From Pelotomaculum isophthalicicum JI (lineage in GTDB: Bacteria; Bacillota; Desulfotomaculia; Desulfotomaculales; Pelotomaculaceae), in the NCBI RefSeq assembly GCF_029478095.1, contig NZ_JAKOAV010000014.1, positions 1 to 64,000 on the forward strand: a DNA stretch of 64,000 nt, read 5' to 3'. Within the stretch, counting starts at the first letter, position 1; every line of letters begins with the position of its first letter. A program made the position numbers and the translations under genes. A model generated the notes under the pieces. It saw only the letters and a list, made by a program, of their open reading frames with translations, was not told where the DNA came from and ran no database searches. This document shows positions 1-64,000 of this stretch, piece after piece.

Positions 1-1
1 G

Positions 2-937
2 TGCGCCCTGAAATGCCCCAGAGACGTAAAACAGATCGAAGACATGAAAGCCCTGCGCAGGATGGCTTCGGGATATGGCGTTTTCCCAACGGCGGTCAAG
101 CCGGTCCGCGGCGTGAGCGCTGGCCTCACCGCGGAAGGCAACCCCTTCGGTGAAAGCCGTAAGAACAGGGCGGACTGGGCAAAAGGCCTCTCTGTAAAAA
201 CATTCGAAGAAGGAATGGAATATCTATATTTTCCCGGCTGTTACCTCTGCTATGACCCGAGATTAAAAAAGGTAGCGCAAGCCACAGCCAGCGTTCTCAA
301 CAAAGCGGGAGTAGATTTCGGAATCCTGGGCGAACAGGAGAACTGCTGTGGAGAAAGCATCCGTAAAACCGGCAATGAGGAATTGTTTAAAAAATTAGCG
401 AAGGAAAACATCAAAACCTTTATCGATAACGGGGTAAAGAAAATCCTGGTCAACTCCCCTCATTGCTACCACACCTTCAAGAACGAGTATGCTGAGTTCG
501 GCGTGAACTTTGAAGTGATTCATATTTCCCAGTTCTTATTCCAGTTGGTCAACGAGGGAAAACTGCAGATCAGCAAGGAATTTGGGAAGAAGATCACCTA
601 TCATGACCCGTGTTACCTCGGCCGGCATAACGGCGTATATGACGAGCCGCGAGAAGTCTTAAAGAAGATCCCCGGCGTAGATTATACTGAGATGGTCGAG
701 GTAAGGGAAGAAAGCCTTTGCTGCGGCATGGGCGGAGGCAGGATTTGGATGGAAACCCACGCTGCCGACCGGTTTGCCAACCTCAGATTAAACGAAGCCA
801 TCGGGGTTGGGGCTGAGGTGCTCGTTACCGCCTGCCCGTATTGCATCACTATGTTTGAGGATAGCAGGGCAGTCCTGAATTATGACGACGTCATTCAGAT
901 TAAAGACATCACGGAGATCCTCCAGGAGGTGATTTAG
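2..937 (+). CDS. HdrD-like CCG-domain Fe-S oxidoreductase (5' end outside window)
   Basis: The reading frame is open from the first bases, so the gene begins upstream. The first visible residues (CALKCP) are the tail of a 4Fe-4S ferredoxin motif. Two CCG-type cysteine domains follow: one with GCYLC and ENCCGE, the second with HDPCYLG, SLCCGMGGG and ACPYC. A ferredoxin domain followed by two CCG domains is the HdrD (fused HdrC-HdrB) plan also found in lactate/glycolate oxidase Fe-S subunits. CCG domains bind unusual Fe-S clusters that carry out disulfide or quinone chemistry. It is the first visible member of a run with fdhD, hdrA and mvhD, so I infer it fills the HdrBC position of that complex. 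The actual substrate cannot be told from the sequence. Confidence 0.8.
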   Translation, partial: CALKCPRDVKQIEDMKALRRMASGYGVFPTAVKPVRGVSAGLTAEGNPFGESRKNRADWAKGLSVKTFEEGMEYLYFPGCYLCYDPRLKKVAQATASVLNKAGVDFGILGEQENCCGESIRKTGNEELFKKLAKENIKTFIDNGVKKILVNSPHCYHTFKNEYAEFGVNFEVIHISQFLFQLVNEGKLQISKEFGKKITYHDPCYLGRHNGVYDEPREVLKKIPGVDYTEMVEVREESLCCGMGGGRIWMETHAADRFANLRLNEAIGVGAEVLVTACPYCITMFEDSRAVLNYDDVIQIKDITEILQEVI

Positions 938-955
938 ATTACCGGGAAGCTAAGC

Positions 956-1747
956 ATGCAGGAAGCGATTGGCGTGCCAAATCTAAAAGACGTTACGGCG
1001 GAAGTAGTCTGCAATCGCTTTTCGGACGGGGAATGGGTCAGGACCTCAGTTCACGTGCCTAGCGAGATTGAGTTCACTATATATGTGAATGAAAAAGCAC
1101 TGGTCACCATCCTGTGCACGGCGGCCAAGCTAAATTACCTCACCATCGGATATCTTTACGCGGAAGGAATCATCTCGAGCATCGACGACGTGGCGAGCAT
1201 GCGGGTGAGTGAGGAGGAGGCGCTGGCCGATGTGCGGCTGAACAATCCTGAGTACGAGTTGCCAACGTTGCGGAAGCTTGGATGCAGCGGCAGTTCGGTG
1301 TTCAAAACTCAGGGACAGAGGGTTGATTCGGATCTTGTCGCCGCACCCACGGATATCCTGTCACTGATGAAGCGGCTGCAAGAGCAGATGGAGCTGTATC
1401 CGCTTAGCGGCGGCGTGCATACTTCAGCTTTATCCGATACCAAGAACCTGCTGGTAGTGGCCGAGGATATAGGACGGCATAACACCTTGAACAAGATCCA
1501 GGGCGAATGCTTATTGAAAGGAATATCAACCAGAGACCGGCTGATGCTGATCACCGGCCGCATATCGTCCGAGATGCTGCTCAAGGCGGCGAAAATGCAG
1601 GCTCCGATTGTTGTTTCACGGCACGCGCCGACGAAGAACGCCATTTTGCTTGCCACTGACATGGGCATAGCCCTGGTCGGCCAAGCCCGTGGCGACCGTC
1701 TGGCGGTGTTTACCCACCCGGAGCGGCTTGGCTGTTCAACAAATTAA
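956..1747 (+). CDS. fdhD: FdhD, formate dehydrogenase sulfurtransferase
   Basis: FdhD passes sulfur from a cysteine desulfurase to the molybdenum/tungsten cofactor of formate dehydrogenase. The 263 residues carry family hallmarks: SGGVHTS, EDIGRHN and TGRISSEM. The usual paired Cys of the mobile loop is reduced to one (LGCSGSS), so a single Cys may carry the persulfide. An AGGAGGTGAT Shine-Dalgarno sits at the end of the upstream gene, about 20 bases before the ATG used here. A rarer start closer to it is possible. No formate dehydrogenase is in the window, but this gene next to hdrA and mvhD suggests formate is one electron partner of the Hdr module. Confidence 0.9.
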   Translation: MQEAIGVPNLKDVTAEVVCNRFSDGEWVRTSVHVPSEIEFTIYVNEKALVTILCTAAKLNYLTIGYLYAEGIISSIDDVASMRVSEEEALADVRLNNPEYELPTLRKLGCSGSSVFKTQGQRVDSDLVAAPTDILSLMKRLQEQMELYPLSGGVHTSALSDTKNLLVVAEDIGRHNTLNKIQGECLLKGISTRDRLMLITGRISSEMLLKAAKMQAPIVVSRHAPTKNAILLATDMGIALVGQARGDRLAVFTHPERLGCSTN

Positions 1748-1796
1748 GTATGGTTAACCCGGATAGCGCGGGAAAACCTGATGAGGTGATAGAAAA

Positions 1797-4700
1797 TTGG
1801 AAGAAGAACTGTTGCTAAAAGAAAAAATTAAGCAACTTTGTAACAATCCTGGCGACAAAAATATTGGAGACGTAATGGTTGTTGGTGGAGGAATCAGCGG
1901 TATTCAAGCCTCCCTTGACCTTGCTACTGCCGGCTTTAAGGTTTACCTGGTCGAAAAAAAGCCGAGCATTGGCGGTCATATGGCGCAGCTTGACAAAACC
2001 TTTCCCACCAATGACTGCTCCATGTGAATACTCGCGCCAAAGCTGGTCGAGGTCGGCCGGCATCCAAATATTGAGGTCCTCACCTATACTGAAGTTGACA
2101 GCGTGGTAGGGGAAGCAGGAAACTTTAAGGTACAGGTAACGAAAAAACCCAAGTATATCGACGAGGACAAGTGCACGGGCTGCACTACATGCGTGGAGTA
2201 CTGCCCGGCAAAATATCCTGATGAATTCAACCAGGAAATATCGATGAACAAAGCGGTCCATATCTTCTTCCCGCAGGCGATTCCTCTTGTCGCGTATATC
2301 GACGAGACCTGTCTGTACCTTAAAGAGAATAAGTGCAAAATTTGCGAAGCGGTATGTGACAATAACGCCATAGATTTGAAACAAGAGCCGGAGACGAAAA
2401 TACTAAACGTAGGGGCGGTAATACTGGCCGCCGGTTTTGAGCCGTATGACCCCAAAGTCAAGGCTGAATATCACTACGGAGAGTTTCAGAACGTGATCAC
2501 CAGTATGGACTTTGAACGGCTGTTAAGCTCCACCGGCCCATACTCAGGTGAGATCCTGCGCACTTCAGACAAGAAGCATCCCCATAAGTTGGCCTGGATT
2601 CAGTGCGTGGGTTCCAGACAGGTTACTGAAGGCGGCAACAGCTATTGTTCGGCTGTATGTTGCACCTACGCCCAGAAGCATGTGATTTTGACCAAGGATC
2701 ACGACGCGGATGCGGAGTGTGTGATCTTCCATAACGATATTCGTTCCTATGGGAAGGATTTTGAGCGGTTCTACGACAGGACAAACAATCTTCCCGGGGT
2801 GCGGTTCATCAGAAGCTACACGTCAATAGTGAGAGAGGACCCGGTAACCAAGAATGTCACCGTACGGTATTCCACACCCGACGACGGTGTGAAAGAAGAA
2901 GAATTCGATATGGTGGTACTGTCCATCGGCTTGAATCCTCCTGTCGGCGCGAAGGAAATGGCTAAGAAATTCGGCGTTGAACTTACCGCTCACGATTACT
3001 GCAAGCTCAATCCCGTCAATCCAATGCAGACCAACAGGCCCGGGATCTTTGTAAGCGGAGGCTTCCAGGGTCCGATAGATATTCCCGAGTCGGTTTTCAG
3101 CGCCAGCGGGGCCGGCTCCCAGATTGGTGAACTGCTTAACTACAGGAGGGGCAATCTTTCTATAGAAAGGGTATACCCGGAGGAAAGGGATGTTTCCGCA
3201 GAGGAGCCGAGGGTCGGAGTTTTTGTGTGCCACTGCGGGGCTAATATCAGCAGGGTGGTAAATGTTCCTGATACGGTTGAATACTGCAAAACCTTGCCCT
3301 ATGTCGTCCACGCTCAGGAACAGATATTTTCATGCGCTACCAACTCCGCCAAAGAAATAACGGACGTGACCAAAGAAAAAGGACTCAACCGGGTGGTTGT
3401 CGCCGCCTGCTCCCTCAGGACTCTTGAGCCGCTGTTCCGTGATACCGTCCGGGAGGCGGGAATTAACCAATATTACTATGAAATGCCTAATATCCGGGAG
3501 CATAACTCCTGGGTCCACTCGAAAGAAAAGGAAATAGCCACTCAGAAGGCATGGGACTTAATCAGGATGGGAGTGGCAAGGGCTTGCAAGTTGGAGGCGC
3601 TGCAGGAGTTCGAACTGCCGGTAAACAAGACGGCGTTAGTGGTCGGCGGTGGCGTGGCCGGCATGACCTGCGCTCTTTCCATAGCCAACCAGGGACACGA
3701 GGTTTACCTCCTGGAGAAGGAATCCGTTCTTGGGGGAATAACGCGGAGAATTCATTCCACCCTGGAAGGGCTGGATGTTCAGGCCTATTTGGACGATCTG
3801 GTGCGCAAGGTTTACCAGCACCCCATGGTGCATGTGTATACTGACGCTGAAATTACTGACGCCACCGGTTATGTGGGCAATTTCGTAACCACGGTGAAGT
3901 CTAAAAGAGGGGTCACTGAGATTAAACACGGCGCGGCCGTTATCGCTATTGGCGCCGAAGTGTCCACACCCACCGAGTACCTTTATGGAGAAGATGACCG
4001 GGTCATGACCCACCTCGAGTTGGAGGAGCGGATCAACGAAGGCGACGAAAAAGTGGTTAACGCGGAAAGTCTCGTGATGATCCAGTGCGTTGGCTGCAGG
4101 AATGAAGACAGAAATTACTGCAGCAGGGTATGTTGCAGCGAGTCCGTAAAGAACGCGCTGAAGCTTAAAGAGATAAATCCGGAAATGGATATTTACATCC
4201 TCTTCAGAGACGTCAGAACATATGGATTAAAAGAGGATTATTACAGGGAAGCAGCGAGTAAAAATATTAGGTTCATCCGCTATGAACAGGATGATAAGCC
4301 CGAAGTGGAACCTGGCGAGTCGGATGAGGGCAAGCCGGTTCTGAAAGTTACCGTGACAGATTTTGTTTTAGGGAATAAGATTGAATTGGATGCTGATGTG
4401 CTTGCTTTGGCTGCCGCTATTGTTCCCTCGGAAGAAACCAATAAAATAGCCTCGCAATTCAAGGTGGTTTTAAGCCCGGACGGTTTCTTCAAGGAAGCGC
4501 ATGTCAAGTTAAGACCTGTTGAGTTTAACACGGACGGCGTTTATCTGTGTGGGCTGGCTCACTATCCCAAGTTCTTGCAGGAAACAATCAACCAGGCTTA
4601 TGGGGCCGCCGGCCGGGTGTTAACGCTTCTCTCGCATGATATAGTTATAGCTTCCGGTTCCGTCTGCCAGGTGGATGAGAAGAAGTGCATGGGGTGCGGG

Positions 4701-4895
4701 GCATGCGCCTCTGTCTGTACGTATGGCTCCCTGGCTGTTCAGGAGACGCGGCAGGGCAAGAAGGTTACAGTAAATCCCGTTCTATGCAAAGGATGCGGTC
4801 TCTGTAACTCGAAGTGTCCCACAGGGGCGATACAGTTGAAGCACTTTACCGATGATCAGATCACGGTCCAAATTGACGCGATGTTTGCGGAATAA
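1797..4895 (+). CDS. hdrA: HdrA, selenocysteine-containing FAD/Fe-S subunit
   Basis: HdrA is the flavin subunit that bifurcates electrons in heterodisulfide-reductase-type complexes. The 1032-residue product is about double the size of minimal HdrA. It has an FAD domain at about residue 25 (GGGISG), ferredoxin cysteines near 126, a second FAD domain near 614 (GGGVAGM) and two C-terminal 4Fe-4S motifs near 964 and 997. In-frame TGA at 2025-2027 (residue 77) follows NDCSM and precedes ILAPKLVEV, exactly where relatives have Cys. The protein is otherwise intact on both sides, so I read it as selenocysteine. The TTG start at 1797 is preceded by GAGGTGAT at good spacing. An annotation ignoring recoding would split this into a 76-residue fragment and a 930-residue protein. 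Confidence 0.88.
2025..2051 (+). promoter_or_regulatory. UGA-Sec codon and candidate SECIS hairpin of hdrA
   Basis: TGA at 2025-2027 is followed three bases later by a potential hairpin. Arm CTCGCGCC (2031-2038) pairs with GGTCGAG (2045-2051) across an AAAGCT loop, with one bulged C. Bacterial SECIS elements lie directly 3' of the UGA inside the coding region. The position fits, but this loop is closer to the UGA than in the classic examples. The assignment rests mainly on the protein context. Confidence 0.55.
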
Positions 4896-4927
4896 AACCT
4901 TGATTACTAACAAGGGGGTGAGAGCGA

Positions 4928-5773
4928 ATGAGTGCAAAATTTAAACCGAAGGTAATAGGCTTCGTATGCCACTGGTGAGCATACGGCGCTGCTGACTTGG
5001 CTGGAGTTTCCAGACTACAATATTCGACTGAAATGAGACTTGTTCACGTCATGTGTTCCGGTAGGGTCGACATGGCGCATGTACTCCGAGCTTTCTCAAA
5101 AGGAATGGACGGGGTGTTTATCGGCGGCTGCCATTTTAATGATTGTAATTATAGTGCCGGCGGGAATTTCCATGCGCTGAACATGACGCTTCTGACCAAA
5201 AAAATAATGGAACACATCGGGCTGAACCCCGAGAGATTAAGAATGAGAGTTATGTCCGGCAGTGAAGGAAACCTTTATGCCGAGCATGTCAATGACTTTA
5301 ACAAGAAAGTTAAAGAAATAGGGCCGTTTGGCAAAAATGAAGGAATAGACAAAGAAGAATTGATTTCCAGGATAGAAAAAGTTATAAAGCTGGTTCCGTA
5401 CATTAAAGTAATGATGAATAAGAAGCTGGCGGTACGTCAAGTGAACCCGGAAGACCCGGAAGAATGTGATAAGTATTTCACAATTGACGAGATAGACAAG
5501 TTACTTAATGAAAGAATCTCATACTATATTGAACCGGAGAAGTGCCAGGCCTGTACGACTTGCGCCAGGAGATGCCCAATGGGTGCTGTTATCAGCGCCA
5601 AGGGTCAGGTCCATATAATCGATCAGGAGAAATGTATCAGATGCGGCGCCTGCATTGCAGGCTGCCCGCCCCGCTTCAGCGCGATCAGGAAGATTGAGGC
5701 CGGCGAGCCGGTTCCGCCTCCCCTTCCTGAGGGAGAAAGGGCTGTGGTCAGAAAGGGTAAGGAAGTTAGTTAA
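4928..5773 (+). CDS. mvhD: MvhD-like electron-transfer subunit with selenocysteine and fused ferredoxin domain
   Basis: MvhD carries a 2Fe-2S cluster and links HdrA to a hydrogenase or formate dehydrogenase. The reading frame from ATG 4928 (GGGGGTGAGAGCGA upstream) gives a 281-residue protein with TGA at residue 17, in the context FVCHW-stop-AYGAADLAG. Relatives have Cys here (CxxC of the N-terminal motif). Downstream the MvhD domain continues through MRLVHVMCSGRVD and GCHFNDCNY. The C-terminus adds two 4Fe-4S motifs, CQACTTCARRC near residue 206 and CIRCGACIAGC near 236, a fusion absent from minimal MvhD. It follows hdrA by 32 bases and ends before a strong terminator. A conventional caller would start it falsely at 4997. 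Confidence 0.88.
4976..5013 (+). promoter_or_regulatory. UGA-Sec codon and candidate SECIS hairpin of mvhD
   Basis: TGA at 4976-4978 is followed 22 bases later by a perfect hairpin: CTGGA (5001-5005), loop GTT, TCCAG (5009-5013). A short stem with G and U in a small apical loop about 20 bases past the UGA matches the usual bacterial SECIS layout. Confidence 0.6.
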
Positions 5774-5807
5774 GGCAATGGAAGTGATTACCATATTGGA
5801 GTAGCAT

Positions 5808-5834
5808 AAATGCCGGAGTAAATTCCGGCATTTT
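5808..5834 (+). terminator. Intrinsic terminator after mvhD
   Basis: Perfect 10-bp stem AAATGCCGGA / TCCGGCATTT with a 6-base loop, running into T-rich sequence. It ends the hdrA-mvhD transcript. Confidence 0.85.
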
Positions 5835-5914
5835 ATGTCTCAAATATTTAGCTGCCATGCGTTCTGCATAGCTGTCAAAAGAAAAAATAATAATTACTTT
5901 GTCATGCATAATTC

Positions 5915-5943
5915 TTGACAACAATTAGTGAAATGTATATCAT
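5915..5943 (+). promoter_or_regulatory. Sigma-A-type promoter for hydrogenase operon 1
   Basis: TTGACA (5915-5920), 17-base spacer, TATCAT (5938-5943). It lies in the 412-base gap before hndA and leaves a leader of about 235 bases. The leader holds two palindromes: ACAGT-CGT-ACTGT (6081-6093) and a 25-base inverted repeat at 6105-6129 (GATAATCTGCC / GGCAGTTTATC). Either could bind a regulator or act in the RNA. I see no open reading frame in this gap. Confidence 0.65.
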
Positions 5944-6185
5944 GATTAATTGAAATAGTTTTATTAAAAAGTAAATTGGTACGTTTTTTGTAATTTTTTA
6001 CTAGTTGACTAAAGTTACTCCCGGGTTACCAGTATTTTATTTCGAGGGCATTTAGTTATTAAGTAAGAAATTCATTATGAACAGTCGTACTGTCGTTCTT
6101 TTGAGATAATCTGCCAGAGGCAGTTTATCATAAAGTAGTTAGTTAAAATAATCACAAAATGGTCAAAGAGTAAGGAGGGGAACAA

Positions 6186-6692
6186 ATGGGAGAAGCAGTC
6201 ACTAAGTGTCGGTGTGATTTGCAAGCTGAACTGGAAAAAGTGATTGCCCAGCACGAAGGAAGAAAGGACGATTTAATCGAAGTATTGTATTGGGTTCAGG
6301 AGAATTACGGTTATGTTCCGAAAGACGTACAACTTGTAATTTCCGAGAAGATGAACGTACCTTTAAGTGCTATTAATGGGGTAATTACTTTTTACCATCT
6401 CTTCTCATTAAAGCCAAAAGGCGAGTATGAGATTTCACTCTGTAAGGGGACGGCCTGTTATGTGCGGGGAGCGCCGCAAGTTTTGGAACGGTTTGAAAAA
6501 GAATTGGGAATTAAGCCGCATGACTCTACGGACGACAATATGTTCTCTCTTGAAGTGGTCAGGTGCCTGGGAGCTTGTGGTTTGGCTCCGGTTCTTACGA
6601 TCAATAAAGCGCCGCGCCCCCGGATGAAACCCGATCTTGTCCCGGGAATCATTAATGAGTTAAGAAATAAGAGTAAGGACTCAGAAGAATAA
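6186..6692 (+). CDS. hndA: HndA/NuoE-like 2Fe-2S subunit, operon 1
   Basis: NuoE-type subunit (168 residues) of an NAD-linked [FeFe]-hydrogenase. It has the four thioredoxin-fold 2Fe-2S cysteines in CKGTACYVRG and VRCLGACGLAP, and the helical N-terminal region (EVLYWVQENYGYVP) typical of the family. AAGGAGGGG sits just upstream of the ATG. It is the first gene of an operon also encoding HndB, HndC and HndD. In HndABCD/HydABC complexes this subunit relays electrons next to the flavin subunit. A paralogue lies at 27509. Confidence 0.92.
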   Translation: MGEAVTKCRCDLQAELEKVIAQHEGRKDDLIEVLYWVQENYGYVPKDVQLVISEKMNVPLSAINGVITFYHLFSLKPKGEYEISLCKGTACYVRGAPQVLERFEKELGIKPHDSTDDNMFSLEVVRCLGACGLAPVLTINKAPRPRMKPDLVPGIINELRNKSKDSEE

Positions 6693-6763
6693 TCAAGCCG
6701 GAAGCATAATGCCGACAGCCAAAAGAATGATTTTGGAAAGAGGAGCGAAGCTAAAGCAATAAA

Positions 6764-7315
6764 ATGCGTGAACTTTCTCATCACCTTTTAGATATCATCG
6801 AAAACTCGCTGGCTGCAGGCGCGTCCACCGTCAGGATAACGGTAATTGAAGACTCTGCCGGAGATATCTTGAGTTTTGAGGTTGGAGATAACGGTGGGGG
6901 AATGAATGAAGAAGAAATTGAACAAATTTTTGATCCATTTGTCACAAGCCGCCGTTTGAGAAGGGTTGGCTTGGGCATACCTTTGCTTCAACAGGCGGCG
7001 CGCGCTTGTGGGGGTGATCTGATTATCCAATCGGAGAAAGGGAAAGGGACGACAGTAAAGGCAACCTTTCAGCGTTCGCATATTGACCGGATGCCCTTGG
7101 GTGATGTAGCCGCTACATTAGTGGCTGCGGTGGCTGCCAATCCGGATGTGAATTTACTGTATAATCATCTGGTAGACGGACGTCAGTTTGTTTTTGACAC
7201 CAGTTGGTTAATTGGTAAATTTAAAGAACTGCCCCTGAATGATATTGAAGTTTTGAGCTGGATAAAGGAATTTTGCCGGGATGGTATTAAAAAATTATAC
7301 CGGGGTGAGAAATGA
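6764..7315 (+). CDS. GHKL ATPase-domain protein of the hydrogenase operon
   Basis: A 183-residue histidine-kinase-like ATPase fold without a phosphoacceptor domain. The N box is ENSLAAGAS, the G1 box DNGGGM, and the ATP-lid region GLGIPLLQQ. Genes like this are known inside bacterial HndABCD/HydABC operons, but the role is not established; a regulatory or assembly function is possible. Its stop overlaps the start of hndB by 4 bases, implying translational coupling. Operon 2 lacks it. Confidence 0.8.
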   Translation: MRELSHHLLDIIENSLAAGASTVRITVIEDSAGDILSFEVGDNGGGMNEEEIEQIFDPFVTSRRLRRVGLGIPLLQQAARACGGDLIIQSEKGKGTTVKATFQRSHIDRMPLGDVAATLVAAVAANPDVNLLYNHLVDGRQFVFDTSWLIGKFKELPLNDIEVLSWIKEFCRDGIKKLYRGEK

Positions 7316-7689
7316 TGAAACCATTAAAATCAATTCAGGATTTGGAGGCGTTAAAAGAAGCCGCGCTGGATAGAATCAAAGAGCGGCAAGTAGCCGGCAA
7401 GACTACAATAGTGGTGGGAATGGGAACCTGTGGAATAACCGCCGGAGCGAGAGAAGTAATGATGGCAATTATTGATGAAGTAAGTAAGAGAAATATTTCT
7501 GACGTAATTGTCAGCCAGGCGGGTTGCGTCGGGATGTGCCAGCATGAGCCCATGCTGGAAGTAATCAAGCCGGGTATGCCCAATGTCATGTACGGTCATA
7601 TTGACGAGGAAAAAGCCCGGCGGCTCGTGCTTGAACATGTTGTCAACGGCCATGTGATTGAGGAATGGGCGATAGTGCAACGAGATTAG
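7312..7689 (+). CDS. hndB: HndB-like 2Fe-2S ferredoxin, operon 1
   Basis: A 125-residue thioredoxin-like ferredoxin with GTCGITAGAREV, QAGCVGMCQHEP and a C-terminal YGHIDEEKA region. It matches HndB, the small 2Fe-2S subunit encoded between hndA and hndC. It resembles the N-terminal domain of NuoF-type HndC and probably exchanges electrons with it. The start overlaps the preceding ATPase gene. Confidence 0.88.
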   Translation: MMKPLKSIQDLEALKEAALDRIKERQVAGKTTIVVGMGTCGITAGAREVMMAIIDEVSKRNISDVIVSQAGCVGMCQHEPMLEVIKPGMPNVMYGHIDEEKARRLVLEHVVNGHVIEEWAIVQRD

Positions 7690-7716
7690 TTGAAATTGTG
7701 AGAGGAGGGTCCGGTT

Positions 7717-10700
7717 ATGCAGTTTTATCGGTCACATGTTTTGGTTTGTTCAGGATCGGCATGTGTTCTGTCGGGTTGCCAAACCGTTAAAGAAGCTCTT
7801 GCCGAAGGAATAAAAAAGCAACAGCTTGATAATGAAATTCAACTTATTGAAACCGGATGCATGGGTCTTTGCGACTTGGGTCCGCGCTTAATAGTTTATC
7901 CTGAAGGAGTAGTATACTGCCGGGTTACCGCTGAAGACGCCGAAGAAATCGTTAATGAACACTTATTAAAAGGGCGTATAGTGGAGCGTCTGGTCTACCG
8001 GGATCCGGAAACCCAGAAACCTATTCCTTTTATGAAGGACTTTCCGTTCTTGTCGAAGCAAACCAAAATTGCCCTGCGCAACGCTGGTTTAATTAATCCT
8101 GAAGATATCGAAGAATATATCGGGTGCGAAGGATACAGCGCGCTGGCCAAGGCTTTATCCATGTCTCCCGGGGAAGTAATCGCCGAACTGAAAAAATCCG
8201 GCCTACGCGGCCGTGGCGGCGCGGGGTTCCCGACCGGCTTAAAGTGGGAGTTCACCGCCAAAGCCAACGCGACACAAAAATATGTGGTATGTAACGGCGA
8301 TGAAGGCGACCCGGGCGCTTTTATGGACAGGTCGGTTCTGGAAGGCGACCCGCATTCCGTTATTGAGGCCATGGCTATCGCCGGTTATACGGTGGGGGCC
8401 AGCAAGGGTTATATATACGTTAGAGCTGAATACCCCCTGGCTGTGGAAAGACTGAGAATTGCCATCAACCAGGCTCGTGAGTACGGCTTGCTGGGAGAAG
8501 ATATATTAGGAAAAGGGTTTAATTTTGATCTCAACGTCCGGGTCGGCGCCGGCGCCTTTGTTTGCGGCGAAGAGACGGCCCTGCTGGCATCTATTGAAGG
8601 ACGCCGCGGCGAACCCCGGCCGAGACCTCCCTTCCCGGCCACCGAAGGTTTGTGGGGCAAGCCCACTTTGCTAAATAACGTGGAAACCTACGCCAGCATC
8701 GCGCCGATTATTCTTAATGGCGGGGACTGGTACGCTTCCAGGGGAACAGAGAAAAGCAGGGGCACCAAGGTGTTCGCCCTTACCGGCAAGGTTAATAATA
8801 CCGGCCTGATCGAAGTCCCGATGGGTATACCCTTAGGAGAAATCATTTACGATATCGGCGGCGGCATCATGGGCGGCAAGAAGTTTAAAGCGGCCCAGAC
8901 AGGCGGTCCCTCCGGCGGCTGTATTCCGGTAGACCACCTTAACGTCGGTGTTGATTATGAGTCGCTGGCGGAACTGGGAGCGATAGTGGGTTCCGGCGGA
9001 CTGATTGTCATGGACGAGGATACCTGTATGGTTGACCTGGCCAAGTTCTTCACCGAGTTCTGCCAGGAAGAGTCTTGTGGTAAATGCGCTCCCTGCCGCA
9101 TCGGCACCAAACGGATGCTGGAGATACTGGAACGGATCACCCGCGGTGAAGGGGAAGAGGGAGACATCGAAAGACTGATCGAGCTGTGTGAATACATTAA
9201 AAGCACGGCGCTGTGCGGTTTGGGACAAACTGCCCCCAACCCCGTGCTGAGTACAATAAGGTACTTCAGGCATGAGTACGAAGCGCATATCCGGGATAAG
9301 CGTTGTCCGGCTTCCGTCTGCGCGTCCCTATTTAATTCACCGTGCCAAAATACCTGTCCGGCTGGAGTGGATATACCGATTTACCTCGATCATATCCGGA
9401 ACGGGCGTTTCTATGACGCTTACATGGAAGTGAAACGGGAAAATCCGTTCCCCGCTGTTTGCGGCCGCGTGTGCCACCACCCGTGCGAAGGCAAGTGCAA
9501 CCGCGCGAAGTTGGATGAGCCCCTGGCTGTCAGGGCATTGAAGCGTTATGCGGCCGACTGGGTGTATGAACAGAACAAAGGATTCCCGGTTGAGCCTCCC
9601 GGAGTTGCGACGGGCAAGCAAGTGGCAATAATCGGCGGCGGCCCGGCCGGCCTGACCGCGGCCTATTACCTGGCCAAAGTCGGTCACAGGGTTACTGTAT
9701 TTGAATCGCTGCCGTTTGCCGGCGGTATGCTGAAAGTGGGTATTCCTGATTACCGCCTGCCGGCTAAGACCCTGGCGGCTGAAATAAAAGCAATCGAAGG
9801 AATGGGTGTGACTATTAAAACCAACACCCGTTTTGGCAAAGACGTTACCTTTGCCGATTTAGAGAAGCAAGGCTTCAACGCGGTGTTTATCGCCGTCGGC
9901 GCCCACGCGGATCAGAAACTGGGCGTTCCGGGCGAGGAACTCAATGGTGTTATATCAGGCATCAACTACCTGCGTGACGTTAAACTGGGACAGGCCGCCG
10001 ATGTGGAAGGCAAGACCGTGCTGGTGGTAGGCGGCGGCAACGTGGCCATAGACAGCGCCCGCTCCGCTGTGAGAAACGGGGCTAAAGAAGTTCAGGTCGT
10101 TTACCGGCGCCGCAAAGAAGACATGCCGGCCTTTGAAGATGAAATTATGGAAGCAGAGCACGAAGGAGTGAAGTTTATCTTCATGACTGCCCCCATAAGC
10201 GTGCAGGGAGCCGGCGGTCAGGTAACCGGGCTGGAATGCCAGCAATCAGTGCCGGGTGACTTCGACAAGAGCGGCCGCAGGCGGCCGGTGCCGGTTGAAG
10301 ACTCCAACTTCGTCATTCCGGCGGACGTGGTAATTGCGGCGATTGGGCAAAATGTCCAACTGGACGGAATCACAGACGCAGGCGTGCAGACAGTTCGCGG
10401 GCTGGTTGCGGTGGATCCTGACAGCATGGCCACTAATATACCGTATATATTCGCCGGCGGTGACTGCGCTTCCGGGCCGGATACGGCAATCGGCGCGATT
10501 GCCCACGGTAAGAAAGCGGCGGCGGCTATTGACAAGTACCTCGGTGGTTCCGGCGTGGTTGTAGAGCCGCGTGACATCAAACGGGAAGTTTCCGGTGAGG
10601 TTATTGAGGACAAGAGGGCGAGAGAAATAGCAACATGCCTGCCGGTTGCCGATCGCAAGTCATTTGCCGAAGTGGAAAATGGTTTCACTAAAGGGCAGGC

Positions 10701-10743
10701 TATGGCCGAGGCCATGCGCTGCCTGCGTTGTGATGTGAAGTAG
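7717..10743 (+). CDS. hndC: HndC fused to a GltD/NfnB-like NADPH oxidoreductase
   Basis: A 1008-residue fusion. Residues 1-110 form a thioredoxin-like 2Fe-2S domain ([19 protein letters not shown]). About 140-520 is the NuoF core: FMN/NAD site ([23 protein letters not shown]), SLBB region, and 4Fe-4S ligands [12 protein letters not shown] with ALCGLGQ. At CPASVC, where HydB relatives carry a ferredoxin tail, the chain continues as a GltD-like module. That module has [11 protein letters not shown] and [13 protein letters not shown] cysteines, an FAD motif at about 636 (GGGPAG) and a pyridine-nucleotide motif at about 768 (GGGNVAID) with [11 protein letters not shown], typical of NADPH binding. 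It therefore has one NAD site and one NADP site. The architecture resembles the Sporomusa-type Nfn (Stn) flavin subunit. GAGGAGGG precedes the ATG. Confidence 0.9.
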
Positions 10744-10760
10744 AAGGAGGGGTGAGATAG

Positions 10761-12494
10761 ATGCCAATGGTTACTTTAACAATTGACGGAAAAGAAGTGC
10801 AGGTGGAACAGGGTACCACTGTTCTTGAGGCTGCCAAAAAAGTTAATATAAATATTCCTACCTTATGCTATTTAAAAGACATTAACGTTATCGGGGCCTG
10901 CCGGATCTGTGTGGTTGAAGTCAAAGGCGCCCGCACGCTGCAGGCGGCTTGTGTGACCCCGGCGACCGAGAATATGGTTGTGCTGACCAATACCGCGGCG
11001 GTGCGCAATTCACGCCGGATGACCCTGGAACTGATTCTGTCCAACCACCCGTTCCAATGCCCGACCTGTGTACGCAACCAGAATTGCGAGTTGCAGTCCC
11101 TGGCGGAAGCGTTCGGAATCCGGGAGGTTCATTATCAAGGCGCCAACCCCGAGCACGTGGTGGACGACTCCAGCGTATCCCTGGTGCGCGACCCTGAAAA
11201 GTGCATCCTGTGCCGGCGCTGCGTCTCAGTATGTGAAAAAGTGCAGACGGTATGCGCGATCGGCCCGCAGGGGCGCGGTTTCGACACCGTTATCGCGCCG
11301 GGCGTGGACACAGTTTTAGCCCAATCAAATTGTGTAAACTGCAGCCAGTGTGTGCTGGTTTGCCCGACAGGAGCTCTATGTGAGCGGGATCAGACTGAAG
11401 AAGTCTGGGCCGCCCTGGCCGATCCCAAAAAACATGTCGTGGTCCAGACCGCCCCGGCGGTGCGTGTCGCCATCGGTGAAATGTTCGGCATGAAGCCGGG
11501 CAGCGTCGCGACCGGACAAATGGTTGCCGCGATCAGGAGGCTCGGTTTCGACAAAGTCTTCGACACCGACTTTACCGCCGACCTGACCATCATGGAAGAA
11601 GGCAGCGAGTTGCTCGAAAGGATCAAGACCGGTGGCACCCTGCCGCTGATTACCTCGTGCAGCCCCGGCTGGATTAAGTTCATCGAGCACTTCTACCCGA
11701 CCCTGCTGCCGCATGTGTCCACATGCAAATCACCGCAGCAGATGTTCGGCGCCCTGGCCAAAACCTTCTACCCTGAAAAAGCGGGGATAGACCCGGCCGA
11801 CGTCTTTTCAGTGTCGATCATGCCCTGCACCGCCAAGAAGTTCGAGGCACAGCGCCCGGAAATGAATGCGAGCGGCTATCAGGACGTGGACGTTGTGCTG
11901 ACCACCAGGGAACTCGGCCGCATGTTCAAGCAGGCGGGTATAGATTTCAACGAACTACCCGAGGAAAATTACGATGACCCGCTGGGCATCTCGACCGGCG
12001 CGGCGGTAATCTTCGGCGCGACCGGCGGCGTGATGGAAGCCGCGCTGCGCACAGTCTATGAAATAGTTACCGGGGAAACCCTGGCGTCGGTAGATTTTGT
12101 CGACGTGCGCGGTTTGGTAGGAGTCAAGGAAGCCTCCGTCAAAGTTGGCGACCTGGACGTAAAAGTAGCCGTGGCGCACGGGCTGGGCAACGCCAGGAAG
12201 CTGCTGGACGCCCTGCAGGCCGGCGAAGCGAACTACCACTTCATCGAGATCATGTGCTGCCCGGGCGGCTGCATCGGCGGCGGCGGCCAGCCAATCCCGA
12301 CCAACTATGAAATCAGGCAACAGCGGATTGACGGCATATACACCGCCGACGAAGCCATGACCTTGCGGAAATCCCACGAGAACCCCGCGGTCCAGTATTT
12401 GTACAAGGAATTTTTAGAGAAGCCGCTGGGGCATAAGTCTCATGAACTGCTGCACACCAAATACACCCCGCGCGGGCAGTATAATCAGTTATAA
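10761..12494 (+). CDS. hndD: [FeFe]-hydrogenase catalytic subunit HndD/HydA, copy 1
   Basis: Group A [FeFe]-hydrogenase, 577 residues. It starts with a 2Fe-2S domain (PTLCYL, GACRIC), then the His-Cys 4Fe-4S site (HPFQCPTCVRNQNCELQ) and two 4Fe-4S motifs (CILCRRCVSVC, CVNCSQCVLVC). The H-cluster loops are L1 TSCSPGW, L2 MPCTAKKFE and L3 EIMCCPGGCIGGGGQP. L1 has Ser where the classic loop has a second Cys (TSCCPGW), the proton-relay residue of standard hydrogenases. It is the last gene of operon 1 and has its own AGAAGGAGGGG ribosome site. Copy 2 at 30054 differs at 18 of 577 residues. Confidence 0.95.
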   Translation: MPMVTLTIDGKEVQVEQGTTVLEAAKKVNINIPTLCYLKDINVIGACRICVVEVKGARTLQAACVTPATENMVVLTNTAAVRNSRRMTLELILSNHPFQCPTCVRNQNCELQSLAEAFGIREVHYQGANPEHVVDDSSVSLVRDPEKCILCRRCVSVCEKVQTVCAIGPQGRGFDTVIAPGVDTVLAQSNCVNCSQCVLVCPTGALCERDQTEEVWAALADPKKHVVVQTAPAVRVAIGEMFGMKPGSVATGQMVAAIRRLGFDKVFDTDFTADLTIMEEGSELLERIKTGGTLPLITSCSPGWIKFIEHFYPTLLPHVSTCKSPQQMFGALAKTFYPEKAGIDPADVFSVSIMPCTAKKFEAQRPEMNASGYQDVDVVLTTRELGRMFKQAGIDFNELPEENYDDPLGISTGAAVIFGATGGVMEAALRTVYEIVTGETLASVDFVDVRGLVGVKEASVKVGDLDVKVAVAHGLGNARKLLDALQAGEANYHFIEIMCCPGGCIGGGGQPIPTNYEIRQQRIDGIYTADEAMTLRKSHENPAVQYLYKEFLEKPLGHKSHELLHTKYTPRGQYNQL

Positions 12495-12514
12495 AGTATT
12501 TCAAATAATGAACA

Positions 12515-12549
12515 AAGCAAAGAGCCTCCAACTGGGGGCTCTTTGCTTG
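12515..12549. terminator. Strong terminator between hndD copy 1 and the convergent gene
   Basis: Near-perfect stem AAGCAAAGAGCCTCC / GGGGGCTCTTTGCTT with a short loop. The A/T-rich flanks on both sides fit a bidirectional terminator for hndD (plus) and the ECF remnant (minus). Confidence 0.85.
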
Positions 12550-12591
12550 TACGACAGGCAGCCGGACCTGTTCCGGCAAAGGTTATGGTTA

Positions 12592-13030
12592 TTATTCTTT
12601 GTAATCGCTGTCCAATACACCTGTATCGTCTTCACCAGCGTACCAGGATTCCTTGCCACTTTGAAAGAGGTCAATCCCCCGGGCGATTGCAATAGTCAAA
12701 ACGATGGCGATAACCATTTCCGCGATGGATTGGGGAATGATGGCAGTCAAAGCATCCAGAGTAATGTAACCCCTGAATAAGGCCATAGACAAAACCAGGA
12801 CGGTGTTGGTCAAAGTACCCAAAATTCCTGCGGCAATCCAGGCCAAATAAAGGTTGAACCGTTTAAAACCTATAAAAGCAAGATAAGCCGCCAGACCGAT
12901 AAACAGCCGTGGGACTATTGATACCAGCGGATCAGCAAATAGTGGGTTGCTGGCTTTAAGAAGACTAAACACTCCGAAAACCGCGCCCACTAGAATACCC
13001 ACAACCGGGCCTTCTAGAACGCCCCCGGCC
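12592..13030 (-). pseudogene. ECF transporter S component, N-terminus lost
   Basis: The minus-strand frame encodes the C-terminal two-thirds of a membrane substrate-binding (S) subunit of an energy-coupling-factor vitamin transporter. It has GGVLEGPVVGILVGAV, then several hydrophobic helices (RLFIGLAAYLAFIG, LAWIAAGILGTLTN, IAEMVIAIVLTIAIA) and a hydrophilic tail. The frame runs back in-phase past the nominal GTG start at 13002 to about 13030, where homologous sequence stops at the border of a foreign fragment. The first helices and the true start are missing, so it is probably non-functional. The substrate cannot be assigned. Confidence 0.65.
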
Positions 13031-13231
13031 CAGTCACATGCCTGTTCGCAATGAGCATGGGCAGGTTGCCGGTCTCCTAGCGACGGTCATTGAATCCACA
13101 GCCAAGGATCTTGCGTCACGGCGCCTGCTGATGCTCGATCGCCTCGTAGCGACCGCGGACACACGCACCCGCTCTGAAGCCCTGGAAAGGACGCTAGCGG
13201 TGCTAGGTGACACCGCCGATATCCCATGAGA
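13023..13231 (+). pseudogene. Foreign fragment of a PAS/GAF sensor histidine kinase
   Basis: About 63 plus-strand codons (from 13038) read as the linker between sensor domains of a hybrid kinase: PVRNEHGQVAGLLATV, a coiled segment (LASRRLLMLDRLV) and ADIP at the end. Such kinases continue with a GAF domain, but here the frame stops at once. The codons are noticeably richer in G and C at third positions than the flanks. The fragment joins a truncated ECF gene on one side and a truncated van ligase on the other. It may be horizontally acquired DNA caught at a deletion junction, or an assembly chimera. Confidence 0.5.
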
Positions 13232-13969
13232 CAGCTCTATTTCATCAACCTCGCCGATGGCAAGCGAATCTTTGCCAAGGACGGCGCAGCCAACCTCAAA
13301 ACCATCGACGGCTTCCTCTATGATGACCTTATTGTCATGTTGAAAAGCAACGGTGACTGCATCGTATAACTCGTCCTTTTGGAAAACCTTTGTAATGCCA
13401 AAAGAGGAACCAGCATTTGCCGGTTTAACAAACAGAGGAAATGTCAGACAGCTAATCTGCTTTGACAGTTCGGCATCGGTAAATCCGGACCGCAGCACAA
13501 TGGACGGAGGTGTTTTGATACCGGCCAAATTCACTATTTTATGAGCGATGTCTTTGTCCATGCACATTGCGGAACAAAGCGTGCCGCACCCTGCAAAAGG
13601 AATACCGGCCATCGTCAATAATCCCTGTAATGTTCCGTCCTCGCCGTTTTTTCCATGCAGAACAGGAAACGCCACATCAATTCTGGTTGCAATCACTTTA
13701 TTACCACGAAATTCGAGCAGTCCGTGAATATTCCGATCAGGAGAAATAATCGCCGGAACACAATCACCGCCATCCATCCATGTGTTATTCTGAATTTTTT
13801 CAAGTACACCAAAAAATCTCAACCAAGCTCCCTGCCGAGTGATTCCAATCAATATGGTTTCATACTTATTTGGATTTAGGTTCGTTATTACAGAATAGGC
13901 GGATTGAAGAGAAACCTCATACTCTGTAGAGCATCCGCCGAATAAAACGGCAACTTTTATTCTTTTCAT
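13034..13969 (-). pseudogene. vanG: VanG-like D-Ala-D-Ser/D-Ala-D-Ala ligase, C-terminus replaced
   Basis: ATP-grasp peptidoglycan ligase that in VanG-type clusters makes D-Ala-D-Ser for low-affinity vancomycin precursors. The ATG at 13969 has GAGGAG eight bases upstream. The first about 245 residues are well conserved: VAVLFGGCSTEYEVSLQSA, FPVLHGKNGEDGTLQG, PANAGSSFGITK, EEAVDGFEVGCAVLG and GEVDEIELS. Then, near 13232, homology ends. The remaining about 66 codons are the reverse complement of the kinase fragment. The missing third contains the Mg/ATP site and the final catalytic residues, so the product should be inactive. Its intact upstream region carries VanR-type boxes. Confidence 0.82.
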
Positions 13970-14011
13970 AACAATCACTCCTCAGGAATGTTAAAAGCCT
14001 GTCCGATTCGA

Positions 14012-14143
14012 CAATTTCATCTTATCGAAATCAGGCAGGCGATGTTGGAATTTCAACTTATCAAAATCTTAATAAATTCTTATGAAGAACTTATTCTTTT
14101 CCTAGGCTGTTGTACACTGCCAATGCATCAGTAACATTGTATT
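14012..14143 (-). repeat. Repeat copy A: vanY 3' remnant plus operator, upstream of vanG
   Basis: About 130 bases nearly identical to 21268-21400 (copy B) and in part to 23677-23755 (copy C). On the minus strand it holds the end of a vanY-like frame (degenerate), the 11-bp phased boxes, then the shared stretch GAAATTCCAACATCGCCTG. It ends at the stop codon of the solute-binding-protein gene, so the transporter operon abuts a vanY remnant. Confidence 0.8.
14057..14105 (-). promoter_or_regulatory. VanR-type operator of vanG: 11-bp phased boxes
   Basis: On the plus strand CTTAT/CTTAA occurs at 14057, 14068, 14079 and 14090, spaced exactly 11 bases, with a degenerate fifth (CCTAG) at 14101. Direct repeats in helical phase are the usual binding layout of OmpR/PhoB-family regulators such as VanR. 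Confidence 0.7.
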
Positions 14144-15524
14144 ATTCATTTAAGTATGTGCTCACCCTGTCCTGAATCAATTGGGCAGTCGCCTCCGCTG
14201 TCTTCTGTCCTGTAAGGAAGGCCGCGGTTTCCTCCTGAACAATGGAAATAATCTTCTGGTCCGTTCCGATGTAGACGTTCGCTTGACTCAGCAGGTTTTC
14301 CATATAATCGACATCCTCCTGCGTGGGGGGTTGCAGTGTTATAGATTGACAAGGGATGCCGTCGTCCTTAATTCTCATTCTCCCACCATTTTTTTGTATA
14401 GCCTGGGTGAAATTCTGGGCAATCTGGGGAAGCACACTCTTATTAATCGGCATTCCTCCCTGAGTCATCATATCATCAGAGACCAAAAATTTTAAAAATT
14501 CCCAGGCCAGTTCTTGATGGGCTGATTTACTGCTGATCCCATACATGGAGTCCGTGGAAAAGAATACGTTTCCGGGGGGCTTTAAAAGCTGAACACCCTC
14601 ACTGAAAATCGCCTTGGCCACTTGCAGGTCCCAAAACCCTCTAAGAGAAGTGAAATTAAAAACAAGTTTACCCCGGGAGGCCATGTCCATAATGTTGGTC
14701 TGGGCTGTATCCGTATTAACCAGTTTGTGGTCAATCAGATATTTACTCAGGTTCAGTAAATCAAGAAATTCTTGGCCGGTAAAATTGGCTGTTTTCTTCT
14801 CCGGATCGACCAGGTTGTCATAGTTTTCTTTAACCAGAGTCGCAATCAGTCTTTTTTCATCCATCCCGGCCAAGGCATACATCCCCTGGGTTCCCCCGTT
14901 TTGGTTGTCGTTAATGACCTTTTCCGCCGTCTTGACAAAATCGTTCCAATCCCAGTTGCTATCGTCGATTTGCACCTGGGAATTATCCAGTAAGGTTCTA
15001 TCGGCGGCAATCATATCGATACCGATATTAACCGGCAGCCCATATAGTTTATCTTTATATTCTAAAGCCTTGAAAATATTTTGGTAGTATTTGCCACTGT
15101 CGAAGCTTTGATCCGACTGCATCAGCCCGCCCAAGTCAACTAAAAGATTCTTATCCGCATAGGTCTGATAGGGCAGGTCGTTTAATAAAATGATATCGCT
15201 GCCCTGCCCGGACATGAGCTGGGTATTCATAGTCGTGACATATTTTTCAATATCGCCGGGATCTGCCGCCCTGACACCTTCACCTTTTTCCGAAGTACTG
15301 GAGGTGTATTCTTTCACTTCCACACTGACGCCGGGATGAAGTTCCTCAAACTTTTTTACTGCCGTATCCAGGTACATATCTTTGGTCACAACCGCAATGG
15401 TCAGGGAATCAGGATTATTAGCTTCCCTGGCAGCCTGAGTATTGCCGCAGCCGGCGGTAAATACCCCTAGGCCGAGGACCAGAACCAGGCTTAGGATAAC
15501 TCCGCATTTCTTTTTTATCATCAA
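14142..15524 (-). CDS. ABC-transporter solute-binding lipoprotein
   Basis: 460 residues with a signal peptide and lipobox (FTAGC, Cys26). A carbohydrate-type (SBP_bac_1) binding domain follows: DSLTIAVV, FEELHPGVSVEVKEY, a GSDIILLND region, and the TDSMYGISSKSAHQELAWEF region near the C-terminus. It captures a substrate, probably a sugar or glycoconjugate, outside the membrane for the permeases encoded upstream in the same operon. Substrate unknown. The stop codon lies inside repeat copy A. Last gene of a six-gene minus-strand operon. Confidence 0.88.
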   Translation of the reverse strand: MMIKKKCGVILSLVLVLGLGVFTAGCGNTQAAREANNPDSLTIAVVTKDMYLDTAVKKFEELHPGVSVEVKEYTSSTSEKGEGVRAADPGDIEKYVTTMNTQLMSGQGSDIILLNDLPYQTYADKNLLVDLGGLMQSDQSFDSGKYYQNIFKALEYKDKLYGLPVNIGIDMIAADRTLLDNSQVQIDDSNWDWNDFVKTAEKVINDNQNGGTQGMYALAGMDEKRLIATLVKENYDNLVDPEKKTANFTGQEFLDLLNLSKYLIDHKLVNTDTAQTNIMDMASRGKLVFNFTSLRGFWDLQVAKAIFSEGVQLLKPPGNVFFSTDSMYGISSKSAHQELAWEFLKFLVSDDMMTQGGMPINKSVLPQIAQNFTQAIQKNGGRMRIKDDGIPCQSITLQPPTQEDVDYMENLLSQANVYIGTDQKIISIVQEETAAFLTGQKTAEATAQLIQDRVSTYLNE

Positions 15525-15540
15525 GACACCCCTTTTCTTT

Positions 15541-15575
15541 AAGTATTCAGAATTCAGGAGCCAGAATTCAGTAGG
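15541..15575. repeat. Dispersed GAATTC/GTCAG repeat, partial copy
   Basis: AAGTATTCAGAATTCAGGAG followed by CCAGAATTCAG, shared with the element at 61797-61890 and in part with 20331-20361. It overlaps the 3' end of the ATPase gene and provides its last codons and stop. Confidence 0.6.
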
Positions 15576-16681
15576 GAGACGTTCACCCCACTTTCCTGAT
15601 CGAAAAAATGGGCCTTGGACATATTAAAACCCACCCTGACTTCCTGTCCGGTTTTGGCGCGCAACTCCGGACTCACCCTGACAACCACCTCTCTGCCGGC
15701 TATACTTACATAATGGTAAGTTTCAGCCCCTCTCAATTCGGTAAACTCCAGCCTCCCGCGCAAAGCACACTCGGGATGGCGGTCCAAAAAATCTCCGCTT
15801 CCGCAGAGATGCTCCGCTCTTATCCCCAGGACCACTTCCTGGTCCAGATACCCTTGCTCTTTTAACTTTTGTCCCCCGGCAGTGGGAACAGGCAGTAGGG
15901 CGTCGGCCAGTTTGGTAAAAATACAGCCGTTTTGCTCTATAATTAAAACTTCCAGAAAGTTCATCCCGGGGTTGCCGAGAAAACCGGCCACAAACATATT
16001 GACCGGGTGGTCATAGATGGATTGCGGGCTGTCAATTTGCTGGATCAGGCCATCCTTCATCACCACGATTCTGGTGCCCATGGTCATGGCTTCGGTTTGA
16101 TCATGGGTTACATATATAAAAGTTGTCTGCAGATTTTTATGGAGCTTGGCAATTTCTATTCTCATCTGGGCTCTCAACCGCGCATCCAGGTTGGACAGAG
16201 GCTCATCCATCAGGAAAACCTTGGGTTTCCTAACAATAGCCCGTCCCAGGGCCACCCTTTGCCTTTGCCCACCGGAAAGTTCCTTGGGTTTGCGTTTCAG
16301 AAGATCTTCAAGTGCAAGAATCCTGGCCGCTTCCTGCACATTTTTCCTGATTTCAGCCTTGGGTATCTTTCTCAACTTAAGTCCAAAAGCCATATTGTCA
16401 TAGACCGATAGATGGGAATAAAGAGCATAATTTTGAAAAACCATGGCGATATCCCGGTCCTTGGCAGCCACGTCATTAACCAGCCGGTCATCAATATATA
16501 ATTCACCGGATGAAATTTCCTCCAGTCCGGCAATCATCCTTAAAACGGTTGTTTTGCCACAGCCGGAGGGACCTACCAGGATTAAGAATTCTTGATCCTT
16601 TATTTCCAGAGAGAAATCCCTGACTGCCGTAACCCTGCCGGGGTAGGTCTTAGATAGATTTTTCAGATATAAACTCGCCAT
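15554..16681 (-). CDS. MalK/UgpC-type ABC importer ATPase
   Basis: 375-residue ATPase powering the sugar-type importer. It has Walker A GPSGCGKTT, Q-loop MVFQNYALY, signature LSGGQRQRVALGRAI, Walker B KVFLMDEPLSNLD and switch His (VTHDQTEAM), followed by a C-terminal TOBE/MalK regulatory domain. The start at 16681 (MASLYLKNL) is chosen because GGAGGG lies six bases before it. A longer frame from 16846 would overlap the upstream gene. The last codons lie in a dispersed repeat. Confidence 0.9.
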   Translation of the reverse strand: MASLYLKNLSKTYPGRVTAVRDFSLEIKDQEFLILVGPSGCGKTTVLRMIAGLEEISSGELYIDDRLVNDVAAKDRDIAMVFQNYALYSHLSVYDNMAFGLKLRKIPKAEIRKNVQEAARILALEDLLKRKPKELSGGQRQRVALGRAIVRKPKVFLMDEPLSNLDARLRAQMRIEIAKLHKNLQTTFIYVTHDQTEAMTMGTRIVVMKDGLIQQIDSPQSIYDHPVNMFVAGFLGNPGMNFLEVLIIEQNGCIFTKLADALLPVPTAGGQKLKEQGYLDQEVVLGIRAEHLCGSGDFLDRHPECALRGRLEFTELRGAETYHYVSIAGREVVVRVSPELRAKTGQEVRVGFNMSKAHFFDQESGVNVSLLNSGS

Positions 16682-16693
16682 CCGCTGCCCTCC

Positions 16694-16758
16694 TATTAGT
16701 TGGGGACATTCCTGTCCATGCAGAAATACCAAGACTTCAGCAGGTGTGTCCCCTGACC
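16694..16758. repeat. GGGGACA...TGTCCCC dispersed palindrome, copy a
   Basis: TTGGGGACATTCCTG and AGGTGTGTCCCC about 30 bases apart, the same arms as at 38899, 41041 and 50019. It occupies the last 20 or so codons of the MacB-like gene and supplies its stop. Confidence 0.65.
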
Positions 16759-18126
16759 TTTTTTTGTAACTACGGTTAAAAATATAGAGCTGAATACCAG
16801 CAACACCTCCCCGGTCTCTATGACGGGAGGCATTTTTATTATCCATAGCAAGATGGTGCCCAGACTTAAGACGGCCAGCATAAAAACGACGCAGAACACT
16901 TCAACTTTGAGCAGTTTTTTCCCCAACAGCTTGATCTGGTAAAGCCCCAGCAAAAACAGCGGCCAACCAAGGAAGATGTTTAAAAATAAGTTCCAGTTCT
17001 GAATGGTATTGAGGACATTCAACTGAACTTCTCCGGGCGGCGCTACATATCCGGCGCTTTGCAGCCCGGCTTGAATCCCGTTTTTAATGAGGTCGGCCCA
17101 AAATGAAACATCAATAAGTTCATCGGGTATGTTTTCCGGCGGAATATATAAGGTAAACCTGATTAATTTCCATAGCAGCAGCATCACTGCAACAAGCGCT
17201 AATACCTCCGCCATACCAAGCACAAGCCTGGCGGCGTCCCCCTTGATCATCTCTGACCAATATTTATCCCGGAGTCTCAGGCGGCAGCAATGATAAATAA
17301 CCCTTATTTTTCGCCTGAGCAGGCCGAAAATTATCACAATTGCCACCGCCCCCGCCACGAAATTGCGCAGCAGGTTCTCTTGTTCCATCAGGAGACCCGC
17401 CACGTTATAATCGATGATTTTGTAGTTGGCGGGGTCCTGGCCGATTGAGGCCAGGGCCGTTTCCAAAACAGCGGCATTGCGGCCCGTGGTGCCGGCATCC
17501 TTTGTTTCCAATTCCAATGAGGTTATTCGGGAATCCGCCTCCAGTTCCAGCAGCTTTTTCACCGGTATGTACACTGTGCCGTATCCCTTGTCCGTCAAAG
17601 TTCCGATCAGAGAACAGTCATTCCCGGCCACCCCGACTATTTTAAATTTCCGGCCATACAGTTCTATCTCCAGGCCCACCACATTGCAGTTCTGAAAAAG
17701 AGCCCGGGCCAGATCCTCATCAATTACGGCAACCTGTTGGTTTTCCTGGCCGGAAGTTAAAAAACAGCCCGATCGTAGGTTTATTTGATGGAATTGATCA
17801 TACCTGTCATTCACCCCCAGCACCTGAGCCTGACTCTGGTTTTTTTGATAGACGGCAGAAGTTGAAGCTTCCATGGCGTAAGCCAGATCATTGTCCCGGA
17901 GGTCGTATTGAGCCAACTGCCTCATTTTCTCCAGAGAAAAAGAGGCGGCCTCCGGCTGATGGGAATTGCTCAGCCAGGTGGCGGTGATTTTGTTGGTTTT
18001 GTGCAGGCCGCCAAGATCCGCCAATTTGGCGGGCAGGGATGACCCCAGGACGGTGCTCCAGGTTAAAACCAATATGCCCAGGGCCAGAATAAGATAGGCC
18101 GGATAGGCTGATTGGGCCGGTTTCAA
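16696..18126 (-). CDS. MacB/FtsX-like membrane protein with periplasmic core
   Basis: 476 residues. An N-terminal membrane anchor (ILALGILVLTWSTVLG) is followed by a large extracytoplasmic MacB-PCD-like domain (NDRYDQFHQINLRSG, VIDEDLARALF, YGRKFKIVGVAG, YIPVKKLLELE), then four to five helices. The family normally works with a dedicated ATPase and an HlyD-like adaptor to export peptides, lipids or drugs. The adaptor is the upstream gene (4-base overlap), but the only ATPase in the operon is MalK-like. The C-terminal end is encoded by a dispersed repeat and is probably not original. Confidence 0.7.
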   Translation of the reverse strand: MKPAQSAYPAYLILALGILVLTWSTVLGSSLPAKLADLGGLHKTNKITATWLSNSHQPEAASFSLEKMRQLAQYDLRDNDLAYAMEASTSAVYQKNQSQAQVLGVNDRYDQFHQINLRSGCFLTSGQENQQVAVIDEDLARALFQNCNVVGLEIELYGRKFKIVGVAGNDCSLIGTLTDKGYGTVYIPVKKLLELEADSRITSLELETKDAGTTGRNAAVLETALASIGQDPANYKIIDYNVAGLLMEQENLLRNFVAGAVAIVIIFGLLRRKIRVIYHCCRLRLRDKYWSEMIKGDAARLVLGMAEVLALVAVMLLLWKLIRFTLYIPPENIPDELIDVSFWADLIKNGIQAGLQSAGYVAPPGEVQLNVLNTIQNWNLFLNIFLGWPLFLLGLYQIKLLGKKLLKVEVFCVVFMLAVLSLGTILLWIIKMPPVIETGEVLLVFSSIFLTVVTKKGQGTHLLKSWYFCMDRNVPN

Positions 18127-19289
18127 TTTGCCGCCTCCTTCAGAACTCTATCCCCGTCCTCCACCGGTTTATTGCTTTGCGTCACCATTTCGTCCATCAC
18201 CATATCTGTGAGAGCGGACTTTTCATTATCGCTGTCTTCCACGTTCACTTCAACTTTTTGTAAATAGTTCTCCGTGCCCAAAGGTCCTTTTCTTGATTTC
18301 AGGACCAAGATATAGGAGCCGCTGCTGTCGTTATAAACCGCGCTGTTGGGTACGAGGGTGGCGTAAGGCTTTGTTTTTTTGCTTAAATAAATTTCTTCCT
18401 TTTCACCGCCCGTCAGGCCTTCCAGAGACACGTCGATCCACAAATCCTTTTCTTCTCCGTTGTGCTGGCTGTTTTCCACGATCTTGTCAATTTTTCCCTC
18501 GGTCTTTTTATCTCCCAGGGAGAGAATATTAACACTTACCGTATCTCCGGGCTTGACATAATCAACCAGATCATTGTCAATTGGCACTATCAGCCGGAAC
18601 CCCTGCCGGAGATCGGCCAATTTAAACAGGGGCAGGGAGTTGTTGGTCATGGACCCTTCGGCGAAATTCAGTTCTGTGATCATGCCGCCCACGGGCGCTG
18701 TATATACGCCATTGTTTGCCACCTGCCTGGCCAGCGTATATACCTTTCTGGCCTGTATTTCCAGGTTAAGCTGAATGTTCTCACAGTTTCTTTTCGCGTC
18801 CCCCAGGTTCTTTTCGGCATTCTGCAGGTTTACCGCCGTTTCAGCTTCATTATCAAACAGGTACTTCAGGTTATCGTAATCCCTTTGTTTTTGCGCCTGC
18901 TCTTCCCGGGCCCCTGCCAGGGATAGCTGCAGCTGCCGGTAGCGGGCCTGTTCATCCTGATAATCCGACTTCAGGCCGTCCACGTCCAGGCTAATAATAG
19001 GCTGTCCTTTGCTAACCATGTCCCCCTGCTCCACCATGACCTCCTTTACTCGCAAATTGGCATCAGCGTATTCCTCCCGGGTTGATTTGACCTCGACCGT
19101 CCCTTCACCGAATATTTCTTTGATTAAAGCCCCGTTCGTCGGCCGGGCCGTTTGGACCCTGGGCAGAGTAAAGTTATTGATGGTATTGGAGAAGAAAGTT
19201 AACCCGATCATCGCCATTAGGAACAGCAGGCTCAACTTTCCGATCACTTTTTTTCTTTGCGCATCATTCGCAATTGCTTCATTCTGCAA
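18123..19289 (-). CDS. HlyD/RND-type periplasmic adaptor-like protein
   Basis: 388 residues: one N-terminal membrane helix (LSLLFLMAMIGLTFFS), then a split biotinyl-lipoyl domain (VKEVMVEQGDMVSKGQPI and later GVYTAPVGGMITELNFAEG) around a long coiled coil (about residues 105-190, rich in Q, E, R). A beta-barrel follows (FRLIVPIDND, VKPGDTVSVNILS). This is the membrane-fusion (MacA/HlyD) plan. It overlaps the MacB-like gene and is probably its partner. Finding it between sugar-import permeases and their ATPase is unusual. Confidence 0.8.
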   Translation of the reverse strand: MQNEAIANDAQRKKVIGKLSLLFLMAMIGLTFFSNTINNFTLPRVQTARPTNGALIKEIFGEGTVEVKSTREEYADANLRVKEVMVEQGDMVSKGQPIISLDVDGLKSDYQDEQARYRQLQLSLAGAREEQAQKQRDYDNLKYLFDNEAETAVNLQNAEKNLGDAKRNCENIQLNLEIQARKVYTLARQVANNGVYTAPVGGMITELNFAEGSMTNNSLPLFKLADLRQGFRLIVPIDNDLVDYVKPGDTVSVNILSLGDKKTEGKIDKIVENSQHNGEEKDLWIDVSLEGLTGGEKEEIYLSKKTKPYATLVPNSAVYNDSSGSYILVLKSRKGPLGTENYLQKVEVNVEDSDNEKSALTDMVMDEMVTQSNKPVEDGDRVLKEAAN

Positions 19290-19345
19290 TTTTCTGTCTC
19301 CCTTCCTGACTTAGTGCAGCGACACAAAAGCAAGGCACTAGTTGC

Positions 19346-20239
19346 TCAGCCTTTGATTCCAGAAAGCCGGATCCCTTCCAGCAAGTATTTTTCGGCGTAA
19401 AGGAAGTTCAGTAGCACCGGCATCATATATAAAGTGGACGCGGCAAAGGCCAATCCCTTTTCACCGTCGATGATTCTGGAAAGGTAGAGTGAAAGAGGCT
19501 GTTTGGCCGCATCCTGTAAAAAAATCAACGGCTGTTCGACCATGTTCCAGTTATCGATAAAAACAAGTATGGCCATGGCTGCTATGCCGGCCCTGGACAT
19601 GGGCACGATGATTTTGAGGAAAATCTGGAGCTGGTTGGCTCCGTCCACCCGGGCTGCTTCAATATAGGAGTCCGGTATTTGCTCCATATACTGTTTTAAA
19701 AGAAATACGCCAAAGGTGCTGAAGATGCCGGGAAAGATAATGGACCAGTGGCTATTGAGCAGGCCAAGCTGGCCGGCCATTAAATAATTGGGCACAAGAG
19801 TTACCTGGAATGGCATCAGCATCACAATGATATACAAAATAAACAAGAAATTCCTGCCCCTAAACTTCAGTTTGACAAAGGCATAGGCAGCCAGGGTTGC
19901 AACAATCGTTTGCCCAATGACGATAGGGAAGGTAATCAGCACGGAATTCCAGAACATGAAAAGAAACTGAGTCTTTTTAATGAGTACGTTATAATACTGC
20001 TTCAGTACCACCACGTCGGGTATAAGCTGGAACCGGGCGAAGTGATTCGCGGTGTCATCGTTATAGCTGCTTAAGTTTTTGTCCGTCACCGGGTCATAAT
20101 TATTGGCGATTTCCTGTTCACTCATAAATGAATTGGTGACGGTTACAGCCAGGGGAAAAATGAATATGACAGCCAGTACCAGTAAAACTGTAATATGGAG
20201 TATATTTTTTATTCGGTGGTTACGATTCAACACACACAC
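19346..20239 (-). CDS. ABC sugar permease, MalG/UgpE type
   Basis: 297-residue inner-membrane permease with about six helices and the EAA coupling motif region (YIEAARVDGANQLQIFLKI) that contacts the ATPase. It starts with an N-terminal helix (ITVLLVLAVIFIFPLAVTV). An extracytoplasmic insertion after the first helix, about residues 35-85, is longer than in standard MalG. It pairs with the permease encoded upstream. Confidence 0.88.
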   Translation of the reverse strand: MCVLNRNHRIKNILHITVLLVLAVIFIFPLAVTVTNSFMSEQEIANNYDPVTDKNLSSYNDDTANHFARFQLIPDVVVLKQYYNVLIKKTQFLFMFWNSVLITFPIVIGQTIVATLAAYAFVKLKFRGRNFLFILYIIVMLMPFQVTLVPNYLMAGQLGLLNSHWSIIFPGIFSTFGVFLLKQYMEQIPDSYIEAARVDGANQLQIFLKIIVPMSRAGIAAMAILVFIDNWNMVEQPLIFLQDAAKQPLSLYLSRIIDGEKGLAFAASTLYMMPVLLNFLYAEKYLLEGIRLSGIKG

Positions 20240-20330
20240 CCCTATCGCCGGTTCTAAGTTTGTTACTACCCATGAAAAAAGTTATTTTTCATCCTGCAGT
20301 AGGCTTTCTTGCATTCCTTCAGGGTCTTTA

Positions 20331-20361
20331 CACTCCTGACTCCCGACTTCTGACTCCTGAG
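20331..20361. repeat. Dispersed TGACTCCTGA repeat, partial copy
   Basis: CACTCCTGACTCCCGACTTC and TGACTCCTGAGATTC fill the end of the 125-base gap between the two permease genes. Same family as 15541 and 61797. Confidence 0.55.
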
Positions 20362-20364
20362 ATT

Positions 20365-21246
20365 CTAATTAATCATGTTGGTGATCTTTCTCTCCACGAT
20401 AAAAAGCAGTAAAACGACGGCCACGATAAAGGCAGCCATAATGAAGGCCGCAGAAGTCAATTTTTGGTAATCCAGAGCCATGAACATATTGTTCATGTAG
20501 TGCTGCAGCATATAGATGCTGTTATGGGGATATTCTCCGGAGATAAGATACGTCTCCCGAAACACTTTAAATGAATTGATAATTGAGATAACAAAAACAA
20601 AAAAAGTCGTGGGGGTCAAATAAACCAGGGTTATTCGGAAAAACTCCTGCCGGCGGCTTGCCCCGTCGATCCTGGCCGCTTCGTAGTATTCAGCCGGTAT
20701 ATTTTGTAATCCGGCCAGAAACAAGATTACGCTGTAACCAATGTTTTTCCATAAATAAACCACCAGGATCACCACCCTGGACCAGTTGGTTTTCATCCAA
20801 TCCACGGGCGGGTAACCCAGGGCATGGATCAGGGAATTTAAAACGCCGTTTAAATCAAAGAAAGCCTGCCAGACCAAAACTACCGAAGCTACGGGTACCA
20901 CCAAAGGAGTTATCATGATGGTGCGAAACAGGTTCCGGCCCTGTAATTTTTGGTTCAATAACAAGGCCACTCCCAGGGAGAGAATCATATTAAGAGGTAC
21001 ACAGATTAAAGTAAACTTGGCTGTATTCGCCAGAGCTAAAAAAAAGCTCGGGTTTTTTAACAAAGCGCCGTAATTATGTAATCCAACAAAAGTACCGTTA
21101 ATGGGACTGTCCACCAGGGAATAGTAAAAGCCGGTGACAAACGGGAGCAAATAAAAAAGAGAAAAACCCAGCAGGCTGGGCCCGAGGATAAGCCAGGCCA
21201 GGCAGCCGTTATTAGTTTTTAATTTTCCAGTTCTCATCTTTACCAC
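20365..21246 (-). CDS. ABC sugar permease, MalF/UgpA type
   Basis: 293 residues, six predicted helices. The EAA motif is YYEAARIDGASRRQEFFRI. The N-terminal segment (WLILGPSLLGFSLFYLLPFV) is the usual first helix of the family. GGGTGGTAAAG lies before the ATG. It is the first gene of the operon. The region directly upstream is repeat copy B with VanR-type boxes, so its promoter may be borrowed from the van cluster. Confidence 0.88.
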   Translation of the reverse strand: MVKMRTGKLKTNNGCLAWLILGPSLLGFSLFYLLPFVTGFYYSLVDSPINGTFVGLHNYGALLKNPSFFLALANTAKFTLICVPLNMILSLGVALLLNQKLQGRNLFRTIMITPLVVPVASVVLVWQAFFDLNGVLNSLIHALGYPPVDWMKTNWSRVVILVVYLWKNIGYSVILFLAGLQNIPAEYYEAARIDGASRRQEFFRITLVYLTPTTFFVFVISIINSFKVFRETYLISGEYPHNSIYMLQHYMNNMFMALDYQKLTSAAFIMAAFIVAVVLLLFIVERKITNMIN

Positions 21247-21267
21247 CCTATTTGTCCATGCATTGGC

Positions 21268-21444
21268 AATTTCATCTTACCGAAATCAGACAGGCGATGT
21301 TGGAATTTCAACTTATCAAAATCTTAATAAATTCTTATGAAGAACTTATTATTTTCTTATGCTGTTGTATACAGCCAATGCATCAGCAACATTGTATTGT
21401 TCGGACTTGTGATTTCCCTCGGCACCGGCTGTAATCAGAATATT
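21268..21444 (-). repeat. Repeat copy B: vanY 3' end plus operator, upstream of the ABC operon
   Basis: On the minus strand the first about 95 bases match the end of vanY (ILITAGA, GNHKSEQYNV, DALAVYNSIRK and stop). The rest matches the vanG upstream region in copy A, including the boxes and GAAATTCCAACATCGCCTG. It thus joins a vanY end to the start of the transporter operon. Confidence 0.85.
21312..21360 (-). promoter_or_regulatory. VanR-type operator in front of the ABC operon
   Basis: Five perfect CTTAT/CTTAA boxes at 21312, 21323, 21334, 21345 and 21356 (plus-strand reading), each 11 bases apart. This is the best-preserved array in the window, 66 bases or more upstream of the first permease start. 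Confidence 0.7.
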
Positions 21445-21561
21445 ATCTAAGCCCCTCTCCCGCTGCAGGAACAGGCTCCGGACCTTTCTTAATCCACTAT
21501 CCTCTATGTTTCCAGAAATAACGGAATGCCCTTCGGGGCCTGGTGCCAATCTGCTGCGCAT
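21349..21561 (-). pseudogene. vanY 3' remnant joined to unrelated sequence
   Basis: A 70-codon frame. The last about 30 codons are the vanY C-terminus with two substitutions. The first 40 have no resemblance to vanY and I do not recognise them. It is a by-product of the duplication that created copy B. Confidence 0.7.
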
Positions 21562-21612
21562 ACCAGCACTTACCCTCCGGGCACTCCTTCGCCCTCGTCG
21601 GAGGAGATTATT

Positions 21613-21641
21613 TTGACAAAAGGGATTTTCAATGCTAACAT
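21613..21641 (+). promoter_or_regulatory. Promoter of the MarR-MATE pair
   Basis: TTGACA (21613-21618), 17-base spacer, TAACAT (21636-21641). An inverted repeat TTAGAAT (21646-21652) / ATTCTAA (21681-21687) just downstream could be the MarR operator. Confidence 0.65.
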
Positions 21642-21704
21642 AAAGTTAGAATTCTTACAGTCAATATTCTTACTATTATTATTCTAAACAAATGGGGTGA
21701 TGAC

Positions 21705-22151
21705 ATGAACCAGTCCAAGGATTTCGATCTACACGATCTGCTGTTCAACTTTTTAGGACTATTTCAGGAAAAATTTATGCTGCGCCTTCGCCAGCAGGAT
21801 GGCTCTTTTTTAGGGCTGAAAAAGAATCATTTCAAGATATTGGGCATTTTATCCTACCTCCAATCCTTGACCTTGACTGAGATCGGCCGGAAGCTGGATC
21901 TGGAGAAAGGAAGCGTGACCACCCTGATTGACCAACTGGAAGAGCAGGGCCTGGTAATACGGGGTTATGACCCGGACGACCGGCGCAAATTTCAGATACT
22001 ACTTAGTGACGCCGGCTGTGAAGCGATAGCCACGATTAGAGCAGGGCACACCAAGGTATTGGAATCTATGTTGGACAAAGTCGATGACCGGGAATTACAA
22101 AGATTTATAGAATGCCTGCAATTTTCCGTGGAATTTATGAAGAAACTATAG
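21705..22151 (+). CDS. MarR-family transcriptional regulator
   Basis: 148-residue winged-helix repressor: KKNHFKILGIL helix, recognition region SLTLTEIGRKLDLEKGSVTTLIDQLEEQGLV, and wing RGYDPDDRRKFQILLSDAG. MarR proteins usually repress themselves and an adjacent exporter until a ligand binds. The MATE gene starts 7 bases downstream, so it would be the regulated target, but that gene is broken. Confidence 0.88.
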   Translation: MNQSKDFDLHDLLFNFLGLFQEKFMLRLRQQDGSFLGLKKNHFKILGILSYLQSLTLTEIGRKLDLEKGSVTTLIDQLEEQGLVIRGYDPDDRRKFQILLSDAGCEAIATIRAGHTKVLESMLDKVDDRELQRFIECLQFSVEFMKKL

Positions 22152-22158
22152 GAGAAGG

Positions 22159-22735
22159 ATGAACATGAAAAGCGAAATATTGGCGACCCAAAGCATTAAA
22201 AAGCTGCTGTGGCAGTTTTCCTGGCCCGCAATTGTTGGTATGCTGTGCAACGCCCTGTATAACATAGTCGACCGGATATTCGTGGGACGCGGGGTGCACT
22301 CTAGCCATTGCTGCGACCACGGTTGCTTTCCCCATCATGGTGATTTTGCTGTCGTTGGCTCTCCTGATCGGTGTTGGTGCTACCGCTTTGATCTCCATCA
22401 AGCTGGGGGAAAGAAAAAAGGAAGAAGCGGAAGTTGTGACTGCCAACGCCGCTGTCCTTTTGGTGCTGCTGCCTCTAATCTGCATGATAGTCTACCTGCC
22501 ATTTGCAGATCCGATTTTGAGGCTATTCGGCGCCAGTAATGAGGTACTGCCTTACGCTCGCGACTTTACACACATCATTATGCTCGGTTCGGTTTTTAGC
22601 GGACTAAGCATGGGGATGAACAACTTTATCCGGGCCGAGGGTAACCATATAATGGCTATGTCTACACAGGTGCTCGGGATTGTCCTGAACGGGATAAGTT
22701 GTGAACAGTGCACCTCTCCTAACTCGGGAGTGTAG
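22159..22735 (+). pseudogene. MATE multidrug exporter, frameshifted and truncated
   Basis: The first frame gives a MATE N-terminus (KKLLWQFSWPAIVGMLCN, YNIVDRIFVGRGV). Homology then moves to another frame near 22290 (TLAIAATTVAFPIMV, IGVGATALISIKLG, LRLFGASNEVLPYARDF, GMNNFIRAEGN). It ends at VLGIVLNG, about halfway through a roughly 450-residue protein, followed by unrelated codons (SCEQCTSPNSGV) to a stop. One frameshift plus loss of the second half make it a clear pseudogene. Confidence 0.85.
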
Positions 22736-22875
22736 CATAAACCGTGTAAATGGAATAATACTCCAATAATTTAGTAATACTAAAAGTAGCTTTTACTCAT
22801 GCACAGGATAGGGCAACGCAGAGGTGCGACCCGAGCGGTGCATGAGGTTTGGCAAGACCTCCTTTCAGTCAATAC
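22736..22875. other. Unassigned junction sequence after the MATE break
   Basis: No gene found. It holds GGTGCGACCCGAGCGGTGC and a short hairpin GAGGTTTGGCAAGACCTC at about 22843-22860. It could be a scar of an inserted element; I cannot name it. Confidence 0.3.
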
Positions 22876-22877
22876 AA

Positions 22878-22906
22878 AAAGACACCCTTTCGAGTGCCTT
22901 TTATTC
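22878..22906 (-). terminator. Terminator of the hicAB operon
   Basis: Minus-strand stem AGGCACTC-GAAA-GGGTGTCT followed by TTTTT. It lies just downstream of the hicB stop. Confidence 0.65.
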
Positions 22907-22932
22907 GGTAAATTATTTAGTTTTTGGGTGCT

Positions 22933-23277
22933 TTATCGGGCTAGTTTGTAAAGCGCGTATTGGTTGAGGGAAACTCCCTCCCTTTCGGCCTCTACCGCTA
23001 ACCTCATGTGCAGGGATTTGGGAACCCTTACTATAAATTTGCCGCTATAATCCTCCTGGCTGGCCGGGCGTGGAATTTCCAGGTTGTTTTCCAGCTTGGT
23101 TTCGATATAGCCCTCCAGGGCTTCATTGATGTTTTTATATAGTTCCTCCAGGGTATCCCCGGTACTCTGGCAACCGTCCAATTCCATTATTCTACCGTAA
23201 AAGTAATGCCCGCTTTCATCATTCATTTCCTGAATGATTCTGGTATAAGGCAGTTTCATGTACTCTTCCACTTGCAT
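22933..23277 (-). CDS. hicB: HicB antitoxin
   Basis: 114 residues. The N-terminal half is the degenerate RNase-fold HicB domain (YFYGRIMELDGCQSTGDTLEE), the C-terminal half a ribbon-helix-helix DNA-binding segment (FIVRVPKSLHMRLAVEAE, GVSLNQYALYKLA). It neutralises HicA and represses the pair. It follows hicA by 39 bases. Confidence 0.9.
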   Translation of the reverse strand: MQVEEYMKLPYTRIIQEMNDESGHYFYGRIMELDGCQSTGDTLEELYKNINEALEGYIETKLENNLEIPRPASQEDYSGKFIVRVPKSLHMRLAVEAEREGVSLNQYALYKLAR

Positions 23278-23316
23278 ATTTACAACCCCTTTCTAAGTTA
23301 TTGGGAATAGGTGATT

Positions 23317-23541
23317 TTACTCACCTATTCGGTTCAGAATGTCTTTGACATAGACCGCTTTCAACGGCGTTTCAATCTTTACGGTTATCAAATCTCCGCT
23401 TTGGTGCAAGTAGTGCCGGTGTGAACCCTTCTGCCTTTTATATTCGTATCCATAGGCTTTTAAAACTTTTTCGGCTTCTTCGGGACGAATCCCGTTCGGT
23501 TGCCGTTTCATTTTTTCGATTATCTTTTCCACTCCCGCCAT
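23317..23541 (-). CDS. hicA: HicA mRNA interferase toxin
   Basis: 74 residues in a double-stranded-RNA-binding-like fold. The catalytic histidine is in KRQKGSHRHYLH and the C-terminus is VKIETPLKAVYVKDILNRIG. HicA cleaves mRNAs. Toxin-first order is normal for hicAB. The pair is wedged between the vanY 3' end and the MATE debris and may stabilise the accessory region. Confidence 0.9.
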   Translation of the reverse strand: MAGVEKIIEKMKRQPNGIRPEEAEKVLKAYGYEYKRQKGSHRHYLHQSGDLITVKIETPLKAVYVKDILNRIGE

Positions 23542-23561
23542 TCCTCACACCTCCTGTTATT

Positions 23562-23590
23562 ATAGTATCTTATATAGTATCACTTTGCAA
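23562..23590 (-). promoter_or_regulatory. hicAB promoter with direct repeats
   Basis: Minus strand: TTGCAA (23590-23585), 17-base spacer, TACTAT (23567-23562), then AGGAGG before hicA. GATACTAT occurs twice, 12 bases apart, across the spacer and -10. This is a plausible HicB operator. Confidence 0.65.
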
Positions 23591-23676
23591 TATTATTGAG
23601 GGATTATTTTTGCTTTTTAACCGGGGTGGTAAGGGCCTTTTCTATGGGCCAACCTAAATTATTTAATCTGTTTTTT

Positions 23677-23800
23677 AATCTTAATAAATTCTTATGAAGA
23701 ACTTATTATTTTCTTATGCTGTTGTATACAGCCAATGCATCAGTAACATTGTATTGTTCGGATTTGTGATTTCCCTTGGCACCGGCTGTAATCAGAATAT
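23677..23800 (-). repeat. Repeat copy C: original vanY 3' end with boxes
   Basis: CTTAT/CTTAA boxes at 23680, 23691, 23702 and 23713 (plus-strand reading), then the final codons of vanY. Identity with copies A and B breaks off just past 23677, where HicAB-side sequence begins. Here the boxes no longer precede a van gene. Confidence 0.75.
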
Positions 23801-24680
23801 ATTCCTGTTTACCCACTTTGGCGAGACTCGCTAGACATAGACCGGCCTCATCGGTATACCCAGTTTTCCCTCCTAAAATTTCCCCACCAGTGATGTTTTG
23901 ATTGTTGAGTTCTTCAAACATGGTATTGTAAAAGGTTATCCCGCGAGGGTGCTTATTAGTAGGTGGTGTGGAATGACGGGATGAAGTAAAAATCTCCCGG
24001 AAAGTATCATTTTGCAAAGCATAGCTTAGAAGAATAGCCAGATCTTTGACTGTTGTGTAGTGGTTTTCATTGTGAAGCCCGGTGGCATTTTCAAAATGAG
24101 TGTTTTTCATACCAAGATCAGCCGCCTTTCGATTCATTATTTTTACAAAATTCTGCTCTGATCCCGCAATCTGATCAGCAAGCCCAATACAGCACTCCGC
24201 ACCGCTCGGCAGCATTACTCCGTATAACAGATCGATTGCCCTGACCTGCTCATCCGGTTGGAAACCTGCCATTGATGCATCTGCTTTGTACAGCCCCTGA
24301 AACGTAGAATTGGTAAGTTTGATTTCTCCCTTCAGATTAGATAAATTTTCTATCGCCACAATGGCTGTCATCATTTTAGTCAAAGAAGCAGGGTAGATTT
24401 TTTCTTCGCTGTTTTTTTGCATCAGGATGGTATGATCTTTTAACCGGACCAGAATCGCATTAGGACTCTTCAGCTTATCGGGAGATATAGGAACAGAGGG
24501 ATCGGGTTCTATCTTTGACGGAGGAACCGGTGTTGTTCTATCGTCAACGTATTTCTCAAATAAATGCTGGGCGACAGGGGTAATGATGTATTTACATGCA
24601 AAGACAGCTATGACAACCATCAGCAGGAATGACAGTAATATCCGCGTTTTTGACTTTTTCTTTTTTGCTTTTCGTACCAT
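23706..24680 (-). CDS. vanY: VanY-type D,D-carboxypeptidase (S11 penicillin-binding family)
   Basis: 324 residues: a Lys-rich N-terminus, one membrane helix (ILLSFLLMVVIAVFACKYI) and an S11 carboxypeptidase domain. SxxK is SLTKM and KTG is GGKTGYTDEAG. The SxN position reads SGAECC, with Ala instead of Asn. VanY removes terminal D-Ala from peptidoglycan precursors. Downstream of vanRS it matches the PBP-like VanY of VanD/VanG clusters rather than housekeeping DacA. Start at 24680 chosen because AAGGAGCTG precedes MVRKAKKKK; the frame is open 11 codons further. Confidence 0.8.
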   Translation of the reverse strand: MVRKAKKKKSKTRILLSFLLMVVIAVFACKYIITPVAQHLFEKYVDDRTTPVPPSKIEPDPSVPISPDKLKSPNAILVRLKDHTILMQKNSEEKIYPASLTKMMTAIVAIENLSNLKGEIKLTNSTFQGLYKADASMAGFQPDEQVRAIDLLYGVMLPSGAECCIGLADQIAGSEQNFVKIMNRKAADLGMKNTHFENATGLHNENHYTTVKDLAILLSYALQNDTFREIFTSSRHSTPPTNKHPRGITFYNTMFEELNNQNITGGEILGGKTGYTDEAGLCLASLAKVGKQEYILITAGAKGNHKSEQYNVTDALAVYNSIRK

Positions 24681-24749
24681 AATAAAACAGCTCCTTATTC
24701 TGTGCGGTATCATTTAACCACAGAACAAAGAGCTATGTTGGAATTTCAT

Positions 24750-24776
24750 CTTATGAACTTCTTAAGATTTTCTTAT
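24750..24776 (-). promoter_or_regulatory. VanR-type operator of vanY
   Basis: Boxes CTTAT 24750, CTTAA 24761 and CTTAT 24772, in exact 11-base steps, followed (minus strand) by GAAATTCCAACAT as at vanG. It overlaps the 3' end of vanS. Confidence 0.72.
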
Positions 24777-25912
24777 AACGGAAGCTTTACTGTAAATGAA
24801 GTATTTTCCGGGTTGCTTTCCACAGAGATTGTTCCATCGTGAGCCGTGACAATTTCTTGTGCGATTGCCAAACCCAGCCCTGCTCCACCGGTGTTTGTGG
24901 AACGTGCAGAATCTAATCGGTAAAATTTTTCAAAAATAGTTTCAAGCCTTGCCCGCGGGATTGGATTTCCCTGATTAGTAAAAGTTATAACAATATTTTT
25001 GTCCTGCTGTTTAGCAGAAATGTCAATGACGCTGTTTTCATAGCTATAGGCTATCGCATTTTTCAGAATGTTATTGAACACACGAGCCAATTTGTCTGCA
25101 TCTCCCCACAGAGTGAGTCCGTCAGACACATTGACGGACACCTGCTTTCCCTGCGGAGTCAGCATTGGATAGAATTCATCGGCTAACTGCTGGAGCATGA
25201 AAAGTAAATTTATTTTTTCTTTATTCAAAACAATAGTTTGAAGATTAAATCTTGTGATCTCAAAAAACTCATTTATAAGCTGCTCTAACCGATAAGCTTT
25301 TTCCAAGGTAATACCGACATATTTTGCCTTCTGTTCAGGAGGCATGTCAGGAGCTTCATCCAGAAGACTTAAATATCCTATAACGGAGGTCAGAGGTGTC
25401 TTTATATCATGAGCCAAGTAAACTACCAAATCATTTTTGCGTTGCTCGGCATCAAGCGCGGCTTTCTTTTGTTTTTCCAAGTTGTTTTTTATCTGATTTA
25501 GCTTATTTTCCATAAAATCCAATTCTGGCGATAATGTAATTTCTGCATCGGATTCCTCAGCAAGTTTATCCATTCCAGCGCTGATTTCATCAAAATATTT
25601 TTTGAACCAAGAAACAGAAAATCGAAAAAGGATAACTAAAAATATTAGGATTACAACAAAAAGGATCGTGTCCATATTGTTGCGAATCACCAACTGATAG
25701 ATTTCCAGTGCGTCCGAATTTTTAAAATGAAAAGCGTTGACTAAAAATCGAACGATACGATCTCCGATCTGTCCACGCAGGATATAGCGCAATAGATAAA
25801 CAGTTACAGCGGCGGCAACTGTAATCAGAAGCATTTGAAAAAATACTTTGCTTTTTAATTTTGTATAATCATTCCTTCTTTTATCTCTCTTACTTTTCAA
25901 TTTTATAGCCAA
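24773..25912 (-). CDS. vanS: VanS-type sensor histidine kinase
   Basis: 379 residues: two membrane helices (MLLITVAAAVTVYLLRYI and TILFVVILIFLVILFRF), an HAMP-like linker, phospho-His box YLAHDIKTPLTSVIGYLSLL, N box NILKNAIAYSY and G box GGAGLGLAIAQEIV. It senses cell-wall antibiotic stress in van systems and phosphorylates VanR. It overlaps vanR by 23 bases. The pair appears complete. Confidence 0.88.
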   Translation of the reverse strand: MAIKLKSKRDKRRNDYTKLKSKVFFQMLLITVAAAVTVYLLRYILRGQIGDRIVRFLVNAFHFKNSDALEIYQLVIRNNMDTILFVVILIFLVILFRFSVSWFKKYFDEISAGMDKLAEESDAEITLSPELDFMENKLNQIKNNLEKQKKAALDAEQRKNDLVVYLAHDIKTPLTSVIGYLSLLDEAPDMPPEQKAKYVGITLEKAYRLEQLINEFFEITRFNLQTIVLNKEKINLLFMLQQLADEFYPMLTPQGKQVSVNVSDGLTLWGDADKLARVFNNILKNAIAYSYENSVIDISAKQQDKNIVITFTNQGNPIPRARLETIFEKFYRLDSARSTNTGGAGLGLAIAQEIVTAHDGTISVESNPENTSFTVKLPL

Positions 25913-26597
25913 CCCCCCATACCGTTTTGATATATTTAGGATGCTCCGCGCTGTCGTGCATTTTTTCCCTTAAATGCCTGATATGAACCATTACCGTATT
26001 ATTGCTATTGGTGAAATACTTGTCTCCCCATACCTCATGGAACAATTCTTCCGAGCTGACCACTCGTCCGCGATTGGAACAAAGGACCCAAAGAATGGAA
26101 AATTCTGTAGGAGTGAGAGATAGCCTTTTTTCATTCAAGGTACATTCATGGGTATCCATGTCCAATACCAAGCCAGAAAAGGCAATCAAGTGTTCTTCCT
26201 GTTTTGGCTCTGAGGAATTATATTTGGTAAATCTCCGGAGCTGCGCCTTTACACGGGCAATAAGTTCCAAAGGGCGGAACGGCTTGGTGATATAGTCGTC
26301 CGCACCTAATGTCAGCCCGGTAATCTTATCGATTTCTTCTTCTTTAGCTGTCAGCATGATAACCGGAAAATTATGCTTTTCCCGGATTTGCTGACAGATT
26401 GAAAAACCGTCTTCATCGGGAAGCATGACATCCAAAATGGCGAGGTCTAGTTTTTCATTTTCAATACAGTTAAGGGCATCCTTGCCGTTATAAAATTTAA
26501 AGACATTATAATTCTCATTTTTCAAATAAACTTCAACCAAATCGGCAATAGCTTGTTCATCATCAACTATTAAAATATTTGCAACCAAAAGCGTCAT
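25890..26597 (-). CDS. vanR: VanR-type OmpR-family response regulator
   Basis: 235 residues: receiver domain (NILIVDDEQAIADLVEVYLK, phospho-Asp in DLAILDVMLPDEDG, Lys in ITKPFRPLELIARV) and winged-helix domain (LTPTEFSILWVLCSNRG, NNTVMVHIRHLREK, VWGVGYKIEK). It binds DNA as a head-to-tail dimer on direct repeats, which fits the phased boxes at its own promoter and at vanY and vanG. The true start may be a few codons inside the first Met. Confidence 0.9.
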   Translation of the reverse strand: MTLLVANILIVDDEQAIADLVEVYLKNENYNVFKFYNGKDALNCIENEKLDLAILDVMLPDEDGFSICQQIREKHNFPVIMLTAKEEEIDKITGLTLGADDYITKPFRPLELIARVKAQLRRFTKYNSSEPKQEEHLIAFSGLVLDMDTHECTLNEKRLSLTPTEFSILWVLCSNRGRVVSSEELFHEVWGDKYFTNSNNTVMVHIRHLREKMHDSAEHPKYIKTVWGVGYKIEK

Positions 26598-26668
26598 CTT
26601 CTTTCTTTTAAGTATATATCCCCATAATTATTTTACAGTGAAGCAAAAATCCATTTTATAGCTTTTTA

Positions 26669-26695
26669 CTTATTAAAATCTTAAGATTTTCTGAA
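26669..26695 (-). promoter_or_regulatory. VanR-type operator of vanRS
   Basis: CTTAT at 26669 and CTTAA at 26680 (11 bases apart), then a degenerate CTGAA at 26691. It lies about 70 bases before vanR, suggesting autoregulation. Confidence 0.6.
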
Positions 26696-26760
26696 TATCG
26701 CAATACTGATAGTCTTTTACACACAAATATAAATATCAATTTCGTCAATAGCAAGGGTTG

Positions 26761-26904
26761 GTACCTATCACGGTCATCGAGTAGAGCTAAGCAATCCAGC
26801 ATTTTTACAATCAATTCCTTTGTGGCGAGTGCTTCTTCAATGGTATCCTCTACTGAGGTAATTATATACTCCACGGGAATGCCTTTGCTCGCATCCCTTG
26901 ACAC
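26761..26904 (-). pseudogene. Sigma-70-like regulator remnant
   Basis: About 48 codons (PVEYIITSVEDTIEEALATK, KMLDCLALLDDRDRY) resemble the middle of the small sigma-like proteins found on integrative elements. After RY the frame continues as unrelated sequence. No ribosome site is evident. Low certainty. Confidence 0.35.
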
Positions 26905-26912
26905 ATGGTGCT

Positions 26913-26988
26913 GGTGTCAATTATATGGACAGGTGTCAATTGTACGGACAGTTGTCAATTATGTGGACAGGTGCCAGTTATATTGACA
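26913..26988. repeat. Four tandem 19-bp repeats, probable IS21-type end
   Basis: GGTGTCAATTATATGGACA and three variants, head to tail without spacers. The TGTC...GACA unit repeated at one end is characteristic of IS21-family termini. No transposase gene is near, so it is read as a relic at the edge of the accessory region. Confidence 0.6.
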
Positions 26989-27207
26989 CGATTTGCATCG
27001 GAGATAGCGCTTAATGATTGTGGCAAACATGGTTCCCCGGAAGGCGCCACTTATTTCTTATGTTATTTATCGTAAATGGCCGATTTTAGTCGAATTTAAC
27101 GGTTGATATTTAGATGATTTATCTGTGCAACGCTACTGATGCCACGATAGGTTTTACGCTGGCACATAAATTGCATCATCTTTATGTTACACAATAATTT
27201 TGTGTGG

Positions 27208-27276
27208 CGTTGGCTTTGGCGGTGAACTCCCACTTTAAGCCGGTCGGGAAACCTCGCCGCCATGCCGGATTTTTTC
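27208..27276 (-). repeat. Inverted relic of hndC inside the leader of operon 2
   Basis: Reverse complement of hndC copy 1, 8190-8269, with an 11-base gap. 43 bases (27208-27250) are exact. It corresponds to the codons around [19 protein letters not shown]. It is non-coding here. Nothing else recognisable lies in 26989-27344. Confidence 0.8.
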
Positions 27277-27344
27277 TTGATCTACACCCATGGAGACTAC
27301 CGTAATCTTTAAGGGTGTATATCAAAATCAACTAAGGAGGGAAG

Positions 27345-27401
27345 ATGATGTTAGAGGGTTTTACCCCCGTACTCGAAGGTATTTCGCAGGTTACATGGTA
27401 A
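27345..27401 (+). CDS. 18-codon open frame with a perfect ribosome site
   Basis: AAGGAGGGAAG precedes ATGATG. The peptide MMLEGFTPVLEGISQVTW ends at TAA. It might be a leader peptide for operon 2 or the surviving start of a deleted gene. The sequence cannot decide. Confidence 0.3.
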   Translation: MMLEGFTPVLEGISQVTW

Positions 27402-27508
27402 AAAGGTAACTATTTAGGGTTTTCGCATGGTGAAATGTTTGAATATTCAATTAATTTGGGCTGGTTATCCTCAATATGATTAACAATAAAGGGCAAGGAG
27501 GAAAACAA

Positions 27509-28030
27509 ATGGAAGCGGCAGTCACCGAGTGCCGGTGTGATCTGGAAACTGAACTGGAAAGAATGATTGCCAGTCATGAAGGAAAGAAGGACGATTTAAT
27601 CGAGGTATTATATTGGGTACAGGACAAATACGGCTATGTGCCAAAAGATGTGCAGCTAATAATTGCTGATAAAATGAATGTGCCCTTAAGCACTATTAAT
27701 GGAGTTATTACGTTTTACCATCTATTTTCATCAAAGCCAAAAGGCAAGTATGAGATTTCCCTTTGTAACGGCACCGCCTGTTATTTGCGGGGAGCGCCGC
27801 GAGTATTGGAGCGGTTTGAAAAAGAGTTGGGGATTAAACCGCATGATAATACCGGCGACAATATGTTTTCCCTTAATTTAATCAGGTGTTTGGGCGCTTG
27901 CGCCGTTGCTCCGAATATTACCGTCAACTCAGAGCCACGCGCCAGGATGGCGCCTGATCTTGTCCCGGAAATCATTAATGAGCTCAAAGCTAAAAATTAT
28001 ACCGGGGTGATCGATGATGAAACAGATTAA
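27509..28030 (+). CDS. hndA: HndA/NuoE-like 2Fe-2S subunit, operon 2
   Basis: 173-residue paralogue of the gene at 6186, with CNGTACYLRG and IRCLGACAVAP cluster ligands. ATG 27509 chosen because AAGGAGGAAAAC lies directly upstream; the frame is open 11 codons further. It overlaps hndB copy 2 by 17 bases. The ATPase-domain gene present at this point in operon 1 is absent. Confidence 0.9.
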   Translation: MEAAVTECRCDLETELERMIASHEGKKDDLIEVLYWVQDKYGYVPKDVQLIIADKMNVPLSTINGVITFYHLFSSKPKGKYEISLCNGTACYLRGAPRVLERFEKELGIKPHDNTGDNMFSLNLIRCLGACAVAPNITVNSEPRARMAPDLVPEIINELKAKNYTGVIDDETD

Positions 28031-28391
28031 GTCAGTTGATGAACTGATAAAGTTAAAAGAAGCCGCGCTGAATAAAATCAAAGAGCGGCAGATTGGTAAT
28101 AAAACAACAATTGTGGTAAACATGGGAACCTGCGGGATAGCCGCCGGGGCGCGGGAAGTGATGATGGCAATTATTGATGAAATAGAAAAAAGAAATATTT
28201 CTAATGTAATTATCACCCAGGCAGGCTGCGCCGGGTTGTGCGAGCATGAGCCCATGCTCGCAGTTATCAGGCCTGATAAGTCCCAGGTTATTTACGGTCA
28301 TTTAGACAAGGAAAAAGCCCGGCGGATCGTAATAGAGCATGTTATTCACGACAAGGTTGTTGAGGAATGCGCGCTGGCGCAGCAAGCCTAA
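28014..28391 (+). CDS. hndB: HndB-like 2Fe-2S ferredoxin, operon 2
   Basis: 125 residues, same length as copy 1, with GTCGIAAGAREV and QAGCAGLCEHEP. Expected partner of HndC copy 2. The tail CALAQQA differs from copy 1. Confidence 0.88.
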   Translation: MMKQIKSVDELIKLKEAALNKIKERQIGNKTTIVVNMGTCGIAAGAREVMMAIIDEIEKRNISNVIITQAGCAGLCEHEPMLAVIRPDKSQVIYGHLDKEKARRIVIEHVIHDKVVEECALAQQA

Positions 28392-28418
28392 TTGAAGTAG
28401 CGAGGGGAGGATTTGAAT

Positions 28419-30053
28419 ATGCATTATTACCGGGCACATGTTTTGGTTTGCGCGGGGTCGACATGTGTTACATCAGGATGCCACGCCGTTAAAGAAGCTA
28501 TTTTAGAAGGAATCAAAAGGCATCAACTCGAAGAAGAAATTAAAGTTGTAGAAACCGGCTGCATGGGTTTTTGTGAACTGGGCCCGCTTGTCGTAGTATA
28601 TCCCGAAGGAGTAATGTATTGCCGGGTTAAGGCTGAAGACGCGGCAGTCATTGTGAACGAGCACCTGCTTAAAGGGCGGATCGTGAAGCAGTTGCTATAC
28701 CAGGATCCCAACACCAGAAAACCTGTTCCTTTGATGAAAGATCTCCATTTCTTGTCCAAACAGACCAAGATTGCCATGCGTAACGCAGGACTTATTAATC
28801 CCAAAGATATTGAGGAATATATCGCCGGTGAAGGCTATTTCGCGTTGGCCAAGGTTTTGTCAAGCATGTCGCCGGAGGAAGTAATCCTCGAGATAAAAAA
28901 ATCCGGCCTGCGCGGCCGGGGAGGCGCCGGTTTCCCAACCGGATTAAAGTGGGAATTTACCGCCAAAGCCCGGGGAACGCAAAAATATGTGGTATGCAAC
29001 GGAGACGAAGGAGTCCCGGGTGTTTTTATGGACAGGTCAATCTTGGAAGGTGACCCGCACTCCGTCATTGAGGCGATGGCCATCGCCGGCTATGCGCTCG
29101 GAGCTGATCAAGGCTATATCTACGTCCGGGCGGAGTACCCCCTGGCGGTGGAGAAACTGCGGCATGCCATTAATCAGGCAAGTGAGTACGGGTTATTGGG
29201 AGAGAATATTTTAGGCTCAGGTTTTAATTTTAACGTAAATATCCGGGTTGGCGCCGGCGCCTTTGTCTGCGGGGAAGAAACCGCCCTGCTGGCTTCCATA
29301 GAAGGCCGCCGCGGCGAACCCAGGCCGCGGCCTCCTTTCCCGGCCAATGAAGGGCTATGGGGTAAACCGACATTAATTAATAACGTGGAAACATTCTCCA
29401 GTATCCCGCCGATTATCTTAAAAGGCGGCCAGTGGTATGCTTCCATGGGAACAGAAAAGAGCAAAGGCACAAAAGTATTTGCCCTGACCGGGAAAATAAA
29501 CAACACCGGCCTGATCGAAGTTCCGATGGGCATACCTTTGAAAGAGATCATTTTTGACATTGGCGGCGGAATAGTTAATAACAAAAAATTAAAAGCAGTG
29601 CAAACGGGTGGCCCCACAGGCGGCTTTATTCCGGCCGAGCACATTAATGTCAGTATGGATTATGAATCGCTGGACGAATTAGGAACACAAATTGGCTCCG
29701 GCAGCCTGACTGTATTAGATGAAGATACCTGTGTGGTCGACCTGGTCAAATTCTTTGTCCAATTTTGCCACGAGGAATCTTGCGGCAAGTGCGCTCCCTG
29801 CCGCATCGGGACCAAGAGGATGTTGGAAATACTCGAGCGGATTACCCGCGGCGAAGGGAAAGAGGAAGATATCGAAGCGCTTGAAAAACTGTGCGACTAT
29901 ATTAAAAACACGGCGTTATGCGGTTTGGGACAAGCCGCTCCCAACCCCGTGCTGAGCATGTTGCGCTACTTTAGGCCTGAGTTTGAAGCGCATGTCAGGG
30001 ATAAGCATTGTCCGGCTTCAGTATGTGCGCTGGCAGAAGGAGGGGTGAGATAG
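28419..30053 (+). CDS. hndC: HndC/NuoF-like flavin subunit, operon 2, truncated at C-terminus
   Basis: 544 residues: N-terminal 2Fe-2S domain (CAGSTCVTSGC, ETGCMGFC), NuoF core ([13 protein letters not shown]) and 4Fe-4S ligands [12 protein letters not shown] with ALCGLGQ. Two oddities. The nucleotide-site motif reads NGDEGVPGVF where copy 1 has [10 protein letters not shown], replacing an acidic residue by Val. The chain also stops just after CPASVC with AEGGVR, codons that are really the ribosome site of the next gene. It lacks both a ferredoxin tail and the GltD module. Start ATG 28419 is 8 bases after GGGGAGG. Confidence 0.88.
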   Translation: MHYYRAHVLVCAGSTCVTSGCHAVKEAILEGIKRHQLEEEIKVVETGCMGFCELGPLVVVYPEGVMYCRVKAEDAAVIVNEHLLKGRIVKQLLYQDPNTRKPVPLMKDLHFLSKQTKIAMRNAGLINPKDIEEYIAGEGYFALAKVLSSMSPEEVILEIKKSGLRGRGGAGFPTGLKWEFTAKARGTQKYVVCNGDEGVPGVFMDRSILEGDPHSVIEAMAIAGYALGADQGYIYVRAEYPLAVEKLRHAINQASEYGLLGENILGSGFNFNVNIRVGAGAFVCGEETALLASIEGRRGEPRPRPPFPANEGLWGKPTLINNVETFSSIPPIILKGGQWYASMGTEKSKGTKVFALTGKINNTGLIEVPMGIPLKEIIFDIGGGIVNNKKLKAVQTGGPTGGFIPAEHINVSMDYESLDELGTQIGSGSLTVLDEDTCVVDLVKFFVQFCHEESCGKCAPCRIGTKRMLEILERITRGEGKEEDIEALEKLCDYIKNTALCGLGQAAPNPVLSMLRYFRPEFEAHVRDKHCPASVCALAEGGVR

Positions 30054-31787
30054 ATGCCAATGGTTACTTTAACAATTGACGGAAAAGAAGTGCAGGTGGA
30101 ACAGGGTACCACTGTTCTCGAGGCTGCCAAAAAAGTTAATATAAATATTCCTACCTTATGCTATTTAAAAGACATTAACGTTATCGGGGCCTGCCGGATC
30201 TGTGTGGTTGAAGTCAAAGGCGCCCGCACGCTGCAGGCGGCTTGTGTGACCCCGGCGACCGAGAATATGGTTGTGCTGACCAATACCGCGGCGGTGCGCA
30301 ATTCACGCCGGATGACGCTGGAACTGATTCTGTCCAACCACCCGTTCCAATGTCCGACCTGTGTACGCAACCAGAATTGCGAGTTGCAGTCCCTGGCGGA
30401 AGCGTTCGGAATCCGGGAAGTTCATTATCAAGGCGCCAACCCCGAGCACGTGGTGGACGACTCCAGCGTGTCCCTGGTGCGCGACCCCGAAAAGTGCATC
30501 CTGTGCCGTCGCTGCGTCTCAGTATGTGAAAAGGTGCAGACCGTATGCGCAATCGGCCCGCAGGGGCGCGGTTTCGACACCGTTATCGCGCCGGGCGTGG
30601 ACATGGTTTTAGCCGAATCCAATTGTGTCAACTGCGGCCAGTGTGTGCTGGTTTGCCCGACGGGGGCTCTATGCGAGCGGGATCAGACAGAACAAGTCTG
30701 GGCCGCCCTGGCCGATCCCAAAAAGCATGTCGTGGTCCAGACCGCCCCGGCGGTGCGTGTCGCCATCGGTGAAATGTTCGGCATGAAGCCGGGCAGCGTC
30801 GCTACCGGACAAATGGTTGCCGCAATCAGGAAGCTCGGTTTTGATAAAGTATTCGACACCGACTTCACCGCCGACCTGACCATCATGGAAGAGGGCAGCG
30901 AGTTGATCGAAAGGATCGGTACCGGCGGAGTTCTGCCGTTAATCACTTCTTGCAGTCCAGGCTGGGTTAAGTTCATCGAGCACTTCTACCCGGCACTGCT
31001 GCCGCATGTGTCCACCTGCAAATCGCCGCAGCAGATGTTCGGCGCCCTGGCTAAAACCTTCTACGCCGAAAAAGCGGGCGTGGACCCGGCCGACGTCTTT
31101 TCAGTGTCGATCATGCCCTGCACCGCCAAGAAGTTCGAGGCGCAGCGTCCCGAAATGAACTCAAGCGGCTATCAGGACGTGGATGTAGTGCTGACCACCA
31201 GGGAACTATGCCGCATGTTCAAGCAGGCGGGCATAAATTTCAACGAACTGCCCGAAGAAAATTATGATGACCCGCTGGGCATCTCGACCGGCGCGGCGGT
31301 AATCTTCGGCGCGACCGGCGGCGTGATGGAAGCCGCGCTTCGCACAGTCTATGAAATAGTTACCGGGGAAACCCTGGCGTCGGTAGATTTTGTCGACGTG
31401 CGCGGTTTGGTAGGAGTCAAGGAAGCCTCCGTCAAAGTTGGCGACCTGGACGTAAAAGTAGCCGTGGCGCACGGGCTGGGCAACGCCAGGAAGCTGCTGG
31501 ACGCCCTGCAGGCCGGCGAAGCCAATTACCACTTCATCGAGATCATGTGCTGCCCGGGCGGCTGCATCGGCGGCGGCGGCCAGCCAATCCCGACTAACTA
31601 TGAAATCAGGCAACAGCGGATTGACGGCATATACACCGCCGACGAGGCGATGACCTTGCGGAAGTCCCACGAGAACCCCGCGATTCAGCAGTTGTACAAA
31701 GAATTTTTGGAGAAGCCGCTGGGGCATAAGTCTCATGAATTGCTGCACACTAAATACACTCCGCGCGGGCAGTTTAATCAGTTATAA
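30054..31787 (+). CDS. hndD: [FeFe]-hydrogenase catalytic subunit HndD/HydA, copy 2
   Basis: 577 residues, 18 substitutions relative to copy 1. The same cluster motifs and the same L1 loop TSCSPGW are present, with L3 EIMCCPGGCIGG unchanged. The first 184 and residues about 400-550 are identical, with differences concentrated between 185 and 395, a pattern of gene conversion. Identity extends into the ribosome site upstream (from 30035) and 7 bases past the stop. Confidence 0.95.
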   Translation: MPMVTLTIDGKEVQVEQGTTVLEAAKKVNINIPTLCYLKDINVIGACRICVVEVKGARTLQAACVTPATENMVVLTNTAAVRNSRRMTLELILSNHPFQCPTCVRNQNCELQSLAEAFGIREVHYQGANPEHVVDDSSVSLVRDPEKCILCRRCVSVCEKVQTVCAIGPQGRGFDTVIAPGVDMVLAESNCVNCGQCVLVCPTGALCERDQTEQVWAALADPKKHVVVQTAPAVRVAIGEMFGMKPGSVATGQMVAAIRKLGFDKVFDTDFTADLTIMEEGSELIERIGTGGVLPLITSCSPGWVKFIEHFYPALLPHVSTCKSPQQMFGALAKTFYAEKAGVDPADVFSVSIMPCTAKKFEAQRPEMNSSGYQDVDVVLTTRELCRMFKQAGINFNELPEENYDDPLGISTGAAVIFGATGGVMEAALRTVYEIVTGETLASVDFVDVRGLVGVKEASVKVGDLDVKVAVAHGLGNARKLLDALQAGEANYHFIEIMCCPGGCIGGGGQPIPTNYEIRQQRIDGIYTADEAMTLRKSHENPAIQQLYKEFLEKPLGHKSHELLHTKYTPRGQFNQL

Positions 31788-31812
31788 AGTATTTTAGGTA
31801 GTGACCAACATG

Positions 31813-31853
31813 AAGGGGCTGTGTCTAAGCAGAATTTAGACCAGCCCTTTTAA
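31813..31853 (+). terminator. Terminator after hydrogenase operon 2
   Basis: Stem AAGGGGCTGTGTCTAA / TTAGACCAGCCCTT with two single-base bulges, then TTTAAT. Confidence 0.8.
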
Positions 31854-31893
31854 TACAACAGGAAGTTATGCTTTTCAAGAATTGTTGATAAGT

Positions 31894-32068
31894 GACCTTT
31901 GGGTATAAATAAGCGGCGATTTTGAGGCGTAATTCAAAGAGCGAGTGAGCCCGAGGTTAAGAGAGGAAACTGTTTGAGGCGCAAAGCGCCGAGTTTGACC
32001 GAACCCGAGGGTGATAGAACTCGAACAATTAAAGGGCCGAACATGAGCCGCGTTATATGCCCAAAGGT
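31894..32068. repeat. MITE-like element with ACCTTTGGG inverted ends
   Basis: About 175 bases. Left end ACCTTTGGGTATAAATAAGC, right end GCGTTATATGCCCAAAGGT are inverted copies. The interior contains a GGCGC-AAA-GCGCC hairpin and other complementary stretches but no gene. Single ends recur at 38857-38891 and 47332-47366. Confidence 0.7.
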
Positions 32069-32098
32069 ATTTGTTCTACAATAATAATTGATTCGTCC

Positions 32099-33757
32099 CT
32101 AATTGAAGCCATAGTCCTCCAGCGCCGCTGTTGACGATACCAAGCCATTTTTAACATCCTGTCTCACTGCCGCGGGGTTTCTGCCGGAAGGTTTCCCGAA
32201 GCCGCCGCCCCCGGCTGTTTCCAGGATAATGGTTGTTCCACCGGGCACCTCCCGGGTGACTTTGCCCGGAATTTCCTCGCGTTTTCCGCCAGGTATTTTG
32301 ATAAAGCACCGGGAAGACTGGCCGGGCAACCCGCCTTGCATACCCCAAGGCTTAACGATATTTCTTTCGGTGCTTAAAGAAACGGTGGCATCTTCCAAAA
32401 CGGTGATCTCGCGCGCCAGGCCGGTGCCGCCCCTGAACTCGCCCGGTCCTCCCGTGTCCGTAATCAAAGCGTACCTGTCCACCCGCAAGGGGTAGTTCAT
32501 TTCGATAACTTCTACCGGAGTGTTCATGGTGTTGGTCATGTTGACATGCACCCCGTCCATTCCGTCCTGGTTAAATTTAGCCCCCTGGCCGCCGCCGTAG
32601 GTTTCCACGTATGAATAGTACCGCCGCCGGGCATCCCTGCCGCCGATGGTAAAGTTGCTCATGCTGCCTGTGCCGGCGGCGGTCACCCTGTGGGGAACCG
32701 CCTGCGCCAGGGCGCCCAGCACCACGTCGGTGATCCTTTGGGCGGTGTTGATGTTCGCGTGGGCGACAGGCGCCGGGAAACAGGGGTTGACCAGGGTGCC
32801 GGCCGGGGTGATAATCTCCACTACCCTGGCTATGCCTTCGCTGGAAGGCAGCTCGGGATCGGCCACGGCTTTGACGGCAAAAAAGACACAGGCCAGGGTA
32901 ACGCCCCTGGTGGCATTGACGGGGCCTTTTACCTGCGGGCTGGTGCCGGTAAAGTCAACCTTGACGCTCCCGCCGTCGATTTGCACGCAGGCGGTGATTT
33001 TGATCAGGTCGCCGCTGATGCCGTCCCCTTCCAGGTAATCAGTGAATTGATAACTGCCGTCGGGAATACCGCTTAAAGCCGTACGGAGCCTCCGCTCAGT
33101 GTAATTAATGATTTCATTCATGCAATCCTTCAAGGTTTCCGATCCTGTTTTTTGTTCCAGTTCTTGCATCCTCCTGCATCCCACCTGGTTGGCGGAAAGC
33201 TGGGCCTGGACATCACCGTAAAACTCATCGGCGGTTCTGACATTGTGAGCCAGCACCCTTAATAAGTCAACGTTAATCTGTCCCCTGCCGCATATTTTAA
33301 CGGGAGGTATCCTGACGCCTTCCTGGAAAATTTCTGTGGCCGAAGTGGACATGCTGCCGGGAACTGATCCCCCTATATCCACATGGTGGGCCAGGTTGGC
33401 GACGATGGCCAGCAGGCGGTTCCCGGCAAAAACGGGGGAGATCACGCACACGTCCGGCAGGTGCGAGCCGCTGACATAAGGATCGTTGATCATCACGGCG
33501 TCGCCCGGGGCTAGATTTTCCGGCGGGAAAATTTCCAGCACTTTTTTTACCACAGTGGGCATCAGGCCCAGGTGTAAAGGGATATGCTCGGCCTGGGCGA
33601 CCAGATCCCCCGCCGGGGTGTATATCGCCGTGGAGCAGTCCCGGCGGTCCTTGATGTTGGGAGAGAGGGCCGTACGGGTAAGAGTGGCGCCCATTTCTTC
33701 CGCCACTGACTGCAGGGCGTTGCGAAGCACCTCCAGGGTGACAGGATCAGTCCTCAT
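32099..33757 (-). CDS. hyuB: Hydantoinase B / N-methylhydantoinase beta-type subunit
   Basis: 552 residues of the HyuB/oxoprolinase C-terminal family: DPVTLEVLRNALQSVAEEMG, GDAVMINDPYVSGSHLPDV, EGVRIPPVKI and a Gly-rich C-terminus (TAGGGGFGKP). It forms a heteromer with HyuA that hydrolyses cyclic amides (hydantoins, 5-oxoproline) or carboxylates ketones with ATP. The substrate is not resolvable. It follows hyuA by 2 bases. Confidence 0.9.
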   Translation of the reverse strand: MRTDPVTLEVLRNALQSVAEEMGATLTRTALSPNIKDRRDCSTAIYTPAGDLVAQAEHIPLHLGLMPTVVKKVLEIFPPENLAPGDAVMINDPYVSGSHLPDVCVISPVFAGNRLLAIVANLAHHVDIGGSVPGSMSTSATEIFQEGVRIPPVKICGRGQINVDLLRVLAHNVRTADEFYGDVQAQLSANQVGCRRMQELEQKTGSETLKDCMNEIINYTERRLRTALSGIPDGSYQFTDYLEGDGISGDLIKITACVQIDGGSVKVDFTGTSPQVKGPVNATRGVTLACVFFAVKAVADPELPSSEGIARVVEIITPAGTLVNPCFPAPVAHANINTAQRITDVVLGALAQAVPHRVTAAGTGSMSNFTIGGRDARRRYYSYVETYGGGQGAKFNQDGMDGVHVNMTNTMNTPVEVIEMNYPLRVDRYALITDTGGPGEFRGGTGLAREITVLEDATVSLSTERNIVKPWGMQGGLPGQSSRCFIKIPGGKREEIPGKVTREVPGGTTIILETAGGGGFGKPSGRNPAAVRQDVKNGLVSSTAALEDYGFN

Positions 33758-33759
33758 AA

Positions 33760-35802
33760 TTACCGCACCTTCGTTTCAATAATAATGTTGCCCCAGCGGT
33801 CGCAGTAAACCCGGTCCCCGGGCCAGATCAAAGTGGTGGCGTCAGCCTGGGTAATGATAGCGGGCCCCTCGGTATGCCAGCCGGGGCCGATCTGCCGCCT
33901 GGCGTGTACCGGCACCTGGCGGTATTCTCCGGACAGGTAGACCTGTCTTGTCCCCGAAATATTTGCTTCTTTGGCCCCGGTATGCAGCCGGGGTGATATT
34001 TTCGGCAGGGCGCCGGTGGCGGTGAGACGCAAAGTGACGATTTCCGCCGGAGCGTTTTCCCGGCAGTAGCCGTAGTTTTGCTGGTGCAGGCGGTGAAAAC
34101 GCCTGATGATGATTTGGATATCCGCTTCTATCAGTGAATTGCCCGGGATGGAAAGAGTTAATTCATAAGATTGTCCCTGGTAGCGGATGTCCAGAAACCT
34201 GTTGAAGCTCATTTCCGGTTCCGCGAATCCTTCCCGGGCCAGATCCTCGCGCCCTTGTCCGGTAAGCCGGGCAAATTCGCCGTTGATCTCCGCGCAGACG
34301 GCAGGGGTCAAATCAACAATGCGGGTCAGAGAGTAATCGTGGCGCACGTCGGCGGAGAGCATTCCCCACGCGGAGGCAACGCCCGGGTGGGGAGGCACCA
34401 TGATGCGGGGGATGCCCAGTTCCCGCGCCAGTTCCACAGCATGTAGGGGACACGCGCCGCCGAACGGCGCCAGGGTGAAATCCCTGGGGTCGTATCCTTT
34501 TTGTACCGATACCAACCGCATGGCCCGGACCATGTTGGCGTTAACCACCCTGATGATTCCCTCCGCGGCTTGCTCTAATGTCAGCCCGAGAGGGGCGCCG
34601 ATTTTTTCACTGACAGCCCGGGCGGCTAGCTCCGGTTTTAATATTTTCACACCGGCCAGATCAGCCGGGTCCAACCTGCCCAAAATCAAATTGGCGTCTG
34701 TTACCGTAGGCTCTTCACCGCCCAGGCCGTAACAGGCAGGTCCGGGAACCGAACCGGCGCTTTGCGGACCCACCCTTAACGCGCCGCCGGGATCAACCCA
34801 GGCAACGCTGCCCCCGCCGGCGCCGATGGTGTGAATATCCAGCATGGGCAGCCGCAGCGGGTAACCGCCGATGGCGCCTTCCGTGGTAAAACGCGATTTG
34901 CCGTTATTAATCAGGCAAATATCCATGCTGGTGCCGCCCATGTCGGCCGTGATCAGGTTTTTGTTACCGGTCAGGCCGGCCAGGTGAACACCGGCCAGCA
35001 CGCCGCCCGCCGGCCCGCTGAGAGCGATGCGGGCGCTCTGCTCCCGCGCCTGGGGAGCGGTGATTACACCCCCGCTGGACTGCATAATGAATAATTCACT
35101 TTTGACACCGGTGGTGGTTAAATCTTTTTCCAACCGGCTGATATGCTTGTCCATCAAGGGCTTGACCAGCGCGTTGATCACCGTGGTGCTGGTTCTCTCG
35201 TATTCTCTGAATTCAGGCAATATTTCAGCGGAAATTGTGACGGATAGGTGCGGCAAATGCTCTTTTATGGCATTTTTGAGCATGGCTTCGTGGACCGGGT
35301 TGATATATGAATGCAGCAGGCAAATCGCTACTGATTCCACGCCGGCTTCCTTAACCTGCAAGATTACCGACTGGATTTCTTTTTCCTCGAGGGCAAGGTG
35401 AACAGAACCGTCGGCTAATACCCGCTCGTTTACTTCCAGGACCAGATGGCGGGGCAGCAGGGGCGGCGGCTTTACAGCCCAGAAGTTGTACAGATGGGGG
35501 CGGTTTTGCCGCCCGATATAGATGATGTCTTTGAAACCCCTGGTGGTGATGAGCGCCAGGCGCGCTCCTTTTCGCTCCAGGATGGCGTTGGTGGCCACTG
35601 TTGTGCCGTGCAGGATGAAGTCGATTTGGCCGGGGTCAACCCCAGTTTTTTGTGTAATATTTTTTATCCCCGCCAGCACGGCCCGGGAAGGATCTTCGGG
35701 AATTGAAGGCTCTTTGGCGATATGCAGCTCGCCGTTTTCCCCCATCAGGCAAAAATCCGTAAAAGTGCCTCCGGTGTCGACAGCCAGCTTGTATCTAATC
35801 AT
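33760..35802 (-). CDS. hyuA: Hydantoinase A / N-methylhydantoinase alpha-type subunit
   Basis: 680 residues of the HyuA/oxoprolinase family with an ASKHA-type ATPase fold: LAVDTGGTFTDFCL at the N-terminus, LHGTTVATNAILERKGA, GPAGGVLAGVHLAG and TADMGGTSMDICLI. It binds and hydrolyses ATP to activate the cyclic substrate. Family relatives include acetophenone and acetone carboxylase subunits. In an anaerobe that may degrade aromatics, a ketone substrate is possible. GGGAGG lies before ATG. Confidence 0.9.
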   Translation of the reverse strand: MIRYKLAVDTGGTFTDFCLMGENGELHIAKEPSIPEDPSRAVLAGIKNITQKTGVDPGQIDFILHGTTVATNAILERKGARLALITTRGFKDIIYIGRQNRPHLYNFWAVKPPPLLPRHLVLEVNERVLADGSVHLALEEKEIQSVILQVKEAGVESVAICLLHSYINPVHEAMLKNAIKEHLPHLSVTISAEILPEFREYERTSTTVINALVKPLMDKHISRLEKDLTTTGVKSELFIMQSSGGVITAPQAREQSARIALSGPAGGVLAGVHLAGLTGNKNLITADMGGTSMDICLINNGKSRFTTEGAIGGYPLRLPMLDIHTIGAGGGSVAWVDPGGALRVGPQSAGSVPGPACYGLGGEEPTVTDANLILGRLDPADLAGVKILKPELAARAVSEKIGAPLGLTLEQAAEGIIRVVNANMVRAMRLVSVQKGYDPRDFTLAPFGGACPLHAVELARELGIPRIMVPPHPGVASAWGMLSADVRHDYSLTRIVDLTPAVCAEINGEFARLTGQGREDLAREGFAEPEMSFNRFLDIRYQGQSYELTLSIPGNSLIEADIQIIIRRFHRLHQQNYGYCRENAPAEIVTLRLTATGALPKISPRLHTGAKEANISGTRQVYLSGEYRQVPVHARRQIGPGWHTEGPAIITQADATTLIWPGDRVYCDRWGNIIIETKVR

Positions 35803-35984
35803 ACTTAGACCTCCCGGCGTTAAGATACGTTAATGTGAGCCTGTTGACAAGCGCCGCTCCAATACAATCCGTGATAAATTTGTGCCCATAAAACATTATA
35901 AGACATATTGGTACAAACAGGCAAAATATAATTAATTTCGCTGAGAAATAATATGTAGAAATTAATAAGTACGGGAAGGATAAC

Positions 35985-36665
35985 ATGCTGATTGGGATTA
36001 TACGCACCCTAATTTTATTTACCGTAGTAGTGATCGGCTTGAGATTAATGGGCAAGAGGCAGATAGGCCAACTCCAGCCATACGAACTTGTGATTGTAAT
36101 TATGCTTTCAGCCCTGGCGGCGATTCCGATGGAGAATACCGGTGTGCCGCTTGCCAGCGGCCTGTTCCCGATTTTTACTCTGATCGTGGCTCAGGTTGCC
36201 CTGTCATATGTCGCTTTGAAGAGCGAGCGTGCCAGGGGGATAATTTGCGGCACTCCCAGTGTACTGATTGAAAACGGAAAAATTGTTGAGCAAGAACTGT
36301 ACCGGCTCCGTTACAACATCAATGATTTGCTGGAGCAGCTCAGATCCAAGGACACGCCTAATATCGCCGATGTGGAGTTTGCCATTTTGGAAACAAGCGG
36401 CAAATTAAACGTTATTCCCAAATCACAGAAAAGGCCCGTTGTTCCGGCGGATATGAATTTGCCGACGGCTTATGAAGGTATGCCGGTTACACTTATTATT
36501 GACGGCTATGTATTCCATAAAAATCTGGCCAAAATAAACCTTGACGCGGACTGGCTAAAATCAGAGCTAAAAAATTTTGGCGTGAACAACCTTAAGGAAG
36601 TGCTTTTTGCCAGTCTCGACACTGAAGGAAAGTTGTTTTATCAGGTAAAATCAAAAGCGATGTAA
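35985..36665 (+). CDS. DUF421 (YetF-like) membrane protein
   Basis: 226 residues: three membrane helices (TLILFTVVVIGLRLMGKRQI starts the family signature, YELVIVIMLSALAAIPM, IFTLIVAQVALSYVAL), then the cytoplasmic tandem domain (GTPSVLIENGKIVEQELYR, LRSKDTPNIADVEFAILE). It is common in spore-formers; function undefined. Co-directional with a DUF4363 gene, a frequent pairing. Confidence 0.88.
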   Translation: MLIGIIRTLILFTVVVIGLRLMGKRQIGQLQPYELVIVIMLSALAAIPMENTGVPLASGLFPIFTLIVAQVALSYVALKSERARGIICGTPSVLIENGKIVEQELYRLRYNINDLLEQLRSKDTPNIADVEFAILETSGKLNVIPKSQKRPVVPADMNLPTAYEGMPVTLIIDGYVFHKNLAKINLDADWLKSELKNFGVNNLKEVLFASLDTEGKLFYQVKSKAM

Positions 36666-36690
36666 AAATTTCTCTGAAGGAGTTTTAAAA

Positions 36691-37071
36691 TTGAGACTTT
36701 TGTCGGCTCTATTAATCATATTTGCGGCAATAGTTGCCTTGGGATTCTGGACAAATCACCGGTTGCAAGTCTCTTCGGGAGAATTAATGAGCAATATTGA
36801 ACAAATAGAACAAAGGCTTGAGAGTAATCAATGGAATGAAGCTTACGAGCAAACTGCTGAACTGGAAAAAAGTTGGGAAAATAAAGCGAAATGGTGGCCT
36901 ACTGTTCTGGACCACCAGGAAATCGATAATATCGAGTTTTCCATGGCAAAGATCAAGGAATATATCGCGAGGAAAGATATCGCACTTTCCTGGGGGCAAT
37001 TAGCGGAGCTGAAGTTAATGGTTAATCACATCCCGGAGAAAGAAGCAATAAGGCTGAAAAACGTTTTATGA
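36691..37071 (+). CDS. DUF4363-type small membrane-anchored protein
   Basis: 126 residues with an N-terminal hydrophobic segment (LSALLIIFAAIVALGFW) and a mainly helical exterior (WNEAYEQTAELEKSWENKAKWW). TTG start with AAGGAG at proper spacing. Found beside DUF421 genes in Firmicutes; role unknown. Confidence 0.75.
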   Translation: MRLLSALLIIFAAIVALGFWTNHRLQVSSGELMSNIEQIEQRLESNQWNEAYEQTAELEKSWENKAKWWPTVLDHQEIDNIEFSMAKIKEYIARKDIALSWGQLAELKLMVNHIPEKEAIRLKNVL

Positions 37072-37456
37072 TAAATTCAAATGTGGGGAAAGATTAACAA
37101 ACTACAGCAAAACTACAATATGTATACTTTATGTGCGACTTATGAAGATAATAGGGAATTATGACGAAATACGTTGTTAGATAAACAGATATGTTGAAAA
37201 TGGGCAATATTAGGAAAGATGGTTATATTTTTTGCCTTAGTGCTTTCTTTACACCAAAACTAATATTTGATATACTGTTTATGTAAAAAATAAGAATAAT
37301 CTGTAATAATATTAATTTAAGTGCCATTATTGTAATAGTTGGATAACTTTGAGTCATGTTTAACAGTTTCTTATGTTGTTAAATTTAACTGGTTAGTTGT
37401 TTTCCTATTATTAATTTATAATTATAAACGAAATTTTCCCAAGGAGGTATTGTTTT
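37072..37456. other. AT-rich intergenic region upstream of citrate synthase
   Basis: No gene seen in 385 bases. A perfect 12-base palindrome, GTTAAATTTAAC (37378-37389), lies about 70 bases before the citrate synthase start and could be an operator. It resembles, but does not match, Rex boxes. AAGGAGG precedes the ATG. Confidence 0.4.
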
Positions 37457-38824
37457 ATGAATAATGACAACTTGGAAAAGATCGAGGGAAAAATAATTGA
37501 TAGATTGTGTGAAATGGCTGAAAGCAACAACTTGATCGAACCTGAGTTATTCAGCAAATATAACGTAAAACGCGGACTCCGGGATTTAAACGGCAAGGGT
37601 GTGCTTGTTGGTTTGACCGAGATCGGCGAGGTCCATGCCTATATTATTGACGAAAATGAAACTATTCCTGTCGCGGGCAGATTAATATACAGGGGTATTG
37701 ATATATTTAATATCGTAAATGGTTTCTTTAAAGACGGACGCTATGGTTTTGAAGAAACTTGTTTTTTGCTGCTATTTGGAGATCTCCCCGATAAAGGAAC
37801 ATTAATGGATTTTGAGCGGCTTTTATCCGAGTATAGAAAACTACCCGAGGATTTTGTCCGCGACATGATTTTGAAAGCGCCGAGCAAGGATATGATGAAC
37901 TTGCTGGCAAGAAGTGTGCTGGCTTTATATAGTTTTGACGATAACGCCGACGACACTTCCATCAAAAACGTTTTAAAGCAATGCATCAGACTGATTGCTT
38001 GTTTCCCGGCGCTCGCGGTTTATGGTTATCAGGCCTACTCTCATTATCACGGAAACAACAGCTTGTATATACACAGCCCGCAACCGGATTTCAGCACAGC
38101 CGAAAATATTCTGCACATGTTAAGACCGGACAGCAAATTCACAAAGCTTGAAGCGGCACTGCTCGATCTTGCCCTGGTGCTGCATGCCGAGCATGGTGGG
38201 GGCAACAATTCATCCTTTGTGACACATGTCGTTACATCGTCCGGGTCGGACACATACTCTGTAATAGCCGCGGCGCTCGGATCGCTTAAAGGGCCGAGAC
38301 ACGGAGGAGCCAACATCAAGGTTATTCAAATGTTTGAGGACATGAAGCAAACAGTAAAGGATTTGCATGATGATGAAGAAATTGAAAGCTATCTTGCTAA
38401 ATTAATTAATAAGGAAGCTTTTGACCGTTCAGGCCTGATTTATGGTATCGGACATGCTGTTTACTCAGTGTCTGACCCAAGGACTGTTATTTTTAAAAAA
38501 CATGTTGCCCGGCTCGCGATGGAGAAGGGTTTGGAAGATGAATATAATCTTTATTTGAAAGTTGAGAAACTGGCGCCTGAAGTTATCGCGAAATACCGTA
38601 AAATGTATAAAGGCGTAAGCGCGAATGTTGATTTTTACTCAGGCTTTGTTTACCGCATGCTGGACATTCCCCCTGAGATGTTCACACCGATATTCGCCAT
38701 TTCCAGGATAGCCGGTTGGAGCGCGCACCGCATTGAAGAAATTGTGAACGACGGCAAAATCATCAGGCCGGCATACAAAAGCGTTTCCAAAAGACGTAAC
38801 TACACGGCCATAGCTGAAAGATAA
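37457..38824 (+). CDS. Citrate/2-methylcitrate synthase family protein
   Basis: 455 residues. The catalytic regions are visible: GRLIYRGIDI, LHAEHGGGNNSSF (first His), GSLKGPRHGGAN (second His), GIGHAVYSVSDPR, and ANVDFYSGFVYRMLDIP near the C-terminus with the catalytic Asp. The enzyme condenses acetyl-CoA (or propionyl-CoA) with oxaloacetate. Longer than type I bacterial enzymes because of a roughly 60-residue N-terminal extension. Whether it makes citrate or methylcitrate cannot be read from the sequence. Confidence 0.9.
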   Translation: MNNDNLEKIEGKIIDRLCEMAESNNLIEPELFSKYNVKRGLRDLNGKGVLVGLTEIGEVHAYIIDENETIPVAGRLIYRGIDIFNIVNGFFKDGRYGFEETCFLLLFGDLPDKGTLMDFERLLSEYRKLPEDFVRDMILKAPSKDMMNLLARSVLALYSFDDNADDTSIKNVLKQCIRLIACFPALAVYGYQAYSHYHGNNSLYIHSPQPDFSTAENILHMLRPDSKFTKLEAALLDLALVLHAEHGGGNNSSFVTHVVTSSGSDTYSVIAAALGSLKGPRHGGANIKVIQMFEDMKQTVKDLHDDEEIESYLAKLINKEAFDRSGLIYGIGHAVYSVSDPRTVIFKKHVARLAMEKGLEDEYNLYLKVEKLAPEVIAKYRKMYKGVSANVDFYSGFVYRMLDIPPEMFTPIFAISRIAGWSAHRIEEIVNDGKIIRPAYKSVSKRRNYTAIAER

Positions 38825-38856
38825 AGTGAAAAAGATAAATAAATTCAGCGTTGGCG

Positions 38857-38960
38857 ACCTTTGGGTATAAAACGCTTCTCATGTTCGGCCCATATAATCG
38901 GGGACATTCCTCCGACCCTAAATATAAGCCCGTTAGGGAGGTGTGTCCCTTTTCCTCTGC
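38857..38960. repeat. Composite repeats: ACCTTTGGG end plus GGGGACA palindrome (copy b)
   Basis: 38857-38891 matches one end of the MITE-like element at 31894. 38899-38960 is a GGGGACATTCCTCCGACCC ... AGGTGTGTCCC palindrome. The second is an inverted near-copy of 41041-41098. Confidence 0.7.
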
Positions 38961-38967
38961 AAGTTTT

Positions 38968-40392
38968 CTAGTGAATATTTCTAACAGCGGGGGACTCTAG
39001 CTCCTCATCTCTGTCTGCCAGCCAGTCAGGCATAGTGTGGTAGATTTCCCGGGCAAGTTGTTGTTCTTCGTGAGAAAAGCCGGCAAAATCAAGATCTAAA
39101 AACCAGGCTAAATCCTTATCTACGCAGACCATATCATCCCGGGTGAATTGAGCCAGATCGGTCTTGCCCAGTGCGTAAGCCGCCGATTTCATTTCCTCTA
39201 CGCAGGACTTCAAGAATTTTGCCAGATGTTCCGCGGCTTTTTCGACGTTTAAATCTTCTTTGAACTTTCCCAGGTACAGGGGCACTTGCGGGGCAGGTTC
39301 AAAGGGCAGGGCTTTGTTCATCTGAGTTTGCAGCATGGCAATCAGCGCTATCGAACCGATATATACCGCGTTTGCGCCAAGCGCCATGGCTTTTAAGAAA
39401 TGCCCGGGATTGACCAGCCCGCCGGCGGCGATCACGCTGGTATAATCTCTGGCGCCTAATTTATCGAGATGTTTTATAGCTCTGGACAAGGCGTGTAAAG
39501 TGGGTAATCCCACGTCATCCTGCAGGATTGTCGGCCCGCCGTGGGTCCCTGCCTCCGAACCGTCTATAACGATATAATCCACACCGGCTTCAACCGCAAT
39601 GTCCAGCTCTTTTTCCAGGTGATGTGTCGCCGCGAATTTAAGCCCCACGGGTACACCGTAATCCTTGCGCAGGTTGCCCACCAGTTTGATAAAGTCTTGT
39701 GGGCTGTTTACATCTTTCAGCCGTGAATGGATTACGGCGTCTTCTCCTGGCTTTAGATTTTGAGCCATGCGAAGTTCTTTGCCGATCTGAGTGGATTCCG
39801 TGCGCATCGGCGCGGCGGCCTGCGCCCCCTGCCCGAGTTGAATCTCAATAGCGTCAAGTTGGGCCAGTTGTTCCGGGGTATTCATCCAGCCGCCGCGATT
39901 GTATTGCCCAATGAAATAACGGGCTTCTTTTCTTTCTTCTTCAACCAATGGAGCTTCACCGGAATTTGTGGCTGTTCCAGCCATTGACGCCCCCCTGGCC
40001 AATGCCACCTTCGCTTTTAAACTTAACGCGCCGCCGTAGGACATGCCGCTGATGATAATTGGAATTTCTAAATGCAACGGCTTTTTGGCTTTGGGACCGA
40101 TAGTCACACCCGTATGAATTCCCACACCGTCTTGAGTCGGCATTTTAAACAGGTGGACAGGATTAAACAAAAGCTTTTCCCACGGAGACAGCACCACCGG
40201 GCTTCCCAAAGGGCGCTCAATGGGTTTCCCAGACTCTGCTCTCATGCTTGCCTCAACAATGTTTCTGAAACCTATTTTATTTGCAATCGGAAACATGGAA
40301 TACATATTTTCCGTATACGGGTCCTGAAGCATCCGGCTCATCATGCTGTCCGAAACCGCGTTGGTAATTTTACGTGTTAGCCATGCAAACAA
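38968..40392 (-). CDS. FMN-binding glutamate synthase-domain protein
   Basis: 474 residues of the GltB central/FMN domain (stand-alone, archaeal-type): PIIISGMSYGGALSLKAKVALARGA, TNSGEAPLVEEER, YIVIDGSEAGTHGGP, VIAAGGLVNPGHFLKAMALGA. The Cys-rich 3Fe-4S segment of full GltB and the glutaminase domain are absent. It may act on glutamate/2-oxoglutarate or another amine with a separate electron donor. It is transcribed away from the citrate synthase. Confidence 0.85.
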   Translation of the reverse strand: MFAWLTRKITNAVSDSMMSRMLQDPYTENMYSMFPIANKIGFRNIVEASMRAESGKPIERPLGSPVVLSPWEKLLFNPVHLFKMPTQDGVGIHTGVTIGPKAKKPLHLEIPIIISGMSYGGALSLKAKVALARGASMAGTATNSGEAPLVEEERKEARYFIGQYNRGGWMNTPEQLAQLDAIEIQLGQGAQAAAPMRTESTQIGKELRMAQNLKPGEDAVIHSRLKDVNSPQDFIKLVGNLRKDYGVPVGLKFAATHHLEKELDIAVEAGVDYIVIDGSEAGTHGGPTILQDDVGLPTLHALSRAIKHLDKLGARDYTSVIAAGGLVNPGHFLKAMALGANAVYIGSIALIAMLQTQMNKALPFEPAPQVPLYLGKFKEDLNVEKAAEHLAKFLKSCVEEMKSAAYALGKTDLAQFTRDDMVCVDKDLAWFLDLDFAGFSHEEQQLAREIYHTMPDWLADRDEELESPAVRNIH

Positions 40393-40423
40393 AAAAGATC
40401 ACCTGCCCTTTGGGAATGATATG

Positions 40424-40738
40424 TTACGCTCTTAGCTCCGGTTGTCTCACCAGTTTTTGCTCCCAGCTGATTATAGCGTTTTCAATAGCCTGCTGACCGG
40501 CTACCGGGGTCTTATACCAGCCCCGCTGGTGCATGCTGTGAAATATTTTTGCATGCAGGTTTTCTTCCTCCTGATGAAAATCATGCAATGCTTCCCTTAA
40601 ATGACTGTTCGCGGACTCACGCTCAGTTGTCATGTAAGTGTCAATAAGCTGCTTCTGCATGAACAAAACATCTGTGATCATGTCCCTGTCGTCAAGATTC
40701 ACCAGCAAATCATCTCCTTTTCTTGGTTGTGACATCAT
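40424..40738 (-). CDS. CotF-like spore coat protein
   Basis: 104 residues, helical ferritin-like CotF family: MITDVLFMQKQLIDTYMTTE, SNSHLREALHDFHQEEENLH reduced here to ESANSHLREALHDF, then FHSMHQRGWYKTPVA at the end. It is probably part of the spore coat. AAGGAGATG upstream. Abuts the next coat-like gene. Confidence 0.85.
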   Translation of the reverse strand: MMSQPRKGDDLLVNLDDRDMITDVLFMQKQLIDTYMTTERESANSHLREALHDFHQEEENLHAKIFHSMHQRGWYKTPVAGQQAIENAIISWEQKLVRQPELRA

Positions 40739-40739
40739 A

Positions 40740-40955
40740 TTAGTGAGCCCCCGTCGCTTTGCCGTTTAAGCTGCGTAGTTGCCTCAGAAGCCCGTCCATG
40801 TGCCCCCGGTGGACTCCGCCGCTTTCTTGAAATATTTTCTTTAAATCCGCGTCATGGCAGTTATCCGCGAAAAACTCGCTCTTTTTCACCGCCAGTTCTT
40901 CCGCTCTCAATAATTCCTCAAGCTGCAGCAATTCCATCTGAGTTAGCTGTTCCAT
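40740..40955 (-). CDS. Small spore-coat-associated helical protein
   Basis: 71 residues: MEQLTQMELLQLEELLRAEE and KIFQESGGVHRGHMDGLL, a helical hairpin typical of short proteins encoded beside cotF. CAGGAGGGGG precedes the ATG. It is one base from the CotF-like gene and probably expressed with it. Confidence 0.75.
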   Translation of the reverse strand: MEQLTQMELLQLEELLRAEELAVKKSEFFADNCHDADLKKIFQESGGVHRGHMDGLLRQLRSLNGKATGAH

Positions 40956-41040
40956 TTTTCCCCCTCCTGACTTTTTTTTATTTTTCCCCGGTTTCTCTTT
41001 TATATCCTGAATTTTTCATTGAAACTGTGAAAATATTATA

Positions 41041-41151
41041 AAGGAAAGGGGACACACCTCTCTTTTGAGCCTGAATTTGGGGTCGGAGGAATGTCCCCAA
41101 CGAATGAGGAATGTCCCCAATTATGGGAGGAATGTCCCTAACAATTTGAAA
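41041..41151. repeat. GGGGACA palindrome, copy c, with extra tandem half-sites
   Basis: GGGGACACACCTCTC ... GGTCGGAGGAATGTCCCC, followed by two further GAGGAATGTCCC units. In inverted orientation to copy b, so the two bracket the glutamate-synthase/coat segment. Confidence 0.7.
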
Positions 41152-41167
41152 CGAAGGGACTGTCAGG

Positions 41168-42748
41168 ATGCGCATTAATGGCAACGTTGCTGATCTGATC
41201 TTAGCCCAACTGGCTGAATGGGGCGTGGAAAGAATCTACGGTGTGCTCGGTGATGCGATATTTCCTTTGCTGGACGCGATATCCCGCCAGGATAAAATTA
41301 AATTTATCGCTGTCACCGGGGAAGTTCATGCCGCTTTCATGTCCTCTTATGAAGCCAGATTAACCGGTAAGCTGTCTGTATGCGCCGCCAGCGCGGGGCC
41401 GGGAGCGGTAAGCCTGTTAAACGGCTTGGCGGATGCCTTCATGGATGGAAGTCCTGTTTTAGCCATTACCGGTCAAGTAGAATCAAAAGAAATCGGCGCC
41501 GGGGTAAAACAGTACTTTGATCAGCAAGCTTTGTTTAGTAGCTTTGTAGAGCAAACCAACATTGCCGTTGAGCCAGGGTCAGTGTTAAGTATGCTTGTCG
41601 CAGCAGTGCGAACCGCGAAATTAAATAATTCAGTCGCCCATACATCAATTCCCAAAGATGTATTTGCCAAAGCGGTTTCTATTGAAACTATGTCTGCCAG
41701 CTTCGTGGAAATAAATTCCGCGCCGTTTGTTTCAGGCAGCCTGGATAACATTTTACAGGTTGTCCAGTGTTCTCAAAAACCGCTTATTATCGCAGGACGC
41801 ATGGCAAAGATAGTTAAGGAGCAAGTGTTTAAACTTGTCGATCTGTTAGGCGCGGGGTTAATAGTCGCCCGGGAAGCCAAAGGCAAAATTGCCGGCCAAC
41901 ATGAGTTGAATTTAGGAGGAATAGGGAAAGCCTACCTTCCCCCAGTTCTTCACGAGGCGGATTGTATAATCATAATTGGAGCCGCTTCTTATGAGCGGGA
42001 ATTCATTCCACAAGGCACAAGTGTTATCCAAATAAATGACCGCTTCGAAAATATTTACCAAAATACCGTTGAGAGTATTAGCGGGAATACCGGTTTAATT
42101 TTGGAGAATTTGCTTCAAAGACTGGATGGTCATAGCTTTAACCGGGATTGGTTGGAGGAAATTAAGAGGTTGGTACAAAATAGAAGACAGGAGTTAGCGG
42201 CGGAATCAGCAAACAATACCAAGCCAATCAGCCCTTTAAGACTAATGCTGGATCTTAATAATATAATGCCTGGCGAGGCAATTATTGCGCTCGACATCGG
42301 TGAATTTACCCATTGGTTCAATCTGGGTTTTCAGGGGGAACAACAAGAGATTTTGCTTTCCGGCAGGTGGCGCAGTATCGGCTGCGGCCTGCCCGCCGCT
42401 ATCGGAGCGAAATTCGCCTGCCCGAAAAAACCGGTGATAGCCATGGTCGGGGATGGCGGCTTTATTGCTTCCATGAGTGAGCTTCTGACTTGTGTGCGTT
42501 ACAGTCTGGACATTTGCGTTATAATTGTTAAAAATCATATTTACAGCATAGAAAAGAATAAAATGCTTGCCGAAGGATTGATTCCTTCCGGATACGAATT
42601 AACAGTGCCGGATTTCGTCCAGTTCGCGAAGTCATGCGGCGCCGAAGGCTATCGTATTGATGATCCGGCGGATATCCAAAACACAATTAGAGCCGCGTTA
42701 GAATTGGGAAAACCCGCCCTGGTGGAAGTCATTTGCGCGGATAATTAA
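41168..42748 (+). CDS. ThDP-dependent enzyme, pyruvate oxidase/acetolactate synthase-like
   Basis: 526 residues in three domains. The PYR domain has the catalytic Glu in VTGEVHAAFMSSYEAR and AASAGPGAVSLLNGLADAF. The central domain includes PLIIAGRMAK. The PP domain has the ThDP-Mg motif VGDGGFIASMSELLTCVRY and NHIYSIEKN, and begins with GRWRSIGCGLPAAIGA. It probably decarboxylates pyruvate or a related 2-oxo acid. No FAD or quinone tail motif is obvious. No operon partner. Confidence 0.85.
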   Translation: MRINGNVADLILAQLAEWGVERIYGVLGDAIFPLLDAISRQDKIKFIAVTGEVHAAFMSSYEARLTGKLSVCAASAGPGAVSLLNGLADAFMDGSPVLAITGQVESKEIGAGVKQYFDQQALFSSFVEQTNIAVEPGSVLSMLVAAVRTAKLNNSVAHTSIPKDVFAKAVSIETMSASFVEINSAPFVSGSLDNILQVVQCSQKPLIIAGRMAKIVKEQVFKLVDLLGAGLIVAREAKGKIAGQHELNLGGIGKAYLPPVLHEADCIIIIGAASYEREFIPQGTSVIQINDRFENIYQNTVESISGNTGLILENLLQRLDGHSFNRDWLEEIKRLVQNRRQELAAESANNTKPISPLRLMLDLNNIMPGEAIIALDIGEFTHWFNLGFQGEQQEILLSGRWRSIGCGLPAAIGAKFACPKKPVIAMVGDGGFIASMSELLTCVRYSLDICVIIVKNHIYSIEKNKMLAEGLIPSGYELTVPDFVQFAKSCGAEGYRIDDPADIQNTIRAALELGKPALVEVICADN

Positions 42749-42842
42749 GTATGACCTGTTAGTAAAGTTTACACTCTCACTAGTTAACTCATAAATTTGA
42801 TCTTGAGTTTTAGGAAAAGCAAGAGGGGGATAAAATATCTAA

Positions 42843-44132
42843 ATGAATTCAACTGAATCTAAGAATGATAACAAAACCGGCGGTATTAAACACACGTTTC
42901 GTTCTTTCCGCTATAGAAATTACCGCCTTTTTTTCGGCGGGCAGGGAATTTCACTAGTGGGTACCTGGATTCAGAACATCGCCATGAGCTGGCTGGTATA
43001 CGACCTGACCAATTCCGCGCTATTGCTAGGTATCGTTGGATTTGCCGGACAAATCCCGACCTTTTTTCTGACCCCTTTTGCCGGTGTGCTGGCGGACCGG
43101 TTGAACCGCAGGCGGATACTATTAGTGACACAAACTCTCTCAATGATTCAGGCTTTTATTTTAGCCATTCTGGTACTGACGGGAAACGTGACGGTATGGC
43201 ACATTATTCCTCTTAGTTTTTTCCTTGGCCTGGTCAATTCTTTTGACATGCCCACAAGACAGTCATTTGTCGTAGATATCGTCGATAAGAAAGAGGATTT
43301 AGGAAACGCTATCGCCCTGAACTCCTCAATGTTTAACGGCGCCCGGCTGATTGGCCCGTCGATAGCGGGGATATTGCTTGCCACTGTAAGTGAGGGAATA
43401 TGTTTTCTGCTTAACGGACTCAGCTATATAGCCGTGATTATCGCTTTGTTAGCGATGAAAATCGAACAAAAAGAAAAAGTCAACGGCAAAGAGCTTATAT
43501 TTAATGAACTGAAGGAAGGTTTCGTCTATGCCTTTGGTTATAAGCCCATCAGGTACATTATTTTTATTATCGGTCTGATCAGTTTGGTTGGTATGCCGTA
43601 CACGGTGTTAATGCCTATTTTTGCAAAAGAAATATTGAATGGTGGGCCGCACACCCTTGGATTTTTGATGGGCGCGTCCGGAACAGGCGCTTTAATCGGA
43701 GCTGTTTACCTGGCTTCGCGAAAGGAGCTTCATGGTTTAGGCAGGAACATAACGATCGCTGTTAGTATTTTTGGTGCCGGCTTGATACTTTTTTCGCTAT
43801 CCAAATCTTTTTGGCTGTCCATGTTTTTAATGCTGGTTACCGGTTTCGGTATGATCACTCAAATGGCTTCTTGCAACACTTTGCTGCAAATCATAGTTGA
43901 TGACGAAAAACGTGGCAGGGTAATGAGTTTTTATACAATGGCTTTCATGGGGATGGCTCCCATCGGGAGCCTGCTGGCCGGTAGCCTGGCACATATTATA
44001 GGAACCCCTGAGACAGTGCTGATCTGTGGAATATCCTGTATTATCGGGTCAGTTGTTTTTGCCGGCAAACTACCGCTTTACAAGGGTTTGACCGGGACAC
44101 CCGACTCACGCAAACGAAGTATTGCTAAATAA
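42843..44132 (+). CDS. MFS_3-type exporter (EntS-like)
   Basis: 429 residues with 12 predicted helices. It starts SFRYRNYRLFFGGQGISLVG and has LADRLNRRRILLVTQ as the cytoplasmic loop 2-3 motif, then NSFDMPTRQSFVVDIV and GRVMSFYTMAFMGMAP. The family exports siderophores, macrolides and other small molecules. The substrate is unknown. Followed by its own terminator. Confidence 0.88.
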   Translation: MNSTESKNDNKTGGIKHTFRSFRYRNYRLFFGGQGISLVGTWIQNIAMSWLVYDLTNSALLLGIVGFAGQIPTFFLTPFAGVLADRLNRRRILLVTQTLSMIQAFILAILVLTGNVTVWHIIPLSFFLGLVNSFDMPTRQSFVVDIVDKKEDLGNAIALNSSMFNGARLIGPSIAGILLATVSEGICFLLNGLSYIAVIIALLAMKIEQKEKVNGKELIFNELKEGFVYAFGYKPIRYIIFIIGLISLVGMPYTVLMPIFAKEILNGGPHTLGFLMGASGTGALIGAVYLASRKELHGLGRNITIAVSIFGAGLILFSLSKSFWLSMFLMLVTGFGMITQMASCNTLLQIIVDDEKRGRVMSFYTMAFMGMAPIGSLLAGSLAHIIGTPETVLICGISCIIGSVVFAGKLPLYKGLTGTPDSRKRSIAK

Positions 44133-44136
44133 TGGA

Positions 44137-44159
44137 GAACCGGCTGTCATCGGTTTTTT
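44137..44159 (+). terminator. Terminator after the MFS gene
   Basis: AACCG-GCTGTCAT-CGGTT followed by TTTT. Short but well placed, 5 bases after the stop. Confidence 0.65.
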
Positions 44160-44173
44160 GATTGAAGGAGGCA

Positions 44174-44202
44174 TTGATTCTCAAGCTGAGTAGTGATAAA
44201 AT
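44174..44202 (+). promoter_or_regulatory. Promoter of the hydrogenase assembly operon
   Basis: TTGATT (44174-44179), exactly 17-base spacer, TAAAAT (44197-44202). Transcription should begin near 44209, at the start of the structured leader. Confidence 0.7.
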
Positions 44203-44207
44203 AAGCA

Positions 44208-44326
44208 TAGCAAGCTAGATTTTACCTGAGGGTATGGGGTTTTCCGTGCCCAAGGGTCACAAATTCAACTCTGCGAAAAAGGGAAGTCCCTGCTCTCAAG
44301 GAGAAAGTACATCAGTTTTAGCTTAG
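44208..44326 (+). ncRNA. Structured leader RNA or small RNA upstream of the TM1266-hydFEG operon
   Basis: About 120 bases able to fold into a closed multi-hairpin. The closing helix pairs GCAAGCTAGA (44209-44218) with TTTTAGCTTAGC (44316-44327), one bulge. Inside are hairpin GGGTATGG-GGTTTT-CCGTGCCC (44230-44251), GGGA-AG-TCCC and CTC-TCAAG-GAG. A promoter lies just before and a strong terminator just after, 20 bases before the first gene. This is the plan of a terminating riboswitch/attenuator or of a discrete small RNA. It does not match a riboswitch class I can recall. Confidence 0.6.
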
Positions 44327-44327
44327 C

Positions 44328-44370
44328 AGCCCTTTTTTCGCATTGTTGCGGGAAAAGGGCTTTATTTTTA
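44328..44370 (+). terminator. Intrinsic terminator between leader and TM1266-type gene
   Basis: Stem AGCCCTTTT...CGCA / TGCGGGAAAAGGGCT, then TTATTTTTA. It precedes, rather than follows, a coding gene, so the operon must read through it or use another promoter. Confidence 0.8.
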
Positions 44371-44390
44371 TAAATCACAAGAGGATGGTG

Positions 44391-44660
44391 ATGGTTTTGG
44401 AAGAACGCATCGGGGTTATCGGAATAGTGGTGGAAGACCGCGAGAATGCCGCCCGGAAGATTAACGGCATTCTTAGCGAGTTTTCCGAAATAATAGTCGG
44501 GAGAATGGGAGTACCTTACCGGGAGCGTAATCTATCTGTTATTTCCCTGATCATTGACGGTACAACTGACGAAATTGGGGCTATGACCGGAAAACTGGGC
44601 GGTATTAAGGGTGTTCAGGTAAAATCGGCATTGGTTAAGAAAAAGCCGTCGGTAGATTAA
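44391..44660 (+). CDS. TM1266-family iron-only hydrogenase system regulator
   Basis: 89-residue ACT/NikR-like alpha-beta protein: ERIGVIGIVVEDRENAARKI, IIVGRMGVPYRERNLSVISL, GTTDEIGAMTGKLGGI, GVQVKSALVKK. The family is tied by gene context to [FeFe]-hydrogenase maturation and is thought to be regulatory. ATG 44391 chosen from GAGG six bases upstream; longer frames would start inside the terminator. Confidence 0.88.
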   Translation: MVLEERIGVIGIVVEDRENAARKINGILSEFSEIIVGRMGVPYRERNLSVISLIIDGTTDEIGAMTGKLGGIKGVQVKSALVKKKPSVD

Positions 44661-44672
44661 ATGGAGGTTGCC

Positions 44673-46091
44673 ATGCAGTACCGTATCGAAAAAGACTTGC
44701 TGGGAGAAATGCAAGTGCCGCGGGACGCCTATTATGGTATCCATGCCGCAAGGTCGGCGGGCAACTTCCCGGTTTCCGGCATGAAAGCGCATCCGGTTTT
44801 GATCCGGGCAATGGCGCAGGTTAAGCAGGCCGCGGCCCTGGCCAATATAAGCGCCGGGCTTCTGGACCGGGAAATTGGAGCGGCCGTGGCAGCCGCCGCA
44901 GCCGAAGTGGCTGCCGGGGGTCTGGCTGACCAGTTCATCGTAGATCCGTTTCAAGGTGGCGCCGGTACTTCTGTCAACATGAATGTGAACGAGGTAATCG
45001 CCAACCGGTCCATCGAAATAATCGGCGGCAATAAGGGAGATTACCATTTGGTGCACCCGCTGAAGCATGTAAACCTATCTCAGTCTACCAACGATGTTTT
45101 CCCTACCGCCTTGCGGGTAGCCGCAATCGGCATGGTGCTGGAGTTGAGCGACTCACTCGCCGGTCTGCAAACCGCCCTCCAGGACAAGGAGGCGGAATTT
45201 GCCGGCGTCCTCAAGTTGGGGCGTACCGAAATGCAGGACGCGGTCCCTGTGACGCTGGGCCAGGAATTCAGCGCCTACGCCGAGGCTGTCGCCAGGGACC
45301 GCTGGCGGCTGTATAAAGTGGAGGAGCGGCTGCGCCAGGTCAACCTCGGGGGGACGGCGGTGGGCACCGGCTTGAACGCTGATTTGAACTATATTTTTAA
45401 TGTGATTGAGGAATTGAGGATGATTACGGGATTTGGTCTGGCCAGGTCGGAGAATACTGTCGACCTGACCCAGAACGCCGACGTTTTTGTTGAGGTCTCC
45501 GGCCTTTTGAAAGCATGCGCGGTCAATCTGGCTAAAATCGCCGGGGACCTCAGACTGCTCTCTTCCGGCCCGCTGGGCGGTTTGGCCGAGATCAACCTGC
45601 CGGAAGCGCAGGCTGGTTCCTCCATTATGCCGGGCAAGGTCAATCCGGTAATGACTGAAATGGTGACCCAGGTCTCATATCAGGTGATGGGAAACGATCA
45701 GGTGATTGCCTATGCCGCGTCCGCCGGCCAACTCGAATTGAACGCTTTTTTACCTCTCATAGCGCACAACCTGTTGCAATCCCTGGAAATATTGAACAAC
45801 GCGGTGAACATATTTAATATAAAGTGCATCAGGGGGATTAAGGCTGACGAGGCCAGGTGCCGGCGCTGGCTGGAAGAAAGCCACGCCTTCATCACCGCCT
45901 TGACGCCGCACCTGGGATATGAGCCAGCCGCCAATATGGTGCGGGAAGCGGCGCTCAAGAAAAAGCGGCTAAGAGAAGTGCTCCTTGATTCCGGCCTGTT
46001 AACGGAGGAAGACTTGGAAGAAATACTTACCCCGGGTGAACTAACCAGGCCGGGTGTAGCCGGGTCCAGACGTTTAAAAAAGGAGGGTTGA
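44673..46091 (+). CDS. aspA: Aspartate ammonia-lyase
   Basis: 472-residue fumarase/aspartase family enzyme that deaminates aspartate to fumarate and ammonia. It has the family signature GSSIMPGKVNPVM, a substrate site QSTNDVFPTALRV, and the catalytic-region EMQDAVPVTLGQEF with YRIEKDLLGEMQVP at the N-terminus. Start ATG 44673 is five bases after GGAGG. Fumarase-type enzymes have similar motifs, but the N-terminus and QAGSSIM favour aspartase. It sits between the TM1266 gene and hydF, a context seen in other [FeFe]-hydrogenase clusters. Confidence 0.88.
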   Translation: MQYRIEKDLLGEMQVPRDAYYGIHAARSAGNFPVSGMKAHPVLIRAMAQVKQAAALANISAGLLDREIGAAVAAAAAEVAAGGLADQFIVDPFQGGAGTSVNMNVNEVIANRSIEIIGGNKGDYHLVHPLKHVNLSQSTNDVFPTALRVAAIGMVLELSDSLAGLQTALQDKEAEFAGVLKLGRTEMQDAVPVTLGQEFSAYAEAVARDRWRLYKVEERLRQVNLGGTAVGTGLNADLNYIFNVIEELRMITGFGLARSENTVDLTQNADVFVEVSGLLKACAVNLAKIAGDLRLLSSGPLGGLAEINLPEAQAGSSIMPGKVNPVMTEMVTQVSYQVMGNDQVIAYAASAGQLELNAFLPLIAHNLLQSLEILNNAVNIFNIKCIRGIKADEARCRRWLEESHAFITALTPHLGYEPAANMVREAALKKKRLREVLLDSGLLTEEDLEEILTPGELTRPGVAGSRRLKKEG

Positions 46092-46096
46092 TTTGC

Positions 46097-47329
46097 ATGA
46101 GTGCGGGAGGGCTGAATGAGACGCCGCGCGGCGAGAGGTTGCACATTGCCATTTTCGGCAGGCGCAACGCGGGGAAATCAAGTTTAATCAACGCCCTGAC
46201 CAACCAGACGATCGCCATCGTTTCCGAAGTGCCCGGCACCACTACTGATCCGGTGTATAAGTCAATGGAGATTTTGCCGGTTGGGCCGGTGGTGATCATT
46301 GACACAGCCGGCATAGACGATTTGGGTGAACTGGGTGAGTTGAGGGTAAAAAAGACATTTGAAGTGCTTGATAAAGCGGATTTAATGCTCCTGGTTGTGG
46401 ATCCCGGGCAGGACACGGGAGATTATGAGTCAAGCCTTGTCGGCAAAGCTAAGGAACAGGGCGTGCCGGTGATCGGGGTATTGAACAAGGTTGACCTGAA
46501 CCCTGGGTTAACGCCGGAAGAGTTAAGCGAAAGGCTGGGTGTCCGGGTGGTGCCGGTTAGCGCGGTGACCCGGCAGGGTATTGAAGATCTGAAAAAAGAA
46601 ATAATCAAGTCAGCGCCCAAGGAATGGGCTTCCCCGACGATTGTCGGCGATTTGATCAACCCTGGCGACACCGTGGTTTTAGTAGTGCCGATTGACTTGG
46701 CGGCTCCCAAAGGCAGGCTGATTCTCCCCCAGGTGCAGACCATCCGGGACATCCTCGACAACGACGCCTGCGCCATGGTGGTTAAAGAGCGGGAATTAAA
46801 GCAGGCGCTCCAGGACCTGAACCGTAAGCCCAGGCTGGTGGTCACCGATTCACAGGCCTTTTTGAAGGTGGACGCCGACACCCCCGGGGATATCATGCTG
46901 ACCTCTTTTTCCATTCTGTTTGCCCGCCATAAGGGCAACCTTGAGGCGCTGGTATCCGGGGTGCGGGCGGTGGACCGCTTGAAACCGGGAGACCGGGTCC
47001 TGATTGCGGAAGCTTGCACTCATCACCGTGTGGCCGACGATATCGGCACTGTGAAGATTCCCCGCTGGCTGCGCCAACGGGTGGGCGGCGAGCTTCATTT
47101 TGAGTGGGCCAGCGGGATCGAAATGCCGGCGAATTTAAACCGGTATCAGCTAATCGTCCATTGCGGCGCGTGTATGATTAACCGCAAGCAGATGCTGCAC
47201 AGAATAGCGGAAGCAGTTGGAGCAGGGGTGCCCATAGTAAATTACGGCGTGTTAATCGCTTACCTGCACGGCATATTAAAACGGGCGCTGACTCCTTTCC
47301 CTTCCGCCGGCCGGTTGTTGGAAAGGTAG
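46097..47329 (+). CDS. hydF: HydF, H-cluster assembly GTPase scaffold
   Basis: 410 residues: GTPase domain (P-loop FGRRNAGKSSLINAL, EVPGTTTDPV, IDTAGIDD, LNKVDL), a dimerisation domain, and a C-terminal 4Fe-4S site from EACTHHR and VHCGACM. HydF holds the 2Fe precursor built by HydE and HydG and delivers it to the hydrogenase. ATG 46097 is preceded by GGAGGG, five bases after the aspA stop. Confidence 0.93.
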   Translation: MSAGGLNETPRGERLHIAIFGRRNAGKSSLINALTNQTIAIVSEVPGTTTDPVYKSMEILPVGPVVIIDTAGIDDLGELGELRVKKTFEVLDKADLMLLVVDPGQDTGDYESSLVGKAKEQGVPVIGVLNKVDLNPGLTPEELSERLGVRVVPVSAVTRQGIEDLKKEIIKSAPKEWASPTIVGDLINPGDTVVLVVPIDLAAPKGRLILPQVQTIRDILDNDACAMVVKERELKQALQDLNRKPRLVVTDSQAFLKVDADTPGDIMLTSFSILFARHKGNLEALVSGVRAVDRLKPGDRVLIAEACTHHRVADDIGTVKIPRWLRQRVGGELHFEWASGIEMPANLNRYQLIVHCGACMINRKQMLHRIAEAVGAGVPIVNYGVLIAYLHGILKRALTPFPSAGRLLER

Positions 47330-47331
47330 CA

Positions 47332-47366
47332 GGACGAACATGCGCCGCGTTATATGTCCGAAGGTC
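47332..47366. repeat. Single end of the ACCTTTGGG MITE-like family
   Basis: GGACGAACATGCGCCGCG and TTATATGTCCGAAGGTC match the right end of the 31894-32068 element. It lies in the hydF-hydE gap and would supply a false ATG at 47354. Confidence 0.6.
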
Positions 47367-47380
47367 GAGGAGTGGATTGG

Positions 47381-48433
47381 ATGAGAGCGGAATTTATTGA
47401 AGCGTTGGGAAAAGCCGCTGATTTGCAGGAGTTGTCGAAAGAAGAGCTGGTTGTTCTGATTGACGCGGATAAGGAAGAAAGCGCCGCTCTTTTTAGCCTT
47501 GCCGATCAGGTCCGCCAACAATTTATGGGCGATGAGGTACACATCAGGGGTATCATTGAATTCTCCAACCATTGTACGAAAAATTGTCTTTATTGCGGTT
47601 TGCGGCGTGATAACCGGCAACTTTCCAGGTACAGGATGACTATAAGCGAGATATTGGAGAGCGCCCATAAGGCCGCCGGATTGGGCTGCCGGACCATTGT
47701 GCTCCAATCCGGCGAAGACAGCTATTATACGGCGGATATCCTTGCCGATACTGTATATTTATTAAAAAAAGAGATGGATGTTGCGGTTACGCTTTCTATT
47801 GGTGACCGGCTGCGGGAAGAGTACCAAAAAATGCGTGAGGCAGGCGCCGACCGCTATTTGCTCAAGCACGAAACTTGCGATGCGGAACTCTTCGCCGGCC
47901 TGCGGCCGGGCACCAGCCTGGCGGATCGGGTAAATAGGCTTAAATGGCTTGGTGAGTTGGGATTTCAGGTCGGCTCCGGGAACATGGTCGGATTGCCCGG
48001 ACAGACTGTGGAAACTTTAGCCGGAGACATCCTTTTGATGCGCGAGACGGGGGTGGAAATGGCCGGAATCGGGCCGTTTGTTCCAAACAGTCAAACTCCC
48101 CTGGGAGAATGCCCCGGCGGGACACTGGCGCTGACATTAAAAACACTGGCCGCCGCCCGGCTCGCGCTGCCCCGTGCGCACATGCCCGCCACCACGGCCA
48201 CCGGTACAATTGACCGGCGCGGCAGGGATAAGGCGTTGCGGTGCGGGGCGAACGTGATTATGCCGAATATGACCCCTCCCGCGTACCGGGCAAGCTACCA
48301 AATATACCCCGGCAAAACCGGGTTGTCCGACACCCCGGAAGAAAGCTACGCCAGGGCAATGAAAATAGTGGAAAACGCGGGCCGCCGGGTGGGTACGGGT
48401 TACGGGCATTCTCCAGACTATTGCACAATATAA
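47381..48433 (+). CDS. hydE: HydE, radical SAM maturase
   Basis: 350 residues with radical SAM motif CTKNCLYCG (CX3CX2C), IVLQSGEDS, and a C-terminal region with ATTATGTID and NVIMPNMTPPAYR. HydE processes the HydG-derived organometallic precursor into the bridged 2Fe subcluster. ATG 47381 chosen because GAGGAG is eight bases upstream; the earlier ATG at 47354 lies inside a repeat. Confidence 0.93.
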   Translation: MRAEFIEALGKAADLQELSKEELVVLIDADKEESAALFSLADQVRQQFMGDEVHIRGIIEFSNHCTKNCLYCGLRRDNRQLSRYRMTISEILESAHKAAGLGCRTIVLQSGEDSYYTADILADTVYLLKKEMDVAVTLSIGDRLREEYQKMREAGADRYLLKHETCDAELFAGLRPGTSLADRVNRLKWLGELGFQVGSGNMVGLPGQTVETLAGDILLMRETGVEMAGIGPFVPNSQTPLGECPGGTLALTLKTLAAARLALPRAHMPATTATGTIDRRGRDKALRCGANVIMPNMTPPAYRASYQIYPGKTGLSDTPEESYARAMKIVENAGRRVGTGYGHSPDYCTI

Positions 48434-48469
48434 ACTTTACCTGTTACAAAAAATTAAGGAGTGATTAAT

Positions 48470-49876
48470 TTGGCGATATCAAAGGCTGATTTTATCGATG
48501 ACGCTCTTATTGTCAGGTTGTTGAATGAAGCTCGAAACGTTCCCCGCGAGGCGGCGCAGCGAATCATAAAAAAAGCGGGAGACGCTAAAGGTCTGGCGCC
48601 TGAGGAAGCGGCGGTGTTGCTGCAGGTGGATGACCCTGACTTGCTGGCTGAAATATACCGCGTCGCGAGCAAGATAAAAGAAAATATTTACGGGCGGCGC
48701 CTGGTCTTTTTCGCGCCTCTTTATATCAGCAACTACTGTGTCAATAACTGTGTCTACTGCGGTTACCGGCGGGACAATAATTTCCGGCGTCACAGACTTT
48801 CCCGGCAGGAGATTATTCAGGAAGTCAAGGTGTTGGAGGACATGGGCCACAAGCGCCTGGCTGTGGAATGCGGTGAAGACCCGGTTAATTGCCCGATAGA
48901 TTATGTGTTGGAATCTATCGATACTATTTATTCAGTTAAAGAAAAAAGAGGCAGCATCAGGCGGGTTAACGTGAATATTGCCGCCACCACCGTTGAAAAC
49001 TATAAACTTCTCAAGGAAGCGAAAATCGGCACCTATATCCTGTTTCAAGAGACTTACCACCGGCCCACCTACGCTGCGGCGCACCCTTCCGGCCACAAGT
49101 CCGGCTACGACTGGCACACCTGCGCGATGGACCGGGCGATGGAAGGCGGTATAGATGATGTCGGTTTAGGGGTATTATTCGGCCTGTACGATTACAAGTA
49201 TGAAGTGATGGCAATCCTGCTGCATGCTTTGCACCTGGAGGAAGTCTGCGGCGTCGGCCCGCATACGATTTCAGTGCCGCGCCTGAAGCCGGCGGCGGGC
49301 ATGGACCTGAACTCCTTCCCCTACCTGGTGCCGGACGCTGACTTTAAGAAAGTAGTCGCGATCATCCGGCTGGCGGTGCCTTATACGGGAATGCTCATTT
49401 CCACCAGGGAACGCCCGGTATTTCGGGATGAGCTTCTCTCCGTGGGCATTTCCCAGCTCAGCGCCGGTTCCAGCACCGGCGTCGGCGGGTATTGCAAGGA
49501 TAAAATGGGCATAAGTGAAGGGGACGAAGCTCCCCAATTCAAACTTGAAGATCTGCGCAGTCTGGATGAAGTTGTCCGCAGCGTTTGCCGTTCCGGTTAT
49601 ATTCCGAGCTTCTGCACTGCTTGCTACCGGAGCGGCCGGACTGGTGACCGCTTTATGCCGCTAGCAAAGAGCGGGGAAATTCAAAACGTCTGTCAGCCCA
49701 ATGCCATTCTAACCTTCAAAGAATTTTTGCTGGATTATGCTTCGCCTGAAACAAGGCAAGTGGGCGAGGAAACAATAGCCAGGCATCTTGAGCTTGTTGG
49801 CAGGCAAGCGGTAGCGCGGGAGGTGGAACGCAGGCTGGAGCAAATTACTGGTGGGGCAAGGGACCTGTACTTTTAA
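48470..49876 (+). CDS. hydG: HydG, radical SAM tyrosine lyase
   Basis: 468 residues: radical SAM motif CVNNCVYCGYRRD, and C-terminal auxiliary-cluster ligands CTACYRSGRTGDRFM with a later Cys in IQNVCQPN. HydG cleaves tyrosine to give CO and CN ligands for the H-cluster. TTG 48470 with AAGGAG eight bases upstream is preferred over GTG 48461. It ends the assembly operon. Confidence 0.93.
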   Translation: MAISKADFIDDALIVRLLNEARNVPREAAQRIIKKAGDAKGLAPEEAAVLLQVDDPDLLAEIYRVASKIKENIYGRRLVFFAPLYISNYCVNNCVYCGYRRDNNFRRHRLSRQEIIQEVKVLEDMGHKRLAVECGEDPVNCPIDYVLESIDTIYSVKEKRGSIRRVNVNIAATTVENYKLLKEAKIGTYILFQETYHRPTYAAAHPSGHKSGYDWHTCAMDRAMEGGIDDVGLGVLFGLYDYKYEVMAILLHALHLEEVCGVGPHTISVPRLKPAAGMDLNSFPYLVPDADFKKVVAIIRLAVPYTGMLISTRERPVFRDELLSVGISQLSAGSSTGVGGYCKDKMGISEGDEAPQFKLEDLRSLDEVVRSVCRSGYIPSFCTACYRSGRTGDRFMPLAKSGEIQNVCQPNAILTFKEFLLDYASPETRQVGEETIARHLELVGRQAVAREVERRLEQITGGARDLYF

Positions 49877-49884
49877 GAAAAACA

Positions 49885-50182
49885 AGTAGTCAGTATTCAG
49901 TAGTCAGTATAAAATGATTATTTCCTTTACTTGCGATTTCAATAAACAAGTCAATCGCCGCCTTTGCAGCGGCGCTAGTCCGGTCCGAAACAAGCTGAGG
50001 TGCTGTCGGCGCGGAATTAATTGGGGACATTCCTTCCCTGATTTCCCAAAAAACTTTCGTTTTTAGTTTAACCAAGGAAGGTGTGTCCCCTTTCCTCTGA
50101 GTGAACGGTGATAACGCTGTGCCTAGATAATAGTTACTGTTTATCGTCCCAAAATATTCTGGCTACTGACTACTGGCTGTTG
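49885..50182. repeat. Composite MITE-like element with GTCAG ends enclosing GGGGACA copy d
   Basis: Left end AGTAGTCAGTATTCAGTAG, right end CTACTGACTACTGGCTG are inverted copies. In between, 50019-50099 is a GGGGACA...TGTCCCC palindrome. No gene. It fills most of the gap between hydG and spoVT. Confidence 0.65.
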
Positions 50183-50192
50183 AACAGCAGCC

Positions 50193-50226
50193 AAAAAAAA
50201 CAGGCTTTGCCGTTAGGCTAGGCCTG
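50193..50226 (-). terminator. Terminator of spoVT
   Basis: Minus strand CAGGC ... GCCTG then eight T. Stem is short with a large loop, but the T run is strong. Confidence 0.5.
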
Positions 50227-50255
50227 GGGTAGCCGCTTCGAGTTTTTGCCTGGTT

Positions 50256-50792
50256 CTATGATTCCATTTGTTTCGCCAGGAAACCGGCAGCGGTTTCAGC
50301 AAGTTTGGTTTCCAGATTGCCCATTTGTACGTCTGGTTCCTTGGTTGCGAGAATTACCGCGCCAACTGCGTCACCTGATGCTATTATGGGCGCGATTATC
50401 GCTGAGTTGTAATTAATATCTTCATCGGAAGTTAAGTAACAAGGTTCATTGAATACAGCCATTTTTCTCTCTGCCATTACGTTTTCCACGATATTGCCGA
50501 TCTGTTTGTTCATAAGCTGCTTTTTCGGGGCGCCCGCCACTGCGATGATCGAGTCTTTGTCTGCGATGCAAGAGATATGGCCCAGAGTTTCATTAAGGGA
50601 ATCAGCATATTCTGTGGCAAACTCGCCTAATTCGCCAATGGGCGAGTATTTCTTTAAGATTACCTCACCTTCCCTGTCGGTGAAAATCTCGAGGGGATCT
50701 CCTTCTCTAATCCGCATCGTCCGCCTGATTTCCTTTGGGATTACCACCCTGCCCAGATCATCGATTCGGCGCACGATTCCAGTTGCCTTCAT
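50256..50792 (-). CDS. spoVT: SpoVT, AbrB-type late sporulation regulator
   Basis: 178 residues: swapped-hairpin AbrB domain (MKATGIVRRIDDLGRVVIPKEI reduced here to GIVRRIDDLGRVVIP, RIREGDPLEIFTDREGEV) and a C-terminal GAF-like domain (YADSLNETLGHISC, GDAVGAVILATKEP). SpoVT modulates gene expression in the forespore. GGGGGTG precedes the ATG. Monocistronic. Confidence 0.93.
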   Translation of the reverse strand: MKATGIVRRIDDLGRVVIPKEIRRTMRIREGDPLEIFTDREGEVILKKYSPIGELGEFATEYADSLNETLGHISCIADKDSIIAVAGAPKKQLMNKQIGNIVENVMAERKMAVFNEPCYLTSDEDINYNSAIIAPIIASGDAVGAVILATKEPDVQMGNLETKLAETAAGFLAKQMES

Positions 50793-51178
50793 CTTCTTTC
50801 ACCCCCTTTTTTAGATTTATTATACGCAAGCGAAAGATTAATTAATCAAGTTAGGAAAAAAAATCTTTATTCAAAATATCAGCCGCTACGGCAGGAATAA
50901 TGAGTTTAGTAAGAAAAATCGGCAAAATGACCATGGGGACATTATGATATGCAAATTATGGCAAGAAATATTTTGCAATTTTTTTCTCAAATGGAAGGAT
51001 CCCTTTTGATATTGTAGAATTTTATGACATAAAGTCTAAATTCCGGCTGATGGTTTACATGGTAAAGAGTTCTAACCATAATTGCGATATCTCAAATGAG
51101 GGAGGTGATAAATAGTTCAATACGGGATGAGCTCACAGAGAGATAAAGGATTCGGAAAAGGGGAGGCGTCAAGCAAGT
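50793..51178. other. Divergent intergenic region, spoVT / chemoreceptor
   Basis: AT-rich, no gene. TAAA at 51064 and TGCGATAT about 16 bases on (51084-51091) resemble a flagellar sigma-D promoter with one extra spacer base. Weak evidence. Confidence 0.3.
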
Positions 51179-52738
51179 ATGACTATTCGTCTTAAACTGG
51201 TATTAATGGTTTCACTCGTACTGATACTGCTTGTAACAATTATTGGCGTGTATTCTGTTAAATCAATGAACAACCGCTTAATTGAGTCAGCCCAGTTAAA
51301 ATTAAAGTCTGATCTGAATATGGGTAGCGCCTTACTCGACCAGCGGTATCCCGGGCCTTGGTCGATCAAGGATGATCAGATCTATAAAGGCGAGACAAAA
51401 ATGAATGAGAATTATGAAATGGTTGATCTGATCGGCAGCTATACCAGTGATACTGTAACTATTTTCCAGGGTGACAAAAGAGTGGCCACAAACGTAAAAA
51501 CGCCTGAGGGACAGCGGGCGATCGGTACCAGTGTCGCCGGAGAAGTAGCCCAGGCAGTGCTGAAGGATGGCAAGACTTATATAGGCAAAGCCCAGGTGGT
51601 GGGAACATGGAACCAAACCGCCTATGAGCCGATCAAAGACGGGCAGGGAAAAATAATCGGCATTTTTTACGTTGGGGTGCCAAACAGTCTTTACGACCAG
51701 ACGGTCGAAAAGTTCGCTTTCAGCATTCTCTTTGCGGGGATAGTTGGACTAATATTAAGTTTGGCGATTTGTTATTTCACGCTACAACAAATTTTTGCAA
51801 AACCTCTTACCCGGTTTATTGAATTTACAGAAAAAATCTCTGAAGGTGACCTTACCAAAGAGCTCGATTACAAATCTAATGATGAACTTGGGAAGATGGC
51901 GCAATCGTTTAACTATATGGTCAGCAGCTTAAAAGAGCTGATCAAGCACACCGTCACGAGTAGTGGAGTAATAGCCAACTCAACAGAGCAGTTGGTTGCC
52001 CAGGCTGAGGAGACATCCGCCGGAGCTAGCGAAACGGCAGCATCAATCAGCCAAATGGTAACGACGGTTGGTCAAGTGTCGGACAACACTCAATTGGTTT
52101 CTGAAGCGTCGGAGAAAGCTAACAACTATGCGAAAAGCGGCAAGGATAAAATTGATTCTGCCATTACACAGATGAATACGATTAGTGAATTCACGGCTCT
52201 TACCGCTGATACAATCGAGGATTTAGCCAAAAATACTGAAAAGATTACCCAGATTGCTGAGTTGATTACCCAGATTTCCGGTCAGACAAATTTGCTGGCT
52301 TTAAACGCGGCTATTGAAGCGGCGCGCGCGGGCGAACATGGCCAGGGATTTTCGGTTGTAGCCGAAGAGGTGAGAAGACTGGCTGAACAATCCTCGGAAG
52401 CCGCCAACGAAATTAACGAAATCACCCGCATGATCCGGGGTAAAGCGGAAAATGCGGTTCAGATGATGGCCGACAGCCAGCACAAGGTGCGTGACGGTTC
52501 TTTAACCGTACAAGAAGCCGGTACGGAGTTCACCCGGATTTATGATGTTGTCTATGAACTGCATTCCCGGTTTCAGGAGGTTTCGGAAGCTGCCATGCAG
52601 ATGTCCACGGGGATCGGTCAAGTTGTGGGCACAACCGATAGGCAAACGTCGGCAATGGACGAAGTGTCAAATACCGCTCAGGACCTGGCCGGGTTGGTTC
52701 ATAAGCTGGAAGAGGTTACCAGGCGGTTTAGGGTATAA
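51179..52738 (+). CDS. Methyl-accepting chemotaxis protein with single-Cache sensor
   Basis: 519 residues: N-terminal helix ([19 protein letters not shown]), an extracytoplasmic sCache_3-like sensor (about 35-180, [32 protein letters not shown]), a second helix ([18 protein letters not shown]), HAMP ([16 protein letters not shown]) and the signalling hairpin tip [20 protein letters not shown] followed by [16 protein letters not shown]. It senses small organic acids or similar ligands and signals to CheA. GGGGAGG precedes the ATG. Confidence 0.92.
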
Positions 52739-52784
52739 ATTGAATACTGAGTCCCTGAATAATAAAGTTTATTGGTTTTAATTG

Positions 52785-52823
52785 AAAGCCGGACTTGATA
52801 AAATAGAATGAGTCCGGCTTTTG
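52785..52823 (+). terminator. Terminator after the chemoreceptor gene
   Basis: Perfect 11-bp stem AAAGCCGGACT / AGTCCGGCTTT with a T tail. It overlaps the longest possible start of the next gene, showing that start is too early. Confidence 0.88.
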
Positions 52824-52903
52824 CTAATGATGATGCTAATAATGATTATTGCGGCGTTAACTTATCTCAGTCTCAGGTAAGTAAGCGAATGGAGGGCTAT
52901 GCT

Positions 52904-54199
52904 TTGGGAAGTGGCAGCTTAACTTTTGTACATGCCGCAGACTTGCATCTGGACAGCCAGTTTAAAGGCTTGGAACGGGCTGTGTCCGGCGACGGGAGGA
53001 TGCCTGATTGTGTTTTACGCCGGTTGAGAAACAGTTCCTTTGACGCTTTTAGCAATATCGTGGATCTGTGCATTGATAAAAAAGTTGATTTTTTACTGTT
53101 GGCAGGAGATATTTACGATGTCGCCGATAAAAGCTTGCGCGCTCAACTCAGGTTCAGAGATGGTCTGGCCAGGCTGGCCGACGCCGGCATACCGGCCTTT
53201 GTTGTTCATGGCAACCATGATCATTGCTCCGGGTGGCGGGCGGAAATTAAGCTGCCTGATACTGTTCATATTTTTTCCGATAAAGATGTGGAGTCAAGAC
53301 CGGTGGTCCGGGACGGGCGGGAGATTGCCAGCGTATCCGGCATCAGCTATCCCGGGCGGGCCGTGGTTGAGAATTATTCCAGCCGCTTCGCGCGCGGCGC
53401 CGGGACTCCCTTTGCGATTGCTCTGTTGCACTGCAATGTCGGTGGTATTGAAGGGCACGAAAATTACGCTCCATGCAGGTTGGACGACCTTCTCCGGAAA
53501 GGTTTCGACTACTGGGCGCTGGGACATGTTCATAACCGGGCGATTCTCAACCCGGCCGGGCCTTGTGTTGCTTACCCCGGGTGCCCGCAGGGCAGACACC
53601 CGCGGGAAACCGGAGAAAAAGGCTGTTTGCTGGTTCGTGTGACGGAAAACAGTGATGTGGCGGTTGAATTTTTCTCTACAGCCCCGGTCAGGTGGGAATC
53701 AGTGGCTGTATCTATTGAGGGAATTGCTGATGATCTGACTTTGTTGGAAAATATAGAGGACAAGCTGTTCCGCTTTAGGGCGGCTGCGGGTGGGAAACCA
53801 ATCGTGGCGCGTGTATTGTTAAACGGGCGGGGATCTCTTCATAAGAACCTGGTCCGCGCTTCATACGCTGAAAACCTGGTTCAGGAGTTGAGAAGCCGGC
53901 TGCCCGCGGCAGAGGAAGACTTTTTGTGGCTTGATTCGGTGCGGGTTGCCACCAGCGCGGAGGTGGACAAAAATGAACTGGCCGATACCGATACCTTGCT
54001 GGGCGATTTCCTGAGCCTGGTTAAGAAAGGGCGGGTTAACCAGGATTTAAAAGCGGAGCTGCGCAAAACGCTGGCTGCTTTGATTGAGCACCCCCGGGCG
54101 GGGCGGTATCTGACTGTGCCGGATGATGATGAATTGGGGGAATTGCTTGAAGCGGCCGGGGATTTAGCGGTGGATTTGCTCTGGGACGGTGAAGAATAG
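52904..54199 (+). CDS. SbcD/Mre11-type DNA repair nuclease (YhaO-like)
   Basis: 431 residues: metallophosphoesterase motifs FVHAADLHLDS, LLLAGDIYD, VVHGNHDH and DYWALGHVHNR, then a C-terminal cap region. With the adjacent SbcC/YhaN-like ATPase it should process DNA ends. TTG 52904 is chosen because GGAGG lies about seven bases upstream and SLTFVHAADLHLD starts right after; the frame is open back to 52808 but that overlaps a terminator. Confidence 0.88.
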   Translation: MGSGSLTFVHAADLHLDSQFKGLERAVSGDGRMPDCVLRRLRNSSFDAFSNIVDLCIDKKVDFLLLAGDIYDVADKSLRAQLRFRDGLARLADAGIPAFVVHGNHDHCSGWRAEIKLPDTVHIFSDKDVESRPVVRDGREIASVSGISYPGRAVVENYSSRFARGAGTPFAIALLHCNVGGIEGHENYAPCRLDDLLRKGFDYWALGHVHNRAILNPAGPCVAYPGCPQGRHPRETGEKGCLLVRVTENSDVAVEFFSTAPVRWESVAVSIEGIADDLTLLENIEDKLFRFRAAAGGKPIVARVLLNGRGSLHKNLVRASYAENLVQELRSRLPAAEEDFLWLDSVRVATSAEVDKNELADTDTLLGDFLSLVKKGRVNQDLKAELRKTLAALIEHPRAGRYLTVPDDDELGELLEAAGDLAVDLLWDGEE

Positions 54200-57100
54200 T
54201 GCGCCTGGCTGAATTGATGGCGGACGGGTTTGGCATCCTGCACGATTTGCACTTGCGGCGGGAAGATCTGGACAAAAACATCACGATAATATACGGGATG
54301 AATGAAGCCGGCAAATCTACCTTGATGGAATTTATCCGGGTGATGCTTTTTGGATTCAAGGTTAAAGGCGGGCGTGTTTGGGAGCCGTTGCGGGGCGGCA
54401 GCCCGGGCGGTTTTCTCGTTTTCGCGGACGAAAACGGGGAGTCTATCAAGGTCGAGCGGAGGCTGCGCGGCAGACGGGGGAAGGTTGTCGTGACACTGCC
54501 GGGCGGTGCGGCGGGGGATGAGACGTTCCTGGCGGACAGGATTCTTCGGGGCATTACGCCGCTGGTGTTCCGTAATGTGTTTGGCTTTGACGTGGAAGAA
54601 ATGCGCCGTTTGAAAGAACTGGAAGCCGGAGAGGTAAGTGCCCATGTGTACGGCGCCGGCGCCGGACTGCGGGCGGGCCGGCTCACGGCCGGGACAAACC
54701 GCTTGCATGAGGAATTGAACGACCTGTTCAAGCCTGCCGGGACGAAGCCCGCCATCAATCAATTGATCAAGGAATTGGAGAATGTCGAAGCAGTTGTCCG
54801 CCTGCTACAGAAGGAACCGGAACAGTATGATCGGTTGAAGCAGGAAGCATTGTCTTTACGGGCGGACAGGGAAAGATTGGAGCAGGCAAGAAGGGATGCG
54901 GAGTCGCGCAAACGGCGTTTGGAAGCGGTAATCATAGCGAGGGAAAGCTGGTTGCGCCTGAAAGAAGCCCGTTTGCAGCTTGCTAATTTGCCTCACGTAT
55001 CTTCTTTTCCGGAACCCGGTGTGGAAAGACTGCAGGCTCTTGAGGATAAAGCGCGGGACCTCGTTCTTGCCCGAACTGACACGGACATGCTGGCAAACCA
55101 GTTGCAAAGGCGTATGGATAACACTTTGGTTGAATATTCGCTGCTTGAATATTCCGCTGAAATTAAAGCCCTGGAAAATGAACGCGGCCTCCAGTTGGAA
55201 AGGCTGCGGCGGTTGCCGGAACAGGTTGCTGAGGTTAAACATGCAAGGGAAGAATACCATAAGCAAATATACAAACTGGGCAATGAATATGATCAGACGC
55301 GGCTGGCATCAATAGATACTTCTTTGTCCGCCAGGAAAATAGTTGAAGGTTATAAACAGAAGTTTACTGCAGGGGAAAGCCGGCGCGAAAACCTCAGGGG
55401 TGAGATTGCCCGTTTAAAGAACAACGCCGGAGATAAAGAATGGATATTCCGGAACGCCACGGCTGAACTGGCTGCGCACAAAATCCCGGTTCCGCCTGTG
55501 GACCAGCCGCCGGCCGGCCGTGAACAGGCGCTGGATGTTCTTGAAAGTGGAATGAGGCGACTCTTTCAGATAAGAGCCGGCCTTGAGTCGTTGCGCGTCC
55601 GTCTCGCGGAACTGGAACAGCAGAAAAGGAATGCGGAAAGTGAGCTTGATACGCTGCAATCCCGGCTTTTGCCTCGCTGGCTGCAGATTGTTATGCCGGT
55701 AGTCCTAGCGGTGTCTATTACCGCCGCCTTTTTCGGCGGGATAATCTCAGGTTTTCTGACACTGGCCGCGGGGGTCGCGTTTTGGGCAACGGTGATGCTG
55801 GCCGGGCGTCATGCGGCTGTATTAATGGAAGCGCGCCGCACCAGGCTGGAGGAAAATCTTTTAAATATCAGTCAGCGCATTAACGGTACGGCCGGCGAGA
55901 TAGAACAGCTTTCACGCCGGGAAAACGAACTGGCTGAGGAGTTGAAAGCAGCGGCCATGACCGCGGTGGGCAAGCCGGTGGTAGCGGAAGAAGAAATCGC
56001 CGCCGCCCGGCGGGCGCTGGAGGAAGAAAAACTGGCTCTGGCGCGGGCGGAGGACCTCAAACGCGTTGTGGCACAGGCAAAGAATAATTTAGACATGGAA
56101 TTGCAGAGACTGTCCGGTGCTGCTAAGGAGCTTGAACAGGCGGACAGGACTCTGGCTAACCTTGGCGGAGAGTGGCTTGACTGGCTGAAAGAACATGGTT
56201 TGCCGCAGGGCCTTACCCCCTCCGGAGCCCTGGTGTTCTTTGACGCTTGTGAAGAAGCGGAAAAGAGTTATATTATATGGCAGAAGTCTCTAGCGTTGGA
56301 GAAAGAAACGCGGCAACAGAGCGAAGCATTTTTAACAAGGCTGAACAACTTGCTTGCCAATGTCGGATACGACGCTGTTACTATGGAAACAGCCTGTGAC
56401 AGGACAATCAGGCTGGGTGAATTGTTGTCGGAAACCGCCAAGCTGGCTGAAGGAAAAGAACACTTACAGGCGGAGCTGGATGGGTTGCGCGAGCAAAAAC
56501 TACGGCAGGAGAACGCTTTGCACACCTTGCAAAAAGAATTCGAAGCTTTACTGGCTGCGGGCGGTGCGATTGACGCGGAGGATTTCCGCCGCCGGGCGTT
56601 TTATTACAATGAAGGAAAGCGGCTGGCGAGGGAAGCTCAAACCTTTGAACGGGATTTAAAGATCATTGCCGGTTTGCCCGGGGAAAGCGCTCAACTGGAG
56701 CGAGAATTAGAGCAATCTGTAGGAACAGATCATGAGCGGGAACTTGACAGTATTGCAGCCTTGATTGGGGAGTTGGAAAAGAAAATAAAAGAAGCCGGGG
56801 AACAAATCGGCAGGGTGGATAACCAGATCGCTTTGCTGGAGAATGGGGAAGAACTGGCCATACGTTTACAGGAGAAAGAAATGTTAATTGCCTCCATGCA
56901 GGACAAAGCGCGGGAGTGGCAAGTGCGCGCCCTCTGTTTGCGCCTGTTGAGAATGGCTAAAGAGCGTCATGAGCGTGAACGGCAGCCGGCGGTTTTGCAG
57001 AGAGCTTCCGGATATATCAAGCCGATGACCGGTGGGGCGTATACCATGGTAATTGCCCCTGTGGGCCGGGCTGATATGCTGGAGGTGGAGTCGCCGCATG

Positions 57101-57393
57101 GCGGCAGGGTGGCTGTGGCCGGACTTAGCCGTGGCACGGCGTCACAACTTTATTTTTCAATACGTCTGGCTCTCGCCCGCCAGTACGGCAGTGTAGGCCT
57201 GCCGGTTATTCTGGATGATATCTTGGTGGACTTTGACCGCGAAAGGCTCAGGGGCGCGGTGAAAGTGCTCGGGGAATTTAGCCGTGAACGGCAAGTCATA
57301 TTGTTTACCTGCCATGAGCATATCCTTGAAGCGTTCAACGAATACCCGGATGATTTTGGATTAATCCGGCTGCAAGACGGTGTGAAAATATGA
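54199..57393 (+). CDS. SbcC/Rad50-like AAA ATPase (YhaN-like)
   Basis: 1064 residues. Walker A is YGMNEAGKSTLMEFIRVML at about residue 33. Two long coiled coils (about 195-480 and 560-960) flank a hydrophobic hairpin (VVLAVSITAAFFGGIISG, LTLAAGVAFWATVML, near 500-540). The ABC signature LSRGTASQLYFSIRLAL and Walker B LPVILDDILVDFD lie near the C-terminus. The two-helix insertion is characteristic of YhaN rather than SbcC. GTG start overlaps the nuclease stop by one base. Confidence 0.9.
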   Translation: MRLAELMADGFGILHDLHLRREDLDKNITIIYGMNEAGKSTLMEFIRVMLFGFKVKGGRVWEPLRGGSPGGFLVFADENGESIKVERRLRGRRGKVVVTLPGGAAGDETFLADRILRGITPLVFRNVFGFDVEEMRRLKELEAGEVSAHVYGAGAGLRAGRLTAGTNRLHEELNDLFKPAGTKPAINQLIKELENVEAVVRLLQKEPEQYDRLKQEALSLRADRERLEQARRDAESRKRRLEAVIIARESWLRLKEARLQLANLPHVSSFPEPGVERLQALEDKARDLVLARTDTDMLANQLQRRMDNTLVEYSLLEYSAEIKALENERGLQLERLRRLPEQVAEVKHAREEYHKQIYKLGNEYDQTRLASIDTSLSARKIVEGYKQKFTAGESRRENLRGEIARLKNNAGDKEWIFRNATAELAAHKIPVPPVDQPPAGREQALDVLESGMRRLFQIRAGLESLRVRLAELEQQKRNAESELDTLQSRLLPRWLQIVMPVVLAVSITAAFFGGIISGFLTLAAGVAFWATVMLAGRHAAVLMEARRTRLEENLLNISQRINGTAGEIEQLSRRENELAEELKAAAMTAVGKPVVAEEEIAAARRALEEEKLALARAEDLKRVVAQAKNNLDMELQRLSGAAKELEQADRTLANLGGEWLDWLKEHGLPQGLTPSGALVFFDACEEAEKSYIIWQKSLALEKETRQQSEAFLTRLNNLLANVGYDAVTMETACDRTIRLGELLSETAKLAEGKEHLQAELDGLREQKLRQENALHTLQKEFEALLAAGGAIDAEDFRRRAFYYNEGKRLAREAQTFERDLKIIAGLPGESAQLERELEQSVGTDHERELDSIAALIGELEKKIKEAGEQIGRVDNQIALLENGEELAIRLQEKEMLIASMQDKAREWQVRALCLRLLRMAKERHERERQPAVLQRASGYIKPMTGGAYTMVIAPVGRADMLEVESPHGGRVAVAGLSRGTASQLYFSIRLALARQYGSVGLPVILDDILVDFDRERLRGAVKVLGEFSRERQVILFTCHEHILEAFNEYPDDFGLIRLQDGVKI

Positions 57394-57576
57394 GCCGCGC
57401 ATGACTTCCAAAGGTTTGAAGACGAGGTTGCCTGTAATGGCAATAACGGACCGGAAATTAATCTGTACCCGGGAAGGTTAGTTTTTATACTGTGAAATTA
57501 GTTGTAAAAGGTATATAATTAAGTATCATTCGTATATTACTAATTTTATCAAAATAAATTAAAAAAATTAAAGGGG

Positions 57577-58155
57577 ATGGTTTCAGTTACCATTAAGAAG
57601 ATAACCAAAGTGCCTTCGACGGTTCTTTTACCAATTCCGACCGTGCTGGTAACATCTGTCGGAAAAAACAGCAAGCCGAATATCATTACTATCGCCTGGA
57701 CAGGAGTGATGAACTCCGAGCCGCCGGTAGTGTATGTCAGTGTCCGCCCCATAGGAAGACATTCTTACGGGCTGATTAAAGAGTCCGGGGAATATGTGAT
57801 CAACATTCCTACTGCCGCTCAGGCCAGACTGGTGGACTATTGCGGGACAATATCCGGCAGCGAAGTGGATAAATTCAAGGAAACAGGTTTTACTCCGGTG
57901 CCCGCTACCCACGTGAGAGCGCCTCTGATTGCGGAATGCCCGGTTAACCTTGAATGCAAAGTCAAGCAGGTAGTACCGCTGGGCAGCCACGACGTGTTTA
58001 TCGCTGATGTGCTGGCTGTGCACTATAATGAAGATGTGTTAGATGAAAAAGGACGTCCGGATCCGGATAAAATCAAACCCTATGGTTATTGTCTGAATGA
58101 ATACCGGCAGATGGCGGGTAAGCTCGGTTCCTTCGGCTATTCGAAAAAAGCGTAA
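57577..58155 (+). CDS. Flavin reductase-like (FMN-binding split barrel) protein
   Basis: 192 residues: LPIPTVLVTSVGKNSKPNII, TIAWTGVMNSEPPVVYVSVR, SYGLIKESGEYVINIPTA and GHH-type end LGSHDVFIADVLAVHYN. The family binds FMN and reduces flavins or acts as a ferric/flavin oxidoreductase in anaerobes. AAGGGG is immediately before the ATG, closer than ideal, so the start may be a few codons later. Confidence 0.85.
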   Translation: MVSVTIKKITKVPSTVLLPIPTVLVTSVGKNSKPNIITIAWTGVMNSEPPVVYVSVRPIGRHSYGLIKESGEYVINIPTAAQARLVDYCGTISGSEVDKFKETGFTPVPATHVRAPLIAECPVNLECKVKQVVPLGSHDVFIADVLAVHYNEDVLDEKGRPDPDKIKPYGYCLNEYRQMAGKLGSFGYSKKA

Positions 58156-58183
58156 GTTATTTGATAATGTCAGGAGGCTGCGG

Positions 58184-58735
58184 GTGGAAACCTTAGTTGG
58201 CAAGACTCTTTTGAAAATCATTAAAGGTGATATTACCGTCCAGAACACCGAGGCGGTTGTAAATGCGGCAAATTCCGGCCTGCTGGGTGGAGGGGGAGTG
58301 GATGGCGCCATCCACCGTGCCGGGGGGCCGGCGATTCTTGAGGAATGTATAAAAATACGCTCCTCGCAGGGAGGTTGCCCCACAGGCCAGGCCGTGCTTA
58401 CTGGCGGCGGGAATCTAAAAGCCCGTTACGTGATTCATACTGTCGGCCCGATCTGGCATGGCGGAAATAACAACGAAGATGAGCTTCTCCGCGACGCCTA
58501 CCTGAACAGCCTGACCCTGGCTAAGAAGCACGGAATACGCTCTGTTTCCTTCCCTTCCATCAGCACGGGGGCATATCGTTTTCCAGTTGGCCGGGCGGCG
58601 GGGATTGCCCTGCGGACAGTGCGTGATTTTATAAACATGGATAAAAATTTTGAAGAGATACGTTTTATACTGTATACTGAGCAACTGCTGAAGGAGTTTG
58701 AACTGGCTTGGAATAAAATGGAGCATGATGAGTGA
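58184..58735 (+). CDS. Macrodomain (ADP-ribose/O-acetyl-ADP-ribose) hydrolase
   Basis: 183 residues, MacroD type: KIIKGDITVQNTEAVVNAAN, LGGGGVDGAIHRAGG, GQAVLTGGGNLKARYVIHTV and FPSISTGAYRFPV. It removes ADP-ribose or deacetylates O-acetyl-ADP-ribose. GTG 58184 chosen for AGGAGG six bases upstream; a longer frame overlaps the flavin reductase gene. Confidence 0.9.
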   Translation: METLVGKTLLKIIKGDITVQNTEAVVNAANSGLLGGGGVDGAIHRAGGPAILEECIKIRSSQGGCPTGQAVLTGGGNLKARYVIHTVGPIWHGGNNNEDELLRDAYLNSLTLAKKHGIRSVSFPSISTGAYRFPVGRAAGIALRTVRDFINMDKNFEEIRFILYTEQLLKEFELAWNKMEHDE

Positions 58736-58736
58736 C

Positions 58737-58772
58737 AAAGAGCCGGAACCAATTAAAACTGGCTCTTTTTTA
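58737..58772 (+). terminator. Terminator after the macrodomain gene
   Basis: AAAGAGCC ... GGCTCTTT with a 16-base loop and a T run. Confidence 0.8.
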
Positions 58773-58891
58773 TAATAACCATGTAATATTGTATACCGTA
58801 TATTATGCTTAGGAGTATATTCCCTGACGGGTCGCATTGAAAGAAGATAATTGGTTATCGTAAAGGTAAGTTGGAGGATTAAGGGGGAAAC

Positions 58892-59998
58892 ATGAATACA
58901 TTGCAAAAGACACCTCTGTACGAAACCCACCGCCGCAGCGGCGGCAAAATAGTCGAGTTTGCCGGGTGGGCGCTGCCGGTGCAGTACAACAGCATTCTGG
59001 AGGAACACGAAGCGGTGCGTTCCCGGGCCGGCCTATTTGATGTGTCCCATATGGGCAAAGTGACGGTCAGGGGAAAAGGAGCTTTTGACTTTCTCCAAAG
59101 AATCACCACCGGGGACATCGGGGTTCTGGTGGATGGGCAGGCGATTTATTGCCTGATGTGCTATCCGGATGGCGGCGTGGTGGATGACATTCTGGTGTAC
59201 CGGTTTGGACCCGGAGATTTCTTTCTCGTGTTTAACGCCGCCAATACTGAAAAGGATTATAACTGGCTGAAGCAAAATAATACGGATGGGGTAGATATAG
59301 TAAATGTTTCCGAAAAATTTGCTCAATTAGCCCTGCAAGGCCCCCTGGCCGAAAAGATTTTGCAAGCTTTGACTGATACTGATCTGCAAGGTTTAAGGTT
59401 TTTCCGTATGCAGTGTGACGTGAAAATCGCGGGAGCCAAGTGTATGGTTTCGCGAACAGGCTATACAGGTGAGGACGGTTTTGAAATATATACAAGTCCT
59501 GACAGCGCGCCGGCTTTATGGGATGCCATATTGGAAGCGGGGAAGCCTTACGGTGTTGTTCCGGCCGGCCTGGGCGCCAGGGACTCGCTGCGCCTGGAAG
59601 CCTGCCTGCCTCTTTACGGGCACGAGTTGTCACCGGATATTACACCTGTCGAAGCGGGGCTGGGGAAGTTTCTCAGATTTGAAAAGCAAGATTTCATCGG
59701 TCGCGCCGCTCTCGCCGCCTGTTTGTCCAAAGGGGCGGCCAGAAAGATGGTTGGTTTTGAAATGGAAGAACGGGGCGTGCCCAGAGCAAACTATCCGGTT
59801 GAATCCGGAGGCAAAGAGATTGGTTTTGTTACCTCCGGCGGTTACTCGCCGACCTTGAAGAAAAACATTGGATTAGCGCTTATTGAAACGGCCTGCGCCG
59901 GACAAGGCGATAAAATTGACGTGGTGATCAGGGGCAAAAGGCTTAAGGCGGTAATCGTCCCTATCCCGTTTTATAAAAAACATTATAAAAAAAAATAG
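58892..59998 (+). CDS. gcvT: GcvT, aminomethyltransferase (T protein)
   Basis: 368 residues: [51 protein letters not shown] and [20 protein letters not shown]. It transfers the methylene group from lipoyl-bound aminomethyl to tetrahydrofolate. First gene of the glycine cleavage operon. GGGGGAAAC precedes the ATG. The 150-base leader shows no glycine-riboswitch motif. Confidence 0.95.
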
Positions 59999-60011
59999 GG
60001 AGGATATAAGC

Positions 60012-60392
60012 ATGAACATCCCGGCTGATCTGAAATACTCCAGTGAGCATGAGTGGGTCAGGGCGGAAGGAGACGAGGCGTCAATCGGTATTACCGACTA
60101 TGCGCAGCACGCTCTGGGTGATATTGTTTTTGTCGAATTGCCCGAGGTTGGGGAAGAAGTCGGCGCGGGCGAGGCACTCGCGGTGGTTGAGTCGGTCAAA
60201 GCCGCTTCGGACGTCTATTCCCCGGTAAGCGGCAAAATCGCAAAGGTCAACGAGCGCCTTTTCGCGTCACCGGAACTGGTTAACAGCGACCCCTACGGGA
60301 GTTGGTTTGTGGTAGTGTCGATGTCCGATCCGGGCGAGTTGGACACCCTGCTTTCCCCGGAGGAGTATGTCAAGTTATGCGAGGAGGAATGA
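60012..60392 (+). CDS. gcvH: GcvH, lipoyl carrier (H protein)
   Basis: 126 residues: [31 protein letters not shown], and lipoyl-lysine motif [17 protein letters not shown]. It carries the aminomethyl group between P and T proteins. GGGAGG precedes the ATG; 13 bases after gcvT. Confidence 0.95.
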
Positions 60393-60395
60393 TCG

Positions 60396-61739
60396 GTGTA
60401 CCCGTATCTTCCCGTTACCAGCGAAGAACGCCGGCGAATGCTGGAGACTGTCGGTGTTGAATCAATAGAGGAATTGTTTGTCGACATACCGTCCGTGGTG
60501 CGCTGTAAAGGCCGCTTAAATTTGCCCGGCCCCCTTTCGGAAATGGAAATGGTACGTCATATGAAAGCCCTGGCGGGGAAGAATAAAAATCTGGATGATT
60601 ATGCCTGTTTTCTCGGCGCGGGAGCGTACGACCATTATGTTCCCAGTATAATCAACCACATCCTCCTGCGCCAGGAGTTTTATACCGCTTATACCCCGTA
60701 TCAGCCTGAAGTGAGCCAGGGAACCTTGCAGGCTATTTTTGAATACCAGACCATGATCTGCGAATTAACCGGGATGGAGGTATCCAACGCTTCTGTGTAT
60801 GACGGAGCCAGCGCCCTGGCCGAGGCCGTGGCCATGGCCTGCCAGGCCACCCGGCGTGGTGAGGTCATGCTTTCCCGGACGGTTCACCCTGAAGCCCGGG
60901 AAGTGGTCAAAACCTATTCCCGCTTCAGCGGCGTCAGTATCAAAGAGTTGGGTTGTCAAAACGGCCTTACCGGGCTAAGAGAGGCTGAAGAGCGGATTAA
61001 TGACCAAATAAGCGCAATTGTGGTGCAAAACCCGAACTATTTCGGGGCGCTGGAAGATCTGACCAAGTTCGCTGAGCTGGCACACCGGCATAAAGCTCTG
61101 CTGATTGTCAGCGCCGACCCGATTGCGCTTGGCTTATTGAAGCCCCCCGGTGAGACCGGGGCGGACATCGTGGTGGGAGAAGGACAGACGCTGGGCAATT
61201 CATTAAGCTTCGGCGGGCCGTATTTCGGCTTTATGGCCACTACTGAGAAGCTGATGCGCCGGCTGCCCGGCCGGATTGTCGGCCAAACTACCGACAGCGA
61301 GGGCAACCGGGGTTTTATCCTGACTTTGCAGGCCAGGGAGCAGCACATCAGGCGGGAAAAAGCCACCTCCAATATTTGTTCCAACCAGGCCTTGTGCGCT
61401 CTGGCCGCCACCGTGTATTTAACCGTACTGGGGAAAAAAGGACTCCGGCGAGTCGCCGAGCTATGTTTGCAAAAGGCCCATTATACTTACCGCAGTTTGC
61501 TGGAAACCGGCAAGTTTGCTCCAACCTTCACCGCCCCGTTCTTTAAAGAGTTCGCCGTAACCAGTCAAGAAGACACCGCTGTAGTGAATGCCCGCCTGAT
61601 GGAAAACAAGATTATCGGGGGTTATCCTTTAGACCGAGATTATCCTGAGCTAAAAAATTCACTTTTAGTTGCCGTGACTGAAAGCAGGACCAGGGACGAG
61701 ATAGACCGGCTGGTTAAATATAGCGTGATAACAAAGTGA
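60396..61739 (+). CDS. gcvPA: GcvPA, glycine decarboxylase subunit 1
   Basis: 447 residues, the N-terminal half of the two-subunit P protein. It has FLGAGAYDHYVPSI, YTPYQPEVSQGTLQ, FEYQTMICELTGMEVSNASV and YDGASALAEAV. With GcvPB it decarboxylates glycine on PLP. GTG start with GAGGAGG upstream. The split PA/PB arrangement is usual in Firmicutes. Confidence 0.95.
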   Translation: MYPYLPVTSEERRRMLETVGVESIEELFVDIPSVVRCKGRLNLPGPLSEMEMVRHMKALAGKNKNLDDYACFLGAGAYDHYVPSIINHILLRQEFYTAYTPYQPEVSQGTLQAIFEYQTMICELTGMEVSNASVYDGASALAEAVAMACQATRRGEVMLSRTVHPEAREVVKTYSRFSGVSIKELGCQNGLTGLREAEERINDQISAIVVQNPNYFGALEDLTKFAELAHRHKALLIVSADPIALGLLKPPGETGADIVVGEGQTLGNSLSFGGPYFGFMATTEKLMRRLPGRIVGQTTDSEGNRGFILTLQAREQHIRREKATSNICSNQALCALAATVYLTVLGKKGLRRVAELCLQKAHYTYRSLLETGKFAPTFTAPFFKEFAVTSQEDTAVVNARLMENKIIGGYPLDRDYPELKNSLLVAVTESRTRDEIDRLVKYSVITK

Positions 61740-61796
61740 AATAAAATATGGAGGTACAGTGCTTGAATTTACCTTGTAGGTGGCGATACACTGTGT

Positions 61797-61890
61797 TCAG
61801 GAGTCAGAAGTCAGGAGTCAGGATAAAAGAATGGTTAATTGTCGTCCAATATTCTGAATTCTGACTCCTGAATTCTGAATACTTGAATAG
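61797..61890. repeat. MITE-like GAATTC/GTCAG element between gcvPA and gcvPB
   Basis: 94 bases with inverted ends: CAGGAGTCAGAAGTCAGGAG and TTCTGACTCCTGAATTCTG. It is related to 15541, 20331 and the ends of 49885-50182. It separates two genes that are usually adjacent and co-translated. Confidence 0.7.
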
Positions 61891-61920
61891 TACTTGAATA
61901 GTAATGGAGTGAAGATTGTG

Positions 61921-63366
61921 ATGGAACTTATCTTTGAACAAAGCGTTCCGGGCCGGACCGGCATCTCCCTGCCTGCCATAGATGTTCCTGAAGAGGAAAT
62001 AGAAAGCTTGATTCCCGCCGAGTACCTGCGACAAGAGCCGCCCGGCCTGCCGGAGGTCAGCGAGGTGGAGGCGGCGCGTCATTTTACCCGGCTGTCCCGG
62101 CGCAACTTCGGGGTTGACACTGGTTTTTACCCGCTTGGTTCCTGTACGATGAAATATAATCCCAAGGTCAATGAGGATATGGCGCGCCTGAACGGATTTG
62201 CCCGGATTCACCCTTATCAAAGCGCGGATACGGTTCAGGGCTGTCTGGAATTGCTTTACCATATGGACCGTTGTCTTTCTGAACTCACCGGAATGGCCCG
62301 GGTGTCCCTGCAACCCGCGGCCGGCGCCCATGGTGAACTGACCGGCCTGATGATGATTAAAGCTTACCACGAAAACCGGGGCGAGGGTCACCGTAAAAAG
62401 ATTATTGTACCTGATTCCTCTCACGGCACTAATCCCGCTTCGGCTCAGATGGCCGGCCTGGAGATTGTTGAAATAAAATCCGGCAAGAACGGCCGCGTGG
62501 ATCTGGAAGAACTGAGGAAAACTGTTGATGGTCAGGTTGCCGGGATCATGCTGACCAACCCCAATACCCTTGGCATTTTTGAATCTGATATTAGAGAAAT
62601 AGCCGATATCGTCCACAGCGCGGGCGGCCTGCTCTATAACGACGGGGCCAACGCCAACGCCATACTGGGGATATCGACCCCGGGCGACATGGGTTTTGAC
62701 GTTGTTCACCTGAATTTGCATAAAAGCTTTGCCGCGCCACATGGCGGGGGCGGCCCAGGCTCCGGCCCGGTGGGAGTGAAAGAGCGCCTGACGCCTTTCC
62801 TGCCCAAGCCTCTCGTGGAAATAAAGGAGGACGGCAGCTATTATCTGGAGTACAACCGCCCTTTGTCTATCGGAAAGGTCAAATCTTATTACGGGAATTT
62901 TGGAGTAGTGGTCAAAGCCTACGCCTATATCCTGGCCATGGGGCCGGAAGGTTTGCGGCGGGTGGCGGAAGACGCCGTGCTGAACGCCAACTTTTTGATG
63001 AAGAAGCTCAAGGAATATTATGATCTTCCCTATGATCAGGTTTGCAAGCATGAGTTTGTGCTGTCAGGCGCCCGGCAGAAAGAAAAGGGTGTGAATACCG
63101 AGGACATTGCCAAAAGGCTGCTGGATTATGGCTATCATCCGCCGACCGTTTACTTCCCTTTAATCGTTAAGGAGGCGTTAATGATTGAACCGACGGAAAC
63201 GGAAAATCTGGAAACCCTGGAGAGATTTATCGATGCCATGATCCGGATTGCCACGGAAGTCGAGCAAGAGCCGGAAAAGGTCAGGCTTGCCCCGCATACT
63301 ACCGTGGTCGGGCGGCTGGATGCGGTGAAAGCGGCCCGCAAGCCGGCTTTAATATGGAAATCATAA
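61921..63366 (+). CDS. gcvPB: GcvPB, glycine decarboxylase subunit 2
   Basis: 481 residues, the PLP-bearing half of the P protein: [50 protein letters not shown], and PLP lysine in [21 protein letters not shown] 61921 chosen from GGAGTG upstream; the frame extends 9 codons further toward the repeat. Confidence 0.95.
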
Positions 63367-63513
63367 GAAGTCAGCGCCGCCTTGCGCGAGGGCTTTAGCA
63401 GCGCATTGGGAATTGAATTGGAGCCGGCACGGCTAACGTCTGAGGAGGCGCGCCTTGCAAGGGAACTGGCAGACGCAAAATACAAATCGCAGGAATGGAA
63501 TAATAAATATTAA
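63367..63513 (+). pseudogene. Lipoate-protein ligase C-terminal remnant
   Basis: In the same frame directly after the gcvPB stop, 48 codons read EVSAALREGFSSALGIELEP, then LTSEEARLARELADAKY and QEWN before a stop. This is the typical LplA C-terminal accessory segment. The catalytic domain is gone. In many Firmicutes a lipoate ligase gene follows gcvPB. Confidence 0.7.
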
Positions 63514-63605
63514 CCGGTGCCGCTTAAATTCGAATCGCGTATTAGAACACCAACTAACGGTTGATTTAATATAATTATATATATACCAGTAAAGGTGTGG
63601 TTGCA

Positions 63606-63722
63606 TTGACATTGCCGCCTACGGAAGAGATCCAGCATGACCTTTTGTTGACTATTATAGTGGCTTTATTTATTCTTTTCTCAACAGGGATCGCGGGACC
63701 TTCAAGAGTGCCCCCGGCTTAA
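63606..63722 (+). CDS. Possible 38-residue membrane peptide
   Basis: TTG start after AAAGGTGTGG; one hydrophobic helix (LLLTIIVALFILFSTGIAG). No family recognised. Could be chance. Confidence 0.35.
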   Translation: MTLPPTEEIQHDLLLTIIVALFILFSTGIAGPSRVPPA

Positions 63723-63788
63723 GCAGGGACGCAACCAGATGTTGGCCGTTCTTATATAGGATATAAGAATCGCAATAGCACCCGGGGG
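63711..63788 (+). ncRNA. Structured intergenic element, possible cis-regulatory RNA
   Basis: CCCCCGG (63711-63717) pairs with CCGGGGG (63782-63788). They enclose a CAAC-CAGAT-GTTG hairpin and a perfect 9-bp hairpin TTCTTATAT-AGG-ATATAAGAA (63749-63769). It ends about 50 bases before the next gene. The GGGACGCAA stretch recalls part of the c-di-GMP-I aptamer, but its partner segment is not evident. Confidence 0.4.
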
Positions 63789-63836
63789 TCCGGTCGTTTC
63801 CTCGCCATAAAGTAGGCCGTTAAAGGGGATTTTTTC

Positions 63837-64000
63837 ATGCTATCAAACAACGATCTTAATATATTGAAGGAACAGATCATGGCTCAACTGGGACAGGAAA
63901 CACCTTTTTCAACTAAAAATGCCAAGAAAACTGACATTTGTAATAATGGGAATAATAAAAATGCGAATAACATGCTTCTTAATCTCACACCGCAAAAGAT
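63837..64000 (+). CDS. Unknown protein, 3' end outside window
   Basis: ATG with AAGGGG upstream. Visible 54 residues begin MLSNNDLNILKEQIMAQLGQ and turn Asn/Lys-rich. Not recognised. Confidence 0.55.
   Translation, partial: MLSNNDLNILKEQIMAQLGQETPFSTKNAKKTDICNNGNNKNANNMLLNLTPQK

Follow-up and report, generated by a model that had tools for sequence, protein, structure and literature searches.

Probable selenocysteine codons in the adjacent hdrA and mvhD genes of a putative BamB-F-type gene cluster in Pelotomaculum isophthalicicum JI

The analysed stretch of DNA from P. isophthalicicum JI (contig NZ_JAKOAV010000014.1, 64,000 nucleotides, hereafter the window) carries two adjacent genes, hdrA and mvhD, each with an in-frame UGA codon. 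The conservation of both codons and of the SECIS hairpins that follow them, together with a complete selenocysteine (Sec) machinery in the genome, argues strongly that both are read as Sec. The surrounding operon is most likely a BamB-F-type cluster, resembling that of class II benzoyl-CoA reductase (BCR), and not a hydrogenase-linked Mvh-Hdr unit. The Sec-containing MvhD/BamF and HdrA/BamE, together with BamD, BamC and a BamB-like protein, probably constitute a tungsten- and selenium-dependent complex of the class II BCR type that operates without BamGHI.

The mvhD gene (frhD- or bamF-like; 4928..5773, + strand) encodes a protein of 281 amino acids and was assigned from its homologues and from the Pfam model FlpD (PF02662), which covers residues 9-132 with 151 bits (cut-off 22.3). 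The product starts with MSAKFKPKVIGFVCHWUAYGAADLAG, where U stands for the only in-frame TGA (4976..4978, + strand) and forms residue 17 in the motif CHWU. This codon is also present in a second P. isophthalicicum assembly, with a protein identity of 100%, in a congener (91% identity) and in three members of the family (73-75% identity). Residue 17 was Cys or TGA in 80 loci retrieved from named genomes. In a set of 156 distinct FlpD domains, TGA was found 86 times, Cys 70 times and any other codon never. Replacement of the second Cys of a CxxC motif, as proposed before, is therefore what all intact close homologues examined indicate, each of which has Cys or TGA at this position. A looser FlpD scan yielded two additional cases with Ser, both in divergent copies. 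In two wide scans, an order-wide one for FlpD (113 genomes) and a phylum-wide one with the N-terminal part of HdrA (149 genomes), in-frame stops within the matches listed were exclusively TGA and never TAA or TAG.

Five Cys positions of MvhD are conserved (14, 17, 43, 68 and 73). Since the predicted [2Fe-2S] cluster of MvhD would need four of them, Sec17 is a probable ligand of this cluster. The idea that one Sec replaces two Cys residues (CNWCC versus CHWUA) was rejected, as most Cys-type MvhDs outside the group lack a Cys at position 18.

A bacterial SECIS hairpin with the sequence CUGGA-GUU-UCCAG is located at 5001..5013 (+ strand) and starts 22 nt 3' of the UGA. It satisfies the published constraints of a loop of 3-9 nt, a G within the first two loop positions and a spacing of 16-37 nt (PMC13188914). 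At one mismatch or less it is the sole match to its own sequence in the window, with 0.10 expected. An Rfam search of the window gave no match. The hairpin had been called 'good', which goes too far as regards its folding energy, as this is no better than chance compared to shuffled sequences (z = -0.06). It is the conservation of codons and pairs, not the energy, that indicates a real element. In 71 distinct Sec-encoding mvhD genes from many phyla, the five stem pairs are kept in 71, 71, 71, 71 and 65 genes, and two double compensations from U-A to G-C were observed. Codon choice within the hairpin hardly varies (Ser TCC 71/71, Ala GCT 62/64, Gly GGA 62/71, Arg AGA 62/71), whereas all synonyms are in use 5' of it; the synonymous entropy is about 1.5 bits in neighbouring codons and 0.0-0.7 bits inside the hairpin. 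At the hairpin codons, Cys-encoding homologues show a higher synonymous entropy than the Sec genes.

The UGA of hdrA is as well supported as that of mvhD. This gene (bamE-like; 1797..4895, + strand; NF040770, 937 bits) encodes a predicted selenoprotein of 1032 amino acids composed of two fused HdrA halves. Its UGA (2025..2027, + strand) specifies residue 77, which corresponds to Cys197 of Methanothermococcus HdrA (5odc) in an ungapped alignment in which query residue 27 matches chain residue 147. Cys197 is the ligand that the other HdrA protomer provides in trans to the N-terminal Fe-S cluster (PMC9012536). The solved HdrA chain 9sfi_A has an X at the equivalent position, which is consistent with Sec. 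The first HdrA half contains the Cys197 site without the N-terminal domain and the second half the N-terminal domain without the Cys197 site, a complementary arrangement that has been described for fused HdrAs (PMC9012536). The SECIS hairpin of hdrA, GCUGGUCG-AGGU-CGGCCGGC, is located at 2042..2061 (+ strand). Its seven inner pairs are kept in 50 of 50 Sec genes, in which the codons are frozen and compensatory double changes from C-G to A-U occur.

The genome harbours selA, selB, selC and selD. The tRNA-Sec scores 66.7 bits and has a UCA anticodon, SelA scores 603 bits and SelD 405 bits, with selD itself containing one TGA. Two selB genes lie above the family cut-off (contigs C1 and C54), one of which adjoins selA; their G-domain motifs differ (GHVNHGKT and VPGNERF in the C54 protein, GHVDHGKT and VPGHERF in the C1 protein). 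Its four intact FlpD genes represent all combinations of Sec or Cys with a ferredoxin-type (Fer4) or HTH tail: Sec with Fer4 in the window, Sec with HTH on C2, Cys with HTH on C54 and Cys with Fer4 on C67. In addition, two decayed Sec-mvhD copies that retain the UGA and the SECIS region (L017/L022, 1116-1358, - strand; L023/L230, about 580-900, + strand) directly adjoin intact Cys-type genes, and this position suggests that Sec copies were displaced in place by Cys copies.

These decayed copies, and the ordinary folding energy of the mvhD hairpin, would fit a reading in which the UGA really terminates translation, stems from faulty sequencing or assembly or marks a decayed gene, with MvhD made only from an internal start. 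This reading is highly improbable, given that the identical UGA occurs in the second assembly and across several phyla, that the frame is intact 3' of the codon, and that frozen SECIS codons coexist with a complete Sec machinery. Next to Sec-HdrA, MvhD is thus very probably another selenoprotein, as an earlier note on this DNA had stated with exact coordinates. Neither of the two observations named in that note as refuting, a non-Cys residue in homologues at the UGA position and missing Sec machinery, was made for the intact homologues and the genome examined.

The genes upstream of hdrA point to the identity of the operon. The window begins with the 3' part of a gene for an HdrD-like protein (2..937, + strand; CCG domain, 138 bits), a BamD-like fusion of HdrC and HdrB. 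Its 5' part is cut off by the contig edge, and full-length copies, one of them in the same-species assembly L227, have an HdrC-like N-terminus, so that an HdrB/HdrC-type partner is present. It is followed by fdhD (956..1747, + strand; PF02634, 212 bits; TIGR00129 above cut-off), encoding a formate dehydrogenase accessory sulfurtransferase that functions in cofactor sulfuration. The window does not include bamB and bamC, which were seen in L227, where the order is bamB-bamC-bamD-fdhD-hdrA(U)-mvhD(U). Because BamB, BamC, BamD and FdhD are thus encoded directly upstream, HdrA and MvhD are regarded as BamE- and BamF-like. Upstream of the pair in the congener (L228), genes for an AOR-family protein, a small Fe-S protein and an HdrD-like protein are found as in L227. 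The order bamB-bamC-bamD-bamE-bamF is common to both assemblies, with fdhD inserted between bamD and bamE in the species. The AOR-family proteins of the species and of the congener align end to end with BamB of Geobacter metallireducens (4z3w) and score 1072 and 987 bits, respectively, compared to at most 212 bits for other AORs in the congener's search. The gene bamD is present in 44 of 44 operons that have Sec in both HdrA and MvhD (U/U) and enough upstream sequence. A second, canonical set is located on contig C2 of the same genome, in the order bamB-C-D-E(Cys)-F(Sec, HTH tail)-G-H-I.

The BamB-like protein of the species differs from the Geobacter protein at some positions, e.g. by a Cys at His255 of 4z3w, and its substrate is therefore possibly not benzoyl-CoA. 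An fdhD gene between bamD and bamE was also observed in many loci of Bacillota, with no formate dehydrogenase gene adjacent; FdhD may sulfurate the tungsten cofactor of BamB.

An ordinary Hdr-Mvh bifurcation module was weighed against the BamB-F-type assignment. In such a module, Sec-HdrA, Sec-MvhD and the HdrD-like protein would use electrons from the [FeFe] hydrogenase HydCBA (6186-12494) or from a formate dehydrogenase for the reduction of ferredoxin and of a disulfide, independently of BamB. The hydCBA genes lie about 0.4 kb downstream of mvhD in the window and in L227, fdhD is part of the operon, and HdrABC-MvhD modules elsewhere pair with hydrogenase or formate dehydrogenase (PMC6019823). 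However, the congener has moeA genes in place of hyd, which weakens the neighbouring hydrogenase as a partner. Between mvhD and hydCBA, a hairpin (TGCCGGAGTAAATTCCGGCA, 5811..5830, + strand) followed by TTTTATG was read from the sequence as a possible end of the transcription unit, accompanied by a sigma-70-like site matching at 11 of 12 positions; the hairpin is not among the results of the terminator scan, which requires five T. No MvhA or MvhG subunit of a [NiFe] hydrogenase was recognised when the ORFs of the window were read. As bamB, bamC and bamD precede the pair both in the species and in its congener, and all close U/U operons with sufficient sequence contain bamD, a BamB-independent module appears unlikely, and the assignment to a BamB-F-type cluster is preferred. 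As a separate observation, the window contains two [FeFe] hydrogenase sets of the electron-bifurcating type with NuoE-, NuoF- and HydA-like proteins (6186-12494 and 27476-31787). Their HydA proteins are near-identical. In the first set, the NuoF-like protein (1008 amino acids) carries a second flavoprotein domain as a fusion.

The C-terminal tail of MvhD distinguishes operon classes. Residues 199-247 (5522..5668, + strand) form a ferredoxin-type 2[4Fe-4S] domain according to Pfam Fer4 models, and dicluster ferredoxin models cover residues of about 195-247. The domain had been noted previously as an addition to a minimal MvhD; it is real, but instead of being an idiosyncratic extra it marks the class of operons without bamGHI. 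The tail shares about 52-60% identity with the C-terminus of the NuoF-like BamH encoded in untailed sister operons. Where enough downstream sequence was available, bamG follows a tailed MvhD in 0 of 42 loci and an untailed MvhD in 30 of 30 loci. Tail and adjacent bamGHI are hence mutually exclusive without exception, in 72 loci that are related operons and therefore not independent. In line with this, no bamGHI module adjoins the window operon, while the sister operon on C2 has one. Most simply, BamF gained a BamH-type ferredoxin domain upon loss of the NADH module, or the change went in the opposite direction, from which it would follow that the tail is an entry or exit point of electrons for another partner. 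The exclusion thereby points to an unexamined route by which electrons could enter the tungsten-dependent reduction of rings in anaerobic bacteria.

Based on these features, the following mechanism is proposed. UGA-17 would be decoded as Sec via the SelB-read hairpin directly 3' of it. The entry point of electrons would be the 2[4Fe-4S] tail of MvhD, which would stand in for BamGHI. The electrons would then be divided, and a low-potential branch would supply the tungsten site of BamB. One branch would run via the N-terminal Fe-S cluster of HdrA, with Sec77 as the trans ligand, to BamD, BamC and BamB. A selenolate ligand is expected to shift the potentials of the clusters. Neighbouring genes need not encode subunits of a single complex; assembly of HdrA/MvhD with BamB-D is part of the proposed model, as are Fe-S ligation by Sec, the direction of electron flow and benzoyl-CoA as substrate. 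Two selenols along one electron path, as suggested in the earlier note, are plausible by homology, although free selenols are unlikely if both Sec residues ligate Fe-S clusters.

Sec in both subunits was found in 49 of 64 close operons, a sample biased by one search pattern that required Cys at residue 17 and by the ranking of loci by similarity to the Sec query. The combination was reported as early as 2006 for FrhD/MvhD and HdrA of archaea, Syntrophobacter, Syntrophus, Syntrophomonas, Carboxydothermus, Desulfotomaculum reducens and Moorella (PMC1794560). Sec in both MvhD and HdrA was described in 2009 for Desulfobacterium autotrophicum (PMC2702500), and Sec in HdrA, MvhD and BamE for Desulfococcus multivorans (PMC5109826). 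The pairing is therefore known and not rare, and the window operon is a further example.

The survey of Sec co-occurrence was extended to 124 hdrA-mvhD pairs, of which 86 have Sec in both proteins. Next to a Sec-HdrA, MvhD has Sec at residue 17 in 52 pairs and at residue 68 in 34 pairs, and an all-Cys MvhD does not occur; next to a Cys-HdrA, the corresponding numbers are 11, 1 and 26. HdrA-Sec was thus found solely beside a Sec-MvhD (86/86), and MvhD has Sec at 17 or 68 but never at both. A narrower rule drawn from the 64 close operons, HdrA-Sec only with MvhD-Sec17, was abandoned, since the phylum-wide sample contains 34 operons with Sec-HdrA and Cys at residue 17 of MvhD. The rule was restored in its wider form when all Cys columns were checked, because those 34 MvhDs have Sec at residue 68. 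In a tree of concatenated proteins from which the trait columns had been removed, the HdrA state changes twice, each time beside a Sec-MvhD; with just these two independent origins the dependence is not significant and is considered suggestive. The small MvhDs adjacent to type I HdrA(U) (L138-L172) have Sec at residue 68 (GGUxxxDC) and not at 17. Genes with Sec68 possess their own conserved, near-perfect hairpin of 7-8 bp (GCCACTA..TAGTGGC) soon 3' of the UGA. In L026, a MAG labelled Bathyarchaeota, the operon carries bacterial in-gene SECIS elements, and the archaeal label is probably a binning error.

In L227, the full cluster has the order hdrA(C)-mvhD(C)-bamB-bamC-bamD-fdhD-hdrA(U)-mvhD(U). 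Of this bamB, the genome of the window contains only the 5' end, encoding 47 residues, at the end of contig C67 just 3' of the Cys-HdrA/Cys-MvhD pair. Because the Cys pair is located directly upstream of bamB, either pair could be the partner of BamB. As Cys and Sec pairs flank bamB-bamC-bamD-fdhD, the Cys pair might serve as a low-selenium backup of the Sec pair, for which Vhc and Vhu of Methanococcus have been named as a model (PMC2702500). Such a role would be compatible with the proposed complex, but it is rather unlikely, because the Cys pair of the congener, like that of most other genomes, is located apart from the bam genes. In several genomes (also in L231 and L236), all-Cys HdrA/MvhD is encoded beside selB, selD or genes resembling 2-hydroxyacyl-CoA dehydratase (HgdB-like), which suggests a separate role. 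Examples are the orders selB-hdrA(C)-mvhD(C)-selD-HgdB-like in L044 and HgdB-like-activase-hdrA(C)-mvhD(C)-selD in L053. In such a setting, selenium assimilation might plausibly be served by a redox module that contains no Sec.

Taken together, the dependence of HdrA-Sec on MvhD-Sec, the two alternative sites in MvhD and the presence of Sec and Cys pairs in one genome make it testable why anaerobes put selenium into electron-transfer subunits that are not catalytic. As a tentative and somewhat doubtful generalisation, Sec might be a native Fe-S ligand at two sites of a single flavin-based bifurcation module, the Cys197 site of HdrA and either residue 17 or residue 68 of MvhD, with HdrA acquiring Sec only after MvhD and the tailed MvhD representing a class II variant. 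If true, selenium would tune a coupled pair of clusters, the N-terminal cluster of HdrA and the [2Fe-2S] cluster of MvhD. The BamH-like ferredoxin domain on MvhD would then replace BamGHI, and a donor other than NADH would drive ring reduction. In the literature searched, in which coverage of Bam systems was incomplete, we found no description of the exclusion between tail and bamGHI, of a choice between two Sec positions in bacterial MvhD or of a dependence of HdrA-Sec on MvhD-Sec.

Compared to known systems, the HdrABC-MvhAGD (5odc) and FdhAB-MvhD-HdrABC (7bkb) complexes are similar in that the [2Fe-2S] cluster of MvhD passes electrons to the FAD of HdrA, as would be expected for the window proteins. 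In contrast to the window proteins, they have Cys at all Sec sites, no tail and other catalytic partners. The operons with Sec-FrhD (VhuD) and HdrA of Methanococcales, Methanopyrus and Deltaproteobacteria (hdrA-frhD-frhG-frhA) share Sec in both proteins and adjacent genes with the window (PMC1794560). A further similarity to this group is the X at the equivalent HdrA position of the solved chain 9sfi_A. The window operon differs from them in that no [NiFe] hydrogenase genes were seen, in its bacterial SECIS elements inside the coding region and in its double-length HdrA fusion. Type I HdrA of Bacillota (about 670 amino acids) with a small MvhD resembles the window pair in its HdrA-Sec at the Cys197 site and in a single Sec per MvhD, whereas that Sec is located at residue 68 of an untailed MvhD with its own SECIS element. 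The class II BCR system BamBCDEFGHI of G. metallireducens and D. multivorans has the order bamB-C-D-E-F and an FlpD-type BamF in common with the window cluster. A UGA in the FlpD subunit is shared with the Geobacter-type loci (L099-L101), and Sec in BamE with D. multivorans (PMC5109826). The BamF of Geobacter, listed as a hydrogenase-delta-type protein, ends in an HTH motif (PMC1924859), while MvhD of the window ends in a ferredoxin domain. Compared to BamBCDEFGHI, the window cluster is further distinguished by Sec in both subunits, by the inserted fdhD gene and by the absence of an adjacent bamGHI.
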